From contig NZ_WJIE01000002.1 in the NCBI RefSeq assembly GCF_009649845.1, positions 372,001-436,000 of the forward strand: a stretch of 64,000 nucleotides of DNA, given 5' to 3'. Positions 1 through 64,000 of this stretch are shown here, piece by piece. The DNA comes from Polyangium spumosum. GTDB lineage: Bacteria; Myxococcota_A; Polyangia; Polyangiales; Polyangiaceae. How positions within the stretch are numbered: the stretch's first letter is position 1; the number at the start of each line of letters is the position of its first letter. The notes beneath the pieces were generated by a model. The model worked only from the letters and a program-made list of their open reading frames with translations, did no database searches and was not told the origin of the DNA. The translations under genes were made by a program, and so were the position numbers.

Positions 1-1
1 C

Positions 2-2128
2 GATTGCGACGGCGTCGTCGACGACAACCCCTTCGGCGTCGGCACGCCCTGCGGCAACAACCAGCCCCCGTGCTCGACGGGCACCACGGCCTGCGTCAAT
101 GGCGCGCTCGTCTGCCAGGGCGGCGTACAGCCGGGGCCCGAGGTCTGCGACGGCACGGACAACGATTGCGACGGCTCGGTCGACGAGACGCCGCTCGCGG
201 ACGCGCCGGCCGCCGGCATGAACGGCTGCTGGACGGAGCCCGGCAATTGCTGCACGTTCGGCAACCTGACCTGGTGCCCGCCGGCCGGCGGGACCTGCAC
301 GGGCACGGGCACCCTCATGGCGCCCTGCAACACGGGCAAGCTCGTCTGCCAGGGCGCGCAGAAGTGGGTCTGCTCGAACCCGAAGCCCCCGAGCCCCGAG
401 GTCTGCGACGGGCTCGACAACAACTGCAACGGCATGCTCGACGACGGCAGCCTGCCGCAGGTCGGCGCGCCGTGCGGCACCGACACGGGCGAGTGCGTGA
501 TGGGTACGCTCTCGTGCAACGCGGGCGTGCTCGATTGCGGGAATGACGTCGGCCCGGTCTCCGAGGTCTGCGACGGCCTGGACAACGATTGCGACGGCGA
601 TATCGACAACGGCATCCCCTCGGGCGGCCCTTGCACGCCGGCGTACGACCCCATGAAGTTCCCCGGTGATCGCAGCGCCTTGCCGTGCACGCCGGGCGAG
701 CTGCTCTGCAACGGCGCGGCCGGCGTCGAGTGCCTCGGCGGCGTCGCTCCGCAGGCCGAGGTCTGCGACGGCATCGACAACGACTGCGACGGTACGGTCG
801 ACGAGAGCGGCCCCGGCCCGGACGGCGTCGACGGCTCGATGAACCCGCAGCCCATGCCCGTCGGCAGCATCGGCGAGGCGTGCGGCATCGAGACGGGCGA
901 GTGCAAGCAGGGCGCGTTCGCCTGCGTGAACGGCGGGTTCGTCTGCACGGGCGAGACGACGCCGATCCTCGAGGTCTGCGATTGCCTCGACAACGACTGC
1001 GACGGCCAGAACGACAACCCGAACAACGGCCTGGCCCTGTGCAGCACGGGCAAGGAGTGCGTGAAGGGCAGCGCGGGCACGTGCTCGTGCGCGAGCCCGT
1101 GCAACCCGGGCAAGGAATATCCGTGCCCGCCCGGCCAGCAATGCCAGAACGTGACGGAGAGCTCGACGGGCCAGGAGCTCGGCTTCTACTGCGTGTCGGA
1201 GCCCTGCATCGATTGCGAGCAGAGGACGATCAAGGACGCGAACGGCAACATCCTCTGCGCGCCCGCCGATACGCCGGCCGACGCGAACTGCAACAAGCCG
1301 CCCGTGTGTGTCTGCAAGGGCCAGGCGGGCTGCAAGGATCCGTGCGACGGCGTGAGCTGCGCGAGCGGCGAGGTCTGCACGGCCTACGGGCCGAACGCGG
1401 GCAAGTGCGTGGTGGACAACTGCTACAACGTGCCTTGCAACGGCTGCAACAAGGTCTGCAACCTCGGCTCGTGCCTGGACAACCCCTGCAAGCCGGATAG
1501 CTGCCCGGCCGACCAGGTCTGCAACCCGAGCGCCGATTTCACGACGTTCACGTGCGTCCCGACCTGCGCGAACGTGGAATGCCCGTCGGGCCAGGCCTGC
1601 AAGGAGGGCGCTTGCGTGCCCGCCTGCGAGCCGGCCTGCGGCGCCGATCAATACTGCGACCTCGCGCAGACCCCGCCGACGTGCGTGCAGAACCAGTGCG
1701 CTGGCACCTGCCCGAACGGCGGCTGCTGCAACCCGGTCACGGGCGCCTGCGGCAATTGCCCCTGCGAGGGCGTGGTTTGCCCCGAGGGGCAGATTTGCCA
1801 GGCGGAATGCCCGCCGGGCGTCGCTTGCAGCCCGGGTGAATGCGTCGAGCCCATGGGCCAGGGCGGCGCGGGTGGCGCGGGCGGCATGGGCCCGGGCAGC
1901 GGCGGCGGCGATCCGGGCTCGGGCGGCGCGGGCGGCGTGGCCCCCGGCGCCGGCGGCTCGGCAGGCGCCCCCGACAGGGGCAACTGGGGCCTACCCACGG
2001 GCGGCGGCGGTTGCTCTTGCAAGGCGGCCGGCGATTCTCGCTCCTCGGCGGGCTGGCTCGCGCTCCTCGGTTTGCCCTTGGCCTTCCTTCGTCGGCGTCG
2101 TTCGGCGCGCAACGTGGAGGTTGCGTGA
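2..2128 (+). CDS. MopE-repeat, Cys-rich surface protein with MYXO-CTERM tail (5' truncated)
   Basis: The frame is open at the left edge, so the gene begins outside the window; 708 residues are visible. It carries MopE-type repeats (pattern CDGxDNDCDGxxD) at the left edge and near bases 146, 404, 569, 764 and 977, the motif behind the Cu-binding_MopE family. A Cys-rich region of about 250 residues with EGF-like spacing follows, then a Gly/Ala-rich linker (about 1855-1990). The C-terminus has the MYXO-CTERM layout: a short CSC motif, one hydrophobic segment (WLALLGLPLAFL) and an Arg cluster. Family knowledge says such tails are processed and leave the protein on the cell surface. The stop overlaps the next start (TGATG), so the two genes are probably co-translated. 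The ligand is unknown; metal binding is inference. Confidence 0.85.
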   Translation, partial: DCDGVVDDNPFGVGTPCGNNQPPCSTGTTACVNGALVCQGGVQPGPEVCDGTDNDCDGSVDETPLADAPAAGMNGCWTEPGNCCTFGNLTWCPPAGGTCTGTGTLMAPCNTGKLVCQGAQKWVCSNPKPPSPEVCDGLDNNCNGMLDDGSLPQVGAPCGTDTGECVMGTLSCNAGVLDCGNDVGPVSEVCDGLDNDCDGDIDNGIPSGGPCTPAYDPMKFPGDRSALPCTPGELLCNGAAGVECLGGVAPQAEVCDGIDNDCDGTVDESGPGPDGVDGSMNPQPMPVGSIGEACGIETGECKQGAFACVNGGFVCTGETTPILEVCDCLDNDCDGQNDNPNNGLALCSTGKECVKGSAGTCSCASPCNPGKEYPCPPGQQCQNVTESSTGQELGFYCVSEPCIDCEQRTIKDANGNILCAPADTPADANCNKPPVCVCKGQAGCKDPCDGVSCASGEVCTAYGPNAGKCVVDNCYNVPCNGCNKVCNLGSCLDNPCKPDSCPADQVCNPSADFTTFTCVPTCANVECPSGQACKEGACVPACEPACGADQYCDLAQTPPTCVQNQCAGTCPNGGCCNPVTGACGNCPCEGVVCPEGQICQAECPPGVACSPGECVEPMGQGGAGGAGGMGPGSGGGDPGSGGAGGVAPGAGGSAGAPDRGNWGLPTGGGGCSCKAAGDSRSSAGWLALLGLPLAFLRRRRSARNVEVA

Positions 2129-4920
2129 TGAGCTTCTCTTCCAAACTCGGCTGGCTCGCGGCCGCGGCGGGGCTCGTCCTCGCCGCGGGCTCCGCGGGTT
2201 GCACCACCGAAGCGTTTTGCTGGTCCGATTGTGAATCCGGCTCCGCCACCTCGTCGAGCGCCTCGGGCTCCGGCGGCGCCGGCGGCGAAGGCGGCTGCCT
2301 CTTCGGTTGTGGCGGCAATGGCGGCGACGGCGGCGTCGGCGGCGACGGCGGCTCGGGCGGCGGCATGTGCGTCCCGTCCGACTCCGGCGTCGAGCGGTGC
2401 AACGGCAAGGACGACGACTGCAATGGCATGGTCGACGACCTCCCCGACTGGAGCACCCCGGAGGCCTGCGGCACCTGCGACAACAACTGCTACCAGATCC
2501 TCCTCAACACCGACCCGGACACCATCGGCTGCACCCCGAGCGCTGAGCCGGGACAATCACCGGGCACCTGCACCGGGCAGTGCGCCCCCGATTATTACGA
2601 CCTCGACCCCACCTCGCCGGGATGCGAGTACTATTGCGTCTCCGGCGGCGCAGACGACTCGCTCTGCAACAACAAGGACGACGACTGCGACGGCGTCAAG
2701 GACGAGGACGTCGACCTCTGCACCAGCACCACCGATTGCGGAAAGTGCGGGCGCACCTGCGTCGTCCTCCACGGCACGCCGGCATGCACCAACACGGCCG
2801 AGCCCGGGCAGGCTTGCAACGACAGCAACACGCAATGCGTGATCCAGGCCTGCGAGCCGGGCTTCTACGACCTCGACAAGTCCTACGCCACGGGCTGCGA
2901 GTACCAGTGCAACATCACCAACGGCGGCGTCGAGATCTGCGGCGACAGCCTCGACAACGACTGTGACGGCAAGATCGACGACGCAGACGACCTCTCGGGC
3001 GACGCACAGATCGGCGTCGATTGTTTCGGCGATCCCAACGGCATCTGCGCGACTCCCGCGCACCTCGGCAAGACCATCTGCCAGGGCAACAAGATCGTCT
3101 GCGCGGGGCCCGACGTCCTCGTCGAGAACCAGAGCCCCGAGCTCTGCAACGGCCTCGACGACGATTGTGACGGCGTCGTCGACGACAGCCCCACCGACGC
3201 CGGAATGGCCTGCGGCGTCAGCAACATCTTCCCCTGCGCCTTCGGCACGCAGCAATGCCAGAACGGCGCCCTCGTCTGCGTCGGACAGATCGATCCAAAG
3301 CCGGAGATGTGCGACGGCGAGGACAACGATTGCGACGGCCAGATCGACAAGACCGGCAACAACCCGCCTCCCGACTCCGTCGGCGCATGCAACGTCCCGC
3401 CCATGCCCCCGGCGGGCGCGACCTCGCCTTGCATGGCCGGCGCCAAGGCCTGCGTCGGCGGCGCCATCGTGTGTCAGGGCTCCGTCACCCCGGCCCCGGG
3501 CACCCAGGACGGCTGCAACATCGACGCGAACTGCGACGGTGCACTGACAAACCAGCCCAACCTGCAGACCGACGTCAACAACTGCGGCATGTGCGGCAAG
3601 AGCTGCTACACCGGCGCCGTCCACTCCACCTGGGCCTGCGTCGCGGGCGCTTGCCAGTTCCAGGGCTGCGAGCCGGGGTATTACGACATCGACGGCAACC
3701 AGACCTGCGAGTACGATTGCGACTTCATCTCCGCCCAGGAGACGTGCAACGGCCTCGACGACAACTGCAACGGCCAGATCGACGAGAACGTCATCGCCCC
3801 CTCGCCCACGCAGGTCTGCGGCGTCAGCCCCTCGGCCACAAAGCCCGAGTGCACCACCAACGTCGCCGTCGCCTGCCAGATGGGCGCATGGAAATGCACC
3901 TTCCCCGCAGGCGTCTGCACCGGACAGGCACCCAGCTATTGCACCGGCACCCCGGAGATCTGCGACTCCCTCGACAACGATTGCGACGGCGTACAGAACG
4001 AGAACGTCGCCAACTGGAACAAGCCCTGCAACTCCGACGACGGCTTGCCCCCGCCCGGGCACGGCGCCTGCCGCACACAGGGCACCTACGTCTGTGATGG
4101 CCCCACGGCCATCAAATGCAGCGCCACGCCGGCCAACTGCTCGAGCCTGCCCGGCGGCTGCGAGGAGAAGTGCGACGGCCTCGACAACGATTGCGACGGC
4201 GTCGCCGACGAGCCCTACAGCGCAAAGGGCAACAACGCCACGTTCTACGTCAAGCCCGCCGTCACCAAGATCGGCGCGCAAAACAAGTGGATCTCGACCT
4301 TCGAGGCCAGCCGGCCCAACGCGACGAACCTCGTCCCCGGCACCGGCAATGGCTACTGGAGCAGCGCGCCCACGGGCTCCACGCTCGACAAGACCCCGGC
4401 CTGCTCCGTGCAAGGCAAGATCCCCTGGTTCAACATCACCCCGCGCGAGGTCGAGCAGGTCTGCGCCGCCGCCGGCGGCACCATCTGCACCACCGCCGAC
4501 TGGCAAGCCGCCGCGCGTCTCCCGGCGCCCGACGCTTGCCTCTGGGGCTACGCGCCGCTCTCCGCCTGCAAAACGGCCCACGTGCCCAACGTCAAGTACT
4601 GCAACCTCGGCTTCTCCTACGACTTCGACCCCGGAGAGGCCGGCATCCAGGACGGCCTGCTCGTCACCGGCGACACCGTGAACCTCAAGAATTGCTGGGT
4701 CGATTGGACCGGACAAACCAATGCCCAGCTCTTCGACATGACCGGTAACCTCCGCGAGATCACGAAGAGCGGGAGCAACCAGTACCCCCTCCTCGGCGGC
4801 GCCTTCAACACGCAGGCAGAGTCCGGCGCTCAGTCCGACTTCACCTTCTACACCGTCGATCAGAACTTCCAGTTCTTCGACACCGGCTTCCGCTGCTGCT
4901 TCGCCGCCAACCCGGGCTGA
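2128..4920 (+). CDS. MopE-repeat lipoprotein with C-terminal formylglycine-generating-enzyme-like domain
   Basis: 930 residues. The ATG at 2128 overlaps the previous stop and begins a typical lipoprotein signal (lipobox GSAGC, Cys25). An Asp/Cys-rich middle carries about eight MopE repeats (CNGxDDDCDG type; near 2398, 2665, 2938, 3145, 3310, 3748, 3961 and 4171). From about residue 705 the protein changes to an FGE-sulfatase/SUMF1-like fold: ITPREVEQVC, DMTGNLREIT and the closing GFRCCF are characteristic. Such domains oxidise Cys to formylglycine, or serve only as binding folds in many bacterial relatives. The terminal CC pair is visible, but whether it matches the copper-binding catalytic cysteines needs an alignment. 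A terminator follows. Likely an envelope protein working with its upstream neighbour; function unproven. Confidence 0.85.
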   Translation: MSFSSKLGWLAAAAGLVLAAGSAGCTTEAFCWSDCESGSATSSSASGSGGAGGEGGCLFGCGGNGGDGGVGGDGGSGGGMCVPSDSGVERCNGKDDDCNGMVDDLPDWSTPEACGTCDNNCYQILLNTDPDTIGCTPSAEPGQSPGTCTGQCAPDYYDLDPTSPGCEYYCVSGGADDSLCNNKDDDCDGVKDEDVDLCTSTTDCGKCGRTCVVLHGTPACTNTAEPGQACNDSNTQCVIQACEPGFYDLDKSYATGCEYQCNITNGGVEICGDSLDNDCDGKIDDADDLSGDAQIGVDCFGDPNGICATPAHLGKTICQGNKIVCAGPDVLVENQSPELCNGLDDDCDGVVDDSPTDAGMACGVSNIFPCAFGTQQCQNGALVCVGQIDPKPEMCDGEDNDCDGQIDKTGNNPPPDSVGACNVPPMPPAGATSPCMAGAKACVGGAIVCQGSVTPAPGTQDGCNIDANCDGALTNQPNLQTDVNNCGMCGKSCYTGAVHSTWACVAGACQFQGCEPGYYDIDGNQTCEYDCDFISAQETCNGLDDNCNGQIDENVIAPSPTQVCGVSPSATKPECTTNVAVACQMGAWKCTFPAGVCTGQAPSYCTGTPEICDSLDNDCDGVQNENVANWNKPCNSDDGLPPPGHGACRTQGTYVCDGPTAIKCSATPANCSSLPGGCEEKCDGLDNDCDGVADEPYSAKGNNATFYVKPAVTKIGAQNKWISTFEASRPNATNLVPGTGNGYWSSAPTGSTLDKTPACSVQGKIPWFNITPREVEQVCAAAGGTICTTADWQAAARLPAPDACLWGYAPLSACKTAHVPNVKYCNLGFSYDFDPGEAGIQDGLLVTGDTVNLKNCWVDWTGQTNAQLFDMTGNLREITKSGSNQYPLLGGAFNTQAESGAQSDFTFYTVDQNFQFFDTGFRCCFAANPG

Positions 4921-4943
4921 GCAGGCGGGACAACCCCACAATG

Positions 4944-4986
4944 AAAAAGCCCACGCTCCCGCGAAATCGGGACGCGTGGGCTTTTT
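4944..4986. terminator. Rho-independent terminator, probably bidirectional
   Basis: A perfect 13-base stem (AAAAAGCCCACGC / GCGTGGGCTTTTT) encloses a 17-base loop and lies 23 bases after the lipoprotein stop. A-rich and T-rich flanks on the two sides allow termination in both directions, which suits the convergent gene ending at 5026. Confidence 0.9.
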
Positions 4987-5025
4987 CGTCGAGGGCCACG
5001 CCCGCGCGTGGCCCCGCTCCGGCGA

Positions 5026-5631
5026 TCACCAGGGGCGATCGCGCATCGTCTGCTTGTACTTTTCCTTGTAAAGATCGTGGCACTTCTTGCAGGAGGCCTT
5101 CGCGCCGTCGAGGTCGCCGGCCTTCGCCTTGGCCACGCCCTCGTTCGAGATGGCGGCCCAGCTCCCCATGCCGGGCGGCGACTTGCCCGCGATGTAGGCC
5201 AGGTTGTTGGCGATCTTCGTCAGGTCGCCGCTCGAGGTCGACGAGGCCATGACCGTCTTCATCCAGCCCTGCATCGGGCAGGGCTTCTGGCCCTTGGCGC
5301 CACAATCGAACGTCTTCGGACCCGCCGCCGCGCTCGCCGCAGGCGCCGCCGAGCCGGCCGCGGGAGCCGCAGAGGCCGCCGCGACCGCCGACGCCGTCGC
5401 GGAAGGCTCCACGGGGGCGCTCGCGGCGCTGTTCTCGGGCTTCGGGGCCTCGGCGCTCGGCGCGGGGGCGGCCGACGCGACCACGGGGGCCGCAGACGCC
5501 GCAGGCGGCGTGACAGCCGCGGCGCTCGACTTCGCCTCGGGCGAGGTACCTTCGTTTTTCGCCTCACCCCCGCCGCAGCCGATTGCACCCGCGAGCGCCA
5601 CGGCCGCCGCGAGGAGCACTCCCTGTCTCAT
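5026..5631 (-). CDS. Lipoprotein with C-terminal CxxCH haem-binding motif (cytochrome c'-like)
   Basis: 201 residues. The start is set by a strong AAGGAG ribosome site and a lipoprotein signal (lipobox GAIGC, Cys19). Residues 20-100 are a low-complexity Ala/Pro/Ser linker. The C-terminal ~95 residues look helical and end in CKKCH (Cys181, Cys184, His185), about 16 residues from the end. A CxxCH at the extreme C-terminus of a helical domain is the arrangement of cytochrome c'/c-556 type four-helix bundles, so a covalently bound haem and an electron-transfer or gas-binding role at the outer envelope is plausible. An axial Met or His partner could not be identified by eye. Divergent from the phosphoesterase at 5787. 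Confidence 0.7.
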   Translation of the reverse strand: MRQGVLLAAAVALAGAIGCGGGEAKNEGTSPEAKSSAAAVTPPAASAAPVVASAAPAPSAEAPKPENSAASAPVEPSATASAVAAASAAPAAGSAAPAASAAAGPKTFDCGAKGQKPCPMQGWMKTVMASSTSSGDLTKIANNLAYIAGKSPPGMGSWAAISNEGVAKAKAGDLDGAKASCKKCHDLYKEKYKQTMRDRPW

Positions 5632-5786
5632 CCTGCTCTCCTTACCTAGTGGCGAAGATCGACCTTTCTCGGCGATCCTCGCATTCCTGGTCGCCCGGCT
5701 CAAGGTCCGGCCGCGCGGGGCGAGTGGCCCCGGCATTCGACTTTGATCCGTATCCACGGCCTGATGGCAAGACAAAAAAAGTGCCG

Positions 5787-7604
5787 ATGTCTGCTCCCTC
5801 GCCGGTCCGTCCCCCGCCCCAGAAGCCCGCGCCGACTCCTCCCGACGTTCCAAAGCTGCTCTTCACGCGCGGAGGCCGCTATCCGCACGCGATCGCGTGG
5901 TTCGGGGCCCGATCGTTCTGGGGGCACCTCTGGCACCTCGCGGCGAGCGTCATCGCGACGGAAGACATCGACAGCCGCGCGTGGATGCGACCGAGCAACC
6001 CCGACACACTGACGCGAAAAGCCGCCGCCGTGCTGGGCGGTCGGCAAGGCGCGCCGACGCTCACCGAGGCGCTCGAGCGCGACGTGTGGATCGATTTCCT
6101 CGCAGACACGGGCGACTGCGTCTCCGTGAGCCAGGAGGTCGCGCGGCTCGTGTTCACGACGTACGAGGTCCCCGATCCACGAGACCCGGAAAAGAGGCTG
6201 ACCTTGCCGCGCGGAGACGTCCTGCTCTTCGGCGGAGACACGGCCTATCCGGTGGCGACGGAGCTCGAGATCCACAACCGCGTGATCGTCCCGTTCTCGC
6301 GCGTGCTGGAGGAGGTCCGGGACGGCAAACCCCGGGTGCTGCTGGGAATCCCGGGCAACCACGACTGGTACGCAGGGCTCGACGGCTTCGGGCGCATGTT
6401 CCGCGAGCGGCGCGGGACGGTGGATCTCGCGGGGACGTCGGCGCCGAACGAGGTCGTGCGGTTCGCGCAGATCGGCCACTTCATCCAGTGGGTGGAGGCG
6501 TTCCGGATCGGTCGTTATGTGAGCAAACGATCGACGCTGCCGCTCGACGGCTACGTGCCGGTGCAGGACGCGAGTTATTTCGCGCTCAGGCTCGCGCCGG
6601 GGCTCGACCTGTGGGGCGCGGATCGGCAGCTCCGCGCGGTGGACTTCGAACAACGCGCGTTCTTCGCGTCGCTCCGGCAGGAGAACCACGGCGTCGTGTT
6701 GACGATGGCGGACCCGGCGAACGCGTTCCTCGAGCCGAACCCGGCCGGGCAGCACATCGTCGACGCGCTGGATCTGCGGCTCGAAGACGACGGCGTGCTC
6801 GTGTTGACGGGCGACACGCACCACTATTGCCGCGAGCAGATCGGGCGAACGACCCACGTGACGGCCGGCGGCGGCGGCGCGTTCTTGCATCCGGCGCGGA
6901 TCATGCGGCAAGGGCTGCCGGCGCCCGCGGCGGAGTTCCCGGGGCCGAAGGCGTCGCTCGCGCTGGCGCTGCAGATCCCGTGGCAGATCGTGCACGGGCG
7001 GAGCGGGTTTCTGGTGCACGCGGCGGCCGCGCTGCTCTACGTGCCGGCGTTCTCCGCCGTGCGCTGGGGAGGCGCGCCGCCGATGGTCGTGATGCTGGCG
7101 ACCGCGGCGCTCGCGGGCTTCGTGTGCAGGCTGCTCGCCGGCTTCCGGAACCGATCGATCGCGGTGTACATGCTGGCGGCGGTCGCGGGGCTCGTGATCG
7201 GGTTCGTGCCGCTGCTCGCGCGGACGGCGTTCGCCGCGGCAGGTGGCCTCTTCGACGCGCCCCACCTCTTCGGCGCGAGGCCGTGGCTGGTCTTCGCGGT
7301 CTCGGTGTACGTGGCGACGCTGATCTTCGGCGCGTACCTGACGGCGCTGACGGTGTTCGGGATCGAGCAACACCAGGCCTTCGCGGCGCTGGCGCACCCC
7401 GGGTACAAGCACTTCGTGCGGCTCAGGGTCCGGCGCGACGGGAGCGGCACGGACGCGTGGGTGCTCGGGAAGGTGGATCCTCTGTCCGCCTCGGATCCGG
7501 TGGTCCTGGTAGACCAGTTTTCCTGGACGAACGAGGGTTTGTCGGCGGGCGCGCGCTCGGCGATGTCGGCGTCAAACGATCCGACCGAGCAGCAGCGGCG
7601 GTGA
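5787..7604 (+). CDS. Metallophosphoesterase with C-terminal membrane segments
   Basis: 605 residues. The N-terminal two-thirds show the calcineurin-like phosphoesterase metal motifs in order: GGDTAYP, GNHDWY, and a late GDTHHY. These supply Asp, Asn and His ligands for a two-metal site. After about residue 400 there are four or five hydrophobic segments, so the protein is membrane-bound, followed by a ~70-residue soluble tail. The ATG at 5787 was chosen because upstream codons give a non-conserved, Arg/Pro-rich leader. The substrate (phosphoester, nucleotide or lipid headgroup) cannot be told from sequence. Its last 33 bases overlap the convergent phosphorylase gene. Confidence 0.75.
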   Translation: MSAPSPVRPPPQKPAPTPPDVPKLLFTRGGRYPHAIAWFGARSFWGHLWHLAASVIATEDIDSRAWMRPSNPDTLTRKAAAVLGGRQGAPTLTEALERDVWIDFLADTGDCVSVSQEVARLVFTTYEVPDPRDPEKRLTLPRGDVLLFGGDTAYPVATELEIHNRVIVPFSRVLEEVRDGKPRVLLGIPGNHDWYAGLDGFGRMFRERRGTVDLAGTSAPNEVVRFAQIGHFIQWVEAFRIGRYVSKRSTLPLDGYVPVQDASYFALRLAPGLDLWGADRQLRAVDFEQRAFFASLRQENHGVVLTMADPANAFLEPNPAGQHIVDALDLRLEDDGVLVLTGDTHHYCREQIGRTTHVTAGGGGAFLHPARIMRQGLPAPAAEFPGPKASLALALQIPWQIVHGRSGFLVHAAAALLYVPAFSAVRWGGAPPMVVMLATAALAGFVCRLLAGFRNRSIAVYMLAAVAGLVIGFVPLLARTAFAAAGGLFDAPHLFGARPWLVFAVSVYVATLIFGAYLTALTVFGIEQHQAFAALAHPGYKHFVRLRVRRDGSGTDAWVLGKVDPLSASDPVVLVDQFSWTNEGLSAGARSAMSASNDPTEQQRR

Positions 7605-8879
7605 AGCCTCGGGCGTGGAGCTGACGCGGAAGGCGCTCTGCACGCGCTCCGCGACGGCCTCGGCGGCCGCGGCCGTGCGGACGTGGAGGCGCGCGAGGGG
7701 CTCACCCCGACGCACGCCGGCCCCACGCGGCGCGAGGATCTCGATGCCGACGGCATGATCGACCTGCTGATCGACGCGGGTGCGGCCCGCGCCCATGGCG
7801 ACGGCCGCGAGGCCGATCTCGAGAGGATCGATCGCGACGACGAAGCCGTCCGCCTCGCAAGGGACGAGGACGGTCTCGGGAGCACGCGGCAAACGGAGAG
7901 GATCCTCGACGACGCCGGGATCACCACCCTGCGCCTCGATCATGCGCTCGAAGACACGCGCGCCGCGCCCGCTCGTGATCGCGTCGCGGAGTTTTGCGCG
8001 CGCCTCGTCGACGGTCGAAGCGGCGTCGCCGAGGACGAGCATCTCGGCGCCGAGGGCGAGGGTGCACTCGACGAGATCGTCCGGCCCGCCGCCGTGGAGG
8101 ACGTCGATGGCCTCGCGTGTCTCGATGGCGTTGCCGACGGTGCGGCCGAGGACGGTGCTCATGTCGGTCAGGAGCGCGACGACGCGCTTGCCCGAGGCCT
8201 TGCCGACCCGGACGAGGGCCTCGGCGAGCGCGCGCGCGTCACGCTCGGTCTTCATGAACGCGCCGCGGCCAACCTTGACGTCGAGCACGAGCGCGTCGAT
8301 GCCCTCGGCGAGCTTCTTCGAGAGGATGCTGGCGACGATGAGCGGGATCGACTCGACCGTGGCCGTCACGTCGCGCAGCGCGTAGATACGCTTGTCCGCG
8401 GGCGCGATGCGGCCGGTTTGTCCGATCATGCAAGCGCCGACGTCGCGGACGACCCGCGCGAAGGTGTCGGTGTCGAGCGAGACGTCGAAGCCCGGGATGG
8501 CCTCGAGTTTGTCGAGGGTGCCGCCGGTATGCCCGAGGCCGCGGCCGCTGACCATGGGGACGGGGACGCCGCAGGCCGCGACGAGGGGCGCGAGGCACAA
8601 GGAGACCTTGTCGCCGACGCCGCCGGTGGAGTGTTTGTCGACCTTGACGCCGGGGACGGAGGAGAGGTCGAGGACGTCGCCGGAGTGGAGCATGGCGCGG
8701 GTGAGGGCGACGGTCTCGGCGTCATCCATGCCGCGGAAAAAGATCGCCATGCAGAGGGCGCTCATCTGGTAATCGGCGAGCTCGCCCGTCCCGAGGGCGC
8801 GGACGAGGCGCTCGATCTGGTCGTCCGAGAGGCGGCCGCCGTCGCGCTTCCTGGCGATGAGCTCAACCAAAGTCTCCAC
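7572..8879 (-). CDS. deoA: Pyrimidine-nucleoside (thymidine) phosphorylase
   Basis: 435 residues, close to the usual ~440. It carries the family signature around KHSTGGVGDKVSLCLAPL and SGRGLGHTGGTLDKLE, which bind phosphate and nucleoside. The enzyme splits thymidine/uridine with phosphate into base and (deoxy)ribose-1-phosphate in cytosolic nucleoside salvage. The start is a GTG (8877-8879) that places IARKRDG at the same distance from the N-terminus as in known DeoA proteins; a TTG at 8897 is an alternative, and neither has a clear ribosome site. Other deo genes are not adjacent. The 3' end overlaps the convergent phosphoesterase gene by 33 bases. Confidence 0.93.
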   Translation of the reverse strand: METLVELIARKRDGGRLSDDQIERLVRALGTGELADYQMSALCMAIFFRGMDDAETVALTRAMLHSGDVLDLSSVPGVKVDKHSTGGVGDKVSLCLAPLVAACGVPVPMVSGRGLGHTGGTLDKLEAIPGFDVSLDTDTFARVVRDVGACMIGQTGRIAPADKRIYALRDVTATVESIPLIVASILSKKLAEGIDALVLDVKVGRGAFMKTERDARALAEALVRVGKASGKRVVALLTDMSTVLGRTVGNAIETREAIDVLHGGGPDDLVECTLALGAEMLVLGDAASTVDEARAKLRDAITSGRGARVFERMIEAQGGDPGVVEDPLRLPRAPETVLVPCEADGFVVAIDPLEIGLAAVAMGAGRTRVDQQVDHAVGIEILAPRGAGVRRGEPLARLHVRTAAAAEAVAERVQSAFRVSSTPEASPPLLLGRIV

Positions 8880-8970
8880 GAGCGGAGCATATCTCAAAGA
8901 AGTGCACGGGATGGAAGACGTGAAACGAGGCGACTCCCCAGGGCGCGGGGCGCGCGCTACCTTGCGCGGC

Positions 8971-9930
8971 ATGGGCAGGGCACGCGACTTCACGACGCTC
9001 GGATACCGGCGCATCGTCAAGCTGCTGGTCTCGCTCGTCATCGTCCCGTCGGTGCTGCTGTCGGCGGTCGGCGCGTCGCTCGTGGTGCTCGGCGAGGCGC
9101 GGTACAACATCCTGATCGGGATCCTGGTGCTCACGTTCTCGAGCGCGCTGGTGACCGGCGTGATCCTGGTCTGGGTGTTCCTGCGGCGAGAGCGAGATCT
9201 CTCGGAGCTGCAAGCCGACTTCGTGTCGAAGGTGTCACACGAGCTGCGGACGCCGCTGACGTCGATCCGGATGTTCACCGAGACGCTGGTGCTGCGGCGC
9301 GGGGACAAGGAGAGCGAGGATCGATGCATCCTGGCGCTCAACAAGGAGAGCGCGCGGCTGCAGCAGCTCATCGATCGGCTGCTCGACTGGGGGAGGATGG
9401 AGAGCGGGCGGCGGGTCTACGATCTCTGCGAGCAGGACGTGGCGAAGGTGGTGGAGGAGGCGATCGCCGCGTTCGAACCCACGCGAGAGCAACGCCACGT
9501 GGAGCTCTCGCTGCACGTCGAGCCGGACCTGCCGCGCGTGTGGTGCGACCGCGCGGCCGTGGTGATCTCGATCGTGAACCTGCTCTCGAACGCCTACAAG
9601 TACGGAGGGCAGCCGCGGAAGATCGACCTCGCGGTGGAGCGGAAGCTCGACGAGGTGATGATCACGGTGCGCGACAACGGCAAAGGGATCGCGCGGCGAG
9701 AGCACAAGCGTATCTTCGAAAAATTCTACCGGGTCGATGATCTCCTTGCACGACAGCAAGAGGGGTCGGGGCTCGGGCTTGCGATCGTGCAACATGTGAT
9801 GCGCGCGCATCGAGGCCGCGTGTTCGTGGACAGCGAGCCGGGTCGAGGGAGCGCGTTCACGCTGGTGCTGCCGATCCAGACGAAGCTCCGGGTGCGCGAG
9901 CCGATGTCGAGCACGGGAGGGACGGCGTGA
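8971..9930 (+). CDS. Membrane sensor histidine kinase
   Basis: 319 residues. Two transmembrane helices lie at about residues 14-75 with almost no periplasmic loop, so any input is sensed in or at the membrane. HisKA follows with the H-box SHELRTP (His90), then a HATPase_c domain with N-box (NLLSNAYKYGG), G1 (DNGKGI), F-box (FEKFYR) and G2 (GSGLGLAI). All catalytic motifs are intact. The GTG of the response regulator overlaps this stop by 4 bases, so the pair is co-translated and almost certainly a cognate two-component system. The ATG at 8971 was taken because the reading becomes conserved from there; an upstream in-frame ATG at 8911 is possible. Confidence 0.88.
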   Translation: MGRARDFTTLGYRRIVKLLVSLVIVPSVLLSAVGASLVVLGEARYNILIGILVLTFSSALVTGVILVWVFLRRERDLSELQADFVSKVSHELRTPLTSIRMFTETLVLRRGDKESEDRCILALNKESARLQQLIDRLLDWGRMESGRRVYDLCEQDVAKVVEEAIAAFEPTREQRHVELSLHVEPDLPRVWCDRAAVVISIVNLLSNAYKYGGQPRKIDLAVERKLDEVMITVRDNGKGIARREHKRIFEKFYRVDDLLARQQEGSGLGLAIVQHVMRAHRGRVFVDSEPGRGSAFTLVLPIQTKLRVREPMSSTGGTA

Positions 9931-10688
9931 GCGTGGGAGCGTCAAGCGGCGCGGAACGTGATAGAGAGCCTGGGTCGATGAACCGAGTCGGACAGGGCGG
10001 CGGTCGGCGCACGGTCCTCGTCGTGGAGGACGACGACAGCATCGCGATGGGGCTCGAGATGAACCTGTCGGCCGAGGGGTACCACGTGCTCCTCGCGACG
10101 GACGGGGAGAGCGGTCTCGAGCTGGCGCGCGCTGGCGGGATCGATCTGCTGATCCTGGACGTGATGCTGCCGAAGCTGAACGGCTTCGAGCTCCTGCGAA
10201 TGCTCCGCGGCGAGCGATACACGATGCCGGTGATCATGCTGAGCGCGCGCGGCGCGGAGATGGACAAGGTGATGGGGCTCGAGCTGGGCGCCGAGGACTA
10301 CATCACGAAGCCGTTCGGGCTGGCGGAGCTCCTGGCGCGGGTGAAGGCCGTGCTCCGGCGCGACGCGATCGCGCGCGGGGACGACGCGAACGCGATCCGC
10401 GCCGCCGACCTCGAGATCCATCCGGCGACGCGGGAGGTGCGTCGCTCCGGGAAGCTCGTGGAGCTGACGGCGACGGAGTTCGACATCCTGTTTTGCCTGG
10501 TCAGCGCAGGCGGGCGGGTGCTGTCGCGGGAGCAGCTCCAGGCGAAGGTGTGGGGGCCGAGCCACCACGGGACGCCACGGACCGTGGACAATTTCGTCCT
10601 GCAGCTCCGAACGAAGCTGGAGGACAATCCGGCAAATCCCAGGCACCTGGTGACGGTGCGGGGCGTGGGCTACCGGTTCGTGGTTTGA
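9927..10688 (+). CDS. OmpR/PhoB-family response regulator
   Basis: 253 residues with a GTG start overlapping the kinase stop (GTGA), preceded by GGGAGG six bases upstream. A receiver domain (acidic pocket EDDDS, phospho-acceptor Asp78 in LLILDVMLP, Thr/Ser and Lys positions present as MLSARG and YITKPFG) is followed by a winged-helix trans_reg_C domain with VELTATEFDIL and GVGYRF. It is the DNA-binding output partner of the kinase at 8971. Target genes are unknown. An internal ATG at 9978 could be an alternative start, but it lacks a good ribosome site. Confidence 0.92.
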   Translation: MSVGASSGAERDREPGSMNRVGQGGGRRTVLVVEDDDSIAMGLEMNLSAEGYHVLLATDGESGLELARAGGIDLLILDVMLPKLNGFELLRMLRGERYTMPVIMLSARGAEMDKVMGLELGAEDYITKPFGLAELLARVKAVLRRDAIARGDDANAIRAADLEIHPATREVRRSGKLVELTATEFDILFCLVSAGGRVLSREQLQAKVWGPSHHGTPRTVDNFVLQLRTKLEDNPANPRHLVTVRGVGYRFVV

Positions 10689-10695
10689 GCGAGCG

Positions 10696-10840
10696 GCGTG
10701 GGGCGAGCGCCCACGCAAAGGGCGTGGTCGGTCCCCCCGAACTCGGGCTCGCGAGGCGAGCCCTCGAACAGCAGGACCCACCGCCCACGCCCTTTGCGTG
10801 AGCACTCCACCCCACGCCTCGTTCCATGGGCACGAGGCGT
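10696..10840. repeat. Nested palindromic intergenic element
   Basis: This region lies between convergent genes. A 16-base inverted repeat (CACGCAAAGGGCGTGG at 10712-10727 and its complement at 10785-10800) encloses an 8-base hairpin (GGGCTCGC, loop GAG, 10745-10763). A further hairpin sits just after the regulator stop (GCGTGGG / CCCACGC, 10696-10716) and another before the convergent gene (ACGCCTCGT / ACGAGGCGT, 10814-10840). The first hairpin and the long arm share bases, so they would form alternative structures. No T-run is present. It may act as a rho-assisted terminator or a REP-like element. Confidence 0.7.
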
Positions 10841-10851
10841 AGGGAAAGGGC

Positions 10852-11292
10852 TCAGGGCGCCTGGCAGAACTTGTTGATGCTGTCGACGAGGGGATCCTCT
10901 TGCTTGACGGCCTTGTCGAGGGCGGCCTGGGCCGAGTTGATCTTGGCGAGGTCCTTGGCGTCGGCAGCGGCGGCCATGTCGCGGGCGGCCTTGGCGACGT
11001 CCTTCGCCATCGTCTGGTACTCGGTGGAGTACTTCTTGAGCTCGGGGATCGAGAGATCCACCTTGGCGGCGTCGGCGGCGACCTTGTCCATCGAGTCGGC
11101 CATGCCCTTGAGCTCGGCCGCGCCCGTGGGATCGGCGCCGCCCTTCGGGGTCTTGTTGAGGCTCTCGACGCCTTTGTTGATCACCTCGATGAGCTGGTTG
11201 CACTCGGTGATCTTCTTCTGGCCGCAGGCCGTGGCACCCACGATCAACGCGGCGCCCAAGATCGCGGCCGACAACATGGATTGATGACGCAT
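10852..11292 (-). CDS. Small helical lipoprotein, function unknown
   Basis: 146 residues. The start is set by an AGGAG ribosome site and a lipoprotein signal ending GATAC (Cys23). The mature part is predicted to be almost entirely helical (Ala/Lys/Asp-rich, with heptad-like spacing) and has one Cys near each end (CNQLIE and the final KFCQAP) that could form a disulfide. No family motif was recognised; short helical lipoproteins of this build are common in myxobacteria. The next gene upstream on the same strand (11358) is 65 bases away, so joint transcription is possible. Confidence 0.75.
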   Translation of the reverse strand: MRHQSMLSAAILGAALIVGATACGQKKITECNQLIEVINKGVESLNKTPKGGADPTGAAELKGMADSMDKVAADAAKVDLSIPELKKYSTEYQTMAKDVAKAARDMAAAADAKDLAKINSAQAALDKAVKQEDPLVDSINKFCQAP

Positions 11293-11357
11293 CTTCGACT
11301 GTCTCCTGTGGAGGGGTTCGGTGGCCGCTTTCTTCGAAGAGGCCAGGGACTTCAAGG

Positions 11358-11828
11358 TCACGAGCGTACGCGCCAGTTGCCGTGGAAGGTACGTCCCACG
11401 TCGTCGGCCGTCGGGTCGGTCACGATGATCTCGGGACGACCGTTCTCCGCGTAGACGATGGTATTTTGCCGGAAGACGCGCCCGAACGCGATGGCCTCGT
11501 CGCGCTCCATGCCGTAGACGAGCCACGCCGGCTCGCGCCAGACGCCCTCGGGCTCCGACTCCGAGCCGATACAAGGCTCGACGCGGTAGCAGCCCAGGAT
11601 GAGCAGGTCCCGGAGCACGTGGTGGCGCTGCTCGTTCACCTTGCGCGGCAGGAGCATCGAACGCGGGTTGTAGGCCGTGAGCACGGCGAAACGCCGGTTC
11701 AGGAGCTCGGGCAAGGCCGAGTGATCCTGGACGATCTCGCCGTCGAGCGAGGCGCGGAGCGGCGCGCCATGCGGGCCGGGGAACTCGTAGATCGTCGCGA
11801 GGTACGAACGGAGGAGCGCTTGGTCCAT
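11358..11828 (-). CDS. DUF3293-type protein
   Basis: 156 residues, soluble. The sequence matches the DUF3293 layout: LTAYNPRS near the middle, an EPAWLVYGMERDEAIAFG block, and FRQNTIVYAENG near the end, as in short cytosolic proteins of unknown function. ATG start at 11828. It may be transcribed with the lipoprotein downstream. The 138 bases to the divergent ABC operon at 11967 should hold both promoters; I did not find convincing -35/-10 boxes. Confidence 0.75.
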   Translation of the reverse strand: MDQALLRSYLATIYEFPGPHGAPLRASLDGEIVQDHSALPELLNRRFAVLTAYNPRSMLLPRKVNEQRHHVLRDLLILGCYRVEPCIGSESEPEGVWREPAWLVYGMERDEAIAFGRVFRQNTIVYAENGRPEIIVTDPTADDVGRTFHGNWRVRS

Positions 11829-11966
11829 CGATAGGTCTGACCGCTCCTACCAGAGTGGCGGCCCGCCCGCTACCAGGCTCGGTCGAGAAGGGGCCGGTCG
11901 AGGGTCCGCGTGAGCCCGCCCGCGCGTCTTTCCCTTCTCCACGGGCTGCGCTAAGGCGAACGCCCG

Positions 11967-12938
11967 ATGATCGAGGTGGAGCGCCTCTCCAAGTCGTATG
12001 GCGCCTTTCGCGCCGTCTCGGATGTGTCGTTTCACGTCGAGCGGGGCGAGGTCGTGGGGTTCCTCGGGCCGAACGGCGCCGGGAAGAGCACCACGCTGCG
12101 CATGCTCGCGGGTTTCCTCGGGCCGAGCTCGGGGCGGATCCGCATCGGAGGGCACGACATCGGCGAGGAGCCGCTGCTCGCGCGGGAGAAGCTCGGGTAC
12201 ATGCCCGAGACGTCGCCGCTGTATCCGGAGATGCGGGTGCGGGAGTATCTCGCGTTCCGCGCCGAGCTGAAGCGCGTGCCGCGAGGCGCGCGGGCCAGAG
12301 CGGTCGAACGAGCGGCCGAGGAGGCGCGGGTCGACGACATGGCGGATGTGCTCGTCCGGCACCTGTCGAAGGGCTACCGGCAACGCGTCGGGCTCGCGGA
12401 CGCGCTGCTCGGGGATCCGCCGGTGCTCATCCTCGACGAGCCCACGGCGGGGCTGGATCCGAACCAGATCCGCGAGGTGCGCGAGCTCGTGCGGCGGCGC
12501 GGCAAGGATCACGCGATCCTGATCTCGACGCACATCCTGTCGGAGGTCGAGGCGACGTGCTCGCGCGCGCTCGTGGTCGCGCGAGGCAAGCTCGTGGCGT
12601 CGGGGACCATCGAGGAGCTGCGCGAAATGCGGAGGGCCTCGGGCCTGCGGATCGTGGTGCGCGGAGAGGCGGCGCGCGCGCTCGGGATCGTCCGCGCGTT
12701 GCCGGAGGTCGCGGAGGCGACGGTGGATGCGGGGCGAACGCAGGCTCCCGAGACGGCGGAGCTGCTCGTCGAGTACCAGCGCGCCGAGGGCGGGGCCGAG
12801 GTCGCCGAGAGGGTCGTCGCGGCGCTCGTGGGCGCGGGGCTCGGGGTGCGGGAGGTCGTGCCGCGCGCGGCATCGCTCGAGCAGGTCTTCTCGGAGCTCA
12901 CGCGAGGGGACGAGGAAGCGGCCGAGGTGCAGGCGTGA
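11967..12938 (+). CDS. ABC transporter ATP-binding protein (GldA-like)
   Basis: 323 residues. Complete ABC ATPase: Walker A GPNGAGKST (about residues 38-46), Q-loop region, a signature written LSKGYRQRVGLADAL, Walker B PVLILDEPTAGLDP, and switch His in STHILSEVE. The last ~100 residues form the extra domain typical of ABC-2 exporters. It is the first of four genes with 4-base overlaps: the permease, a GldG-like protein and a DUF4340 protein follow. Family knowledge links this set to the gldA/gldFG-type export unit; the substrate is unknown. Confidence 0.92.
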   Translation: MIEVERLSKSYGAFRAVSDVSFHVERGEVVGFLGPNGAGKSTTLRMLAGFLGPSSGRIRIGGHDIGEEPLLAREKLGYMPETSPLYPEMRVREYLAFRAELKRVPRGARARAVERAAEEARVDDMADVLVRHLSKGYRQRVGLADALLGDPPVLILDEPTAGLDPNQIREVRELVRRRGKDHAILISTHILSEVEATCSRALVVARGKLVASGTIEELREMRRASGLRIVVRGEAARALGIVRALPEVAEATVDAGRTQAPETAELLVEYQRAEGGAEVAERVVAALVGAGLGVREVVPRAASLEQVFSELTRGDEEAAEVQA

Positions 12939-13684
12939 AGGGGTTCTGGCCGATCTTCAAGCGTGAGCTCTTCGCGCTCTTCGTCACGCCGCTCGCCTGG
13001 GTGGTGATCACGTCGTTCCTGCTCTTGCAGGGCCTGCACTTCTTCCTGATCGTCGTGAACTTCGCGGCGGCGCCGATGGAGTCGATCGGCGACAGCGGGC
13101 CGGTGCAGGCGTTCTTCGGCCAGACGATGCTCCTCTACGTGCCGCTCCTGCTCGTCTGCCCGCTGCTCACGATGCGGCTCTTCGCCGAGGAGCGGCGCAG
13201 CGGGACGATCGAGACGTTGCTCACGGCGCCCGTGGGCACGGTGGGCGTGGTGCTGGCGAAGTACGCGGCGGCGGTCGCGACGTACGTCGTCATGTGGGCG
13301 CCGACGGTGCTCTACATCGTGATCCTCGCGCGGACGGGCGACGTCGACTGGCGGGTCGTGGGGACGAGTTACCTGTCGGTCTTCGCGATCGGCGCGGGGT
13401 ACCTGTCGATCGGGGTCATGACGAGCGCGCTCACGCAGAGCCAGCTCACGGCCGCGGTGCTCTCGGCGCTGGCGATCGCGGGGCTCTTTTTCTTCGGGTT
13501 CGCGGAGTTCATCGTGCCCGACGGGCCCGCGCACGATCTGGCGACACACGTATCCGTTTGGACACAAATGAACGACGCGTCGCGCGGGCTGCTCGACTCG
13601 CGGAGGCTCGTCTTCGACGCGACCGTCGTGCTCCTGCCGCTCTTCGTCACGGTGCGCGCCGTCGAGGCGTGGAGGTGGGGATGA
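12935..13684 (+). CDS. ABC-2 type permease (GldF-like)
   Basis: 249 residues with about six transmembrane helices. Signature regions are FKRELFALFVTPLAWVV near the start and MRLFAEERRSGTIETLLTAP, the conserved cytosolic coupling segment of GldF-like ABC-2 permeases. The GTG start overlaps the ATPase stop (GTGA), and the stop overlaps the next ATG (ATGA), so all are translationally coupled. It forms the membrane channel for the ATPase at 11967. Confidence 0.9.
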   Translation: MKGFWPIFKRELFALFVTPLAWVVITSFLLLQGLHFFLIVVNFAAAPMESIGDSGPVQAFFGQTMLLYVPLLLVCPLLTMRLFAEERRSGTIETLLTAPVGTVGVVLAKYAAAVATYVVMWAPTVLYIVILARTGDVDWRVVGTSYLSVFAIGAGYLSIGVMTSALTQSQLTAAVLSALAIAGLFFFGFAEFIVPDGPAHDLATHVSVWTQMNDASRGLLDSRRLVFDATVVLLPLFVTVRAVEAWRWG

Positions 13685-15354
13685 GCGAGCCGAAGAAGCC
13701 CAGGAAGGGCAAGAAGGCGCGCAGGGACGAGGCCACGACCTCGGCAGGCGGGAAGGCCCCGGCCGTGAAGGCGCCCGCGCCGCGCGACGAAACGACGTCC
13801 GAAGCGCCCGCCGGCACGAGCGCGGGGACGAAGCTCGGCGCGCTCGTCGGGCTCGTGGCGGCGATGGTGCTGGCGGTGCTCGTGAACGTGGTCGCGGCGC
13901 GGCACTACGAGCGCTTCGATCTCACGAAGGGCGGGCTCTACACGTTGAGCCCCGCGACAGAGCAGACGCTCGCGGCGCTCGGCGAGCCCATCCGCGTCGA
14001 CGTGCTCTTGCCCGCGGGTGATCCGCTCACGCTCTCGATCCGGCACCTGCTCGAGGCCTACCGCAGCGAGACGACGCGCCTCGAGGTGCACTTCACGGAC
14101 CCCGATCGCCACGCGGCCGAGTTCCTCGCGGTGCAGCGCAAGTACGACGAGCGCGTCGTCGACGGTCGGGTGGTGACCGAGGCGGCGATCGTCATCACGC
14201 GCGGCGATCGTGTCCAGTTCATCGCGCCGCGGGATCTGGTGGAGGTCGAGGACGAGAACGACGTGCGGGCGCGGCCACGCCTCGAGCAGGCGCTCACCGC
14301 GGCGATCCGCGCCGTCGTGTCGACGGACAGGCCGAAGATCTGCTTCACGACGGGGCACGACGAGAAGTCGATCGAGACGGGCGGCAGCGGCCTCGCGCCG
14401 CTCCGGGAGCGGCTCGAGAAGAACGGGCACGAGGTCGCGACGATCGAGGCTCGTGAGAGCGCCGAGGACAAGGACGAGGCGCGCGCGCCGTACGCCGGTT
14501 GTCGCGTGGTCGTGGTCGCGGGGCCGGGTCAGCGCTTCTCCGAGGCGGCCACGAAGAAGCTCGAGGCCTTCGTCGAGCAGGGCGGCAACGTTCTCGTCGC
14601 GGCCGGGCCCGTGCCCGACCAGGGCGACCAGCGGTACCTCGATCTCGGCCTGGATCCGCTGCTCGATCGCTTCGGGATCGCGCTCTCGCGGGACTTCGTG
14701 TTCGAGACCGACGCGCGCCTGCGCGCCGTGCGTGGGTACGGCGAGACGTTCTTGCCGATCGCCAAGCCGCATCCCATCACCGAGGGGCTGATCCGCGCCG
14801 AACAGCAGGGCCTCGGCGCGGTCATGACGGTCGCGAGCTCGCTCCAGAAGACGGGCAAGGGCGCCGCCGCGGTGTCGCCTCTGCTCGAGACGAGCGAGGA
14901 CGCGTTCGGCATGGTCGACTTCTTCACGTGGGCGAAGAACCCCTCGGAGCCCGCGCCGAACGACGCGGATCACAAGGGGCCGCTCACGGTCGCGTTCGCC
15001 GCCGAGTCGCCGAAGCGCCCGGGCGCCGAGCGTGGCGCGAGGGCCGTCGTCATCGGCTCGGCGAGCCCCATGATGGGCGAGAACTGGCAGAGCGACGAGC
15101 TGCGCGGCACGGCGATCTTCGTCGAGAGCGCGATCGCCTGGCTCGCCTCCGCCCCCGCGCCGCTCGACATCCCGAACAAGCCCGCCTTCACCGCGGGCCT
15201 GCGCATGAGCGAGGGCTCGCTCGCCTCGATCTTCCGCTACGTGGTGGTGTTCATCCCGCTCGCGGCCGTGCTCACCGGCATCGCCGTGCACCTCCGGCGC
15301 CGCGCGACGGAGCGGCGAGGGACACGCAAGGAGAAGGAGCGAGCGCCCGAATGA
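13681..15354 (+). CDS. GldG-like ABC-associated auxiliary protein
   Basis: 557 residues. A Lys/Ala/Pro-rich cytosolic N-terminus (about 50 residues) is followed by one transmembrane helix, a large extracytoplasmic domain and a final helix near residues 520-545 with a basic tail. The domain begins with RFDLTKGGLYTLSPATEQTL, the hallmark of the ABC_transp_aux/GldG family, and contains a ThuA/DUF4350-like segment (ICFTTGHDEKS, VVVVAGPGQRFSEAA, GGNVLVAAGP). It is coupled by ATGA overlaps on both sides. It probably assembles with the ATPase and permease as the extracytoplasmic part of the complex. Confidence 0.88.
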   Translation: MSEPKKPRKGKKARRDEATTSAGGKAPAVKAPAPRDETTSEAPAGTSAGTKLGALVGLVAAMVLAVLVNVVAARHYERFDLTKGGLYTLSPATEQTLAALGEPIRVDVLLPAGDPLTLSIRHLLEAYRSETTRLEVHFTDPDRHAAEFLAVQRKYDERVVDGRVVTEAAIVITRGDRVQFIAPRDLVEVEDENDVRARPRLEQALTAAIRAVVSTDRPKICFTTGHDEKSIETGGSGLAPLRERLEKNGHEVATIEARESAEDKDEARAPYAGCRVVVVAGPGQRFSEAATKKLEAFVEQGGNVLVAAGPVPDQGDQRYLDLGLDPLLDRFGIALSRDFVFETDARLRAVRGYGETFLPIAKPHPITEGLIRAEQQGLGAVMTVASSLQKTGKGAAAVSPLLETSEDAFGMVDFFTWAKNPSEPAPNDADHKGPLTVAFAAESPKRPGAERGARAVVIGSASPMMGENWQSDELRGTAIFVESAIAWLASAPAPLDIPNKPAFTAGLRMSEGSLASIFRYVVVFIPLAAVLTGIAVHLRRRATERRGTRKEKERAPE

Positions 15355-17615
15355 GCCTCGCGAAGACCACGAAAAAACACGCGACCACGATCGTCCTCTG
15401 CGCCCTGGCGATCGGGGCGGGCGCGTATGTGTTCGTCGTGGATCGGGGCTCGGTCACGACCGAGGAGGCCGAGCAACGTAAAAAAAACGTGCTGCTCGCC
15501 TGGAGGCCGGACGAGATCACGGAGCTCACGTTCGAGCAGGGTGGCTCGTCCGCGAAGCTCACGCGCACGCCGCCCGACGCGCTCGGGCAACGTTTTTGGG
15601 AGGTCACGATCGGGGGCGAGCGGTTCCCCGCGGAGGCGCAGATCGTCGATCAGCTCCTCGGCACGCTCGAGTTCGCCACGCACGAGCGGATCCTCGCGCC
15701 GGACAGCGTGGATCACGCGGCGCTCGGCCTCGACGCGCCCCGCGCGCGCATCGTCGTGGTCACGCCGGGACGCTCCTCCACGCTCGCGATCGGCGGCCCT
15801 GCGCCGACACCGGCCGGCGCCGCGGTCGTCGAGGTCCACGAGGGGGATCGCGCCTCGTTCCAGGTGATCACGAAGGAGCTCGTCACGGCGCTCGTGATCG
15901 ATCCGAGCTCGCTCCGATCGAAGGATCTCCTCCCCTACCCGACGTCCGACGTCACGCGCTTCGAGATCGAAAACCCGAGCGGCAAGTACCACCTCGCGCG
16001 CGGGCCGAACGGTGACGCCCTGAAGCTCGACGGCCCCGCGAAGGAGGCTGGCCGGCGCGCCTCCCGCGCCGCGACGGACGAGCTCCTCGATACGCTCTCG
16101 CGCCTGCGGGCCGAGGCCTTCCTCTCGGACGAAGCCGCGCGCCGCGCCTCCACGCCCGCCGCGACGCTCACGCTGATCCCCAAGGACGAGGCCAAACCCA
16201 AGGGCACCCTCGTCCTCGGCGGTGCGTGCCCAGACAAACCCGACCTCGTCGTCGCGTTGCAGACGGCCCCCGCCCGCGCCGCGGCCTGCGTCTCGAAGGG
16301 CTTCCTCGACGCGCTCTCCAGGCCCGAGAGCGCGTTCGTGGATCACGCCGCGTTCTTCGCGACGATCGACGAGGTCCACGAGATCACCCTCACCGCCGGC
16401 GATCGCCGCATCGATCTCGCGCGCAAGGGCACGGGCTTCCACCAGCGCGCCCCCGAGGATCGCGAGATCGAGGGCGACACTGGCCGCGTCTTCCTCGAGT
16501 CGATCCTCGCCCTCCGCGCGAGCGATTTCCTCACGACCGGCGATCGCGCCTCGCTCGGCCTCGACCCGCCGCAGGGCAAGGTCCGCGTCGTCTCGGTGCT
16601 CCCGTCGCGGAGCCCGGACGGCGGCGACGACGATCGCGTCGAGGAGCTCCTCGTCGGCAAACCCCAGGGCGAGATCGTCCCCGTCCTCCGGAGCTACGAC
16701 GGCGCCGTGCTCGCGCTCCCCGCCGATCGAGCTCGCGCGCTCTTCCCGAGCAAGATCACCCTGCGCAGCCCGACCGTGATCGACGCGCCGGAGACGAGCC
16801 TACGCGCCCTGCGGATCACCGAAGGCGACCGCGTTCAGCAGCTCGAGCGCACGGCCGAGGGGAGCTTCGCGCTCGAAGAACCTCGCGGGAAGAACCTCGC
16901 GGCCGATCTCGGCTTCGGCACCGAGCTCGCCACTGCGCTCTTGCCCTTGCGCGTCGAGCGTTTTGTCGCCGAGCGCGACGACGGATCGTTTGGCCTCGCG
17001 AGCCCGCGCCTCGTCATCGAGGCCGATCTCTCCGCAGGCGGCGACGCCGGCGCGCGTACCGTGCGCCTGCTCATCGGCGCCCCCACGACGGGCGGCTCCT
17101 TCGCGCGCCTCGACGGCGACGACGCCGTCTTCGTCATCGACCCCAAGATCGAGTCCGCCGCGGGGAAATGGTTGCTCGATCGATCGATCTTCACCTTCGA
17201 CGTGGCGGAGATCGTCAAGGTCACCGTCACTCCTTCCGATCGACGCAAGCCGCCCCTCGTCCTCGAGCGCGCGGGGGACACGCTGCGCATCCAGGGCGAC
17301 GCCGCGGCCACCACGAAGGCCGCCGCGATCCGCGACGCGCTCGCCGACCTCGTCCCCGAAGCCGCCGTCAGCGTCGGCCCGCCCCGCAAGGAAGAGGGCC
17401 TCGACCCGCCCGCCGTCGTGATCACCATCGAACGCAGGGGCCACGATCCCGATGCCCCCGCCACCGTCGACCCCGAGCGCACCCTGCGCATCTCCCTCGG
17501 CGCCGGCGACGCGTACCGCGGGACGAACGTCACCTACGCCCGCCGCGACGGCGTCGGCGCCACCTACGCCATCGCGCAAGCCAAGACGCGAATCTTCCTG
17601 GACGCAGCGCGCTAA
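15351..17615 (+). CDS. DUF4340 membrane-anchored protein
   Basis: 754 residues with one N-terminal transmembrane helix (about residues 10-30) and a long extracytoplasmic region built of repeated DUF4340-like blocks. Examples are ITELTFEQGG and FATHERILAP near the start, DEVHEITLTAGDRRIDLARKG in the middle and VAEIVKVTV late. DUF4340 genes commonly sit beside GldG-like genes, and here the ATG overlaps the gldG-like stop. It is the last gene of the operon. A weak hairpin (CCTCCGA / TCGGAGG, 17630-17655) lies 15 bases after the stop without a T-run. Molecular role unknown. Confidence 0.85.
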   Translation: MSLAKTTKKHATTIVLCALAIGAGAYVFVVDRGSVTTEEAEQRKKNVLLAWRPDEITELTFEQGGSSAKLTRTPPDALGQRFWEVTIGGERFPAEAQIVDQLLGTLEFATHERILAPDSVDHAALGLDAPRARIVVVTPGRSSTLAIGGPAPTPAGAAVVEVHEGDRASFQVITKELVTALVIDPSSLRSKDLLPYPTSDVTRFEIENPSGKYHLARGPNGDALKLDGPAKEAGRRASRAATDELLDTLSRLRAEAFLSDEAARRASTPAATLTLIPKDEAKPKGTLVLGGACPDKPDLVVALQTAPARAAACVSKGFLDALSRPESAFVDHAAFFATIDEVHEITLTAGDRRIDLARKGTGFHQRAPEDREIEGDTGRVFLESILALRASDFLTTGDRASLGLDPPQGKVRVVSVLPSRSPDGGDDDRVEELLVGKPQGEIVPVLRSYDGAVLALPADRARALFPSKITLRSPTVIDAPETSLRALRITEGDRVQQLERTAEGSFALEEPRGKNLAADLGFGTELATALLPLRVERFVAERDDGSFGLASPRLVIEADLSAGGDAGARTVRLLIGAPTTGGSFARLDGDDAVFVIDPKIESAAGKWLLDRSIFTFDVAEIVKVTVTPSDRRKPPLVLERAGDTLRIQGDAAATTKAAAIRDALADLVPEAAVSVGPPRKEEGLDPPAVVITIERRGHDPDAPATVDPERTLRISLGAGDAYRGTNVTYARRDGVGATYAIAQAKTRIFLDAAR

Positions 17616-17817
17616 CGCGGCCGCTCGATCCTCCGAAGGACGGAATCCTCGGAGGTGCGTCGCAGCCGATGGGGATAGTCCGGAGCACTGTTCGGACGCC
17701 CTCCCCTGCCGCGACATGCAGGAAATCGCCTGGTCTTTGCGCGAGCCAGGATCCCGGCGAACAAGAAAGCGCAAGGGTGGACCCTCGCGAAGAAAAGAAG
17801 GTAGACTCCGTCAGCCC

Positions 17818-18690
17818 ATGTCCACCGACCCGCGATCCAACCTGGCCGGCCTCGCCGCGCTTCAGGCTGAAACCCTCGGAAGCCCCGACGTCTGCGTCGC
17901 CGTCCTCGATGGCCCGGTCGATCTCGCGCACCCGGCCTTCCGCGGCGCGAACGTCACGGCCCTCGAGATGCCGGTGTCCAGCGACGAGGCGGCCGATCGC
18001 ACGCACGGCACCCACGTCACGAGCCTCGTGTTCGGCCAGCCGGGCGGCCCCGCGAAGGGTATCGCTCCGAAGGCGAAGGGCATCGTCGTCCCCGTGCACA
18101 ACTTCCGCCCGGAGACGAGCGCGCCCGCGGGCAACCCGCCGGATCTCGCGAAGGGCATCCGCGACGCGATCGCCGCCGGCGCGCACGTCGTCACCATGCA
18201 CGGCGGCGCCCTCTCGCCCGACATGCTCGACGCGCTCGCCAAGGCGCTCGCCAAAGCGGCCGAGAAGAACGTGCTCGTCGTGGTCGCCGCCGAGGGTGAC
18301 GGCAACGAGCACTTCCACGTGCCCACGGCCGCCTCCACCGTGCTCGCCGTCGCGGCCGAGGACGCCGAGGGCAAGCTGCTCGACTTCGGCATGTGGGGCC
18401 CGACCTACCGCGACAGCGGCATCGTCGCGCCGGGGGAAGGCCTCATTGGCGCGGCTCCGGGCGGTGGAACCGTCGCGCAGAGCGGCGCCACCTTCGCCGC
18501 CGCCATGGTCGCGGGCATCGCCGCGCTCCTGCTCAGCGTGCAGATCGCCCGCGGAAAGCAGGCAGATCCACGCGCCGTCCGCGCGGCCCTGCTCCAGAGC
18601 GCCCAGCCCCTCTCGATGGCCCAGAGCGAGCGCGGCAAGGGCGTCCTCCGCGGCCGCCTCGACGTCGCCGCCGCCCTGAAGCTCGTTTGA
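17818..18690 (+). CDS. PatA-like S8 subtilase, probably catalytically altered
   Basis: 290 residues without a signal peptide, so cytosolic. It reads through as a subtilase of the cyanobactin PatA/PatG type: Asp31 in VAVLDGPVD, His63 in HGTHV, GIAPKAKGIVVPV, the HFHVPTAASTVLAVAA block and APGEGLIGAAPGG. The nucleophile block, normally SGTSFA, reads SGATFA, so Thr225 (ACC, 18490-18492) stands where the Ser should be, and the oxyanion Asn position is Gly160. Asp and His remain. The protein is therefore either a Thr-nucleophile variant or a pseudoprotease with a binding role. It stands alone; no precursor peptide gene was seen nearby. It ends 184 bases before pyrC. Confidence 0.82.
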   Translation: MSTDPRSNLAGLAALQAETLGSPDVCVAVLDGPVDLAHPAFRGANVTALEMPVSSDEAADRTHGTHVTSLVFGQPGGPAKGIAPKAKGIVVPVHNFRPETSAPAGNPPDLAKGIRDAIAAGAHVVTMHGGALSPDMLDALAKALAKAAEKNVLVVVAAEGDGNEHFHVPTAASTVLAVAAEDAEGKLLDFGMWGPTYRDSGIVAPGEGLIGAAPGGGTVAQSGATFAAAMVAGIAALLLSVQIARGKQADPRAVRAALLQSAQPLSMAQSERGKGVLRGRLDVAAALKLV

Positions 18691-18874
18691 GCTCATAAGA
18701 ATCGGCGTCACCGGCGAGGGTTCGGTCCTTCTCGAATTGTCTGCCGGGTTTTCCGGTTTCACCCGGACGAGCCGGCGCCGCCTTTTCGCGAACAGCGACG
18801 CGATCACGCAAGCCTCGTGGGCGGGCTCGCCGCTTTGCGAGCCCCCTCCGCGCAAAAATGCTAGAGGGCGGGCG

Positions 18875-20205
18875 ATGCTCGGTCCCCAGAGAAAGGACGG
18901 CCTGCTCGTCATCGCCTCGGTGCGCGCCGTCGATCCAGGCGCGAACCTCGACGCGATCGTGGACGTCGTCATCGAAGGTGGAACCATCACGCGTATCGGC
19001 GCGGGCGCCGCGACGAAGGAGATCCTCGCCTCCGAGCGAGCGCGCGTGCTCTCCGGCGAAGGGCTCCTGCTCCTGCCGGCCTTCGTGGACCTGCACGCCC
19101 ACCTGCGCGAGCCGGGCCAGGAGTACAAGGAAGACATCGCGTCCGGCCTCGCCGCCGCGGCCGCGGGCGGCTTCGCGCACGTCTGCGCCATGCCGAACAC
19201 GCGCCCCGTCAACGACACGCGCAGCATCACCGAGGCCATGATCACCAAGGCGCGATCGATCGAGGGCCCCGCGCTGCACCCGATCGGCGCGATCACCCTC
19301 GGCCAGAAGGGCTCGGAGCTCGTCGAGATGGCCGACCTCAAGGACGCGGGCGCCGTCGCCGTCTCCGACGACGGCCGCTGCGTCACCTCGAGCGCCGTCA
19401 TGCGCCGCGCCCTCGAGTACGCCGCGAACTTCGACCTGCCCGTCATCCAGCACGCCGAGGATCACGCCCTCACCGAGGGCGCGCTCATGCACGAAGGGGC
19501 CGTCTCCACGCGGCTCGGCCTGCGCGGCTGGCCCCGCGTCGCCGAGGACATCATCGTCGCCCGCGACGTGCTGCTCGCCGAGGTGACCGGCGCCAAGTAC
19601 CACGTCGCCCACGTCTCCTCGCGTGGCGCCGTCCGCATCATCCGCGAGGCCAAGGCCCGCGGCATCCGCGTGACGGCCGAGGTCACGCCGCACCACCTCA
19701 CGCTCACCGACGCCTCGGTGATCGGCTACGACACCGCCTGCCGCGTGAACCCGCCGCTGCGCGAGCCCGAGGACGTCGCCGCGCTCTGCGAGGCCCTCGC
19801 CGACGGCACGATCGACGCCGTGGCCACCGACCACGCGCCGCACGCCTCGCTGGAGAAGGACTGCGAGTTCGCCGAGGCCGCGCCCGGCATGATCGGCCTC
19901 GAGCTCGTGGTGCCGCTGCTGCTCGCCCGCGTGCGTGAGGGCGTGCTCCCGCTCGCGCGGCTCATCGACGCGCTCACCGCCGCGCCGGCCCGCATCGTGG
20001 GCCTCACGGCCCCGAGCTTGCGCGAGGGCGCCCTCGCCGAGCTTTGCCTCGTGAACCTTGAGAAACACTGGACCGTGGAGCCCGCGCGCCTTCGTTCGAA
20101 GAGCAAGAACACACCTTTCCTCGGCAAGCCCGTCACGGGCTCGGTCGAGCTCACCATGGCTGCGGGCCGCGTCGTGCACGACGTCCTGGCCCAGGGAGAG
20201 ACACG

Positions 20206-20209
<4 letters not shown>
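18875..20209 (+). CDS. pyrC: Dihydroorotase
   Basis: 444 residues, the length of class I (type) dihydroorotases. The zinc motif DLHAHLREPG (His74, His76) follows a metal-dependent hydrolase N-terminus; HAEDH, HVSSRGAV and ATDHAPH supply further ligands and the catalytic Asp. The enzyme closes carbamoyl-aspartate to dihydroorotate in de novo pyrimidine synthesis. The ATG at 18875 follows AGAGGGCGGGCG. Its stop overlaps the carA start by 4 bases, so two early pyrimidine steps are co-expressed. pyrB and carB are not in the window. Confidence 0.95.
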
Positions 20210-21339
<1,130 letters not shown>

Positions 21340-21361
21340 GGGGCGCCTCGTGCTCCGAGCT

Positions 21362-21437
21362 CGCAGAAAGCGTCGGGCTCTCGGGGCGGGAGGAGGGAGG
21401 GTACAGACACCCCTCGGGCTCTCCGACGCTTTCTGCG
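21362..21437. repeat. Long-arm inverted repeat between carA and rimO
   Basis: Perfect 15-base arms (CGCAGAAAGCGTCGG at 21362-21376 and its complement at 21423-21437) enclose a 46-base loop with the direct repeat CGGGCTCTC at both ends. No T-run follows. The architecture (long arms, 45-60 base GC-rich loop) resembles the element at 10712-10800. It may terminate the pyrC-carA transcript or be a mobile palindromic repeat. Confidence 0.7.
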
Positions 21438-21477
21438 GCTCTGCGGTGTAAGCTCCGACCGTTCAGGATTGTTCCCC

Positions 21478-22911
21478 ATGTCCGGCAAGAAGATCCATTT
21501 CGTCTCCCTCGGTTGCCCCAAGAACCGCGTCGACTCCGAGGTCATGCTCGGCGTCGCGCGGCGCGCCGGCTACGACCACGTCCCGGCCCCCGAAGACGCC
21601 GAGGTGATCGTCGTCAACACCTGCGGCTTCATCGGCGAGGCCAAGAAGGAGTCGATCGACGCGATCTTCGAGATGGCGAAGCTCAAGGACGAGGGGCACC
21701 TCCAGAAGCTCGTCGTCGCCGGCTGCCTCTCGCAGCGCCACCCCGCCGAGATCGCCGACGAGATGCCCGAGGTCGACCACATCCTCGGCTCGAGCGACAT
21801 GCTCAAGCTCGAGCAGGTCCTCACGGGCAAGGCCGATCGTATGCTCGTCGGCAACCCCGCCGACTGGGTCGTCAGGGCCTCCGATCCGCGCACGATCTCC
21901 ACGCCCGGCGGCAGCGCCTACGTGAAGATCGCCGAGGGCTGCAACCGCACCTGCTCCTTCTGCGTCATCCCGCAGCTCCGGGGCGGCCAGCGATCTCGCC
22001 CCGTCGAGGACGTCGTCGCCGAGGTCGAGCAGCTCGTCGCCGCCGGCGTGCGCGAGGTGAACCTCGTCTCGCAAGACACCATCGCCTACGGCCGCGATCT
22101 CCCCGCCGACACGCGCCCTGCGCTCGCCGAGCTCGTGCGTCGCGTCGCGGACGTCCCGGGCCTGCACTGGGCGCGCCTCTTCTACCTCTACCCCGAGACG
22201 ATCACCGACGAGCTCGTCGAGCTCATCGCCCATCACCCGCGCGTCGTCCCGTACGTCGACATGCCGCTCCAGCACGCGGCCGACGGCATGCTCCGCCGCA
22301 TGCGCCGCGGCCACGGCGGCGAGCGCCTCCGCAAGCTCGTCACGCGCCTGCGCAAGGACATCCCCGATCTCACCTTCCGGACCGCCTTCATCGTTGGCCA
22401 CCCCGGCGAGACCGACGAGGAGTTCAAGGACCTCGTCGACTTCGTCACCTGGGCCGAGTTCGATCGGGTCGGCGTCTTCCGCTACTCGGACGAGGAGAAC
22501 TCCCGCAGCGCCGAGATGGAGGGCAAGGTGCCCGCGCGTGTCGCGTCGAGCCGTTACCGCAAGCTCATGTCGTTGCAGCGGCGCATCGCGCACAAGAAAA
22601 ACGCCACGCTCATCGGCCGCGAGCTCGAGGTCCTCGTCGAGGGCACGAGCGACGAGCACGAGTTCGTCCAGATGGGCCGCCATCGCGGCCAGGCGCCCGA
22701 CATCGACGGACAGGTCTACCTCTCGGGCGGCGAGGCGCGACCCGGCGAGATCCGCCGCGTGCGCGTCACGCAGGCGAGCGACTACGATCTCGTCGGCGAG
22801 CTCATCGACGAAGGCGAAGCCGACCACGCGCCCACCCTCACCGTCGACCTCCCGAAGAAACGTATCAGCCTGCGCGTGCTGCAAACCGACGGGCGCACGA
22901 TGGCAACGTAG
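21478..22911 (+). CDS. rimO: Ribosomal protein S12 methylthiotransferase RimO
   Basis: 477 residues, slightly longer than the usual ~440. UPF0004 domain with SLGCPKNRVDSE and NTCGFI, radical-SAM cluster motif CNRTCSFC (Cys155, Cys159, Cys162), and a C-terminal TRAM domain. The SLGCPKN start and YVDMPLQHA segments separate RimO from MiaB. It adds a methylthio group to the conserved Asp of ribosomal protein S12. The ATG at 21478 is preferred over a TTG nine bases upstream. Apparently a single-gene unit. Confidence 0.95.
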   Translation: MSGKKIHFVSLGCPKNRVDSEVMLGVARRAGYDHVPAPEDAEVIVVNTCGFIGEAKKESIDAIFEMAKLKDEGHLQKLVVAGCLSQRHPAEIADEMPEVDHILGSSDMLKLEQVLTGKADRMLVGNPADWVVRASDPRTISTPGGSAYVKIAEGCNRTCSFCVIPQLRGGQRSRPVEDVVAEVEQLVAAGVREVNLVSQDTIAYGRDLPADTRPALAELVRRVADVPGLHWARLFYLYPETITDELVELIAHHPRVVPYVDMPLQHAADGMLRRMRRGHGGERLRKLVTRLRKDIPDLTFRTAFIVGHPGETDEEFKDLVDFVTWAEFDRVGVFRYSDEENSRSAEMEGKVPARVASSRYRKLMSLQRRIAHKKNATLIGRELEVLVEGTSDEHEFVQMGRHRGQAPDIDGQVYLSGGEARPGEIRRVRVTQASDYDLVGELIDEGEADHAPTLTVDLPKKRISLRVLQTDGRTMAT

Positions 22912-23009
22912 TTGCCGCGCTCCTCTGCAAGCGAGCTCGCCGTGCCTCGTTTTTCCCGGGATCCCTCGACGCCCTTCGGGGCATGCGTCGTGCAGCGGGC
23001 GCGGGCTTG

Positions 23010-23387
23010 ATGGGTCGACGCTCCTTGCTCCGGATCTTCGCGGCCGTCCTCGTGGCGCTCCCGGGCTGCTTGAGCCCGACCCTGCCCCTCCCTCCGCCCG
23101 AGGTCCCCGACTCGATCGGGCCCCAGGCGACGAACCCGCGCATGTGGACCATCTCCGGCCCGTGCCTCGAGGGCGCGCTCGTCGTGGTCTTCAACGAGCG
23201 CACGGGAGAAGGCGCGGTCGTCGAGGATCGCGACCGTGATGGGCGGTACGAGGCCGAGATCGAGGCCGATCCTTGTGACCTCGCCTGGGTCTCGCAGGCA
23301 CTCGGCGAAGACGAGAGCGCGCGCACCACCTTCGTCGTCCAGGAGCGTACCCCGTCCGGCCCGGTCGATCCTTTGGCCTGCAAATGA
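23010..23387 (+). CDS. Small lipoprotein, function unknown
   Basis: 125 residues from the ATG at 23010, or 134 from an in-frame ATG at 22983. Either gives a lipoprotein signal ending ALPGC. The mature part has a β-rich feel (MWTISGPCLEGALVVVFNE, VVEDRDRDGRYEAEIEA) and a Cys pair. It could be a small carboxypeptidase-regulatory-like or Ig-like fold, but no family was recognised. It ends 42 bases before the sigma-54 activator gene, which may or may not share its transcript. Confidence 0.7.
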   Translation: MGRRSLLRIFAAVLVALPGCLSPTLPLPPPEVPDSIGPQATNPRMWTISGPCLEGALVVVFNERTGEGAVVEDRDRDGRYEAEIEADPCDLAWVSQALGEDESARTTFVVQERTPSGPVDPLACK

Positions 23388-23429
23388 AGATGTTCCTCGC
23401 TCGGCGGGCGGCGTGATAATTTCAGCAGG

Positions 23430-24905
<1,476 letters not shown>

Positions 24906-25081
24906 CGAGAATCGTCACCACGCGAGGCGCGCCGGTGACAATTTTGGTCACCGTGCCGTGAGAAAGGTACAACCCCCGAGCGTCAAGGACCTGCCACGAT
25001 GAACGAAAAAGCCGGAAAAAGCCGCAGGTTCAGCGTGGATCGTTCGTTTCTCCGGTCGCGCCGCGAGGCGCGCCTCGCGGG

Positions 25082-25097
25082 TGGCACGGGCCGTGCT
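25082..25097 (+). promoter_or_regulatory. Candidate sigma-54 (-24/-12) promoter before the pilin genes
   Basis: TGGCACGGGCCGTGCT matches the TGGCACG-N4-TTGCW consensus with GG and GC exactly 10 bases apart and one mismatch in the -12 box. It lies just after a PilR-like activator gene and before two pilins. Transcription would begin near 25108, only about 5 bases ahead of the preferred pilin ATG, giving a nearly leaderless mRNA. This close spacing is the main reason for caution. Confidence 0.5.
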
Positions 25098-25112
25098 TTT
25101 ACCTCGGACACG

Positions 25113-25703
25113 ATGCGGCGCGGTGGACGACCCAGGAGCAAGACGAATCTCCGTGGGTTCACCCTCGCCGAGCTGATGATCGTGGTGGCGATGATCGGCG
25201 TTCTCGCGGCGATCGCGCTCGTCGGGTATCGCCGATACATGCGAGGCGCTGCGGCCTCGGAGGTGAAGGCGATCGTCTCGGGGATTCGTATCGCGGAGGA
25301 GGCGTACAGGGCCGAGACCTTCCAGTACCTCGGGTGCTCGGGGTCGGATATCAGCGGTCTCACCTCCTGGTATCCTGCCCCGCCGAACGACAGGAAGCGC
25401 AACTGGGACAATGGTCAGGCGGGCAATGCAGTCCACGATTGCTGGATGCAGCTCAATGTGACCACCGACGGCCCGGTGCGCTTCGGTTATGCGGTGGTCG
25501 CGGGAATCGCGCCTCAGCCCAACCCGGTCCCCGATATCAATTATTGCCAGAACTGGAAGACCGCGCACGACACCATTAATGGCCCGTGGTTCGTCGTGCA
25601 GGCGGCGGGAAATCAGGACAACGACCAGGATTTTTCGCTCTTCGCGGCGTCCTCGCTCACGGGCGAGCTCTGCGTCGACCCGAAGCACGGCGACGACGAG
25701 TGA
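25113..25703 (+). CDS. Type IV prepilin-like protein (first of two)
   Basis: 196 residues from the ATG at 25113. A 15-residue basic leader ends RG, then FTLAELMIVVAMIGVLAAIA: the type III prepilin site with Gly at -1, Phe at +1 and Glu5, followed by the N-terminal hydrophobic helix. The globular part has several Cys and Trp residues and an acidic tail. An in-frame ATG at 24999 has a better ribosome site (AAGGA) but would add 38 residues with weaker third-position GC bias and would span the candidate promoter, so it was not chosen. The protein differs from the next pilin outside the helix; it may be a minor pilin. Confidence 0.8.
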   Translation: MRRGGRPRSKTNLRGFTLAELMIVVAMIGVLAAIALVGYRRYMRGAAASEVKAIVSGIRIAEEAYRAETFQYLGCSGSDISGLTSWYPAPPNDRKRNWDNGQAGNAVHDCWMQLNVTTDGPVRFGYAVVAGIAPQPNPVPDINYCQNWKTAHDTINGPWFVVQAAGNQDNDQDFSLFAASSLTGELCVDPKHGDDE

Positions 25704-25836
25704 CGATTCGATTTCGGTCGTTCGTGCAAGAGGTCCCTGGGTTCGACGAGCTTTTTGACTCGACGATGTGGGATCGATCGATGGGCGGCGAGGTTTGCCG
25801 TTCCAGAACATTTACGTCTGCAGGAGGAGGTCCGTC

Positions 25837-26460
25837 ATGCGTGCATTCAAGCGTTACTCCAAGCGTGGTTTTACCCTCGTCGAGCTCATGATCGTCGTCG
25901 CGATCATCGGCGTCCTCGCGGCGCTCGCGATCTTCGGCGTGAGCCGCTACCTGAAGAGCGCCAAGACGAGCGAGGCGAAGAACTCGATCGGTGCCATCGC
26001 GCGCGGCGCCGCCGAGTCGTACGAGCGCGAGAACGCGCCCTCGGAGCTCCTCCAGGTCGGCCAGGAATCTCAAAACGCGACGCACGCGCTCTGCGGTACC
26101 GCGACGAACTCCGTACCTACCGCCGTTCCGCAGGGCAAGAAGTACCAGCCCAATAACACGCCCACGTCGGACTTCGGCACCGGCGACTCGACGAACGGCT
26201 GGAAGTGCCTGCGTTTCGACATCAGCGACCCGATTGCCTACCAGTACACGTACACGAAGGGCAGCGCGCCGATCGGCGCGACGGCCACGCCGGCCGGCCC
26301 CGCGGTCAACGGCGCCGAGAGCTTCGAGGCCGCCGCGCGCGGCGATCTCGACGGCGACACGACCGAGTTCGGCATCTTCACGCTGACCGGCCAGGTCGAC
26401 ACCACCACGAAGCAGCTCGTCCGCGCGACGCAGGTCTTCATCTCGAACGAGTACGAGTGA
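25837..26460 (+). CDS. pilA: Type IV pilin (PilA-like)
   Basis: 207 residues with an excellent ribosome site (GGAGGAGG, 25822-25831). A short basic leader MRAFKRYSKRG precedes FTLVELMIVVAIIGVLAALA, a textbook prepilin peptidase site and polymerisation helix. The globular domain has a Cys pair (ALCGTA and KCLRF) suited to a D-loop disulfide. This is the best candidate for the major pilin driving twitching/social motility. The gene is closed by a strong terminator at 26506, and the pilin-like gene beyond it probably has its own promoter. Confidence 0.9.
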   Translation: MRAFKRYSKRGFTLVELMIVVAIIGVLAALAIFGVSRYLKSAKTSEAKNSIGAIARGAAESYERENAPSELLQVGQESQNATHALCGTATNSVPTAVPQGKKYQPNNTPTSDFGTGDSTNGWKCLRFDISDPIAYQYTYTKGSAPIGATATPAGPAVNGAESFEAAARGDLDGDTTEFGIFTLTGQVDTTTKQLVRATQVFISNEYE

Positions 26461-26505
26461 TCGAAGCCTGAAGCGCGCCGAGGCGCGCCGACGGACCTCG
26501 CCTCC

Positions 26506-26545
26506 AGAGCCCGGGCCGCACATCGCGGTCCGGGCTCTCGTTTTT
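26506..26545 (+). terminator. Rho-independent terminator after pilA
   Basis: AGAGCCCGG (26506-26514) pairs with CCGGGCTCT (26530-26538), with an additional near-palindromic inner GCCGC/GCGGT, followed by CGTTTTT. It is 45 bases after the pilin stop and isolates the pilin transcript from the gene at 26640. Confidence 0.9.
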
Positions 26546-26639
26546 ATCGAGCACCCTCGCCGGATCGGCCGTTTTTCCCGGGCCGCGGGCGCCACGCATC
26601 CCGGTGGAAATCACCACGCCGGCGCGCTAGAAGGGGGGC

Positions 26640-27134
26640 ATGTCGCGTTGGAGCGCGGTGGAGCTCAGCGTAGCCTTCGCGATCGGGGGCAGCGTCCTCG
26701 CCGTCGCCGTGCCCGCCTTCGTCCGCAACCTGCACGCCTCCAAGCTGAGCGAGCCACTCGACAACCTCGATCGGCTCGTCACGAACGCCGTCGCGTACGC
26801 AGAGACCAAGCCGCAGGACATCAGCTTCCCACCCGCCGCGCCGCTCACGCCGGCCGAGGTCCCGCGCGGCACACGCGTCACCGACCCGCCCGAGATCTGG
26901 GAGCACCTCACCTGGCGCTCGCTCGACTTCCGCATCGAGGAGCCACACGCATTCTCGTTCCGCTTCGAGAGCGAGCTCGACCCCGTCACGCGCGTGATGC
27001 GGTTCGTCGCGACGGCGCACGGCGACCTCGACGGAGACGGCAAGCTCTCGACGTTCCAGGTGCGCGGCGAGCGCGTGCCAGGACAACCCGCGCGCGTCTT
27101 GCCAGGCATGTTCGTGGACCGCGAGGTGGAGTGA
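26640..27134 (+). CDS. Pilin-like (pseudopilin) protein with atypical N-terminus
   Basis: 164 residues after a GGGGGG ribosome site. The N-terminus MSRW-SAVELSVAFAIGG has the hydrophobic helix and a Glu at the position of pilin Glu5 if cleavage fell after Arg3, but there is no Gly at -1. Processing by prepilin peptidase is therefore doubtful. The rest is a soluble domain with an acidic GDLDGDGKLSTF segment resembling the end of the pilin at 25837 (GDLDGDTTEFG), which supports a pilin relationship. The stop overlaps the next start (TGATG). Confidence 0.75.
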   Translation: MSRWSAVELSVAFAIGGSVLAVAVPAFVRNLHASKLSEPLDNLDRLVTNAVAYAETKPQDISFPPAAPLTPAEVPRGTRVTDPPEIWEHLTWRSLDFRIEEPHAFSFRFESELDPVTRVMRFVATAHGDLDGDGKLSTFQVRGERVPGQPARVLPGMFVDREVE

Positions 27135-28060
27135 TGCCGCGGCTCGGCGACTACGTACGCACCGCGATCATCGTCGGCGTATCGGCGCTCTGCATCGGCT
27201 CGGTGCGCGCGCGCATCGCAGGGCAACACGCGCGGGTGAAGGAGACGAGCGACGTGCACCTCTTGCCGCCACCGAAGGAGGTCGTGAAGCTCTCGTTCGG
27301 GTACCGCGCGGCGCTCGCAGACGTGCTCTGGGCGCACGTGCTCGTCTCGCAAGGCCTCCACACGTTCGAGCGTCGGCGCTTCGAGAACGTCGCGGACCTG
27401 ATCGACACGATCAACGAGCTCGACCCGGAGTTCCGCGATCCATACCTGCTCTCGGACGCGCTCATCACGATCCAGGTCGGAGAGGCGAGCCGCGCCGACA
27501 GCGATCGAACGCGGGCGATCCTCGAGCGCGGGACACGCAACCGACCCCTCGACCCGGAGATCTGGAGGACCGCAGGGCAGTTCATCGCGTTCATCGCGCC
27601 CGGGACGTACCTCACGGACCCCGAGGAGCGCGCGGCATGGAAGTCCGAAGGCGCGCGAATGCTCGCGCGCGCAGCAGAGCTCGGCGGCGACGCGGGGCAC
27701 ATGGGATGGGCCGCCGTCGCAGGCGCAGGGATCCTGAATCGTCAGGGCGAGCGAGACGCAGCCATCCGTCTCATCCAGCGCACGCTCGCAGTGACGGACG
27801 ACGAGGAGCTGCGCGAGCGCTTGCAGCAGGAGCTCGCGGAGCTCATCGGCGAAGCGAAGCTCGAGGCGTACCGAAGGCGGCAAGCAGACATGATGGAGCT
27901 GTCGCTCCGGGATCTGCCGTTCATCAGCAAGTCGACGCTGTTCGTGCTGGGTCCGCCGTTCGATCCGGCATACTGCGCCGGCGGCGCGCACGAGGACGAA
28001 CGGCGCTGCGCGCTCACGTGGAAGGCGTGGGCAGCGGCAGGTTCGGAAGAGCAGCGCTGA
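27134..28060 (+). CDS. Membrane-anchored TPR-like protein next to pilin genes
   Basis: 308 residues. One N-terminal hydrophobic segment (about residues 9-25) may anchor the protein; the rest is helical and reads like degenerate TPR units (ALADVLWAHVLVSQGLHTF, FRDPYLLSDALITIQVGEA, ILERGTRNRPLDPEIWRTAGQF). It ends with a Cys-containing tail (DPAYCAGG, ERRCALTW). The ATG overlaps the stop of the pilin-like gene, so the two products are probably made in step and may interact. No enzyme motif. A function in pilus assembly is inferred only from position. Confidence 0.75.
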   Translation: MPRLGDYVRTAIIVGVSALCIGSVRARIAGQHARVKETSDVHLLPPPKEVVKLSFGYRAALADVLWAHVLVSQGLHTFERRRFENVADLIDTINELDPEFRDPYLLSDALITIQVGEASRADSDRTRAILERGTRNRPLDPEIWRTAGQFIAFIAPGTYLTDPEERAAWKSEGARMLARAAELGGDAGHMGWAAVAGAGILNRQGERDAAIRLIQRTLAVTDDEELRERLQQELAELIGEAKLEAYRRRQADMMELSLRDLPFISKSTLFVLGPPFDPAYCAGGAHEDERRCALTWKAWAAAGSEEQR

Positions 28061-28076
28061 GGGGAGGCGTAGAGCC

Positions 28077-28179
28077 GGGGCGCTGCCCCGGGCCCCGGCA
28101 GGGGCTGTCCGCCCCTGCACCCGGACCAGGCACGGCCTGGACCGAAGGTGGAAGAACTGCGCGATGCGCAGTTCTTCCA
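28077..28179. repeat. Cluster of four hairpins between convergent genes
   Basis: In order: GGGGC/GCCCC (28077-28089); GCAGGGGC/GCCCCTGC (28098-28118); CCAGG/CCTGG (28126-28140); and a perfect 14-base stem TGGAAGAACTGCGC / GCGCAGTTCTTCCA with loop GAT (28149-28179). The first half resembles GC-rich palindromic repeats common in intergenic regions of high-GC genomes. The last hairpin could end transcription from both sides, though no T-run follows. Confidence 0.75.
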
Positions 28180-28195
28180 GCGGGAAGGGAGGGGT

Positions 28196-30352
28196 TTACT
28201 TGAACTTGACGGCGGCGGTCTTGGTCTCGCCGGCCTTCACCGTCACGCTGACGGACTTCTTCCCCTTCTCGGGGTGGATGAAGATCACCGTGTGCGTCCC
28301 GGCAGGCACGCTCACGCCAACCTTGGGCGTGCTGCCCAGCGGGCGACCATCGAGGACGACCTTCGAGACCGGGATCGAGTTGATGTTGATCGTCCCGTTG
28401 CCCGTGGCCGGCGGCGGGGCCTTCTCGCCGCCCGTCGAGGTCGACGCGGTCGAGGAGGTGCCACTCGACGTCGAGCCCGTCGAGCCCGTCGAACCCGTCG
28501 TCGAGCCCGTCTCGCTCGCCGAACCACTCGCCGAGCCACTGGCGACCGCGTCGCCCCCGGAAGACTTGCCCGGCTCTTGCAGCGCAATCTTGATCGGCTT
28601 CTCGGCGACGCCGTCGTCGAAGGTGAGATCCTGCGTGAAGTCGTCCAGGCCCTTCTTCGTGGCGACGAGCTTCCAGCCAGCCGTGGGATCCAGCTCGATC
28701 TTGACGGGCTGGTTCTTCCACTCCTTCTCGGGGATCTTCTTCTCTTCCTTCTTGGCGTTGACGAGCTTGACCGACGCGCCCTCGGTAGCGAGCTCCAGGA
28801 TGATCTGGCCACGCAGCACCTTGAGCTTGATCGGGCCGACCTCCTTCATCTTGCCCGCTTCGATGTCGACCGTCTGCTCGAGCCGGTCATAACGGTCGCC
28901 AGCCTCGAACTGCAGCTTGTGCGAGCCGGCCGTGAGGTCCTTCAGCTCGACGGGCAGGACACCCTTCTCCGTGCCGTCGACCCACACCTTCGTGTTCGGC
29001 GTGGCCGCGAGGATCTTCAAGCCAGTCGCGTTCGCATCCGCGACGGCCCCGGACCCGGTGGTCGAGGCGCTCGTCTCGAGCGCGACCATCACCGGCGTCT
29101 CCTTGCCCGCCTCGACGGCGCCCGCGCTCTCGGCGGTGGCAAAACCAGGAGCGATGACCTTGATGATCTTCGAGCCAGGCTCGAGGTCGTTCACGACGCA
29201 GGGCGCGATGTCGCACTTCTTCTGGCCGTCGACGTAGATCTCGGACTTGCCGACGGTCGCGCCGCCCTTCGCCTGGATGTCGATCTTCAGCGAGCCCTTC
29301 TTGGGCAGGAACATGAAGACCGCGAGCCCGAGGACCGCGATGAGCGCGACGGCCCCGAGGATGATGCCGATCTTGCTGCCGCCCGACGAGGCCGCAGGTT
29401 GCGCTTGCACGCCGATCAGATCGGCGCGCGGACGGACCGTGGTCGCCTCGGAGCGCGTGGTGTGCGGCGACTGCGAGGGCGGCATCGAGGGCAGCGGCAC
29501 CACGCCGGCAGAAGCGAGCGTCGTGGCCACACCAGGCTGCTGAGGCGGCGGCATCGCGCCGCCAGGAGGCAAGGTGCCGAGGGGCGCGGCGGAGACCGGC
29601 GGAGGCAGCGGAGCCGGGCGCGCAGAGCCGCCGGAGGCCGACAGCAGGGCAGCCGCCGCGCTGCTCATGGGCGGCATGCCAGCCGCGGGGCGCGGGCCGC
29701 CCTGGATCTCGGGGGCGCCTTTGCTCGCGTCGAAGACGTGGGTCGACTCTTCCTCGTCGTCCCAGTCCATGTCGACGGCCTTGCCGCCGGGGCCCACCTT
29801 CGCGGGAGCTTCACCGGGCGGCGCGCCGACGGGAGGCGGGAGCGGCACCGATGCAGCGGCCCCGGGGGGCGGCGGCAGCGGGAGGGATGCGGCAGCGGCG
29901 CCCGGAGGAGGTGGCAGCGGAACGACCGACGGCGCGGCAGCGCCCGGAGGAGGCGCGGGGGGCATGGGAAGAGGCACGGCCGACGGCGCGGCGGCCCCAG
30001 GCGGAGGCGCGGGCGGCATGGGAAGAGGCACGGCCGACGGCGCGGCGGCTCCAGGCGGAGGCGGCAGCGGCATGGACGTCACGGCTCCCGGGGGCGGCGG
30101 CAGCGGCGCGGAGGGCCGCTGCGAGGGCGCCCCTGGCGGAGGGGGCAACGCGCTCGGGGGCGGAGGCAAGGGTGCGGCGCTCCCGGGCGGGGGCGCGGGG
30201 GGAAGCGGGACGGGGCCTACCCCGCCGAGCAGCGTGCTCTTGCGGGCGGCGCCCGACGGGGGCGGCGGCATGAGTCCTGGCGTGGTGCCGCGAGGAGCCT
30301 TCTTCGCCAGCCCCTCGAAGACGTCCAGATCGCTGCCCTTATCATCGGCCAT
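28196..30352 (-). CDS. PEGA-domain membrane protein with Pro-rich N-terminal half
   Basis: 718 residues; the start has a GAGGAG site. Residues ~20-300 are Pro/Ala/Gly low complexity with repeated PPPGAAAPSAVPLP units. One transmembrane helix follows (about 322-345, IGIILGAVALIAVLGLAVF). The C-terminal part has several PEGA-type β-domains (IYVDGQKKCDIAP, KVWVDGTEKGVLPVELKDL, KVVLDGRPLGSTPKVG), separated by a Ser/Thr/Gly linker. PEGA domains bind surface polysaccharides or S-layers in known cases. The N-terminal half would be cytosolic and disordered. The gene lies 208 bases downstream of the phosphodiester-glycosidase gene on the same strand, with possible shared envelope function. Confidence 0.8.
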   Translation of the reverse strand: MADDKGSDLDVFEGLAKKAPRGTTPGLMPPPPSGAARKSTLLGGVGPVPLPPAPPPGSAAPLPPPPSALPPPPGAPSQRPSAPLPPPPGAVTSMPLPPPPGAAAPSAVPLPMPPAPPPGAAAPSAVPLPMPPAPPPGAAAPSVVPLPPPPGAAAASLPLPPPPGAAASVPLPPPVGAPPGEAPAKVGPGGKAVDMDWDDEEESTHVFDASKGAPEIQGGPRPAAGMPPMSSAAAALLSASGGSARPAPLPPPVSAAPLGTLPPGGAMPPPQQPGVATTLASAGVVPLPSMPPSQSPHTTRSEATTVRPRADLIGVQAQPAASSGGSKIGIILGAVALIAVLGLAVFMFLPKKGSLKIDIQAKGGATVGKSEIYVDGQKKCDIAPCVVNDLEPGSKIIKVIAPGFATAESAGAVEAGKETPVMVALETSASTTGSGAVADANATGLKILAATPNTKVWVDGTEKGVLPVELKDLTAGSHKLQFEAGDRYDRLEQTVDIEAGKMKEVGPIKLKVLRGQIILELATEGASVKLVNAKKEEKKIPEKEWKNQPVKIELDPTAGWKLVATKKGLDDFTQDLTFDDGVAEKPIKIALQEPGKSSGGDAVASGSASGSASETGSTTGSTGSTGSTSSGTSSTASTSTGGEKAPPPATGNGTININSIPVSKVVLDGRPLGSTPKVGVSVPAGTHTVIFIHPEKGKKSVSVTVKAGETKTAAVKFK
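29961..30068. repeat. 54-base tandem duplication inside the Pro-rich region
   Basis: Two adjacent, nearly identical 54-base units (GGCATGGGAAGAGGCACGG... at 29961 and 30015) encode two copies of an 18-residue PPPGAAAPSAVPLPMPPA block. Neighbouring shorter copies are more diverged, pointing to recent expansion by slippage or unequal exchange. Confidence 0.8.
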
Positions 30353-30560
30353 GTTCAGCCACTCCTCGACAGAATGCGACGTTACGCCGCGGACGACAGG
30401 AAACCCTTTCGCACATCTCGCGCCATGCGAGTAGAGGGTCCGTGGGGCTCCGTGATCACCGCGCGCTCAGGCGGGAAAACCGAGACACTCTTAGCCTAGC
30501 CGCGCTTGGCGTGCTTCGCGAGTTTGTTCACGTAGTTCCGGGGAGTTCGCCCCGGGGGGG

Positions 30561-33227
30561 TCAGTTCGTCTCGCCCTCGGCCGGGTCCTTCGCCGGCTTC
30601 TTGAAGTAGCGGATCCGCTTCTGCTGCAGCGGGTACCACGTGTTGAAGGGCACGATGGCCGCGTCCTCCAGGAAGCGGCGACCACCAGGAGCCTCGCTGC
30701 GGGTGAGGCGCACGGCCGTCGGGCCCTGGGGCGGGTGCACCGCGGCGCCGGCGAGATCCGTGTCGCCCCCGAGCGCGAGCGCGAGAGGTTTTCCGAGCAG
30801 CAGCCGCGTGCTGCAGCCTGCGTTCTTCAGCAGCTCGTCGAGCGCCTTCGCGTCGGCCGCCGAGGCGTCCGCGGGGCTCACGAGCTCGACGTAGAGGAGC
30901 ATGCCGTCCTTGTCGTTCACGCCCACGGCGGCCGCAGCGACCGCGGCGCTCGGCGAGCCCGTCGCCAGGCGGATCGCGCCTTCGACGGGCGGCGCGTCGC
31001 CGATCGCGAACGCTCCGGGCGAGGCCCAGAGCGACGCCGCGCCCGCGCCAGCCTCGGCCGGGCCCGCGTCGAGCACCACGACGGTCTTGCTCGTGTCCTG
31101 CCCTGTCGCCCTGGCGGCCGACACCGTGCGTGGATCGATCTTCACCACGCGCGCCTTGCGATCGGGCCGCGCGGCGTCGAAACGTAGCTCCGTCGTCGCG
31201 AGCGCGTAGGGGAAGCCGTGGTGCGGCAAGCCCTTCACGCGCCACTGACCTTCACCGGAGGCGGGCGGCTGCGCGACGGGCGAAAGGCCCTGACCGGGCA
31301 GCACGTGGCGCAGCGTCATGTAGAAGAAGTCGCGCGCCTCGCGCTTGATGTAGCGCGGGAAGTTCATGAGGCCCATGCCGCGGATGAAGCGCCGGCCGCG
31401 GAACTTCCAGCCGTCGATGCCCGACACCGTGCCCTCCGACTCCCAGTCGTATTGCAAGGGCCTGCCGAGCGCGTCCATCTCGCCTTCGGGCGCGACCTTG
31501 TAGAACTCGAGCCCGCTGTGGCCCGCGTTCATGTCGAGCGCGAGCCCGTACGAGCAACGCGTCTGGATCATCGCCTGCGCGAGCCCCTCGGGACCGAGAT
31601 CCGCGCCGTAGAAGTACGCGACGAACTTCTCCTTCGTCAGGCACATCCCCGTGCGCACGGTGTGCGTCTTGTCCGCCCAGCCCGGCGGCGTACCGCCCCA
31701 CCAGTTGCGCCCGTACGGGTTGAACTTCTGGTCGAGCACCATGACCGTCATGTTCTGCCGGTACGACAGCACGTTCGGCGGGATGCTCTGATCCTCGGGC
31801 CACGTCCCGAACGCCGTCGAGCCGTCGCGCAGCACGGCGACGGTCGCGCCGTAGGGCTTCGGCGGCAGGTAGACGACGCCGTCGGCCATCATGCCGAACT
31901 CGCCGTGCAGCGCCTGGAAGCCCGCGTTCGAGGCCGCGACGACGCGCTCGAGCACCGCGGGATCACGCGGGATGAGGCCCGGACCCGCCTCGCCCGTCGC
32001 GCCCTTCGGCTCGACCGTGCCGGCCATCATGTGCAGCTCCACCTGCCGCGGATCCCAGACGGCGATGAACACGCGTGTCGTCTTGCGCGAACGATCGGGG
32101 CGGATGTACGTCGTCACGAACGCGGGCGGCAGGCCCTCGATCCTGCGGATGAACGGATCCTTGTCCTGCGGGTTCCACTGCCCCTCGCCGGGCAGCGCGG
32201 GCGTGATCCACGGCTCGAGCGGCTCCGGAGGCCAGCCGATCTCGGGGTCGGTGGGCATCGTGCGCGTGGGCGCCGCGAGCGTGGTTTGTCCGAGGTCCTC
32301 GGCGATCGCGTCGGCCGCGGCCTCCTCGCCGCCCATGCTCTCCTTCTGCCGCATGACGACCTCGAGCCCCGCGAACGCGACGGCCTTGATCGTCTGCATC
32401 GCCTCGTCGCCGATCACGTCACGCACGCGATCGACCGACCACGTGACCACGTTGCCGGGCCGCGCGATCTCGCCGCTCTCGTGCGAGAGCCAAGCAGGCA
32501 ACGTCGCGGCTCCGTCGAGCGGGACACGCGCCTCGCGGCCCCCGTCACGCACGACGAGTGTCCCTTCTTCGAGCGCGCATCGCACGTCACGCGCCGGCGG
32601 CTCGCCCTCCTTCGGCTCGCCTTCCTGCGCGTCGCCTTCGCCCAGGGTGAAGACGCGCTTGCCGATGCCGCCGAGCTGACCCGTCTCCTGCGCGTTCGTC
32701 AGCGCGTTCTGCAGGCGCTCCACGCGCGTCCAGCCCTCGGTCGCGAGGACCTGCCCCGAGAGATCGAAGACGTGCACGGTGGGATGGCTGCCAGCGATGA
32801 GCGGGCTCGAGACGTAGGCCAATCGCTCGCCGCGGACCGCGGGCCTCGACTCGTCGGCGCCGCTCGTCTCGGTGAGGTTGTACGCGCCGCCGACGTCGAG
32901 CAGCACGCCCTCGGGCGAGAGCTCGGCGTGGACGAGGAAGAGATCGTTTGGCTCGCCTTGCCCGGGCGCGGCGCGCACGACGGCGCGGCTCTTCGCGCCG
33001 AGCGCGCCCCACACGCCGCGCGGCGGATCGACCCAGGCCACGTCGTCGGCCGTGGCGACGAGGCCACGCGACGCGAGCGCCGAGGCGAGCGCGCTCGACC
33101 TGTCCTTGGCGCCGGGGTTCGACACGCCGCGGGGCGCGAGCGCCGCGAGGGCGGCGGCGCCGAGCACGGTGAGCGCGACGTGGCGGCGTCCTTGTCGGAC
33201 GAAGGTGGAGAGACGGGTGGTGGCCAT
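30561..33227 (-). CDS. Large protein with phosphodiester glycosidase (NAGPA/DUF2233-like) domain
   Basis: 888 residues with an N-terminal hydrophobic segment (about 17-33, possible signal or anchor after a basic start). Residues ~390-560 contain the phosphodiester-glycosidase pattern: ASNAGFQALHGEFGMM, VRTGMCLTKEKFVAYFYG, and GLALDMNAGHSGLEF near the end. Relatives remove GlcNAc from phosphodiester links or take part in exopolysaccharide metabolism. The long N- and C-terminal parts were not recognised. It is upstream of the PEGA gene on the same strand, and a hairpin (CCGGGG/CCCCGG, 30538-30555) follows its stop. An extracytoplasmic polysaccharide role is an inference. Confidence 0.72.
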   Translation of the reverse strand: MATTRLSTFVRQGRRHVALTVLGAAALAALAPRGVSNPGAKDRSSALASALASRGLVATADDVAWVDPPRGVWGALGAKSRAVVRAAPGQGEPNDLFLVHAELSPEGVLLDVGGAYNLTETSGADESRPAVRGERLAYVSSPLIAGSHPTVHVFDLSGQVLATEGWTRVERLQNALTNAQETGQLGGIGKRVFTLGEGDAQEGEPKEGEPPARDVRCALEEGTLVVRDGGREARVPLDGAATLPAWLSHESGEIARPGNVVTWSVDRVRDVIGDEAMQTIKAVAFAGLEVVMRQKESMGGEEAAADAIAEDLGQTTLAAPTRTMPTDPEIGWPPEPLEPWITPALPGEGQWNPQDKDPFIRRIEGLPPAFVTTYIRPDRSRKTTRVFIAVWDPRQVELHMMAGTVEPKGATGEAGPGLIPRDPAVLERVVAASNAGFQALHGEFGMMADGVVYLPPKPYGATVAVLRDGSTAFGTWPEDQSIPPNVLSYRQNMTVMVLDQKFNPYGRNWWGGTPPGWADKTHTVRTGMCLTKEKFVAYFYGADLGPEGLAQAMIQTRCSYGLALDMNAGHSGLEFYKVAPEGEMDALGRPLQYDWESEGTVSGIDGWKFRGRRFIRGMGLMNFPRYIKREARDFFYMTLRHVLPGQGLSPVAQPPASGEGQWRVKGLPHHGFPYALATTELRFDAARPDRKARVVKIDPRTVSAARATGQDTSKTVVVLDAGPAEAGAGAASLWASPGAFAIGDAPPVEGAIRLATGSPSAAVAAAAVGVNDKDGMLLYVELVSPADASAADAKALDELLKNAGCSTRLLLGKPLALALGGDTDLAGAAVHPPQGPTAVRLTRSEAPGGRRFLEDAAIVPFNTWYPLQQKRIRYFKKPAKDPAEGETN

Positions 33228-33376
33228 GCCGCGAACTACGCTCGAGCCAAAGGGAGGCTGCCAGGCGCCTTTCGGGCGCCGATCGGCGCGGCAATATCAT
33301 CGGCGCGGCGAAGGGGCCAACCTTTCCGAGCCCCCTCGGGCGCGAGGACCACCCCGGTCCACGTTCTCCTGCTCCT

Positions 33377-34849
<1,473 letters not shown>

Positions 34850-35054
34850 GGCTTTTGGTTCGCTACCCTGCATCCGCCTAGCTGTCAATGCACGCCCCCC
34901 CCGATTCGGGGGTCAGGGCGGACGTGCGCTCGCTGCAATGCGTCAGCCTTTACAAACCTGCATTTATCGAAGTGAAAACGCAAGGCGCTCGGCGTACGTG
35001 AGCGCGCTTGACGGGCCTGGAGAAGGGGGCTAATGGAGCCCATCCGGGGGACGC

Positions 35055-35444
35055 GTGACTGAAATACTCGTCGTTGATGACAGCAAGGTGATGCGCGAAA
35101 TGATCGTCGCGTGTCTTCGTGTGGTGGACGATTCCACGTTCACCCACGCGGCGAGTGGTCTCGAGGCCATCGAGAAGCTGGCGCTCAAGCCCTTCGACCT
35201 CGTCGTGCTCGACCTGAACATGCCCGACATCGGCGGATTCGAGGTGATCGAGTTCATCCGTGGTCAGGACAAACTTCAGCGTTTGCCCATCCTCGTGGTG
35301 ACCACCCGAGGCGACGAAGGATCCCGCTCACGCGCCCTCTCGACCGGCGCTTCGCAGTTCATGACGAAGCCCTTCGCGCCCGATGCAATCCTGGCGAACG
35401 TGCGGTCCCTGCTCCGCCAGGACGCAGCGGGTGGCGCTCCGTGA
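35055..35444 (+). CDS. CheY-like single-domain response regulator
   Basis: 129 residues, receiver domain only: acidic pair in VVDDSK, phospho-acceptor Asp53 in LVVLDLNMPD, Thr in VTTRGD, and Lys in FMTKPFAP. GTG start; it is the first gene of the chemosensory operon and its stop overlaps the cheA start (GTGA). It probably receives phosphate from CheA and carries the signal to an unidentified target. Confidence 0.9.
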   Translation: MTEILVVDDSKVMREMIVACLRVVDDSTFTHAASGLEAIEKLALKPFDLVVLDLNMPDIGGFEVIEFIRGQDKLQRLPILVVTTRGDEGSRSRALSTGASQFMTKPFAPDAILANVRSLLRQDAAGGAP

Positions 35445-37453
35445 GCGCGTTCGACGCGAGCGAGTTCCTGGCTGGTTATCTCGTCGAGGTCGAGGAGCAC
35501 CTCTCCGCCTCGACGACGAACCTGCTCGCCGTCGAGACCTCATTACACAAGGGCCAGAACAACCCGCGCGCCGTGCGCGAGCTCTTTCGCTCGCTCCATA
35601 CCATCAAGGGGCTCTCCGCAATGGTGGGGGTCGAGTCCGTCGTGGACATCGCCCACGCCATGGAGACGGTCTTGCGCCACGCCGATCGAGCGGCCGGGGC
35701 GCTGTCGGCGGAGGCGGTCGAGGCCCTGCTCGCCGGGCTCCGCGCGATTGACGAGCGGGTGCGCGCCCTGTCCGCGGAGAGCCCCGTCGCGCCCGCGCCC
35801 GCGCAGCTCCTCGACGCGCTCGCGGCCCTGGAGATGACGAACGAGCCGGCGCCGACCGCGGTGGAGCTCGACCTCGATCCCGCGCTGCTCGCCAAGCTCT
35901 CGGCGGCCGAAAAGGCCCAGATGATCCAGGGCGCGGAGGCTGGGCGCCGCGTGCTGCGGGTCGATTTCGTGCCTTCGCCGGCCCGCGCGGCCGACGGAAT
36001 CAACATCACGAGCGTCCGCGAGAACATCCAGACGTTCGCGGAGATCGTGAAGGTCCTGCCGCTCTCCGTTCCGAAGACGGAAGAGGCGCCCGGGGGGCTC
36101 GCCTTCGCGCTGCTCGTCCTCACGGACGCGTCCGACGAAAAAGTGGCCGAGGCGGCCGCCACCACGCCCGAGAACGTCCAGGCCTTGCTCACCCGGCATG
36201 AAGGCCGGGCGGAGGCGCCCGGCGAGGCGCCGTTCGTGGAGGAAGACGGCGTCGAGGCCGACGCGCGCAAGCGCGGGATCGTGCGCGTCGACGTGGCGCG
36301 GCTCGACGACGCGCTGGAGCGGCTCTCGGCGCTCGTGATCACCCGATTTCGCCTGATGCGCGCCGTGGACGCGCTCGCCGCGCAGGGCGTGAACGTGAGC
36401 GAGCTCGGGGAGATCGTGAAAGGCTACGGCCGGCAGGTGCGTGATCTGCGCGGCGCGATCATGCGCGCCCGGATGGTGCCCGTCGCCGAGCTGCTCGAGC
36501 GCGTGCCGCTCCTCGTGCGGGGCCTCAGCCGCGGCACGAAGAAGCCGGTCCGCGTGGAGATCGACGCGGGCAAGGCCGAGCTCGACAAGGCGGTGGCGGA
36601 GCGGATCTTCCCGGCGATCGTGCACCTCATCCGCAACGCGGTCGACCACGCGATCGAGTCCCCGTCCGAGCGGCGGCACCTCGGCAAAAACGAGGAGGGC
36701 GTCGTGCGGGTGACGTGCTTCGAGCGCTCGACGAACCAGCTCGAGCTCGGCATCAGCGACGACGGGCGCGGCATCGATCGGGCATCGGTGGCGCAGCGGG
36801 CTTCGCGGCCCTTGCCCGAGAGCGACGCGGAGCTGCTCGAGCTCATCACGCAGCCGGGGCTCTCGACGCTCGATCGGGCGACGAAGACGAGCGGACGCGG
36901 GCTCGGGATGGATATCGTGAAGCGGGCCGTGGTCGAGCTCGGCGGTGAGCTCTCGCTGCGCACCACGCCCGGCGTCGGGACCACGTTCACGTTGTTCATC
37001 CCCCTCACGATCACCATCGTCGACGCATTCTCCTTCCTCTGCGGCGAGCAGACGTTCGTGGCGCCCGTGGCGGCGATCGAGGAGATCGTCGAGGTCGCGC
37101 CGGGTGAGCTCGTGCGTGGTCCATCGCGACAAACACGGTTCGGCGAGGTGCGGTTCATGGAGCGGCGGGGCGAGATCGTGCCGCTCGTGAACCTCGCCTC
37201 CTACTTCTCGCTCTCGGCCCGGGAGGCGCCGAAGGCGCTCCTGGTGCGGCGTAATGGTTTGCCGCTGGCGTTCGGGATCCAGCGGATGGTCGGGCAGCAG
37301 GAGGTCGTCATCCGGCCGCTCGAGGACCCGCTCGTCAAGGTGAAGGGCGTCTCCGGCTCGACCGACCTCGGCGATGGCCGGCCCACGCTGGTGCTCGACC
37401 TCCTGGCGCTCTGCGCGGCCCTCTCCCAGAGCCGGATGGAGGCAGCCGTATGA
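35441..37453 (+). CDS. cheA: Chemotaxis histidine kinase CheA
   Basis: 670 residues with the full CheA order: N-terminal Hpt domain with the phosphorylated His53 in RSLHTIKGLSAMVG, a linker domain without a recognised CheY-binding P2 motif, dimerisation segment, HATPase with HLIRNAVDHAIE, DDGRGID and GRGLGMDIV, and a C-terminal CheW-like regulatory domain. The start is a GTG overlapping the previous stop. It phosphorylates the CheY-like and CheB partners of this operon. Cytosolic; it would join the array formed by CheW and the MCP encoded next. Confidence 0.95.
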   Translation: MSAFDASEFLAGYLVEVEEHLSASTTNLLAVETSLHKGQNNPRAVRELFRSLHTIKGLSAMVGVESVVDIAHAMETVLRHADRAAGALSAEAVEALLAGLRAIDERVRALSAESPVAPAPAQLLDALAALEMTNEPAPTAVELDLDPALLAKLSAAEKAQMIQGAEAGRRVLRVDFVPSPARAADGINITSVRENIQTFAEIVKVLPLSVPKTEEAPGGLAFALLVLTDASDEKVAEAAATTPENVQALLTRHEGRAEAPGEAPFVEEDGVEADARKRGIVRVDVARLDDALERLSALVITRFRLMRAVDALAAQGVNVSELGEIVKGYGRQVRDLRGAIMRARMVPVAELLERVPLLVRGLSRGTKKPVRVEIDAGKAELDKAVAERIFPAIVHLIRNAVDHAIESPSERRHLGKNEEGVVRVTCFERSTNQLELGISDDGRGIDRASVAQRASRPLPESDAELLELITQPGLSTLDRATKTSGRGLGMDIVKRAVVELGGELSLRTTPGVGTTFTLFIPLTITIVDAFSFLCGEQTFVAPVAAIEEIVEVAPGELVRGPSRQTRFGEVRFMERRGEIVPLVNLASYFSLSAREAPKALLVRRNGLPLAFGIQRMVGQQEVVIRPLEDPLVKVKGVSGSTDLGDGRPTLVLDLLALCAALSQSRMEAAV

Positions 37454-37914
37454 GCGAGCTCTACGTGGTCTTCAAGGTCGACGACAATGAATACGTCCTC
37501 CAGGCTGGGGACGTCGTACAAATGGAGTCGTTCGGCGGCGCGACGAAGGTGCCGGGGACGGCGCCCTACGTCGCGGGGCTCATTCATATCCGGGGCCGCG
37601 TCGTGCCGGTCGTCGACCTGCGGCTGCGCTTCGGATTGCCGAAGATCGAGCCGACCATGGATTCACGGGTCATCGTGGTCCAGAGCGGCCAGCGCACGGT
37701 GGGGCTGCTCGTCGACAGCGCGCGCGAGATCATGAAAATACCGCCAGAGGGGCTGCACGCGCCGCCTGCGTGGATGGGGGCCGACGGCGCGGGTTTCGTG
37801 AAGAGCGTGGCCCACGTCGAGCGCAGGCCGGGCGAGAAGCGGCTCGTGATGCTCGTCCATCTAGCGAAAATCATCGGTCAGGAAGGCATTTATGTCGACG
37901 AACGGAATGGCTGA
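37450..37914 (+). CDS. cheW: CheW coupling protein
   Basis: 154 residues, a single CheW domain ([51 protein letters not shown]). It bridges the receptor and CheA. ATGA overlap with cheA; its last 23 bases overlap the MCP start, a strong sign of coupled translation. Confidence 0.94.
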
Positions 37915-40432
37915 GATCGACGCGGCGCTCTCGAAGGCAGCGGAGGCGGAGCGCGCATTGCGCCGGACGGCCACGCAGGCGGACGCGATCGAGCAAGCCG
38001 CGGCGCGCCTGGCCGCGGAGAGCGAAGGGCGGGCCTCGTCGGGCCAGGAGCAACGCGCCTCCCTGGACGAGCTCGCGGACGAGGTCGAGTCGACGAGCGC
38101 CACGGTGCAGGCGCTCGCGCGCGCGCAGCAGCGCATCTGCGACGACGCGGGCGAGGTGCTGAAGGGCCTCGAGGCCACGGCGAGCGGGCTGCAGCAGCTC
38201 GCGCCGAGCATCGGCAGCGTCAAGAACGACACCGAGGCGATCGCCTCCTCGGCCGAGGCGACGGCCGCCGCGACCGAGGAGATCGCCCGCTCCATCAAGG
38301 GCGTCGGCGCGAACGCGGAGGAGCTCGCGGCCGCGAGCGAGGAGCTGCTCGCGACCTCGATCACGAACACGAAGGACATCAACGACCTCGCCGAGCGCGG
38401 CGAGACGAACGCGGCCTCGATGGAGCAGGTCGCGGCGACCATCGAGCAGATGGCCAAGGGCATCGGACGTCTGGCCTCGGACGCCAAGGGCGTCGGCGAG
38501 CGCATCACGAACATGTCCGGGGCCGTGATGAGCACGGGCTCGGCCCTCGAGCGGGTGACACGCGACGCGGGCGAGATGGCGAGCGCCGTCGAGGAGACCT
38601 CCGCCACGGCCGAGCAGATGGCGCGGTCGATCAAGAACGTCGCCGAGAGCGCGAAGGGCCTCGAAGAGGCGGCGACGGGCAGCGCGAGCCGGGTGACCGA
38701 CATCGCGGCGTCGGTGGAAGAGGTGGCCGTGACCGCCGAGCGGAACGCCGCGGCGATCGAGGCGAACGCCACGGCCGCGGAGGAGCTCGCGCGCTCGGCG
38801 CAGTCGGTCGCGCAGGGCGCCGAGCAGATCAACCAGCTCGCCGCGGCCAGCGCCGCCGCGTCCGCGCAGGTCGAGGGGTCGACGCGCCGTATCGTCGAGA
38901 TCGTCGTCGACGCCCGCAAGACCGCCGATCAGAGCGTGGTGATCGCGCGCGAAGGGGCCGCGACGGTGGGCAAGTCGATCGCGGGCCTCGGGGACATCCG
39001 GCAGGCGATGGTGGAGTCGGCCGGCGTGATGAAAGAGATGGGCCGCCGCGCCGAGGAGATCGGCGACATCGTGCAGACGATCAACATGATCGCGGATCGC
39101 ACGAACCTCCTTTCGCTCAACGCCAGCATCGAGGCGGCGCGCGCGGGCGAGCACGGGCGGGGCTTCGCGGTGGTCGCGGAGGAGATCCGCGCCCTGTCGG
39201 ATCGCGCGGCCGCGGCGAGCGCGGACATCGCCAAGATCGTCCGGGGCCTGCAGGGCACCGCGCGCGAGGCCGTGAGCGCCTCCGCCGAGGGCGTGAAGAC
39301 GGCGGAGGACGCCTCGCGCCTCGCCGCCGACGCCGAGCGCGCGCTCGGCACCATCCTCGGCGGGGTCGAAGGGCTCGGCCGCTCGGTGCGCGACATCGAG
39401 CGGGCGAACAACGAGCAGGTCCAGGCCGTCACCGCCATGACCCAGCTCGCCGCGCGCGTGAACGAGGAAGGCAGGCAGATCGCGCGCGGGGCCGCCGAGC
39501 AGACGAGCGCGATCCAGTCGCTCGCGCAGGGCAGCAGCGAGATGCGTCGCATGGCGCGGCAGACCAAGGAGGCGACGAGCGAGCAGGCCCGCAGCCTGCG
39601 CGACGTCGTCCGCGCCAACACGCTGCTCACGGCGAACGCCGAGAAGGTCTCGCGCGCGATGTCGGAGCAAGCCGCGGGCGCGACGCAGCTCGCCAAGGCG
39701 GCGGTGCAGATGCGCACGCTGACGCACCAGACGAGCACGGCGATGGCCGAGCAGACGCGGGCGCTCGGCGCGGTGGGCGCGCTCGCGCAGGAGGTCACGA
39801 GCGCCGCGCAGCGGATGATCACGGGGCTCGGCGAGCAGGCGGCCGGCGCGGCCGAGGTGGCGCGGGTGATGGATGACGCGCGCAAGCAGGCCGCGCAGGT
39901 CGCGCGCGTCGTGGCCGAGCGATCACGCGCGGCCAAGCAGGTCGACACCGCCTCGCGCCAGGTCGCCACGCTGGCGGCGGCGGTGAAGAACGCGACGGGC
40001 GAGCAGGCCAAGGCGACCACGGCCCTCGCGAAGGAAGGCGAGTCCGTGCGGCGCATCGCGAAGCAGACCGCGCGCGCGGTCGCCGAGCAAGCGGAGACGG
40101 TCGCCGTGCTGGCCACGACCGCGGCGCGACAGACGTCGGCGATGCAGACGATCACCCGCGCGTCGGCCGAGCAGGTGGGCGTCGCCGAGAAGCTCGCGAA
40201 GACGTTCGTCGACGTGCGGGCGCGGGCGCGCGCCGTCGCCGGAGCGCTGCTCGTGCAGGCGCGGGACGCCCTCGCCACGCGTGACACCCTGGGTCAGGTC
40301 GTCGATCAGGTCTCGCGCCTCCGGAGCGCGAGCGCCGAGCACGCAGACACCGTGGCGCACCTGGGCTCGACCTTCGCCAGGCTGCGAGGGGCAACCAACG
40401 CGACAGCCGGAGGAGCGGCTTCGGACTCATGA
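37892..40432 (+). CDS. Soluble methyl-accepting chemotaxis-like protein with very long coiled-coil arms
   Basis: 846 residues without a signal, transmembrane helix, HAMP or sensory domain. It is Ala/Glu/Arg-rich coiled coil throughout. The conserved MCP hairpin tip ([20 protein letters not shown] and [18 protein letters not shown]) falls near residue 400, almost exactly at the middle, giving two arms of about 400 residues, far longer than usual MCP signalling arms. Several EEIARS/EELARS-type blocks repeat along the first arm. The start (GGAAGG site) overlaps cheW by 23 bases. It should be the cytosolic receptor of this array; the input may come through a partner, such as the HEAT protein encoded next. 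Confidence 0.88.
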
Positions 40433-42792
40433 AGACAGCGGGGGGCAGCTTCACGTTCTCGGAAGCCGAGAAGCAACGTATCGAGGAGATCCACAGGCTC
40501 GAGGTGACGGGCGCCGCCGGCGTGCCGGCGCTCGTCGTGATGCTGGCCGATCCGAGCTGGACCGTGCGCCGCAGGGTGGTCGCTTCGCTCGCCGCGCTGG
40601 GGGACGTCGCGGTCGGTCCGCTCTGCGTCGCCCTGCGCCGGGAGCGCGACAACGAGGCGCGGATCGCGGCCACCGTCGACGCGCTCTCGGCCTCCGCAGG
40701 CAGCGCCGCCGACGCCGCGGTGCTCGCGCTCGCCGGCGTGGATGTGCCCGCGATCCAGGCGGACGCGGCGCAGATCCTCGGGCGCCGCAAGAGCACGCAG
40801 GCGCTCGGCCGGCTCGGCGAGCTCGTCTCGCATCACGACGACAACGTGGCCGTCGCGGCGATCGAGGCGCTCGGGCGGATCGGGGGCCGGCGGGTCGTGG
40901 ACGCGCTCGTGCGGGTCGTCCGGGGTGGCAACTTCTTCCGCACCTTCCCGGCCATCGACGTGCTCGGTCGCAGCGGCGATCCGCGCGCCGTCGAGCCGCT
41001 CACCGAGCTGCTCCTCGACACGAGGTACATGCTCGAGGCCGCGCGCGCGCTCGGCCGCACTGGCAACCGGGCTGCCGTCGCGCCTCTCGTCCGCCTGCTC
41101 GCGCAGCCCGGCGACGCGATCGTCCGCACCGTGGCCCTCGCGCTCTCGGAGCTGCGGGAGCGGCACGCCGAGCTCTACGGCGTGGTCGCGCCGATCGACG
41201 AGGCGCTGCGCCGCGCGACGACCGTGCCGCAGGCCGTGCGTCGGTTCGTCCAGGGCCTCGGCGGCGCGGGGCAAGCCGAGCAGATCGCGATCTGCGCCGT
41301 GCTCTCGGCGCTCGGCAGCGACGCCGCGATCCCGGACATCCGGCTCCTGCTCGACGGCCCCTCCGCCGTGGCGAGCGCGGCCGCCGGAGCGCTGCTCGAG
41401 CTCGGGCAGAGCTCGGACGCGCGCGTGCTCGACGCGCTGCGGGACGGCGACGGGCCCCGGCGGCTCTTGCTCCTGCCGCTCGTCACGAGCAGCGCCGCGA
41501 CGGCGGAGGTGGTCCGCTGCCTCGGCGACGAGGACTCCGAGGTGCGCGCGGCGGCTTGTGACGCGCTCGCTCGTATCGGCGATCCGACCGCGGTGCGCGT
41601 GCTCTTCCCGCTGCTCGCGGATCCGAACGGCCGCGTCGTGCATGCGGCGAGCTCGGCGATCCAGTCGCTCGGCAGCACGGACACCGAGGCGCTCGCGCTC
41701 TCGGCCGCGCGGAGCGAGCACCCCGGGGTACGTCGGGCGGCGCTGCGGATCCTCGGGTATTTTGGTTACGACGCGGCGCTGCCGGTCTTCCTCGAGGCCC
41801 TGAAGGATCCGGACGTGCGTGTCCGCGACGTCGCCATCGCCGGCCTTCCCTACCTCGACGCGCCCTCGGCCCTCGACGTGCTGCTCTTGCTGGCGACGGA
41901 GCCCGACGCGCGGACGCGCGCCGCGGCCGTGCGTGCGCTGGGACAGTCGAGCGCCGAGCCCCGTGTCGTCGCGTGCCTCGTCGCCGCGCTCGACGACGCG
42001 GACGCGTGGGTCCGTTACTTCGCGGCCAAGTCGCTCGGGCGGCTCGGGCACGTGGCTGCGGCTCCGCGTATCGCCGCGCTGCTCGACGACGAGGCGGGGC
42101 ACGTGCGGGTGGGGGCGGTCGAGGCGCTCGCCTGCTTGCGGGGCGAGGTCGCGGCGGCTGCGCTGCAGAAGGCGGCCGCGGAGCGTGATCCGGACGTGCA
42201 ACGCGCGGCGCTCATCGGCCTCGGCCTCATGGGGGGTCCGGAGTCGATCCCGCACCTCTGCGCGGGGCTCGCTTCGCCCGACGCCGCGACGCGGATCGTG
42301 GCCGCCTCGGCCATCGCGGGCGTGAGCTCGCCCGAGGTCCTGCCGGCGCTCGTGCGGGCGGCGGGGGACGTCGACGAGAGCGTCGCCGCGACGGCCATGG
42401 GCATCCTGGCGCAGCGGCCCGGCGTCGAGGCCACGCGTGCGCTCATCGGCCTCTACGCGGAGGGTTCGGCTTCGAGCCGCGCGTTTGCCGCCCTCTGCGC
42501 GCCCTTGCCTGGCCGGATCGAGGGCATCCTCGAGGCGCTCGCGACGGCGGACGACGAGCTCTCGGCGCAGCTCACCTCGGCCCTGGCGCGGATGCGGCGC
42601 GAGAGCGCGAACGAGGCGCTGCTCGGTGCGCTCGGCCTGCCCAACCCGGCGGCGCGCAAGGCGGCGGCGACCACGCTCGCCGCGCTCGGCACGCGGCAGG
42701 CCCACGCGACGCTGGAGCAGGCGGCATTGGTGGATCCGGACCCCGAGGTCAGGCGGGTGTGCTCGCTCGTCGTGGCGCAATGGGCCGCATGA
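40429..42792 (+). CDS. HEAT-repeat protein of the chemosensory operon
   Basis: 787 residues, an α-solenoid of HEAT/PBS-lyase-type repeats of ~31 residues ([56 protein letters not shown]). About 20 repeats cover nearly the whole chain. No catalytic motif or signal peptide. ATGA overlaps with the MCP gene and with cheR place it firmly in the operon. In Myxococcus the Che7 cluster also carries a HEAT-like protein (Cpc7) reported to work with its MCP, which suggests an adaptor or input role here. Confidence 0.88.
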
Positions 42793-43619
42793 ACAACCTG
42801 CCGATCTCCCCGCAGGTATTCGCCATCCTCGGCGCGTTGATCGAGGAGAAGCTCGGCATTCATTACGGGCCCCTCGACAAGGACCTGCTCGGCGACAAGG
42901 TCGCGCTCCGGGCCGTCGAGGCGGGCTTCGATTCGCTGCTCGATTATTATTATTTTCTCCGTTACGACCCGGGCGGGCCGGCCGAATTCGAGGCCCTGGC
43001 GGACGTCCTCGTCGTCGGCGAGACGTACCTCTTCCGCGAGCTCGATCAGCTCGAGGTCCTGGTGCGTGACGTCCTCGCGCCCCTCGTCGAGGCCTCCGGC
43101 CCGCGCAAGCCTCGGCTCTGGTCGGCGGCGTGCTCGACCGGGGAGGAGCCGTACAGCATTGCCATGCTGCTCGCCGTGCTCGGAAAGCTCGATCGGGTGG
43201 AGATCGTGGCGACCGACGTGAGCACGCGTGCGCTCGCGGCGGCGCGCGCGGGTGAATATGGTGCTCGCTCCCTGCGCAGCCAGGTCAAGGTCCCGCCCGC
43301 GGCCTCCCGCTTCCTGCAAAAGAAGGGCGAGCGCGTCGTGATGAGCGACGAGATCCGCAGCGCCGTCGATTTCCGGCGCGTCAATTTGCTCGACGCGGAC
43401 GCCGTCGAGAAGCTCGGGCTCTTCGACGTCATCGTCTGTCGCAACGTGCTCATTTATTTCCAGGACGCGACGGCGCGTCGCGTGATCGACACGCTCACCC
43501 GTGTCCTCGTGCCGAGCGGCATTTTGCTCGTGGGGGTATCGGAGTCGCTCTTCCGGCTCGGGACAGCGCTCCGGTGCGAGGAGCGCGGCGGGGCGTTCCT
43601 TTATCGAAAGGTCGGCTGA
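42789..43619 (+). CDS. cheR: CheR-type MCP glutamate methyltransferase
   Basis: 276 residues. N-terminal helical CheR_N domain, then the SAM-binding domain (SAACSTGEEPYSIAMLLA, EIVATDVSTRALAAARAG, FDVIVCRNVLIYF). It methylates glutamates of the receptor during adaptation. The ATG overlapping the HEAT stop (ATGA) was chosen over an ATG nine bases upstream. The MCP here lacks a recognisable C-terminal CheR-docking pentapeptide. Confidence 0.94.
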   Translation: MNNLPISPQVFAILGALIEEKLGIHYGPLDKDLLGDKVALRAVEAGFDSLLDYYYFLRYDPGGPAEFEALADVLVVGETYLFRELDQLEVLVRDVLAPLVEASGPRKPRLWSAACSTGEEPYSIAMLLAVLGKLDRVEIVATDVSTRALAAARAGEYGARSLRSQVKVPPAASRFLQKKGERVVMSDEIRSAVDFRRVNLLDADAVEKLGLFDVIVCRNVLIYFQDATARRVIDTLTRVLVPSGILLVGVSESLFRLGTALRCEERGGAFLYRKVG

Positions 43620-43626
43620 GCGCGCC

Positions 43627-44655
43627 ATGGATGAGCCGATCCGGGTGCTCGTCGTCGACGACTCGGCCTTCGCGCGCAAGGTCTTGCGGGAGGTCTTGAA
43701 CAAGCAGCCGGGCCTCCGGGTCGTCGACATCGCGCGGGACGGCCTCGACGCGCTCGAGAAGATCGCCGAGCACAACCCCGACGTCGTCGTGCTCGATCTG
43801 GTGATGCCGAACCTCGACGGCATTGGCGTATTGCAAGCGCTCCCGAAGGTCGGCGCGCCTGCGGTCGTGGCCGTGAGCTTCTCGGACGCGCAGAGCGAGC
43901 TCGGGCAGAAGGCGCTCGAATGCGGCGCCGTCGATCTGGTCCGGAAGCCGACCTCGCTCGCGACCGATCGGCTGTACGAGCTTTCGAATGAGCTCGTGGG
44001 CCGCGTCGTCGCGGCGGCCGAAAAACGGCGCAGCCGGGCGCCCGTGCCGAAAAAGAGCGCAGCGCCGGCGGTGCGGCCTTCGCATCGGGTGAGCCTCGTC
44101 GTCGTCGGGGCCTCCACGGGCGGCCCGCAAGCGCTCACGCGCCTCTTCACCTCCTTGCCGCGCGATTTTCCGGTGCCCGTCGTCGCTGCCCTGCACATCC
44201 CGCCGGGGTACACCGATGCGCTCGCGCGCAGGATCGACGAATCGAGCGCGCTCTCGGTCAAGGAGGCCGCGGACGACCAGGAGCTCGAGCCCGGGCAGGT
44301 GATCCTCGCGCGTGGAGGCACGCACATCCGGGTCGAGCGCAGGGCCGGGCGGCCTTATGCGCGCCGCGAGGGCGGCCCTGTCGAGGCCTTGCACCGCCCG
44401 TCGGTGGATCTCCTGTTCCGGAGCGCGGCCGAAGAGTTCGGCGCGGGCGTGCTCGGCGTGGTGCTGACGGGGATGGGCAACGACGGCCTCGCGGGCGCGC
44501 GCGCCATTCACGAGGCCGGCGGGAGGGTATTGGTCGAGGCGGAGTCGTCTTGTGTCGTTTATGGGATGCCGCGTTCTGTGCGTGACGCGGGCCTCGCGGC
44601 GGGAGAGGCGACGATCGACGAGATGGGCGAGCTCCTCGTGCGACACGTCGCCTGA
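43627..44655 (+). CDS. cheB: CheB receptor methylesterase/deamidase
   Basis: 342 residues. Receiver domain (Asp57 in VVVLDLVMP) plus C-terminal methylesterase with GASTGGPQAL (Ser163), the His in HIPPGY and Asp in TGMGNDG. It demethylates or deamidates the receptor, activated by CheA. It starts 7 bases after cheR and closes the operon; the metalloprotease gene converges 24 bases further on. Confidence 0.94.
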   Translation: MDEPIRVLVVDDSAFARKVLREVLNKQPGLRVVDIARDGLDALEKIAEHNPDVVVLDLVMPNLDGIGVLQALPKVGAPAVVAVSFSDAQSELGQKALECGAVDLVRKPTSLATDRLYELSNELVGRVVAAAEKRRSRAPVPKKSAAPAVRPSHRVSLVVVGASTGGPQALTRLFTSLPRDFPVPVVAALHIPPGYTDALARRIDESSALSVKEAADDQELEPGQVILARGGTHIRVERRAGRPYARREGGPVEALHRPSVDLLFRSAAEEFGAGVLGVVLTGMGNDGLAGARAIHEAGGRVLVEAESSCVVYGMPRSVRDAGLAAGEATIDEMGELLVRHVA

Positions 44656-44679
44656 GGAGCCGCCGCGAGCGCTACGGAA

Positions 44680-45999
44680 TCAGGGACAGGTCTTGCCGGC
44701 GATGCTCGTGACTTCGCTCACGCACACGCTGTCCCACGAGGTGTTGCAGCAATAAGGATCCGCATTGCAGACGGCCGTCACGACGCCCTCCGGATCGCAG
44801 CCCTTCGTGAGCTTCGTGCCGGTCACGCACGGGCTGTGCGCGCAGGTGGAGGCCACGCACTCGTTGCTGCCGCCGATGCTGGAGACCTCGCTCACGCACT
44901 GGCTGTCCCACGCCGTGCTGCAGCAATACGGGTCGGCGGCGCAGACGGCCGCGACGACGGAGCCACACGCCGACGCGTCGAGGGCCGTGCCGGTCACGCA
45001 CTTGTCATGCGCGCAATCGCCGGGCGGCGGCGGCGGCGGGGGCGGCGGCGGCGGCGGCGGCGGCGGCGCGGACGTGGCGCGATACGTGTCCCACTGGTTC
45101 TGCATGCGGGTGATCTGCCCCGGCGAGAACGTGTTCATGCAGGCGTCATCGCTGTAGTCCATGAAGTTGGTGATCGGGTCGGCGCCTCCGCCGGAGCAGG
45201 TATCGCGGCCCGTCGGGCAGCCGCTGGCCGCCGAGGCCTCGGCGGGCGTATCCGAGACCGAATCGCCGGGCGCCGCGCAGCCGCCCTGGAACGTGTGGTA
45301 GAGGCCCAGCCAGTGGCCGACCTCGTGCGTGCCGGTGTCGCCCTGGTTGTAGGGCGACGCGGTGCCGCCGGGGACCGAGGAGTAGAGCAGCACGACGCCG
45401 TCTTCGCTGGGCGTGCTGCTGTACCACGAGGGGAACGTCGCCCAGCCGAGCAGGCCGCCGCCGGGGCTCGCCGTGTAGATGTTGAGGGCGTTCGAGCCGC
45501 CCTTGCGCAGCGTGGACTTGGCGCTCGCCTCGGCCGACGAGTCCGGCGCCATCGTGTACCAGGACGAGTTCGTCGTCCGGTCGACCGCCGCGAGCTCGAA
45601 CTTGAAGCCGGCGCTCGCGAAGGCGTTGTTGAGCACCGTCATCTGCGCGTCGATCTGGCTCTGCGGGATGTCGCCGTTCGAGATGCCCGTGCCCTTCCGG
45701 ATCACGTGGAAGTACACGGGGATCGTGACGGGGCCCGTGAAGGCGTAGGGCGGGCGCACCACCTTGATTCGCTCGAACTCCCCTTCGACGCGCACGAGCT
45801 CGTCCGCGGGCAGGTTCTTCACGCCGCACGCGCGCCCGGGGTGCGCCGCGAGCTCGTCCGCGGGGATCGCGTCGTTCACGAGGTCGTCGTCGACGTCGGC
45901 GCGGGTGTCGTCCGGCGCCTCCACGGCGCAACCACCGCCGAGCGAAGCGGCTCCGAAGAACAGGCCCCCGAGGGCGACCAGGTGATGGACTCGTTTCAT
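44680..45999 (-). CDS. M43 (pappalysin-type) zinc metalloprotease lipoprotein
   Basis: 439 residues with a GGGAGA ribosome site and a lipoprotein signal (SLGGGC, Cys24). The catalytic motif [11 protein letters not shown] (zinc ligands His225, His229, His235) and downstream [10 protein letters not shown] Met-turn identify the M43 family. A run of 15 prolines (bases 45021-45068) links the protease to two ~50-residue Cys-rich modules with identical layout (CVTGT, AVC-x-DPYCC, WD-x-x-CVSEV). The protein would be exported and held at the outer membrane, cutting extracellular or surface proteins. The Cys modules may bind substrate or cell surface. Confidence 0.9.
45021..45068. repeat. GGC-rich triplet repeat encoding a polyproline linker
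   Basis: About sixteen GGC/GGG triplets on the plus strand read as CCG/CCC codons in the protease gene. The tract is a likely slippage hotspot; length changes of three bases would only alter linker length. Confidence 0.85.
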
Positions 46000-46512
46000 G
46001 GAAATCTCCCTTCTTCTCCAGCGAAGCGACAGGCGGGAGAACCTATCAGTCCCGTACGGTTCGACTCAACCGAAACCGCCGCGGCCACAAGCGATGCGGG
46101 GAGAGTGAAATTGCCTGACGGGGACGGACGTGCGGGAATGGCTGGAGCGCCGCGTGTCCGTGAGCCTCGTTTTGGGCGCATTTCTGGTATCGGCGGTCCT
46201 CCGACGCTTCCCGGTCGTACGTCCATTGCGCGTATCTGGACCGATTCCCATTTCTCCTTGCCGAGCACACATTCCACGCTAGCTTCCCGGTGTCTCGTCG
46301 CTGGGTGAGAGCGCGAACACCGCGCAGACGACACAGGGGCCCCTCATGGCCCTGGTCGGCCCGCCCCGAGGGGACGCGCGTTTGTCTGGGAATCGCGGCG
46401 GAAGGCGCACGACGTGCGCCGGAGTCCGCGCGGCGCAGGCAGGCGAGGGTTTCGCTCGGCATCCTCGGATGTCGAGCCCATGCATCATCACGTGAAGAAG
46501 AGGGAGACGACC
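46000..46512. other. 513-base intergenic region, no gene seen
   Basis: It separates the divergent protease and lipoprotein genes and should contain both promoters. Base composition looks lower in GC than the surroundings in its first half. Small palindromes are visible (CGCAC-GAC-GTGCG near 46410). No convincing ORF with codon bias, tRNA or terminator was found. Confidence 0.6.
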
Positions 46513-47241
46513 ATGAATACGACTAAGCTTATCTCGTTCGGCGGCATGATGGTGTTCGGCGCGCTCGTCACGGTGAGCGGTTGTAACAACCTGGAGGACG
46601 GCGGCAATGCGGCGGAGGAGGGTGACGTGGCGAGCGTCAACCTGGCCGTCAATGGCGTCTTCGACTACAACTCGATGGAGGTCATCGCGGTCCGTGACGG
46701 CGACGCGGATGCAAAGTATCCGTGCGTCAACTACGCCAAGGGGTGCTTCAACTTCCCCCCGAATTCGGGCGGCGTCCCGGAGCCCGCGGATTACGGCGCG
46801 AAGGACTTCGAAGACCTCTGCCCGACCGAAAACGTGAACAAGCCCGGGGACGAGGGGAAGAGCGGGAAGTGGAAGTTCTTCATCAGGATCTTCAACAACC
46901 TGAACTGCACTGGCGAGGAGATCACCGGGAAGAACTTCGACTGCTACGACCCCGAGAACCTCCCCACGCTCGCCGATGCGAACCAGAGCCGCTGGGAGGA
47001 TCTCGACCCGGGGGAGAACGAGAACGTCTTCCTCTGCGTGTCGCAGAACGCCGAGAAGACCTTCGACCTCACCTCGTGCGCCAAGAAGGATCCTCCCGCC
47101 GGCGCCGACAGCTCGTACGCCTGCGGCTGCGAAAAGGTTGCGGGGGCGTGCAATTGCGGCTTCGACGAGACCACGCTCCCCGGGGCCTGCATCGTCGACC
47201 CGACGGAGCATTGCAGGGTGGTCTGCACCGTCGGCCCCTGA
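46513..47241 (+). CDS. Cys-rich lipoprotein, function unknown
   Basis: 242 residues; AGGGAGA site and a lipoprotein signal (TVSGC, Cys24). The mature part is acidic, with about 14 Cys residues whose density rises at the C-terminus (CGCEKVAGACNCGFDE, CRVVC), pointing to several disulfides or metal binding. No known family recognised. The third-position GC bias is weaker than in neighbours. An in-frame ATG upstream (MHHHVKK...) is less likely because it would spoil the signal peptide. Confidence 0.75.
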   Translation: MNTTKLISFGGMMVFGALVTVSGCNNLEDGGNAAEEGDVASVNLAVNGVFDYNSMEVIAVRDGDADAKYPCVNYAKGCFNFPPNSGGVPEPADYGAKDFEDLCPTENVNKPGDEGKSGKWKFFIRIFNNLNCTGEEITGKNFDCYDPENLPTLADANQSRWEDLDPGENENVFLCVSQNAEKTFDLTSCAKKDPPAGADSSYACGCEKVAGACNCGFDETTLPGACIVDPTEHCRVVCTVGP

Positions 47242-47324
47242 TCCCGGGGCTCCGCGGGGCGAGGTGGGCGGAGGGCGCGACGGCGAGTTGTCTCGCGCCC
47301 TCGAACCACCTACCCTGTCCCGCC

Positions 47325-48110
47325 ATGTCGGCTCGACGCTTTTCCTACCTCGCCCTCCTGGTCCTCGGGGCCGCCTCCTGCTCCCGCTCCAACAAAACCT
47401 CCGAGGAGGGCGCCGCGGCCGCCTCCGCCAGCGCCTCCGCCGCGGCGCCGCCGCCGGCCCCTTCGGTCCGGACGAGCCCTCCGGAGGTCGAGGTCTCCCA
47501 CGTCGAGCTGCTCGACGCCTACGAGGCGAACGCCGCGCAGGCGGGGGCGCGATTCCAGGGCAAACACGTGCTCGTCCGCGGCAAGCTCGGCGAGGTCGTG
47601 AAGGGCGCGGGGGGGACGGTCGTCACGATGCCCAAGGAGACGAAGCCCGACGCCCCTTCCGTTCGTTGCCTCGTGCGTGAAGGCGAGGTCGCCGAGCTCG
47701 CGGCGCTGAAGGCCGACGATCCGCTCGACGTGGTGGGCAAGGTCGTGAAATTCGAGAAACACGTCGAGCTCGAGGGCTGCGTCGTGAACACGCAGATCAA
47801 GGCCTGCCGGGTCGTGGCGAAGGCGCTCGGGCGCGGCACGTGCGAGCAGGACCGCGAAGCGCTCGGCGCGCGCCTCGTGCTCGGCGCGGAGCAAGCGTCC
47901 CTCGTCTGCGGCAGCCCTGCCGGATTCGAGGCGTGGCGCGCGAAGACGGCGAGCCTGCCGCCCGAGGAGCGCGCCGGGCGCATGATCAGCGTGGATACGA
48001 CCTCGTGCCACCTCACGCACGAATCGCTGAGCCCGCGGCTGGCCGTGGAATTCAGCTCGGCGCTCGCGCGCGTGCGGTGGGAGAATGGCGTGCCGACGCT
48101 GGCGCCGTGA
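47325..48110 (+). CDS. Lipoprotein with OB-fold (tRNA_anti-like) domain
   Basis: 261 residues; lipobox GAASC (Cys19), then an Ala/Ser/Pro linker. Residues ~65-165 have the build of the tRNA_anti-like OB-fold found in bacterial lipoproteins: HVELLDAYEANAAQAGARFQGKHVLVRGKL, then DPLDVVGKVVKFEKHVELEGC. The C-terminal ~100 residues are unassigned and include three Cys. The start is fixed by the signal sequence; no strong ribosome site was seen. The gene ends 20 bases before a long tandem repeat array. Confidence 0.75.
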   Translation: MSARRFSYLALLVLGAASCSRSNKTSEEGAAAASASASAAAPPPAPSVRTSPPEVEVSHVELLDAYEANAAQAGARFQGKHVLVRGKLGEVVKGAGGTVVTMPKETKPDAPSVRCLVREGEVAELAALKADDPLDVVGKVVKFEKHVELEGCVVNTQIKACRVVAKALGRGTCEQDREALGARLVLGAEQASLVCGSPAGFEAWRAKTASLPPEERAGRMISVDTTSCHLTHESLSPRLAVEFSSALARVRWENGVPTLAP

Positions 48111-48130
48111 GAATGGGGGACCTCGCGGGC

Positions 48131-48494
48131 GTGGTCGACGACCTCGTCCACGTGGTCGACGACCTCGTCCACGTGGTCGACGACCTCGTCCACGTGGTGG
48201 ATCGATCTCGTCGGCGTGGTCGACGACCTCGTCCACGTGGTGGATCGATCTCGTCGGCGTGGTCGACGACCTCGTCCACGTGGTGGATCGATCTCGTCCA
48301 CGTGGTCGACGAACTCGTCCACGTAGTGGATCGACCTCGTCCGCGTGGTCGACGATCTCGTCCACGTGGTCGACGACCTCGTCCACGTGGTGGATCGATC
48401 TCGTCGGCGTGGTCGACGACCTCGTCCACGTGGTGGATCGACCTCGTCCACGTGGTCGATGACCTCGTCCACGTGGTGGATCGACCTCGTCCTG
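48131..48494. repeat. Tandem array of seventeen 21/22-base units
   Basis: Ten 21-base A units (starting GTGGTCGACGA and ending CCAC) and seven 22-base B units (starting GTGGTGGATCGA) follow one another in the order AAABABABABAABABAB. Sixteen of the seventeen units are nearly identical; variants differ at one to three bases. Each A unit has a GTCGAC palindrome, and most joints form CCACGTGG. The 22-base units break any reading frame, so the array is not coding. It fills almost all of the space between two convergent genes (stops at 48110 and 48510). It could be a protein-binding array, a structured terminator or a minisatellite; function unknown. Confidence 0.93.
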
Positions 48495-48509
48495 GACGGT
48501 GACGCCGTT

Positions 48510-49730
48510 TCACCCCACCCCGAGCACCTTCGCCGCCATCGGGAGCAGCGGCGCGACCCCGGCCCAGGCTGCGGCGACCGAGAGGACGTCGTACGCGATC
48601 ACCTCGCGGCGCGCCTGCTCGATCGCCTCGTCCGGCGCGCCCGGCGTGGTCTCGGGGGCATCGGGCGATTGCCCGTCGCGGTAGATGCCGAGGCGTGGTG
48701 CCGTCTTCGCTCCGCGGAGCCAATCGAGGTATTTGCCGGCGCGGTGGCGGCGGACCTGGAGCTCCAGGGCGAGCAGCATGCCCAGAAGACCCGCGATCAT
48801 CCAGGCGCGCGGGGGGCTCACGTGTTCGTCGACCATGTTGCCTTTGAGGTGGGCGAGTTGGCCGTCAAAAAACGCGAAATGACGAGAGCCATCGTCGAGT
48901 GTGACGAAAGCACGCCCACGATACTCCCGGCGGACGGTCAAAGCGGCGCTCCGCTCGAAGAGAAACTGGCAGCTCCGTGGGCCGATGGAGACCTCGCACC
49001 GGCGCATGGAGACATTGCAGGACCGCTCGATCGCCATCCCATCCACGTGATCCCTGTAGACGTGTAGCGTCGCGGGCCATTTCCCCTCGCGATCGATCAC
49101 CTCCGCGGGCTCGCCCGTCGCAGGCGGCAAGACGCCCACGACGGGGAGCGAGGAGAGATAGGTCTCCAGCGTTGGGAGGCGCCGGGCGCGGACGAAGGCA
49201 AGAAGGAGGACCACCGCGGCGAGCAGGAGCGAGGCGAGGCTCGCGGCGCGGAGCGCGCGCCCCCCCCACCCGCGACGCACGCGCAGCATCAGACTCGCAA
49301 TGGCGACGCCGATCCCGCCCACGAGAGGGAAAACGAAGGGCGCGAGGGCCGCGAACCATCCATCCGGGTGGCGGAAGGGCCACGAAAAGTCCTCGAGGGC
49401 AAACGCGTCGATGCAATAGCTACAAGCACAACTGAGCGGATCGGCCGTGATACGCGCGTCCATGCCGAGCTTCGCGGCGAAATGGAGGAGAGGGGCCGCC
49501 ACGAGCAGGCCGGAGGCGGCCACGATGTGCCGACCGGGATCGCGGCTCAGGAAGAGGAGGAGCACGAGCGCGGCGAGCGAGGCGGCGAAGACATGCGTCC
49601 AGACGGACAGAGAGGAGGCATAAGCCGCCGAAAGCGCGCCGCCGACCAGCGCGAGCTTCCACAAGAAAGAAGCCCCAGCGCCGGCGCTCGGCCGAGGTGG
49701 CGTGTCCTCGCGCGTCTCCTCCTCATCCAT
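48510..49730 (-). CDS. Polytopic membrane protein, function unknown
   Basis: 406 residues from the ATG at 49730 (GAGGGG site), chosen because residues upstream are not membrane-like. A charged N-terminus precedes about four hydrophobic helices, a soluble extracytoplasmic part of ~120 residues with Cys residues ([19 protein letters not shown]), another helix ([16 protein letters not shown]) and a last hydrophobic stretch. A further Cys cluster lies in CACSYC. No family motif recognised. Its 3' end abuts the tandem array. Confidence 0.7.
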
Positions 49731-49847
49731 CGGCCCCTCCCCGCTCTCCTTCGACACGGCGTGCAGAATGCCCGGCCAAGCCGAGAGCCGCAAGAGGCCG
49801 CTCGCCCCCACTCCCACCTCCCCTCCCCCGTGCTACATCCGGCAGCG

Positions 49848-50165
49848 ATGCCCCCCGCGCCCGAAGGTCCCGCCACCCTCGCCGAGGACGAGGTCCGCTC
49901 GCTCGCCCGCCTCGCCAACCTCGACCTCCCGGACGCCGAGATCCAGCGCCTCACCGGCGATCTCGGCCGCATCCTCGCGTACGTCCGGCAGCTCGAAGAG
50001 CTCGACGTCACGGGGATCGAGCCGACGCTTCATGTCGAAATCGAGAGAGCGCCGCTCCGCGCGGACGAGCCACACGAGAGCTTGCCGCACGAGATCGCGC
50101 TGCGGGAGGCGCCGCGCACGTCGATGGAGGGGTTCGCGGTGCCGGGCTTCGTGGAAGAGGATTGA
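49848..50165 (+). CDS. gatC: Aspartyl/glutamyl-tRNA amidotransferase subunit C
   Basis: 105 residues, the usual GatC size. Conserved [20 protein letters not shown] and [15 protein letters not shown] segments. GatC ties GatA to GatB in the GatCAB complex, which turns Glu-tRNA(Gln) or Asp-tRNA(Asn) into the amidated form. It sits two bases before gatA. Confidence 0.92.
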
Positions 50166-50167
50166 TC

Positions 50168-51700
50168 ATGGACCCGACGGTGCTCGATCGTTCGATCCCG
50201 GAGCTCGCAGGCCTCGTCACACGCGGCGAGGTCTCGGCCGAGGAGGTCACCACGGCCTGCCTCGATCGCATCACGAAGCGCGACGGCGCGCTCGGGGCCT
50301 TCTTGACCGTGCAGGCCGACGAGGCGCTCGAGGCCGCCCGCGCGGTAGACCAGAAACGCGCCCGCGGTGAAGCGCTGGGGCCACTCGCCGGCGTGCCCAT
50401 CGGCATCAAGGACGCCCTCTGCACGCGCGACGCGCCGACGACCGCGGGATCACGTATCCTGCTCCGGCCCGCATCGAAGGGCGAGGCGGCGGCCGATCCG
50501 CGGCGCGGCTTTCGCCCGCCGTACGACGCCACCGTGGTCGCGCGCCTGCGCGCGGCCGGCGCGGTGCTCGTCGGCAAGACGAACATGGACGAGTTCGCGA
50601 TGGGCTCGTCGAACGAAAACAGCGCGTTTTTCCCGGCCCGAAACCCGTGGGATCCGACGCGCACCCCGGGCGGCTCCTCGGGCGGGAGCGCGGTCTGCGT
50701 GGCGGCCGGCCTGGCGCCGGGCGCGCTCGGGTCGGATACGGGCGGCAGCATTCGCCAGCCCGCGGCGCTCACGGGGACGGTGGGGATCAAGCCGACGTAC
50801 GGGCGCGTCTCGCGGTATGGCCTCGTCGCCTTCGCGTCGAGCCTCGATCAGGTCGGGCCGTTCGCGGCGGACGTGCGCTCGGCGGCGCGGCTGCTCGGCG
50901 TCATCGCGGGCCACGATCCACACGACCAGACGAGCCTCGGCGCGCCCGTCGCGCACTACGAGGACGCCTGCGGGCGCGACGTCAAAGGGCTCCGGATCGG
51001 CGTGCCGGAGGAGTATTTCGCCAAGGGGATTGAACCAGCCGTCGAAAAGAGCGTGCGCGAGGCGCTCGCCGGGCTCGTCTCGCTCGGCTGCGAGCTCGTG
51101 CCGGTGCGTCTGCCGCATACCCGTTATGCCGTGGCCACGTATTACGTGCTCGCGACGGCCGAGGCCTCGTCGAACCTCTCGCGTTATGACGGCGTGCGCT
51201 TCGGCGCGCGCGCGGAGGGCGCGGAGGACCTCGCGGCGCTTTATGCAAGGACGCGTGGGCAGAACTTCGGCCGCGAGGTCGCGCGGCGCATCGTGCTCGG
51301 GACGTACGTGCTCTCGGCGGGGTATTACGACGCGTATTACCTGCGGGCGCAGCGGGTCCGCACGCTCATCCGGCGCGATTTCGAGGAGGTGTTCCGGCAG
51401 GTCGACGTCCTCGCGGCGCCGGTCTCGCCGACGGTCGCATTCCCGCTCGGCGAGCGGGTCGACGATCCGCTCGCGATGTACCTCGCCGACATTTACACGT
51501 TGCCCGCGAGCCTGGCCGGCGTGCCCGCGCTGAGCGTCCCGTGCGCGCCCACGCCCGCGGCGGACGGCGTCCCATCGCTTCCCGTGGGATTGCAGCTCGT
51601 GGGCCCGCCGCTCGAAGAGGCGCGCCTCTGCGCGCTCGCCGCCGCGTGGGAAGGAATCTCGCCGGCCCGCGGATCGCGGCCGAAGGTATCGGGAGCATGA
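50168..51700 (+). CDS. gatA: Aspartyl/glutamyl-tRNA amidotransferase subunit A
   Basis: 510 residues, slightly long for GatA. Amidase signature intact: Lys81 in [15 protein letters not shown] and [11 protein letters not shown] supply the Ser-cisSer-Lys triad; it releases ammonia from glutamine for GatB. A ~20-residue insertion (around [14 protein letters not shown]) precedes the [11 protein letters not shown] block. gatB is not in the window. The stop overlaps the acetyltransferase start (ATGA). Confidence 0.95.
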
Positions 51701-52293
51701 ACGATCCTCGTTTCGTCACCGCCGTGGCCGGTCCGGAGCATGCCGCGGGATTACGCGCGCTCTTCTCGGCGGCCTCGTCCACGTGTTTTTGCCGGTTCTG
51801 GCATTTCGACGGGACGAACAACGACTGGCTCGACCGCTGCGCGAATGCGCCCGAGGAGAACGCCGCCGCGTTTTTCGGCGGGCTCGATTCCGGGAAGGAC
51901 GAGGCGAAGGGGATCGTGGCCCTCTCCGAGCAGACGCTCGTCGGCTGGCTGAAGGTCTCGCCCGCGGCCGTGATGCGCAAGGCCTACGAGCGGCGCTTCT
52001 ACAAGCAACTGCCGGCATTTCAGGGGGATCGCGAGGGCGTGTTCCTGCTCGGCTGCGCGCTCGTGCATCCGGGCTTCCGCAAGCAAGGCGTGGCGAAGGC
52101 GCTCGTCGCGGGCGCCGTGGCGTACGCGAAGGACAGCTTCGGCGCGCGTGTGCTCGAGGCATTGCCGCGCCGGCCGAAGGAGCCGGTGAGCGACGAGGAG
52201 TTATGGACCGGGCCGATGGGCGCGTTCGAGGGGAACGGGTTCGTCGAGGTGGGCGGGCTGGAGCCGTATCCGGTGCTGCGGCGGGTGCTTTAG
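51697..52293 (+). CDS. GNAT-family N-acetyltransferase
   Basis: 198 residues. GNAT fold seen in [23 protein letters not shown] (acetyl-CoA binding motif A of type R/QxxGxA) and the C-terminal β-strand [18 protein letters not shown] Cys pair near the start ([10 protein letters not shown]) is unusual for the family. Substrate unknown. Translationally coupled to gatA and, by a shared base at the stop, to the following lipoprotein gene. Confidence 0.82.
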
Positions 52294-53555
52294 TGCGCGC
52301 GCGTCTCCTCCCCCTCCTGCCCGCCCTGCTCTTCGCGATCGGCTGCGACCGCTGCACGCCGAAGGAACAGGTCACGACGTCCGACGCGGCCCCCGTGGCC
52401 CCGGCGCCGATCCCCATCCCCACGGACGAGCTGCCGCCGCCACCCGCGCCCTGGACGTTCAAGCCCGCGCGTATCGGGCCGGGGATCCCGGGGATCGCGC
52501 TTCCCACCGGCTGCGAGACGCGCGCGCCCTTGGTCCGCGCGAAGGTCGCCCCCTCCACGCGGTTCGTCGCCGCGCCACACGCGCCGGGCACGCTCGTGGT
52601 GGCCGACGCGGACGAGGCGGAGACGCCGCCGCAGCTCAAAGGCGTCGCGGGCCTCGTCCTCGACCCGGAAGGCGAGAGCAAGGACGCGACCCGGCTGCCC
52701 TGGTTCGAGGCCGAGGCGATGCCGCGCCTCGCGCGCACCGACGCCGGCGCGTGGCTCGCGGCCTACGCCGAGCAGGGCGACGACAAGCTCACGCGTGTCC
52801 TCGTGTACCAGGGCGACCACGCGACGCCGATCGGCCAGGGCGACAGGTTCGACGCGGTCGATCTCACGTGCAGAGCCACGCAATGCGCGCTGCTCACGAC
52901 GCGCCTCGGCAACGTCGCGGCCGCGGGCGCCGATCTCTGGGTGGGCGCCCCGAACGAGCCCGCCTCCGCGTGGAAGCGGACCGAGATCGTCCCGGACGCG
53001 GACGAGAGCGACGCGCGCCCCTCGTTGCTCGCGCGGGTCGAGGCAAGCGCGGGCGGCGGCGTGGTCGCGGCGCTGCTCGAAGGGCAAGAGCTCGTCTTCT
53101 GGGAGGCAAAAGCCGGCGCGGCGCGCTCGCTCGGGCGCGTACCGGCGCCCTTCGGGGTCGTGGACGCGACCGTGGTGGCCACGCAGCCGATCGCGCTCGT
53201 GTACGGGGCCGCCATCGACGACGAAGGTTGCGCCAAGGAGGGCGGCAAGCTGCGCTTCGAACGGATCGGCAAGGAGGCGGCCGAGGTGCGCGCGCACGCC
53301 CCGCCGATCTCGGGCGCGCTGCGTCCGCTCGAGCGCGGCGTGCTCGCCGCCTACCTCGCCCCGCTCGGCTGCGGGGTCACGCGGAAGGTGGCGTACGCGG
53401 TCGTCCTCGACGGCGAGGGCACGCCGATCTCGACGCCGATGCCCGTGGCAGACGCGACGCACTTCGCCGTGGCAACACGCGGGGCCGACGTGGACATGTG
53501 GATCCAGGCGGGGGACGAGGTGACGTGGGTGCGCGCGACGTGCAGGGCGCCGTGA
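52293..53555 (+). CDS. Lipoprotein, possible β-propeller-like fold
   Basis: 420 residues. The GTG start overlaps the previous stop (TAGTG) and opens a lipoprotein signal (FAIGC, Cys18). A Pro-rich linker precedes a ~330-residue domain with repeated short β-like stretches (GTLVVADADEA, RVLVYQGDHATPIG, ELVFWEAKAGAARSLG, AYAVVLDGEGTPI) that may form a propeller; this is a guess from spacing. Four or five Cys are scattered through it. It ends seven bases before the convergent TOPRIM-like gene. Confidence 0.72.
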   Translation: MRARLLPLLPALLFAIGCDRCTPKEQVTTSDAAPVAPAPIPIPTDELPPPPAPWTFKPARIGPGIPGIALPTGCETRAPLVRAKVAPSTRFVAAPHAPGTLVVADADEAETPPQLKGVAGLVLDPEGESKDATRLPWFEAEAMPRLARTDAGAWLAAYAEQGDDKLTRVLVYQGDHATPIGQGDRFDAVDLTCRATQCALLTTRLGNVAAAGADLWVGAPNEPASAWKRTEIVPDADESDARPSLLARVEASAGGGVVAALLEGQELVFWEAKAGAARSLGRVPAPFGVVDATVVATQPIALVYGAAIDDEGCAKEGGKLRFERIGKEAAEVRAHAPPISGALRPLERGVLAAYLAPLGCGVTRKVAYAVVLDGEGTPISTPMPVADATHFAVATRGADVDMWIQAGDEVTWVRATCRAP

Positions 53556-53562
53556 GGTCTTC

Positions 53563-54171
53563 CTAGGTCTTCGTCTCCGTCTTCGTCAACAGCGCACGCG
53601 AGGCCCGATCGAGCCAGCGTCGCAGCGAACGAGCATCCGCTGGAAGGCTTCGAAGCCCTCTCTCCTCGACGAACCTCACCATCGCGGCGGTATCCTTCTC
53701 CCCCACCCCGCGCGCTGCGAGCTCTTCCTCCGGCCTGCGCATCACCTCGGAGCCTGGGATCCCAGCGACGGCGACGAGCCACGACTCCAGCTTCTCGATC
53801 GCGACCCCGCCGACGATCGCCGCTCCCTCGCCCGACAGCTCGGCGATCGCGCGCTCGATGTCCTCGTCGCGGTGAGCGAACTTCGGCTTGTCGCGGTCCC
53901 GCGTGAACACGAAGACGTCGCAGCCGCGTTTCTTCGCGTGGTGGAAGGCGCGCCGAACGTTGAGCTCCTCGCCTTTGCCGCCGATCCCGACCTGAAGCTT
54001 CGGGGTCTTCTTCCAGAGGATCGCGTCCACGACCTTCCACCCGTCGGGGCAGACCTGCCGCAGCAAAGCTTCGACCACGCCGGGCTCCGGATCGTCGCCT
54101 CGAAACACGACATCGACGGCGAATCCTCCGAGCTCGTTTTTGCCTTCGCCTGCCAGGATGACGCGGATCAC
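53563..54171 (-). CDS. TOPRIM-like (DUF4276/RloB-type) protein coupled to an ATPase
   Basis: 202 residues; GTG start overlapping the ATPase stop (GTGA). The pattern is that of a stand-alone TOPRIM domain: Glu9 in ILAGEGKNELG, then VFVFTRDRD with the acidic pair Asp92/Asp94, and AIEKLESWLVA (about 124-134), the segment typical of DUF4276-like proteins. TOPRIM domains of this kind bind metal and cut or bind nucleic acid. Pairing with the ATPase at 54168 matches two-gene units such as RloA/RloB-like AbiL, or PARIS-type ATPase/TOPRIM systems. A nuclease role is inference; the family call is moderate. Confidence 0.7.
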   Translation of the reverse strand: MIRVILAGEGKNELGGFAVDVVFRGDDPEPGVVEALLRQVCPDGWKVVDAILWKKTPKLQVGIGGKGEELNVRRAFHHAKKRGCDVFVFTRDRDKPKFAHRDEDIERAIAELSGEGAAIVGGVAIEKLESWLVAVAGIPGSEVMRRPEEELAARGVGEKDTAAMVRFVEERGLRSLPADARSLRRWLDRASRALLTKTETKT

Positions 54172-55139
54172 GGCTCGGTGCCCTGGAGGAGCGGCGCCTC
54201 GTCCTCCCCGTTGGCGTACGCGATCCAGAGCTCGCCGAGGGCGTAGACCTTGAAGCGCTCCTCGAAGTCGGGGGTGTCCTGGATGCGCTTGACCCGCGTC
54301 CCCTCCGTGGCGGTGCGCGTCACGACGGAGACCTCCTCGGGACGGAGCTCGTTGACGACGAGCGGGCTGTGCGTCGCCATCACCACCTGCGTCCCCGACT
54401 CCTCCACGATGGCGCGGAGGATACGGACGACCTCCGCGATACGCGCCGGATGAAGGCCGTTTTCCGGCTCTTCCACGAGGAGGAGGGAGACAGGGTCGAG
54501 GTGACGGAGGGCCGCAAACGCGAGGTAGTAGAGGAGCCCCTCGCTGAACCGTTTGCTTTCGATACGCGCGCCGCCAATGAGCTCGGCTTCCAGGGTGACC
54601 TCGCTGGAGGTGACGGCCTTGACGCGCAGGTTCTTGATGGTGGGGAAATGCTTGCGAACGTCGGCGACGATGGCGGCGAAAGCGTCGTCGTTGCGGTTGC
54701 GGATGGCGAAGAAGATGCCCGCGAGTCCGTGACCACGGTCGTCGAGGAAGTCGATCGACCCCGTTTCGGGGATCAAACCACTCGGCTTGCGGAGCGCGTC
54801 GGGGTCGAGGCGAACGAGGCGTGCGCCGTGAAGCTCGTCGACGAGGGCCGGCGTCGGCTGATGCGGGGTGCGCTGCAAGGGCGCCCGAACCTGGAACTCG
54901 TGTGCATCAACCATGCACGCGAGCACGCCGTCGGACGCCGCGTAGGCATCAAACGCGGCAAGCGCCTCCTCGTGGTCACGGAATGAACGTCGCCGTGCGA
55001 ACTGCACCAGGGTCCAAAGCCCATGCAGGATGGTGCTCTTCCCGCTGTCGTTCGGCCCGATGAAGGCATGCAGCGGCGTCAGCGTCGCCTCGACGTCGAG
55101 CAAGCAGCCGAAATTCTTGGCGCGGAAGGTCTGGATCAT
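54168..55139 (-). CDS. AAA/ABC-type ATPase (AAA_15/21, OLD-like)
   Basis: 323 residues from the ATG at 55139 (upstream codons are not conserved). It follows the RecF/OLD layout: N-terminal TFRAKNFGCLLDVEATLTPLHAFIGPNDSGKST (Walker A, residues 28-36), signature KRFSEG (199-201), Walker B LLLVEEPENGLHP (about 219-231), and switch ATHSPL (His257). No TOPRIM domain is fused; it is encoded by the next, overlapping gene. The protein probably dimerises on ATP and controls the partner. Promoter should lie in the 134 bases before the divergent epimerase. Confidence 0.87.
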   Translation of the reverse strand: MIQTFRAKNFGCLLDVEATLTPLHAFIGPNDSGKSTILHGLWTLVQFARRRSFRDHEEALAAFDAYAASDGVLACMVDAHEFQVRAPLQRTPHQPTPALVDELHGARLVRLDPDALRKPSGLIPETGSIDFLDDRGHGLAGIFFAIRNRNDDAFAAIVADVRKHFPTIKNLRVKAVTSSEVTLEAELIGGARIESKRFSEGLLYYLAFAALRHLDPVSLLLVEEPENGLHPARIAEVVRILRAIVEESGTQVVMATHSPLVVNELRPEEVSVVTRTATEGTRVKRIQDTPDFEERFKVYALGELWIAYANGEDEAPLLQGTEP

Positions 55140-55273
55140 CGCGTCCCCGGAGCCCCTTCTACACCTGCCCAGGCGGATCGTCACCTCGGGGCGGCCCGGG
55201 AAGTCCTGGGCGAACCCTGAAAACGCGGGAGTTGCGCTCGGCCCGCGAGCGGGTAGTGTCGAGTCCGCGCTGC

Positions 55274-56338
55274 ATGGCAGATCCGATCGACACTACGAAC
55301 AACGAGCCTCGCGAGCCGGTGATCCCGCCGGCGAGGGGCTCGCGGAGCCGCTCGGGGCGCGTCGTCGCGCTCACGGGCGCGGCGTGTTTCCTCGGCCGAA
55401 ACCTCGTGGGCTTGCTGGAGGAAGATCCAGCGACGACGCGGATCGTCACGATCGACGTGAAGTCGCCCGACACGGCCGGCGCGAAGACGCGGCACTTCGA
55501 GGTGGACCTCACGAACCCGAGCTCGGAGGATCGCGTCGCCGAGATCCTCGCGTCGGAGGACGTCGACACGCTCGTGCACCTCTGCTTCCTCTCGTCGCCG
55601 ACACACGCGACGGGCTGGGCGCACGAGCTCGAGTCCGTGGGCACGATGCACCTGCTCAACGCCGCGCGGCAGGTGCGGCTGCGCAAGCTCGTGCAGTGGA
55701 GCCAGACGATGCTCTACGGCGCGCACCCCACGAACCCGAACTTCCTCACGGAGCGGCACGTGTTACGCGCCGATCTGGACGAGCCTTATTTCGCGGACAA
55801 GATCGCCGCCGAGCGCGAGCTCAACGCCTTCGCCGCGAAGTCGAAGGGCACGGTCGTCACGGTCCTGCGCACGGCGCCGATCGTCGGGCCGACGGTGCAG
55901 AACTGGGTCACGCGGTACCTCGGCATGCGCGTCGTGCCCACGCTGCTCGGCTTCGATCCGCTCTTGCAGTTCGTGCACGAGGTCGACGCGCTCGCGGCCT
56001 TCAAGCTCGCGCTCGATCGGGATCATCCGGGCACGTTCAACATCACCTCCGAGGGCGTGTTGCCGCTCTCGACGGTGCTGCGCCTGGCCGGCCGCTCGTC
56101 GATGCCGCTGCCGCACACGCTCGCGAGCTCGCTCGTCGGCGCGCTCTGGCTCACGCAGGCCTCGGCCTTCCCGCCGAGCTTCTTGCGCTACCTGCGTTAC
56201 GTGTGTGTCGCCGACGGCGACAAGGCGGCGCGCGTGATGGGCTTCCGGCCGGCCTACACGACACGCGAGGCGCTGCTCGACTACCTCGCCGCGCAGCGCC
56301 TGCGCGACGCGAACCTGCTGCAGGAGAGCCCTGCCTAG
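55274..56338 (+). CDS. NAD-dependent epimerase/dehydratase (extended SDR)
   Basis: 354 residues from the ATG at 55274. N-terminal Rossmann motif VALTGAACFLGRNL, the acidic NAD-binding end of β2 (TIDVKSPD), and VQWSQTMLYG with an atypical Tyr context; the usual YxxxK catalytic pair is seen less clearly in YFADKIAAERELN (Tyr-x-x-x-Lys shape present as YFADK). The C-terminal part has SDR-extended features. A nucleotide-sugar or lipid-headgroup substrate is possible. It ends 15 bases before the acyltransferase gene, likely one operon. Confidence 0.82.
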   Translation: MADPIDTTNNEPREPVIPPARGSRSRSGRVVALTGAACFLGRNLVGLLEEDPATTRIVTIDVKSPDTAGAKTRHFEVDLTNPSSEDRVAEILASEDVDTLVHLCFLSSPTHATGWAHELESVGTMHLLNAARQVRLRKLVQWSQTMLYGAHPTNPNFLTERHVLRADLDEPYFADKIAAERELNAFAAKSKGTVVTVLRTAPIVGPTVQNWVTRYLGMRVVPTLLGFDPLLQFVHEVDALAAFKLALDRDHPGTFNITSEGVLPLSTVLRLAGRSSMPLPHTLASSLVGALWLTQASAFPPSFLRYLRYVCVADGDKAARVMGFRPAYTTREALLDYLAAQRLRDANLLQESPA

Positions 56339-56353
56339 GCGGGCGGTGTTTCC

Positions 56354-57700
56354 ATGGCGAAGAAGCAGAAGCGCAAGCACAAGGAGCCAAGGGAGCCACG
56401 CGCGGACGCCGCGCCGAACGAGTCCCTCGCGACCGCGGCGTTCGCCGCCGCCGACGCCGGCGAGGACGACGCAGGCGAGGACGACGCAGGCGAAGGGTCC
56501 GCCGCGGAGATCGCGCCCGACGAGACGCGGCTCGTGCCCGGCTACGATCTCGACGCCGACGAGTCGCTCGACGTCGCGCCGATCGGCCCGACCGAGGCCG
56601 TCTTCCGCCCGAGCTTCCCCCCGGCCTCCGTGCGTGGTGAGGCCCTCGGCGAGGAGGCGAGCGCGACGAGCGCCGCGGACATCGAGCAGCAGATCCGCGA
56701 CCTCGAGGCCCGGCTCGACCTCATGATCGGGCAAGGCGTCGAGCGAACGGACGAGCCGGCGTACGTGCCGAAGCCGCCGAGCGACGTCCCCGCGAAGGGC
56801 AAGCGCAGCGACGTGCCTGCGCCGCGGGCCTCGGTGCCGGAGTCGGCGACCGCGAGCGAGGTGCTCTCGCCCGAGTTCTACGCGAAGCAGTGGGGCCGCG
56901 CGGGCCTGCGGAGCCGCTCCGAGGAGGTCGACGAGTTCGGCCTCGATCCGGCCTTCGAGGCGAAGCTCCTGCCCGTGCTCGACTTCATGTCGAAGCGCTA
57001 TTTCCGCGTCGAGGTCGAGGGCGCCGATCACATCCCGAACGAGGGCCGCTGCCTCGTCGTGGCCAACCACGCGGGCGGCCCCCTGCCCTACGACGGCGCG
57101 ATGTTACGCGCGGCCGTCCGCCGCGAGCACCGGGCCCACCGCGAGCTGCGCTGGCTCGCCGAGGACTTCGTCTACTACCTGCCCTTCGTCGGCACGTTCA
57201 TGAACCGCCTCGGCGCGGTGCGCGCCTGCCAGGAGAACGCGGAGCGCCTGCTCAACAAGGGCGCGCTCGTCGCGGTCTTCCCCGAGGGCGCCAAGGGCAT
57301 CGGCAAGCTCTACCGCGACCGCTACAAGCTCCAGCGCTTCGGCCGCGGCGGCTTCATCCGCCTCTGCCTGCGCACGCGCACGCCGCTCGTCCCTTGCGCC
57401 ATCGTCGGCGCCGAGGAGGCGAACCCGATGCTCTACCGCTTCGAGTACATGACGAAGACGCTGGGCATCCCGTACTTCCCGATCACGCCGACGTTCCCGG
57501 CGCTCGGGCCGTTTGGCCTCATGCCCGCGCCGACGAAGTGGCGGATCCGCTTCGGCGAGCCGCTCACCTGGAGCAACTACGGCCCCGAGGCGGCCGACGA
57601 TGAGATCCTCGTGGGGCGCCTGTCCGAGCGCGTGCGCGCCTCGATCCAGAGCATGCTCGACCGGATGCTGTCCGAGCGCCGCTCGGTCTGGCTGGGTTGA
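56354..57700 (+). CDS. Lysophospholipid acyltransferase (PlsC-type)
   Basis: 448 residues. The first ~180 are charged low complexity (Glu/Asp/Ala) with no known fold. The rest is a PlsC domain: VVANHAGGPLPYDGAM (variant of the NHxxxxD motif, with more residues between His and Asp), GAVRACQENAERLL, and FPEGAKG. This longer variant occurs in a subgroup of bacterial acyltransferases. It would transfer an acyl chain to a glycerophospholipid acceptor at the inner membrane. One base separates it from truB. Confidence 0.85.
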   Translation: MAKKQKRKHKEPREPRADAAPNESLATAAFAAADAGEDDAGEDDAGEGSAAEIAPDETRLVPGYDLDADESLDVAPIGPTEAVFRPSFPPASVRGEALGEEASATSAADIEQQIRDLEARLDLMIGQGVERTDEPAYVPKPPSDVPAKGKRSDVPAPRASVPESATASEVLSPEFYAKQWGRAGLRSRSEEVDEFGLDPAFEAKLLPVLDFMSKRYFRVEVEGADHIPNEGRCLVVANHAGGPLPYDGAMLRAAVRREHRAHRELRWLAEDFVYYLPFVGTFMNRLGAVRACQENAERLLNKGALVAVFPEGAKGIGKLYRDRYKLQRFGRGGFIRLCLRTRTPLVPCAIVGAEEANPMLYRFEYMTKTLGIPYFPITPTFPALGPFGLMPAPTKWRIRFGEPLTWSNYGPEAADDEILVGRLSERVRASIQSMLDRMLSERRSVWLG

Positions 57701-57701
57701 C

Positions 57702-58751
57702 ATGAGCCCAAAGGAACGCGGGGACGTCGCCGGCGTCCTCGTCCTCGACAAGCCGAAGGGGCCCACGAGCCACGACGTCGTCGGCAAGCTCCGGCGCGCC
57801 CTCGGCATGCGCCGCATCGGCCACGCCGGCACGCTCGATCCGATGGCGTCGGGCGTGCTCGTGATGCTGCTCGGCGAGGCCACCAAGCTCGGCCCCTACC
57901 TGACCGCGCACGACAAGGCCTACGAGGCGCGCGTGGTGCTCGGCCGCGGCACCAACACGCTCGACGCGGAAGGTGAGGTCACGGCCGAGGCGCCGCTGCC
58001 CGCGTGGCTCACCGAAGAGATCACGCAGGTCACGCAGGGAAGAGCGGGGACGAAGATCACGCAAGCGCTCGATCTCGAGCGCGCGCGGACCGAACAAGCC
58101 CCGCCCGCGTTCTCGGCGATCAAGGTCCAGGGCGCGAAGAGTTACGATCGCGCGCGGCGGGGCGAGGCGGTGGAGCTCGCCGCGCGCCCTGTCGCGGTGC
58201 GATCGATCGAGCTTCGCGGCGCGGGGATCCTCGAGCCGGAGAGGCTCGTGTTCCTCGACGTCTCGCTCGACGTGAGCAAGGGTTACTACGTGCGCTCCCT
58301 GGCGCGTGATCTCGGCCTCGCCCTCACGGTGCCCGCGCACCTCGGCGCGCTGCGCCGCACGCAAAGCGGGCCGTTTGGCCTCGACGCCGCGAAGGCGCTC
58401 GGCGCGCCCGCCGAGGAGCTCCGCGCCGCCGTCCTGCCTCTCGCCGCGGCCGTCCGCCTGGCGTTACCGGTCGCCGTGCTCACGGCCGAGGGCGTGGTTC
58501 GTGCATCCCAGGGCAAACGCCTCGGCGCGGCGCACTTCTCGGAGCCTCCTCCGCCCCCTCGTCCGGACGAACCTTCCGAAGGTGAAGAATCTGGAACGAG
58601 CGCATGGCTTTCCCCGGAGGGCCGTCTGGTCGCCGTGGGGAAATGGGATCATGATGGTTACGTGGTTCAACGCGGCTTCACGGACGTCTCCGTGGACCGC
58701 GAGGTCGAGTCGGAAATGCACGTCGTGTCTGGGCGTCGCTTTCCGCCCTGA
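57702..58751 (+). CDS. truB: tRNA pseudouridine-55 synthase TruB
   Basis: 349 residues. Catalytic Asp46 in GHAGTLDPMASGVL, substrate loop DKAYEARVVLG, and KGYYVRSLARDLG. It makes pseudouridine 55 in the T-loop of tRNAs. The C-terminal ~80 residues exceed the usual length and include a Pro/Glu linker and a PUA-like end (SPEGRLVAVGKWD). The ATG follows the acyltransferase stop by one base. Confidence 0.94.
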   Translation: MSPKERGDVAGVLVLDKPKGPTSHDVVGKLRRALGMRRIGHAGTLDPMASGVLVMLLGEATKLGPYLTAHDKAYEARVVLGRGTNTLDAEGEVTAEAPLPAWLTEEITQVTQGRAGTKITQALDLERARTEQAPPAFSAIKVQGAKSYDRARRGEAVELAARPVAVRSIELRGAGILEPERLVFLDVSLDVSKGYYVRSLARDLGLALTVPAHLGALRRTQSGPFGLDAAKALGAPAEELRAAVLPLAAAVRLALPVAVLTAEGVVRASQGKRLGAAHFSEPPPPPRPDEPSEGEESGTSAWLSPEGRLVAVGKWDHDGYVVQRGFTDVSVDREVESEMHVVSGRRFPP

Positions 58752-58833
58752 CCATTCGTAGCTGCCGAGCGACCGCGGCGGGTTGCGCTGCGAAAGCTAG
58801 GTCCGCTACGATTCGACGTGTAGGAGTTCGGTT

Positions 58834-60117
58834 TTGAGTCCAAACGACGTACCACTGACGCTCTTGGCAGGGGCCATCGCGTCGGCGATCGTGGGGGCCT
58901 TGTTCGCCGGCGCGGACACGGCCTTGACGAGCCTCAGCCAGACCCGCCTCGCGGCGCTCATCGAGCAGGCGGAAGGACCGGAAAAAGCGGCGCTCGAGCG
59001 CATCCACCGCGCCGACGCCAAGCTCCGGTCTCGTTACCTGCTCGGCAGGATCCTCAGCTCGACCCTGTCGGCGGTCTTCATCCTCCTGTTTTTCCTCCCG
59101 CTCTACCCGCATGCGGCGCCGCTGCTCGCGTTCGGCGTGACCGTGGTCTTCACGGGCACGCTCTACGAGGTCAGCACCACGCTCGGCCGCAAGCACGCCG
59201 ATCACGCGGCGCCCCTGGCCGCGCGCTGGCTGCGCCCGCTGGAGTACGTGATGTTGCCGCTCGCGATCCCGCTCGGCTGGCTCGGCGCGGCGATCGCGCG
59301 CAAGGACAACGGCGAGCCGCCGGATCCGCACATCACGGAGGCGGAGGTGGAGCTGCTCGTCGAGGAAGGCGCGCGCAGCGGCCTCTTCGGCCGCGAGCCG
59401 GCGGAGATGATCCGCAACGTGCTCGAGTTCCAGGATCGCACGGCGAGAGACGTGATGATCCCGCGCTCGAAGGTGGAGGCGATCGACGTGAACACGCCGC
59501 TCGACAAGACGCTCGCGCTCGTCACGGAGAGTGGCCATTCGCGTTACCCGGTCTATCGCGAGCAGCTCGACAACGTGGTGGGGCTGCTCTACGCGAAGGA
59601 CCTGTTCAAGGCGTTCGAAGAGGACCGGCTGAAGAACAAGTCGCTGAAGGAGATCATCCGCAGCCCGGCGAACTTCGTGGCCGAGTCGCAGCCGCTCTCG
59701 ACGCTCTTGCGAGAGATGCGCGGCCGCAGGCAACACCTGGCGATCGTGATGGACGAGTTCGGCGCGGTGAGCGGCATCGTGACGCTGGAGGACGTGCTCG
59801 AAGAGATCGTCGGTGACATCCGCGACGAGCACGACGCGGCGGAGGAGCCGCCGATCCAGGATCTCGGCGACGGTCGGCTGATGGCGGACGCGGCCGTGTC
59901 GATCCGCGATCTCTCGGCCTTCCTCGGCTCGAACTTGCTGCCGGACGGCGACACCGAGGTGGACACGCTCGAGGGACTCTTGACGGAGCACCTCGGCAAG
60001 ACGCCCGAGAATGGCGCGAGCGTGAGCAAGTACGGCCTGCGCTTCATCGTGCGCGACTGCGACGAGCAGCACATCGGAAAGGTCGAGATCGTCAAGCCTC
60101 GTAGCGTCGAGGCCTGA
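58834..60117 (+). CDS. CNNM/CorC-HlyC family membrane protein with CBS domains
   Basis: 427 residues from a TTG start supported by TAGGAG seven bases upstream. An N-terminal CNNM (DUF21) region with about three helices (to residue ~145) is followed by a CBS pair (RTARDVMIPRSKVEAIDVN, SRYPVYREQLDNVVGLLYAKDLF, HLAIVMDEFGAVSGIVTLEDVLEEIVG) and a CorC_HlyC transporter-associated C-terminal domain. Relatives export or regulate Mg/Co or act as so-called haemolysins. A terminator lies 18 bases after the stop. Confidence 0.92.
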   Translation: MSPNDVPLTLLAGAIASAIVGALFAGADTALTSLSQTRLAALIEQAEGPEKAALERIHRADAKLRSRYLLGRILSSTLSAVFILLFFLPLYPHAAPLLAFGVTVVFTGTLYEVSTTLGRKHADHAAPLAARWLRPLEYVMLPLAIPLGWLGAAIARKDNGEPPDPHITEAEVELLVEEGARSGLFGREPAEMIRNVLEFQDRTARDVMIPRSKVEAIDVNTPLDKTLALVTESGHSRYPVYREQLDNVVGLLYAKDLFKAFEEDRLKNKSLKEIIRSPANFVAESQPLSTLLREMRGRRQHLAIVMDEFGAVSGIVTLEDVLEEIVGDIRDEHDAAEEPPIQDLGDGRLMADAAVSIRDLSAFLGSNLLPDGDTEVDTLEGLLTEHLGKTPENGASVSKYGLRFIVRDCDEQHIGKVEIVKPRSVEA

Positions 60118-60135
60118 GTCACGCCGGACAAAACG

Positions 60136-60170
60136 AAACGGGGCCCGCTTTCGCGAGCCCCGTTTTTTTT
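60136..60170. terminator. Rho-independent terminator, probably bidirectional
   Basis: ACGGGGC (60138-60144) pairs with GCCCCGT (60157-60163), followed by eight T; the A-rich left flank gives a T-run on the other strand. It can end both the CBS protein transcript and the convergent gene that stops at 60195. Confidence 0.92.
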
Positions 60171-60194
60171 CCATCACCCGAGGGTGAGAGGATT

Positions 60195-61340
60195 TCAGCT
60201 CCCCTGCGTGACCTTCTGGATCGAGGTCATCAGGTTGTCGCCGACCTCGATGAGGCCCGTGACCGGGTTCTGCGGGTTCGAGTCGTCGCCCTTGAGCTCC
60301 GTGCGCAGATCGATGAACGCCTTGCGCAGGTTGCGGATGATCTCCTGGCTCGTGAACGCAGAGGTCGTGATGGGATCGACGGGGACGAGCACGGGATCCC
60401 CGTTGCCGGGCAGGTCACCCTTCGTGTAGCGGTTGAGCTTCTTCTCGACCGACTTCATGCCCTGCGGCGTGCGCTCCGGCTTGAGGACTGCGTAGTTCGC
60501 GGGCCAGTCCTTGCCGAGATCGAAGGGCTCCTTGACCGGCACGAGCTCCGCGATGACGCCCTTCTGGTCGGAGCGGAAGAGCACGGAGAAGTTCATCACC
60601 GGCTCCTTCTCCTCCTTCCACCCCTTCTCGACCGGCGCCTTCGCGAACTCGAGCAGGTTCTTGAAGCTGTCCTTCTTCTTGTTCAGCTCCTCGCAACCCT
60701 TCGTGTAGTTGAGGAGCTGCCGGAGCGCGCCTGCGTTGAGGCCGGAGATGCTCCCGCCGTCGACCTTCGTGGCGTCGAACGGGATGTTGATGCCGCCGAG
60801 CTGGCCGGCGAGCTCCGCGGGATACTCCTTCTTGCCGAGCTTCTCCGCCGCTTCGCCGAGGAGCGTCTCGAGCTCCTTCATCTTCTCGTTCGCGGCCTTC
60901 ACGTCGGTCATGAGCGCCTTGGCGTTCGCCACGACGGCCTTGCCGCGCTCGTTGCGTGCGGCGGCTCCGCCGACCGGATACCCGATCGCGATGCCGAGCA
61001 GCGCCGTGCCCACAGCAGCCGCGATGAGGCGCTTCTTCGCCTTCTCGCGCTCCTTGATGATCTCCTCGCCGACCTCGACCTTGATGGTCTGCTGGACGGC
61101 GGTGGGCTTCGGCGGCGGCTCTGCCGCGGCGGCCTTCGCAGGCTGGGCGAACGGAGGAACCGGGATGCCGGGCGAGATCCCGGGCGGCGGAGCGATGTTC
61201 GGAGACTTCCCCGCACCAGAAGGCGGCGGCTGCGACTGACCAGGAACGGGCAGCGGCACGGCCTGCGTCCCGATGTTCGTCTTGCCGAGCCGCGCCTTCA
61301 GATCGATCTTGGGTTTCTTGCTCTTGTCTTCAGCAGCCAT
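60195..61340 (-). CDS. Single-pass membrane protein, function unknown
   Basis: 381 residues; AGGAG site before the ATG at 61340. N-terminal KIDLKARLGK and Pro-rich cytosolic tail (to ~95), a helix (about 113-135, AAAVGTALLGIAIGYPVGG), then a ~245-residue extracytoplasmic helical domain (ANEKMKELETLLGEAAEKL, a coiled-coil feel) without a recognised fold. Similar N-terminal motifs recur in myxobacterial proteins. It is convergent with the CBS gene. Confidence 0.72.
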   Translation of the reverse strand: MAAEDKSKKPKIDLKARLGKTNIGTQAVPLPVPGQSQPPPSGAGKSPNIAPPPGISPGIPVPPFAQPAKAAAAEPPPKPTAVQQTIKVEVGEEIIKEREKAKKRLIAAAVGTALLGIAIGYPVGGAAARNERGKAVVANAKALMTDVKAANEKMKELETLLGEAAEKLGKKEYPAELAGQLGGINIPFDATKVDGGSISGLNAGALRQLLNYTKGCEELNKKKDSFKNLLEFAKAPVEKGWKEEKEPVMNFSVLFRSDQKGVIAELVPVKEPFDLGKDWPANYAVLKPERTPQGMKSVEKKLNRYTKGDLPGNGDPVLVPVDPITTSAFTSQEIIRNLRKAFIDLRTELKGDDSNPQNPVTGLIEVGDNLMTSIQKVTQGS

Positions 61341-61499
61341 CGGCTCCTCGTAGCGACCAGCGGGCAAGTTACCGGCGCGACGTACGTCGTGTCAACGTTG
61401 CGCCCGCCGAAATTCTCCCTCGCCCTTGGAAGCGGCCGCCCCGCGTTTCCTTGGTTTCTCGACGACGCGACGCGGCCGGGGTGGTAGCTAGCTCTGCGC

Positions 61500-62426
61500 A
61501 TGCTTCCTCCGCGTCTTCCCCTCGCCGTCGAGAAGCGCGCCCTCACGGCTCCCGACGGTACGCGGATCACGTATTACGCGACGCGTTCTCCGTACCCCGG
61601 GGCGCCCGTGGTGATGCTCGCGAACGGGCTCGGGGGGCAGCACATCACGTGGAGCGCGCAGATCGAGCACCTGCGCGGGCGCTACCGCTTCCTCACGTGG
61701 GACTACCGCGGCCTCTTCGCCTCCGCGCGGCCGAAGGAGGACACCCCCGCCTCGTACGCCATCACGCGCCACGCCGAGGATCTGCTCGCGATCCTGGACG
61801 CCGAGGGCGAGGCGCGCGCGGCGCTCGTCGGCTGGAGCATGGGCGTGCAGGTCGTGCTCGAAGCGTACCGGAAGGCGCCGCGCCGCGCGCGTTGCATCGT
61901 GCTCCTGAACGGCACGAGCGGCAGGCCGCTCGACACGGTGAGCCCGCTGCCGGGCATGAAGACCGTGATCCCTTCCCTCGTGGAGCTCGTGAGCCGCGCG
62001 CACGCGCTCGCCTCGCAGGTCACGCGCAGGGCCGCGGACGTGCCCGAGGCGCTCGCGTGGCTGAAGGCCATGGGCGTGATGAACGAGTCGCTCGACGACG
62101 CGGTCTTCAACGAGCTCGTCCAGGGCATGAGCAAGCTCGACATGGAGGCGTATTTCCACAACCTGCGCGCGCTCGGTGATCACGACGCCTCGGACGTGCT
62201 CGGCGCGATCGACGTGCCCACGCTCGTCGTGTCGGGCGATCGCGACGCGATGACGCCGCCCGCGCTCGCGAAGGAGATGGCGCGTCAGATCCCGGGGGCG
62301 GAGCTCTACGTCGTGCGTGGAGGCACGCACTACACCGCGGTCGAGTTCCCCGAGCTCGTGAGCCTGCGCCTCGAGAAATTCCTCGCGAAGGCCACGGAAG
62401 GCGCGGGCGGAACATCGAACGGTTAA
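61500..62426 (+). CDS. Alpha/beta hydrolase
   Basis: 308 residues, no signal peptide. Nucleophile elbow GWSMG (Ser113), acid in VSGDRD, and catalytic His in RGGTHY near the end form a complete triad. The oxyanion region is ANGLGG near residues 41-46. The cap region is helical. Substrate cannot be told; lactonase, esterase or dehalogenase-like hydrolase are all possible. It is divergent from the membrane protein at 61340. Confidence 0.85.
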
Positions 62427-62583
62427 CGCGCGATTTCCCTGGATTTCCCGGGAAAAAGTCGCGTCGAGCGGCCAGCCGCACGGTGGCGCGGGTGCTACCT
62501 TCGAGATCGGGGGGATGGAGGGGACGCGCGCCACGCGCCTCGGCGCGCCGCACGGACCGTCCATCGCTAGCAAGGTGGGATCG

Positions 62584-63204
62584 ATGCGGCTGCTCGTCGT
62601 CGACAACTACGACTCGTTCACTTACAACCTCGTTCAATACCTGGAGATCCTGGGCGCGCACTGCGTCGTGCGGCTGAACGACGCGATCGACGTGGACGGC
62701 GCGCGCGCCCTCGACCCGGACGGCATCCTCGTGTCACCCGGGCCCTGCTCGCCGAACGAGGCGGGCGTGAGCCTGAAGATCATCGAGCACCTCGGCGGCG
62801 AGCGTCCTCTGCTCGGGGTTTGCCTCGGCCATCAGGCCATCGCGCAGGTCTTCGGCGGGCACGTCGTGCGCGCAGGGCGCGTGATGCATGGCAAGACGTC
62901 GCCGATCGAGCACGACGGTCGCACGATCTTCACGGGCCTGCCGCGGCCCTTCGTGGCGACGCGGTACCACTCGCTCATCGTGGAGCCGAGCTCGCTGCCG
63001 AACGAGCTCGAGGTCTCGGCGTGGACGACGGAGGGCGAGATCATGGGCCTGCGCCACGCGCGCCTGCCGATCGAGGGCGTGCAGTTCCACCCCGAGTCGA
63101 TCCTCACCACGCGTGGCATGGACCTGCTCCACAACTGGCTCGATCTCGTGAAGGAGCACGCCCGCACGCGGAGGGGAGGAGCCCTCGCGGGAGCGGCCCT
63201 GTGA
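62584..63204 (+). CDS. trpG: Anthranilate/aminodeoxychorismate synthase glutaminase subunit
   Basis: 206 residues, usual length. Class I glutaminase: [33 protein letters not shown] (Cys80) and QFHPESILT (His/Glu). It delivers ammonia to the TrpE or PabB subunit; the sequence alone does not separate TrpG from PabA, but overlap with trpD (GTGA) favours tryptophan synthesis. trpE is not upstream in the window. The ATG at 62584 has AAGGTGGG ahead. Confidence 0.92.
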
Positions 63205-64000
63205 GCGCGCAGGCAGCCTCGTTCCCGCACGTCTTCGAGCAGATCGCGCGGGACGAACGAGCCCTGCCGCGCGCGCTCGTGCGCCGCTCGTTCGACGCGA
63301 TCCTCGCGGGCGCCTGGACGCCGGTGCAGGTCGCCGGCTTCGTGGTCGCGCTGCGCCTGCGCGGCGAGGACGCCTCGACGATCGCAGCGGCCGCGGAGGC
63401 GATGCGCGCGGTGATGGTGCGCGTCGATCACGGCCTGACCGCGGTCCTCGACACGTGCGGGACGGGGGGCGACGGGCTCGGCACGCTGAACGTGTCGACG
63501 GCGGCGGCGCTCGTCTGCGCCGCGGCCGGCGCGCCCGTGGCCAAGCACGGCAACCGCAGCGTCTCGAGCCGATCGGGCAGCGCGGACGTGCTCGAAGCGC
63601 TCGGGGTGCCGATCGACGTGCCGCCCGAGCGTCAGGCCGAGGTGCTGCGCGAGGCGCGTCTCGCGTTCCTGTTCGCGCCGGCGCACCACCCGGCGATGCG
63701 GCACGGCGCGCCGGTGCGGCGCGAGCTCGCGATCCGCACGATCTTCAACGCGCTCGGCCCGCTCTCGAACCCGGCGAGCGCGACACACCAGCTCCTCGGC
63801 ACCTACGATCACGCGCTCCGCCCGGTCTTCGCCGCGACGCTCTGCGAGCTCGGGCTGAGGCGCGCGTGGGTCGTGCGCGGCGAGGACGGGCTCGACGAGG
63901 TGAGCCCCTTCGGGCCGACACGCGTCACGGAGCTCGCGCGTGGATCGCTGCGGGAGATCGTCGTGCGGCCCGAGAGCTTCGGCCTGCCCGTCTCGCCCCC
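63201..64000 (+). CDS. trpD: Anthranilate phosphoribosyltransferase (3' truncated by window)
   Basis: GTG start overlapping trpG; 266 residues are visible before the right edge (about 340 expected). Signatures: [17 protein letters not shown] (PRPP binding), [21 protein letters not shown] and [14 protein letters not shown]. It transfers anthranilate onto PRPP, the second tryptophan-specific step. Start and overlap show coupling with trpG. Confidence 0.95.

Follow-up and report, generated by a model that had tools for sequence, protein, structure and literature searches.

A PatA-like subtilase conserved in Polyangium, with replaced nucleophile and oxyanion residues, is probably a pseudoprotease

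Results

Gene and genomic context

The window analyzed here (the whole stretch of 64,000 nucleotides from Polyangium spumosum) contains, at positions 17818-18690 of the forward strand, a gene for a PatA-like protein of the S8 (subtilase) family, 290 amino acids long (ATG at 17818, TGA at 18690), which we regard as a putative pseudoprotease. It is preceded on the same strand by an open frame (14499-17615) that belongs to an ABC (Gld-like) transporter block and holds a DUF4340 protein, whose gene starts within that frame, near 15351. Downstream lie a dihydroorotase gene (pyrC, 18878-20209, forward strand) and then carA and rimO, housekeeping genes that we presume to be these three by similarity. 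The non-coding stretch ahead of the start codon, and the start itself, are conserved in Polyangium. Upstream of the gene there is also an inverted repeat, GTCCG-N10-CGGAC (GTCCGGAGCACTGTTCGGAC, 17678-17697, not assigned to a strand), with at most one difference among the six Polyangium genomes, which is a possible operator or terminator. A regulon for this repeat was considered and rejected, as it is present in single copy, a genome search allowing up to 2 mismatches giving no other match.

The order DUF4340 - gene - pyrC - carA - rimO was identical in the five other Polyangium regions. In sister genera pyrC is kept, but both the gene and the upstream DUF4340/Gld block are missing beside it (0 of 28 non-Polyangium pyrC loci, some of which are ended by the contig), and the gene with this block was found in none of four longer regions from related genera. 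The ABC transporter/GldG-like/DUF4340 block (11967-17615) was missing from the corresponding position in each of four related genera. Judging by the gene orders compared, this arrangement of the block beside the gene is specific to Polyangium. Because the whole upstream block differs between genera, no insertion boundary can be drawn cleanly.

A G(L/V)E(A/P) motif of precursor peptides is given in PMC10885120. Of the 74 small ORFs found in the roughly 10 kb on each side of the gene, a single one, antisense inside the DUF4340 gene, has a precursor-type motif, G(L/V/I)E(A/P), in agreement with the initial annotation, which had noted no precursor gene nearby. No RiPP genes were seen nearby, and none of the gene neighbours points to a binding partner. 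Elsewhere in the genome of the window, three YcaO proteins scored above the Pfam cut-off, on contigs C5, C3 and C18 (L085, L086 and L087, respectively), and azole- or thioamide-type peptide modification may take place there.

Family assignment and predicted structure

The product matched the Pfam family Peptidase_S8 (E 7e-26), and its best family was TIGR03895 (protease_PatA; E 3e-62), over profile positions 1-227 of 606 and with a score of 211 bits, under the curated cut-off of 421, which applies to the whole protein. It appears to be a bare subtilase domain, apparently devoid of signal peptide and propeptide. The PatA/PatG C-terminal part is missing, the ORF stopping at residue 290, and the seven full-length annotated PatA-like relatives (L024-L029 and L078) measured 612-923 aa; in one of them (L025), this part contains PatG_D and PatG_C, both lacking in the Polyangium protein. 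The closest solved relatives were PagA (4h6w) and PatA (3zxx/4h6v), and the initial assignment to the PatA-like S8 subtilases is thereby borne out by Pfam, TIGR03895 and the nearest structures alike.

In the Streptomyces plasmid loci L025, L026, L028 and L029, the PatA-like gene is followed, about 0-3 kb downstream, by tandem small ORFs, mostly of 56-73 aa. They share a common leader resembling LxMPxQxPPxDR, followed by GVEA/GLEA/GIEP and by variable, often hydrophobic tails, and they resemble precursors of the cyanobactin type, here in actinomycetes; of the three that were scanned, one weakly matched a known family, TIGR04446 (E 0.05).

An AlphaFold2 model of the Polyangium protein built from 76 sequences reached a pLDDT of 85.4 and a pTM of 0.90 (a model from just six sequences, of which five were near-identical, had a pLDDT of 37.7 and was set aside). 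The model aligned with PagA at Z 42.4 (rmsd 1.6 over 271 residues), with PatA at Z 38.4 and with subtilisin BPN' entries at Z of about 34, and Foldseek agreed with a subtilisin fold of the PagA/PatA type. The PatA-type S8 subtilisin fold is predicted to be intact and the domain whole; the shared fold is evidence of a whole domain, not of function. Relative to PatA and PagA (TIGR03895; 4h6w, 3zxx/3zxy and 4h6v), the protein is alike in S8 subfamily and fold (41-47% domain identity, Z 36-42), but it has no catalytic Ser, oxyanion Asn, Cys86, Cys163, Cys165, C-terminal part or nearby RiPP genes. It has the PatA fold, yet it is not classed as a PatA protease, because the Asp-His-Ser triad is incomplete (Asp31 and His63 present, Thr225 replacing Ser), the score is under the family cut-off, the C-terminal part is absent and the gene context is not that of a PatA protease.

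Active-site residues

According to the alignments, the codons of the catalytic acid Asp31 (17908-17910) and of the catalytic base His63 (18004-18006) are kept. At the remaining positions considered, His94 (18097-18099) stands in place of Phe/Leu (HMMER puts a two-residue gap elsewhere here), His128 (18199-18201) in place of the Ser125-equivalent, Glu159-Gly160 (18292-18297) in place of the oxyanion Gly-Asn, and Ala224-Thr225 (18487-18492) in place of Thr or Ser followed by the nucleophilic Ser, all on the forward strand. The initial placements of Asp31, His63, Gly160 and Thr225 were reproduced exactly, and no Ser was found at an alternative aligned position; to these residues the present analysis adds the replacements at 94, 128, 159 and 224, the loss of four Cys and the missing C-terminal part. 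Position 94 is presumably that of subtilisin Leu96, in the S2 pocket (subtilisin numbering). From the same numbering we assume that the gained histidines lie near one another, and we take the S1/S2 wall positions that contact the peptide in active enzymes to be those now occupied by His.

PMC11593635 divides the subtilase core into two zones, an acid/base one centred on Asp32 and His64 and a nucleophile/oxyanion (NucOxyCHO) one comprising Thr220-Ser221, Ala152-Asn155 and the segment of Ser125; Thr220 organizes the Gly154-Asn155 turn, and roles of Ser125, Asn155 and Ser221 are also described there. Ala224 is the Thr220-equivalent, so that the organizing Thr is gone from the Polyangium protein.

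The PatA-like comparison set comprised 22 sequences (14 from the same class as the Pirellulaceae record L019, seven from cyanobacterial/Streptomyces plasmids, and one C-terminal piece of a canonical Polyangium gene). A partial sequence with Ser and Asn (L182), two plasmid ORFs incomplete at one end (L079 and L080) and the N-terminal piece of the PatA-like copy of genome G005 were left out of it, and a misaligned PatG row (L078g), the source of single odd letters in the first alignment of Polyangium and its relatives, was dropped. The broader S8 set of 71 sequences consisted of 70 of 81 viral loci plus L019, after duplicates and L135 (internal stop; has Ser) had been dropped, the viral loci being drawn from the best 80 of 155 relatives. 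The viral-contig matches were ordinary Ser subtilases and served as controls; the search of phages for relatives of the gene itself gave no match. Because the search patterns of the viral loci contain HGTH and a [SH]-containing CHO motif, His63 and Ser128 were partly selected in this set; positions 159, 160, 224 and 225 lie outside the patterns.

Ser225, Ser128 and Gly159 were present in all 22 PatA-like relatives and Asn160 in 21, the exception (L181) looking like a local alignment shift; position 94 was Phe or Tyr in each of the 21 sequences having a letter there. In the other S8 sequences (70 viral-contig sequences and L019, from the best 80 of 155), Ser225, Asn160, Ser128, Gly159 and Thr224 were each found in 71/71. 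The combination of Thr225 and Gly160 is thus as unusual within S8 as had been supposed, Ser225 being universal in both sets. Four mostly conserved Cys of the relatives (Cys86 in 21/21, Cys147 in 16/22, Cys163 in 20/22 and Cys165 in 19/22) are absent in Polyangium.

At a conservation threshold of at least 90%, 66 columns were conserved among the 22 PatA-like sequences, 14 of which were altered in all six Polyangium sequences. The changes affected five of the six NucOxyCHO columns (N126T, S128H, G159E, N160G and S225T) versus nine of the 60 elsewhere (Fisher one-sided p 0.0012), and none of the five acid/base-zone columns. With the 71-sequence set (from the best 80 of 155 relatives) the enrichment was weaker (5/7 versus 12/37, p 0.066; p 0.28 at the 75% threshold), and it depends on the comparison set chosen.

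These patterns bear on the idea of a Thr-based variant, raised in the initial annotation, by which the protein would be an active protease or transamidase with Thr225 as nucleophile, the Asp31-His63 pair, and an oxyanion hole of backbone amides alone. The oxyanion Asn is not strictly required throughout the subtilases, proprotein convertase 2 being a case with Asp at that position. Moreover, Thr bears a hydroxyl, and Asp and His are kept in 6/6 Polyangium sequences. Nevertheless, Thr is used by 0/22 of the PatA-like and 0/71 of the other S8 sequences (from the best 80 of 155), five core positions are altered together, including Glu and His at the Gly and the Ser125-equivalent invariant in both sets, and the protein also lacks the C-terminal part and the four Cys that are mostly conserved in its relatives. 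A Thr-based protease is not supported, because the whole nucleophile/oxyanion half has changed, not only Ser to Thr, and we consider it improbable.

Conservation and selection in Polyangium

Orthologues with 94-97% identity were found in 6/6 Polyangium genomes. Order-wide, the gene was present in six of 183 genomes, Polyangium only, and in the phylum sample four of 377 genomes matched, all four of them Polyangium. Identity to the window protein was similar to that seen for the neighbours pyrC and rimO, and higher than that of DUF4340. Thr225, Gly160, Glu159, Ala224, His128 and His94 were common to all six sequences, in which Asp31 and His63 were also kept, single-residue conservation having little power here because the six orthologues are so close. 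Sequencing error as the source of Thr225 and Gly160 was ruled out by the agreement of the six genomes. The replacement is genus-wide, a conserved variant and not a mutation of a single strain. As to whether relatives keep the Ser, on which the initial annotation had made the idea of a conserved variant depend, those within Polyangium do not, in favour of that idea, and those outside the genus do.

Pairwise dN/dS ranged from 0.100 to 0.261 (15 pairs from the six Polyangium; dS 0.09-0.21), and the reading frame was open in 6/6, with a length of 290 or 292 aa. In the PatA-like tree, the stem branch to Polyangium measured 1.34 changes per column versus a median end branch of 0.3. One genome, G005, carries a second, canonical PatA-like gene (L021, about 5157-6025, reverse strand), which, unlike the window gene, has Ser, Asn and a C-terminal extension, and which is broken across two reading frames (a frameshift or an assembly error). 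A decaying pseudogene of a PatA-like protease, with stops still to come, would be in keeping with the lost active site, the missing C-terminal part, the long stem branch and the split of this separate copy over two frames, but it is made very improbable by the open frames of nearly constant length, the dN/dS values of 0.10-0.26, the conserved upstream stretch and start, and the kept synteny. Catalytic residues are replaced in a conserved lineage under selection, as would be expected of an S8 pseudoprotease.

Discussion

The gene is best explained as encoding a genus-specific, functional pseudoprotease derived from a PatA-like protease, which has probably lost catalysis and been maintained for non-catalytic binding. 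A PatA-like protease gene would have entered or arisen in the Polyangium ancestor, and its C-terminal part and nucleophile/oxyanion machinery would have been lost along the long stem branch. In all six genomes the nucleophile/oxyanion half is replaced and the acid/base half kept, under purifying selection and with near constancy of the gene; the result would be a cytoplasmic subtilisin fold of the PatA type that serves binding without peptide-bond chemistry. From the sequence we infer that proteolysis is lost, because Thr is a bulkier nucleophile, no oxyanion side chain is left, Ala occupies the position of Thr220, which organizes the oxyanion loop, and Glu and His stand in for invariant Gly and Ser. 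The pseudoprotease option of the initial annotation is thus favoured.

Since the protein is near-unchanged in six relatives and half of the cutting machinery is replaced, it probably binds rather than cuts, and the remodelled cleft (Asp31, His63, His94, His128, Glu159 and Thr225) may accommodate a ligand, be it a small molecule, a metal, a peptide or a protein partner. The kept Asp-His pair, with His gained at 94 and 128 and Glu at 159, would fit a polar or metal-binding pocket better than a drifting remnant. The perfect retention of Asp31 and His63, on the other hand, counts against a binding-only reading, as a mere scaffold would not need both.

As a special case of the pseudoprotease explanation, the protein could be a peptide-binding module for a PatA-type leader or cleavage motif, escorting or protecting the peptide. 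We hold this to be possible but somewhat doubtful, as the S1/S2 wall positions are now His and a gene for such a peptide is missing from the about 10 kb on either side, the single motif among the 74 small ORFs being antisense. It is nonetheless consistent with a predicted PatA-like fold whose groove elements are intact, with the tandem small ORFs bearing GVEA/GLEA motifs that adjoin canonical Streptomyces relatives, and with the peptide located near the groove in the crystals of MamO (PMC4794232).

A more speculative and rather unlikely proposal, made by analogy, is that the former active site has become a transition-metal site for sensing, buffering or new metal-dependent chemistry. Candidate ligands would be the Asp31-His63 pair, His94 (S2 pocket) and His128 (Ser125-equivalent), with Glu159 or Thr225. 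MamO of magnetotactic bacteria, a pseudoprotease of S1/HtrA fold, likewise has Thr at the nucleophile and Glu at the conserved oxyanion-hole Gly, with His and Asp retained (PMC4794232); the same source places its metal on a surface di-His in the crystal structure, whereas metal binding in Polyangium is hypothetical. MamO is unrelated in fold (trypsin-like), that of the Polyangium protein being predicted as subtilisin-like.

Within S8, few pseudoproteases have a demonstrated role; in the literature searched these were CspC and CspA of Clostridioides difficile. Their degenerate active site and non-catalytic role parallel what is proposed here (PMC6636752). CspC is an established S8 pseudoprotease that lost His and Ser (T170 and G485) and kept Asp, whereas the Polyangium protein keeps both Asp and His; CspC also has a prodomain and a jelly-roll insertion, unlike the bare 290-aa domain, which aligns end to end with PatA/PagA. 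Neither a Thr-nucleophile S8 protease nor a PatA-like pseudoprotease of Polyangium turned up in the open-licence literature searched.

A PatA-derived pseudoprotease with the acid/base pair kept would offer a clean natural test of what becomes of the subtilisin fold after loss of catalysis, and of whether, as the case of MamO suggests, binders arise repeatedly from proteases by way of Thr together with an oxyanion-hole Glu. If the metal site were true, the protein would be an S8 counterpart of MamO, converged on a Thr at the nucleophile position and a Glu beside the oxyanion hole.
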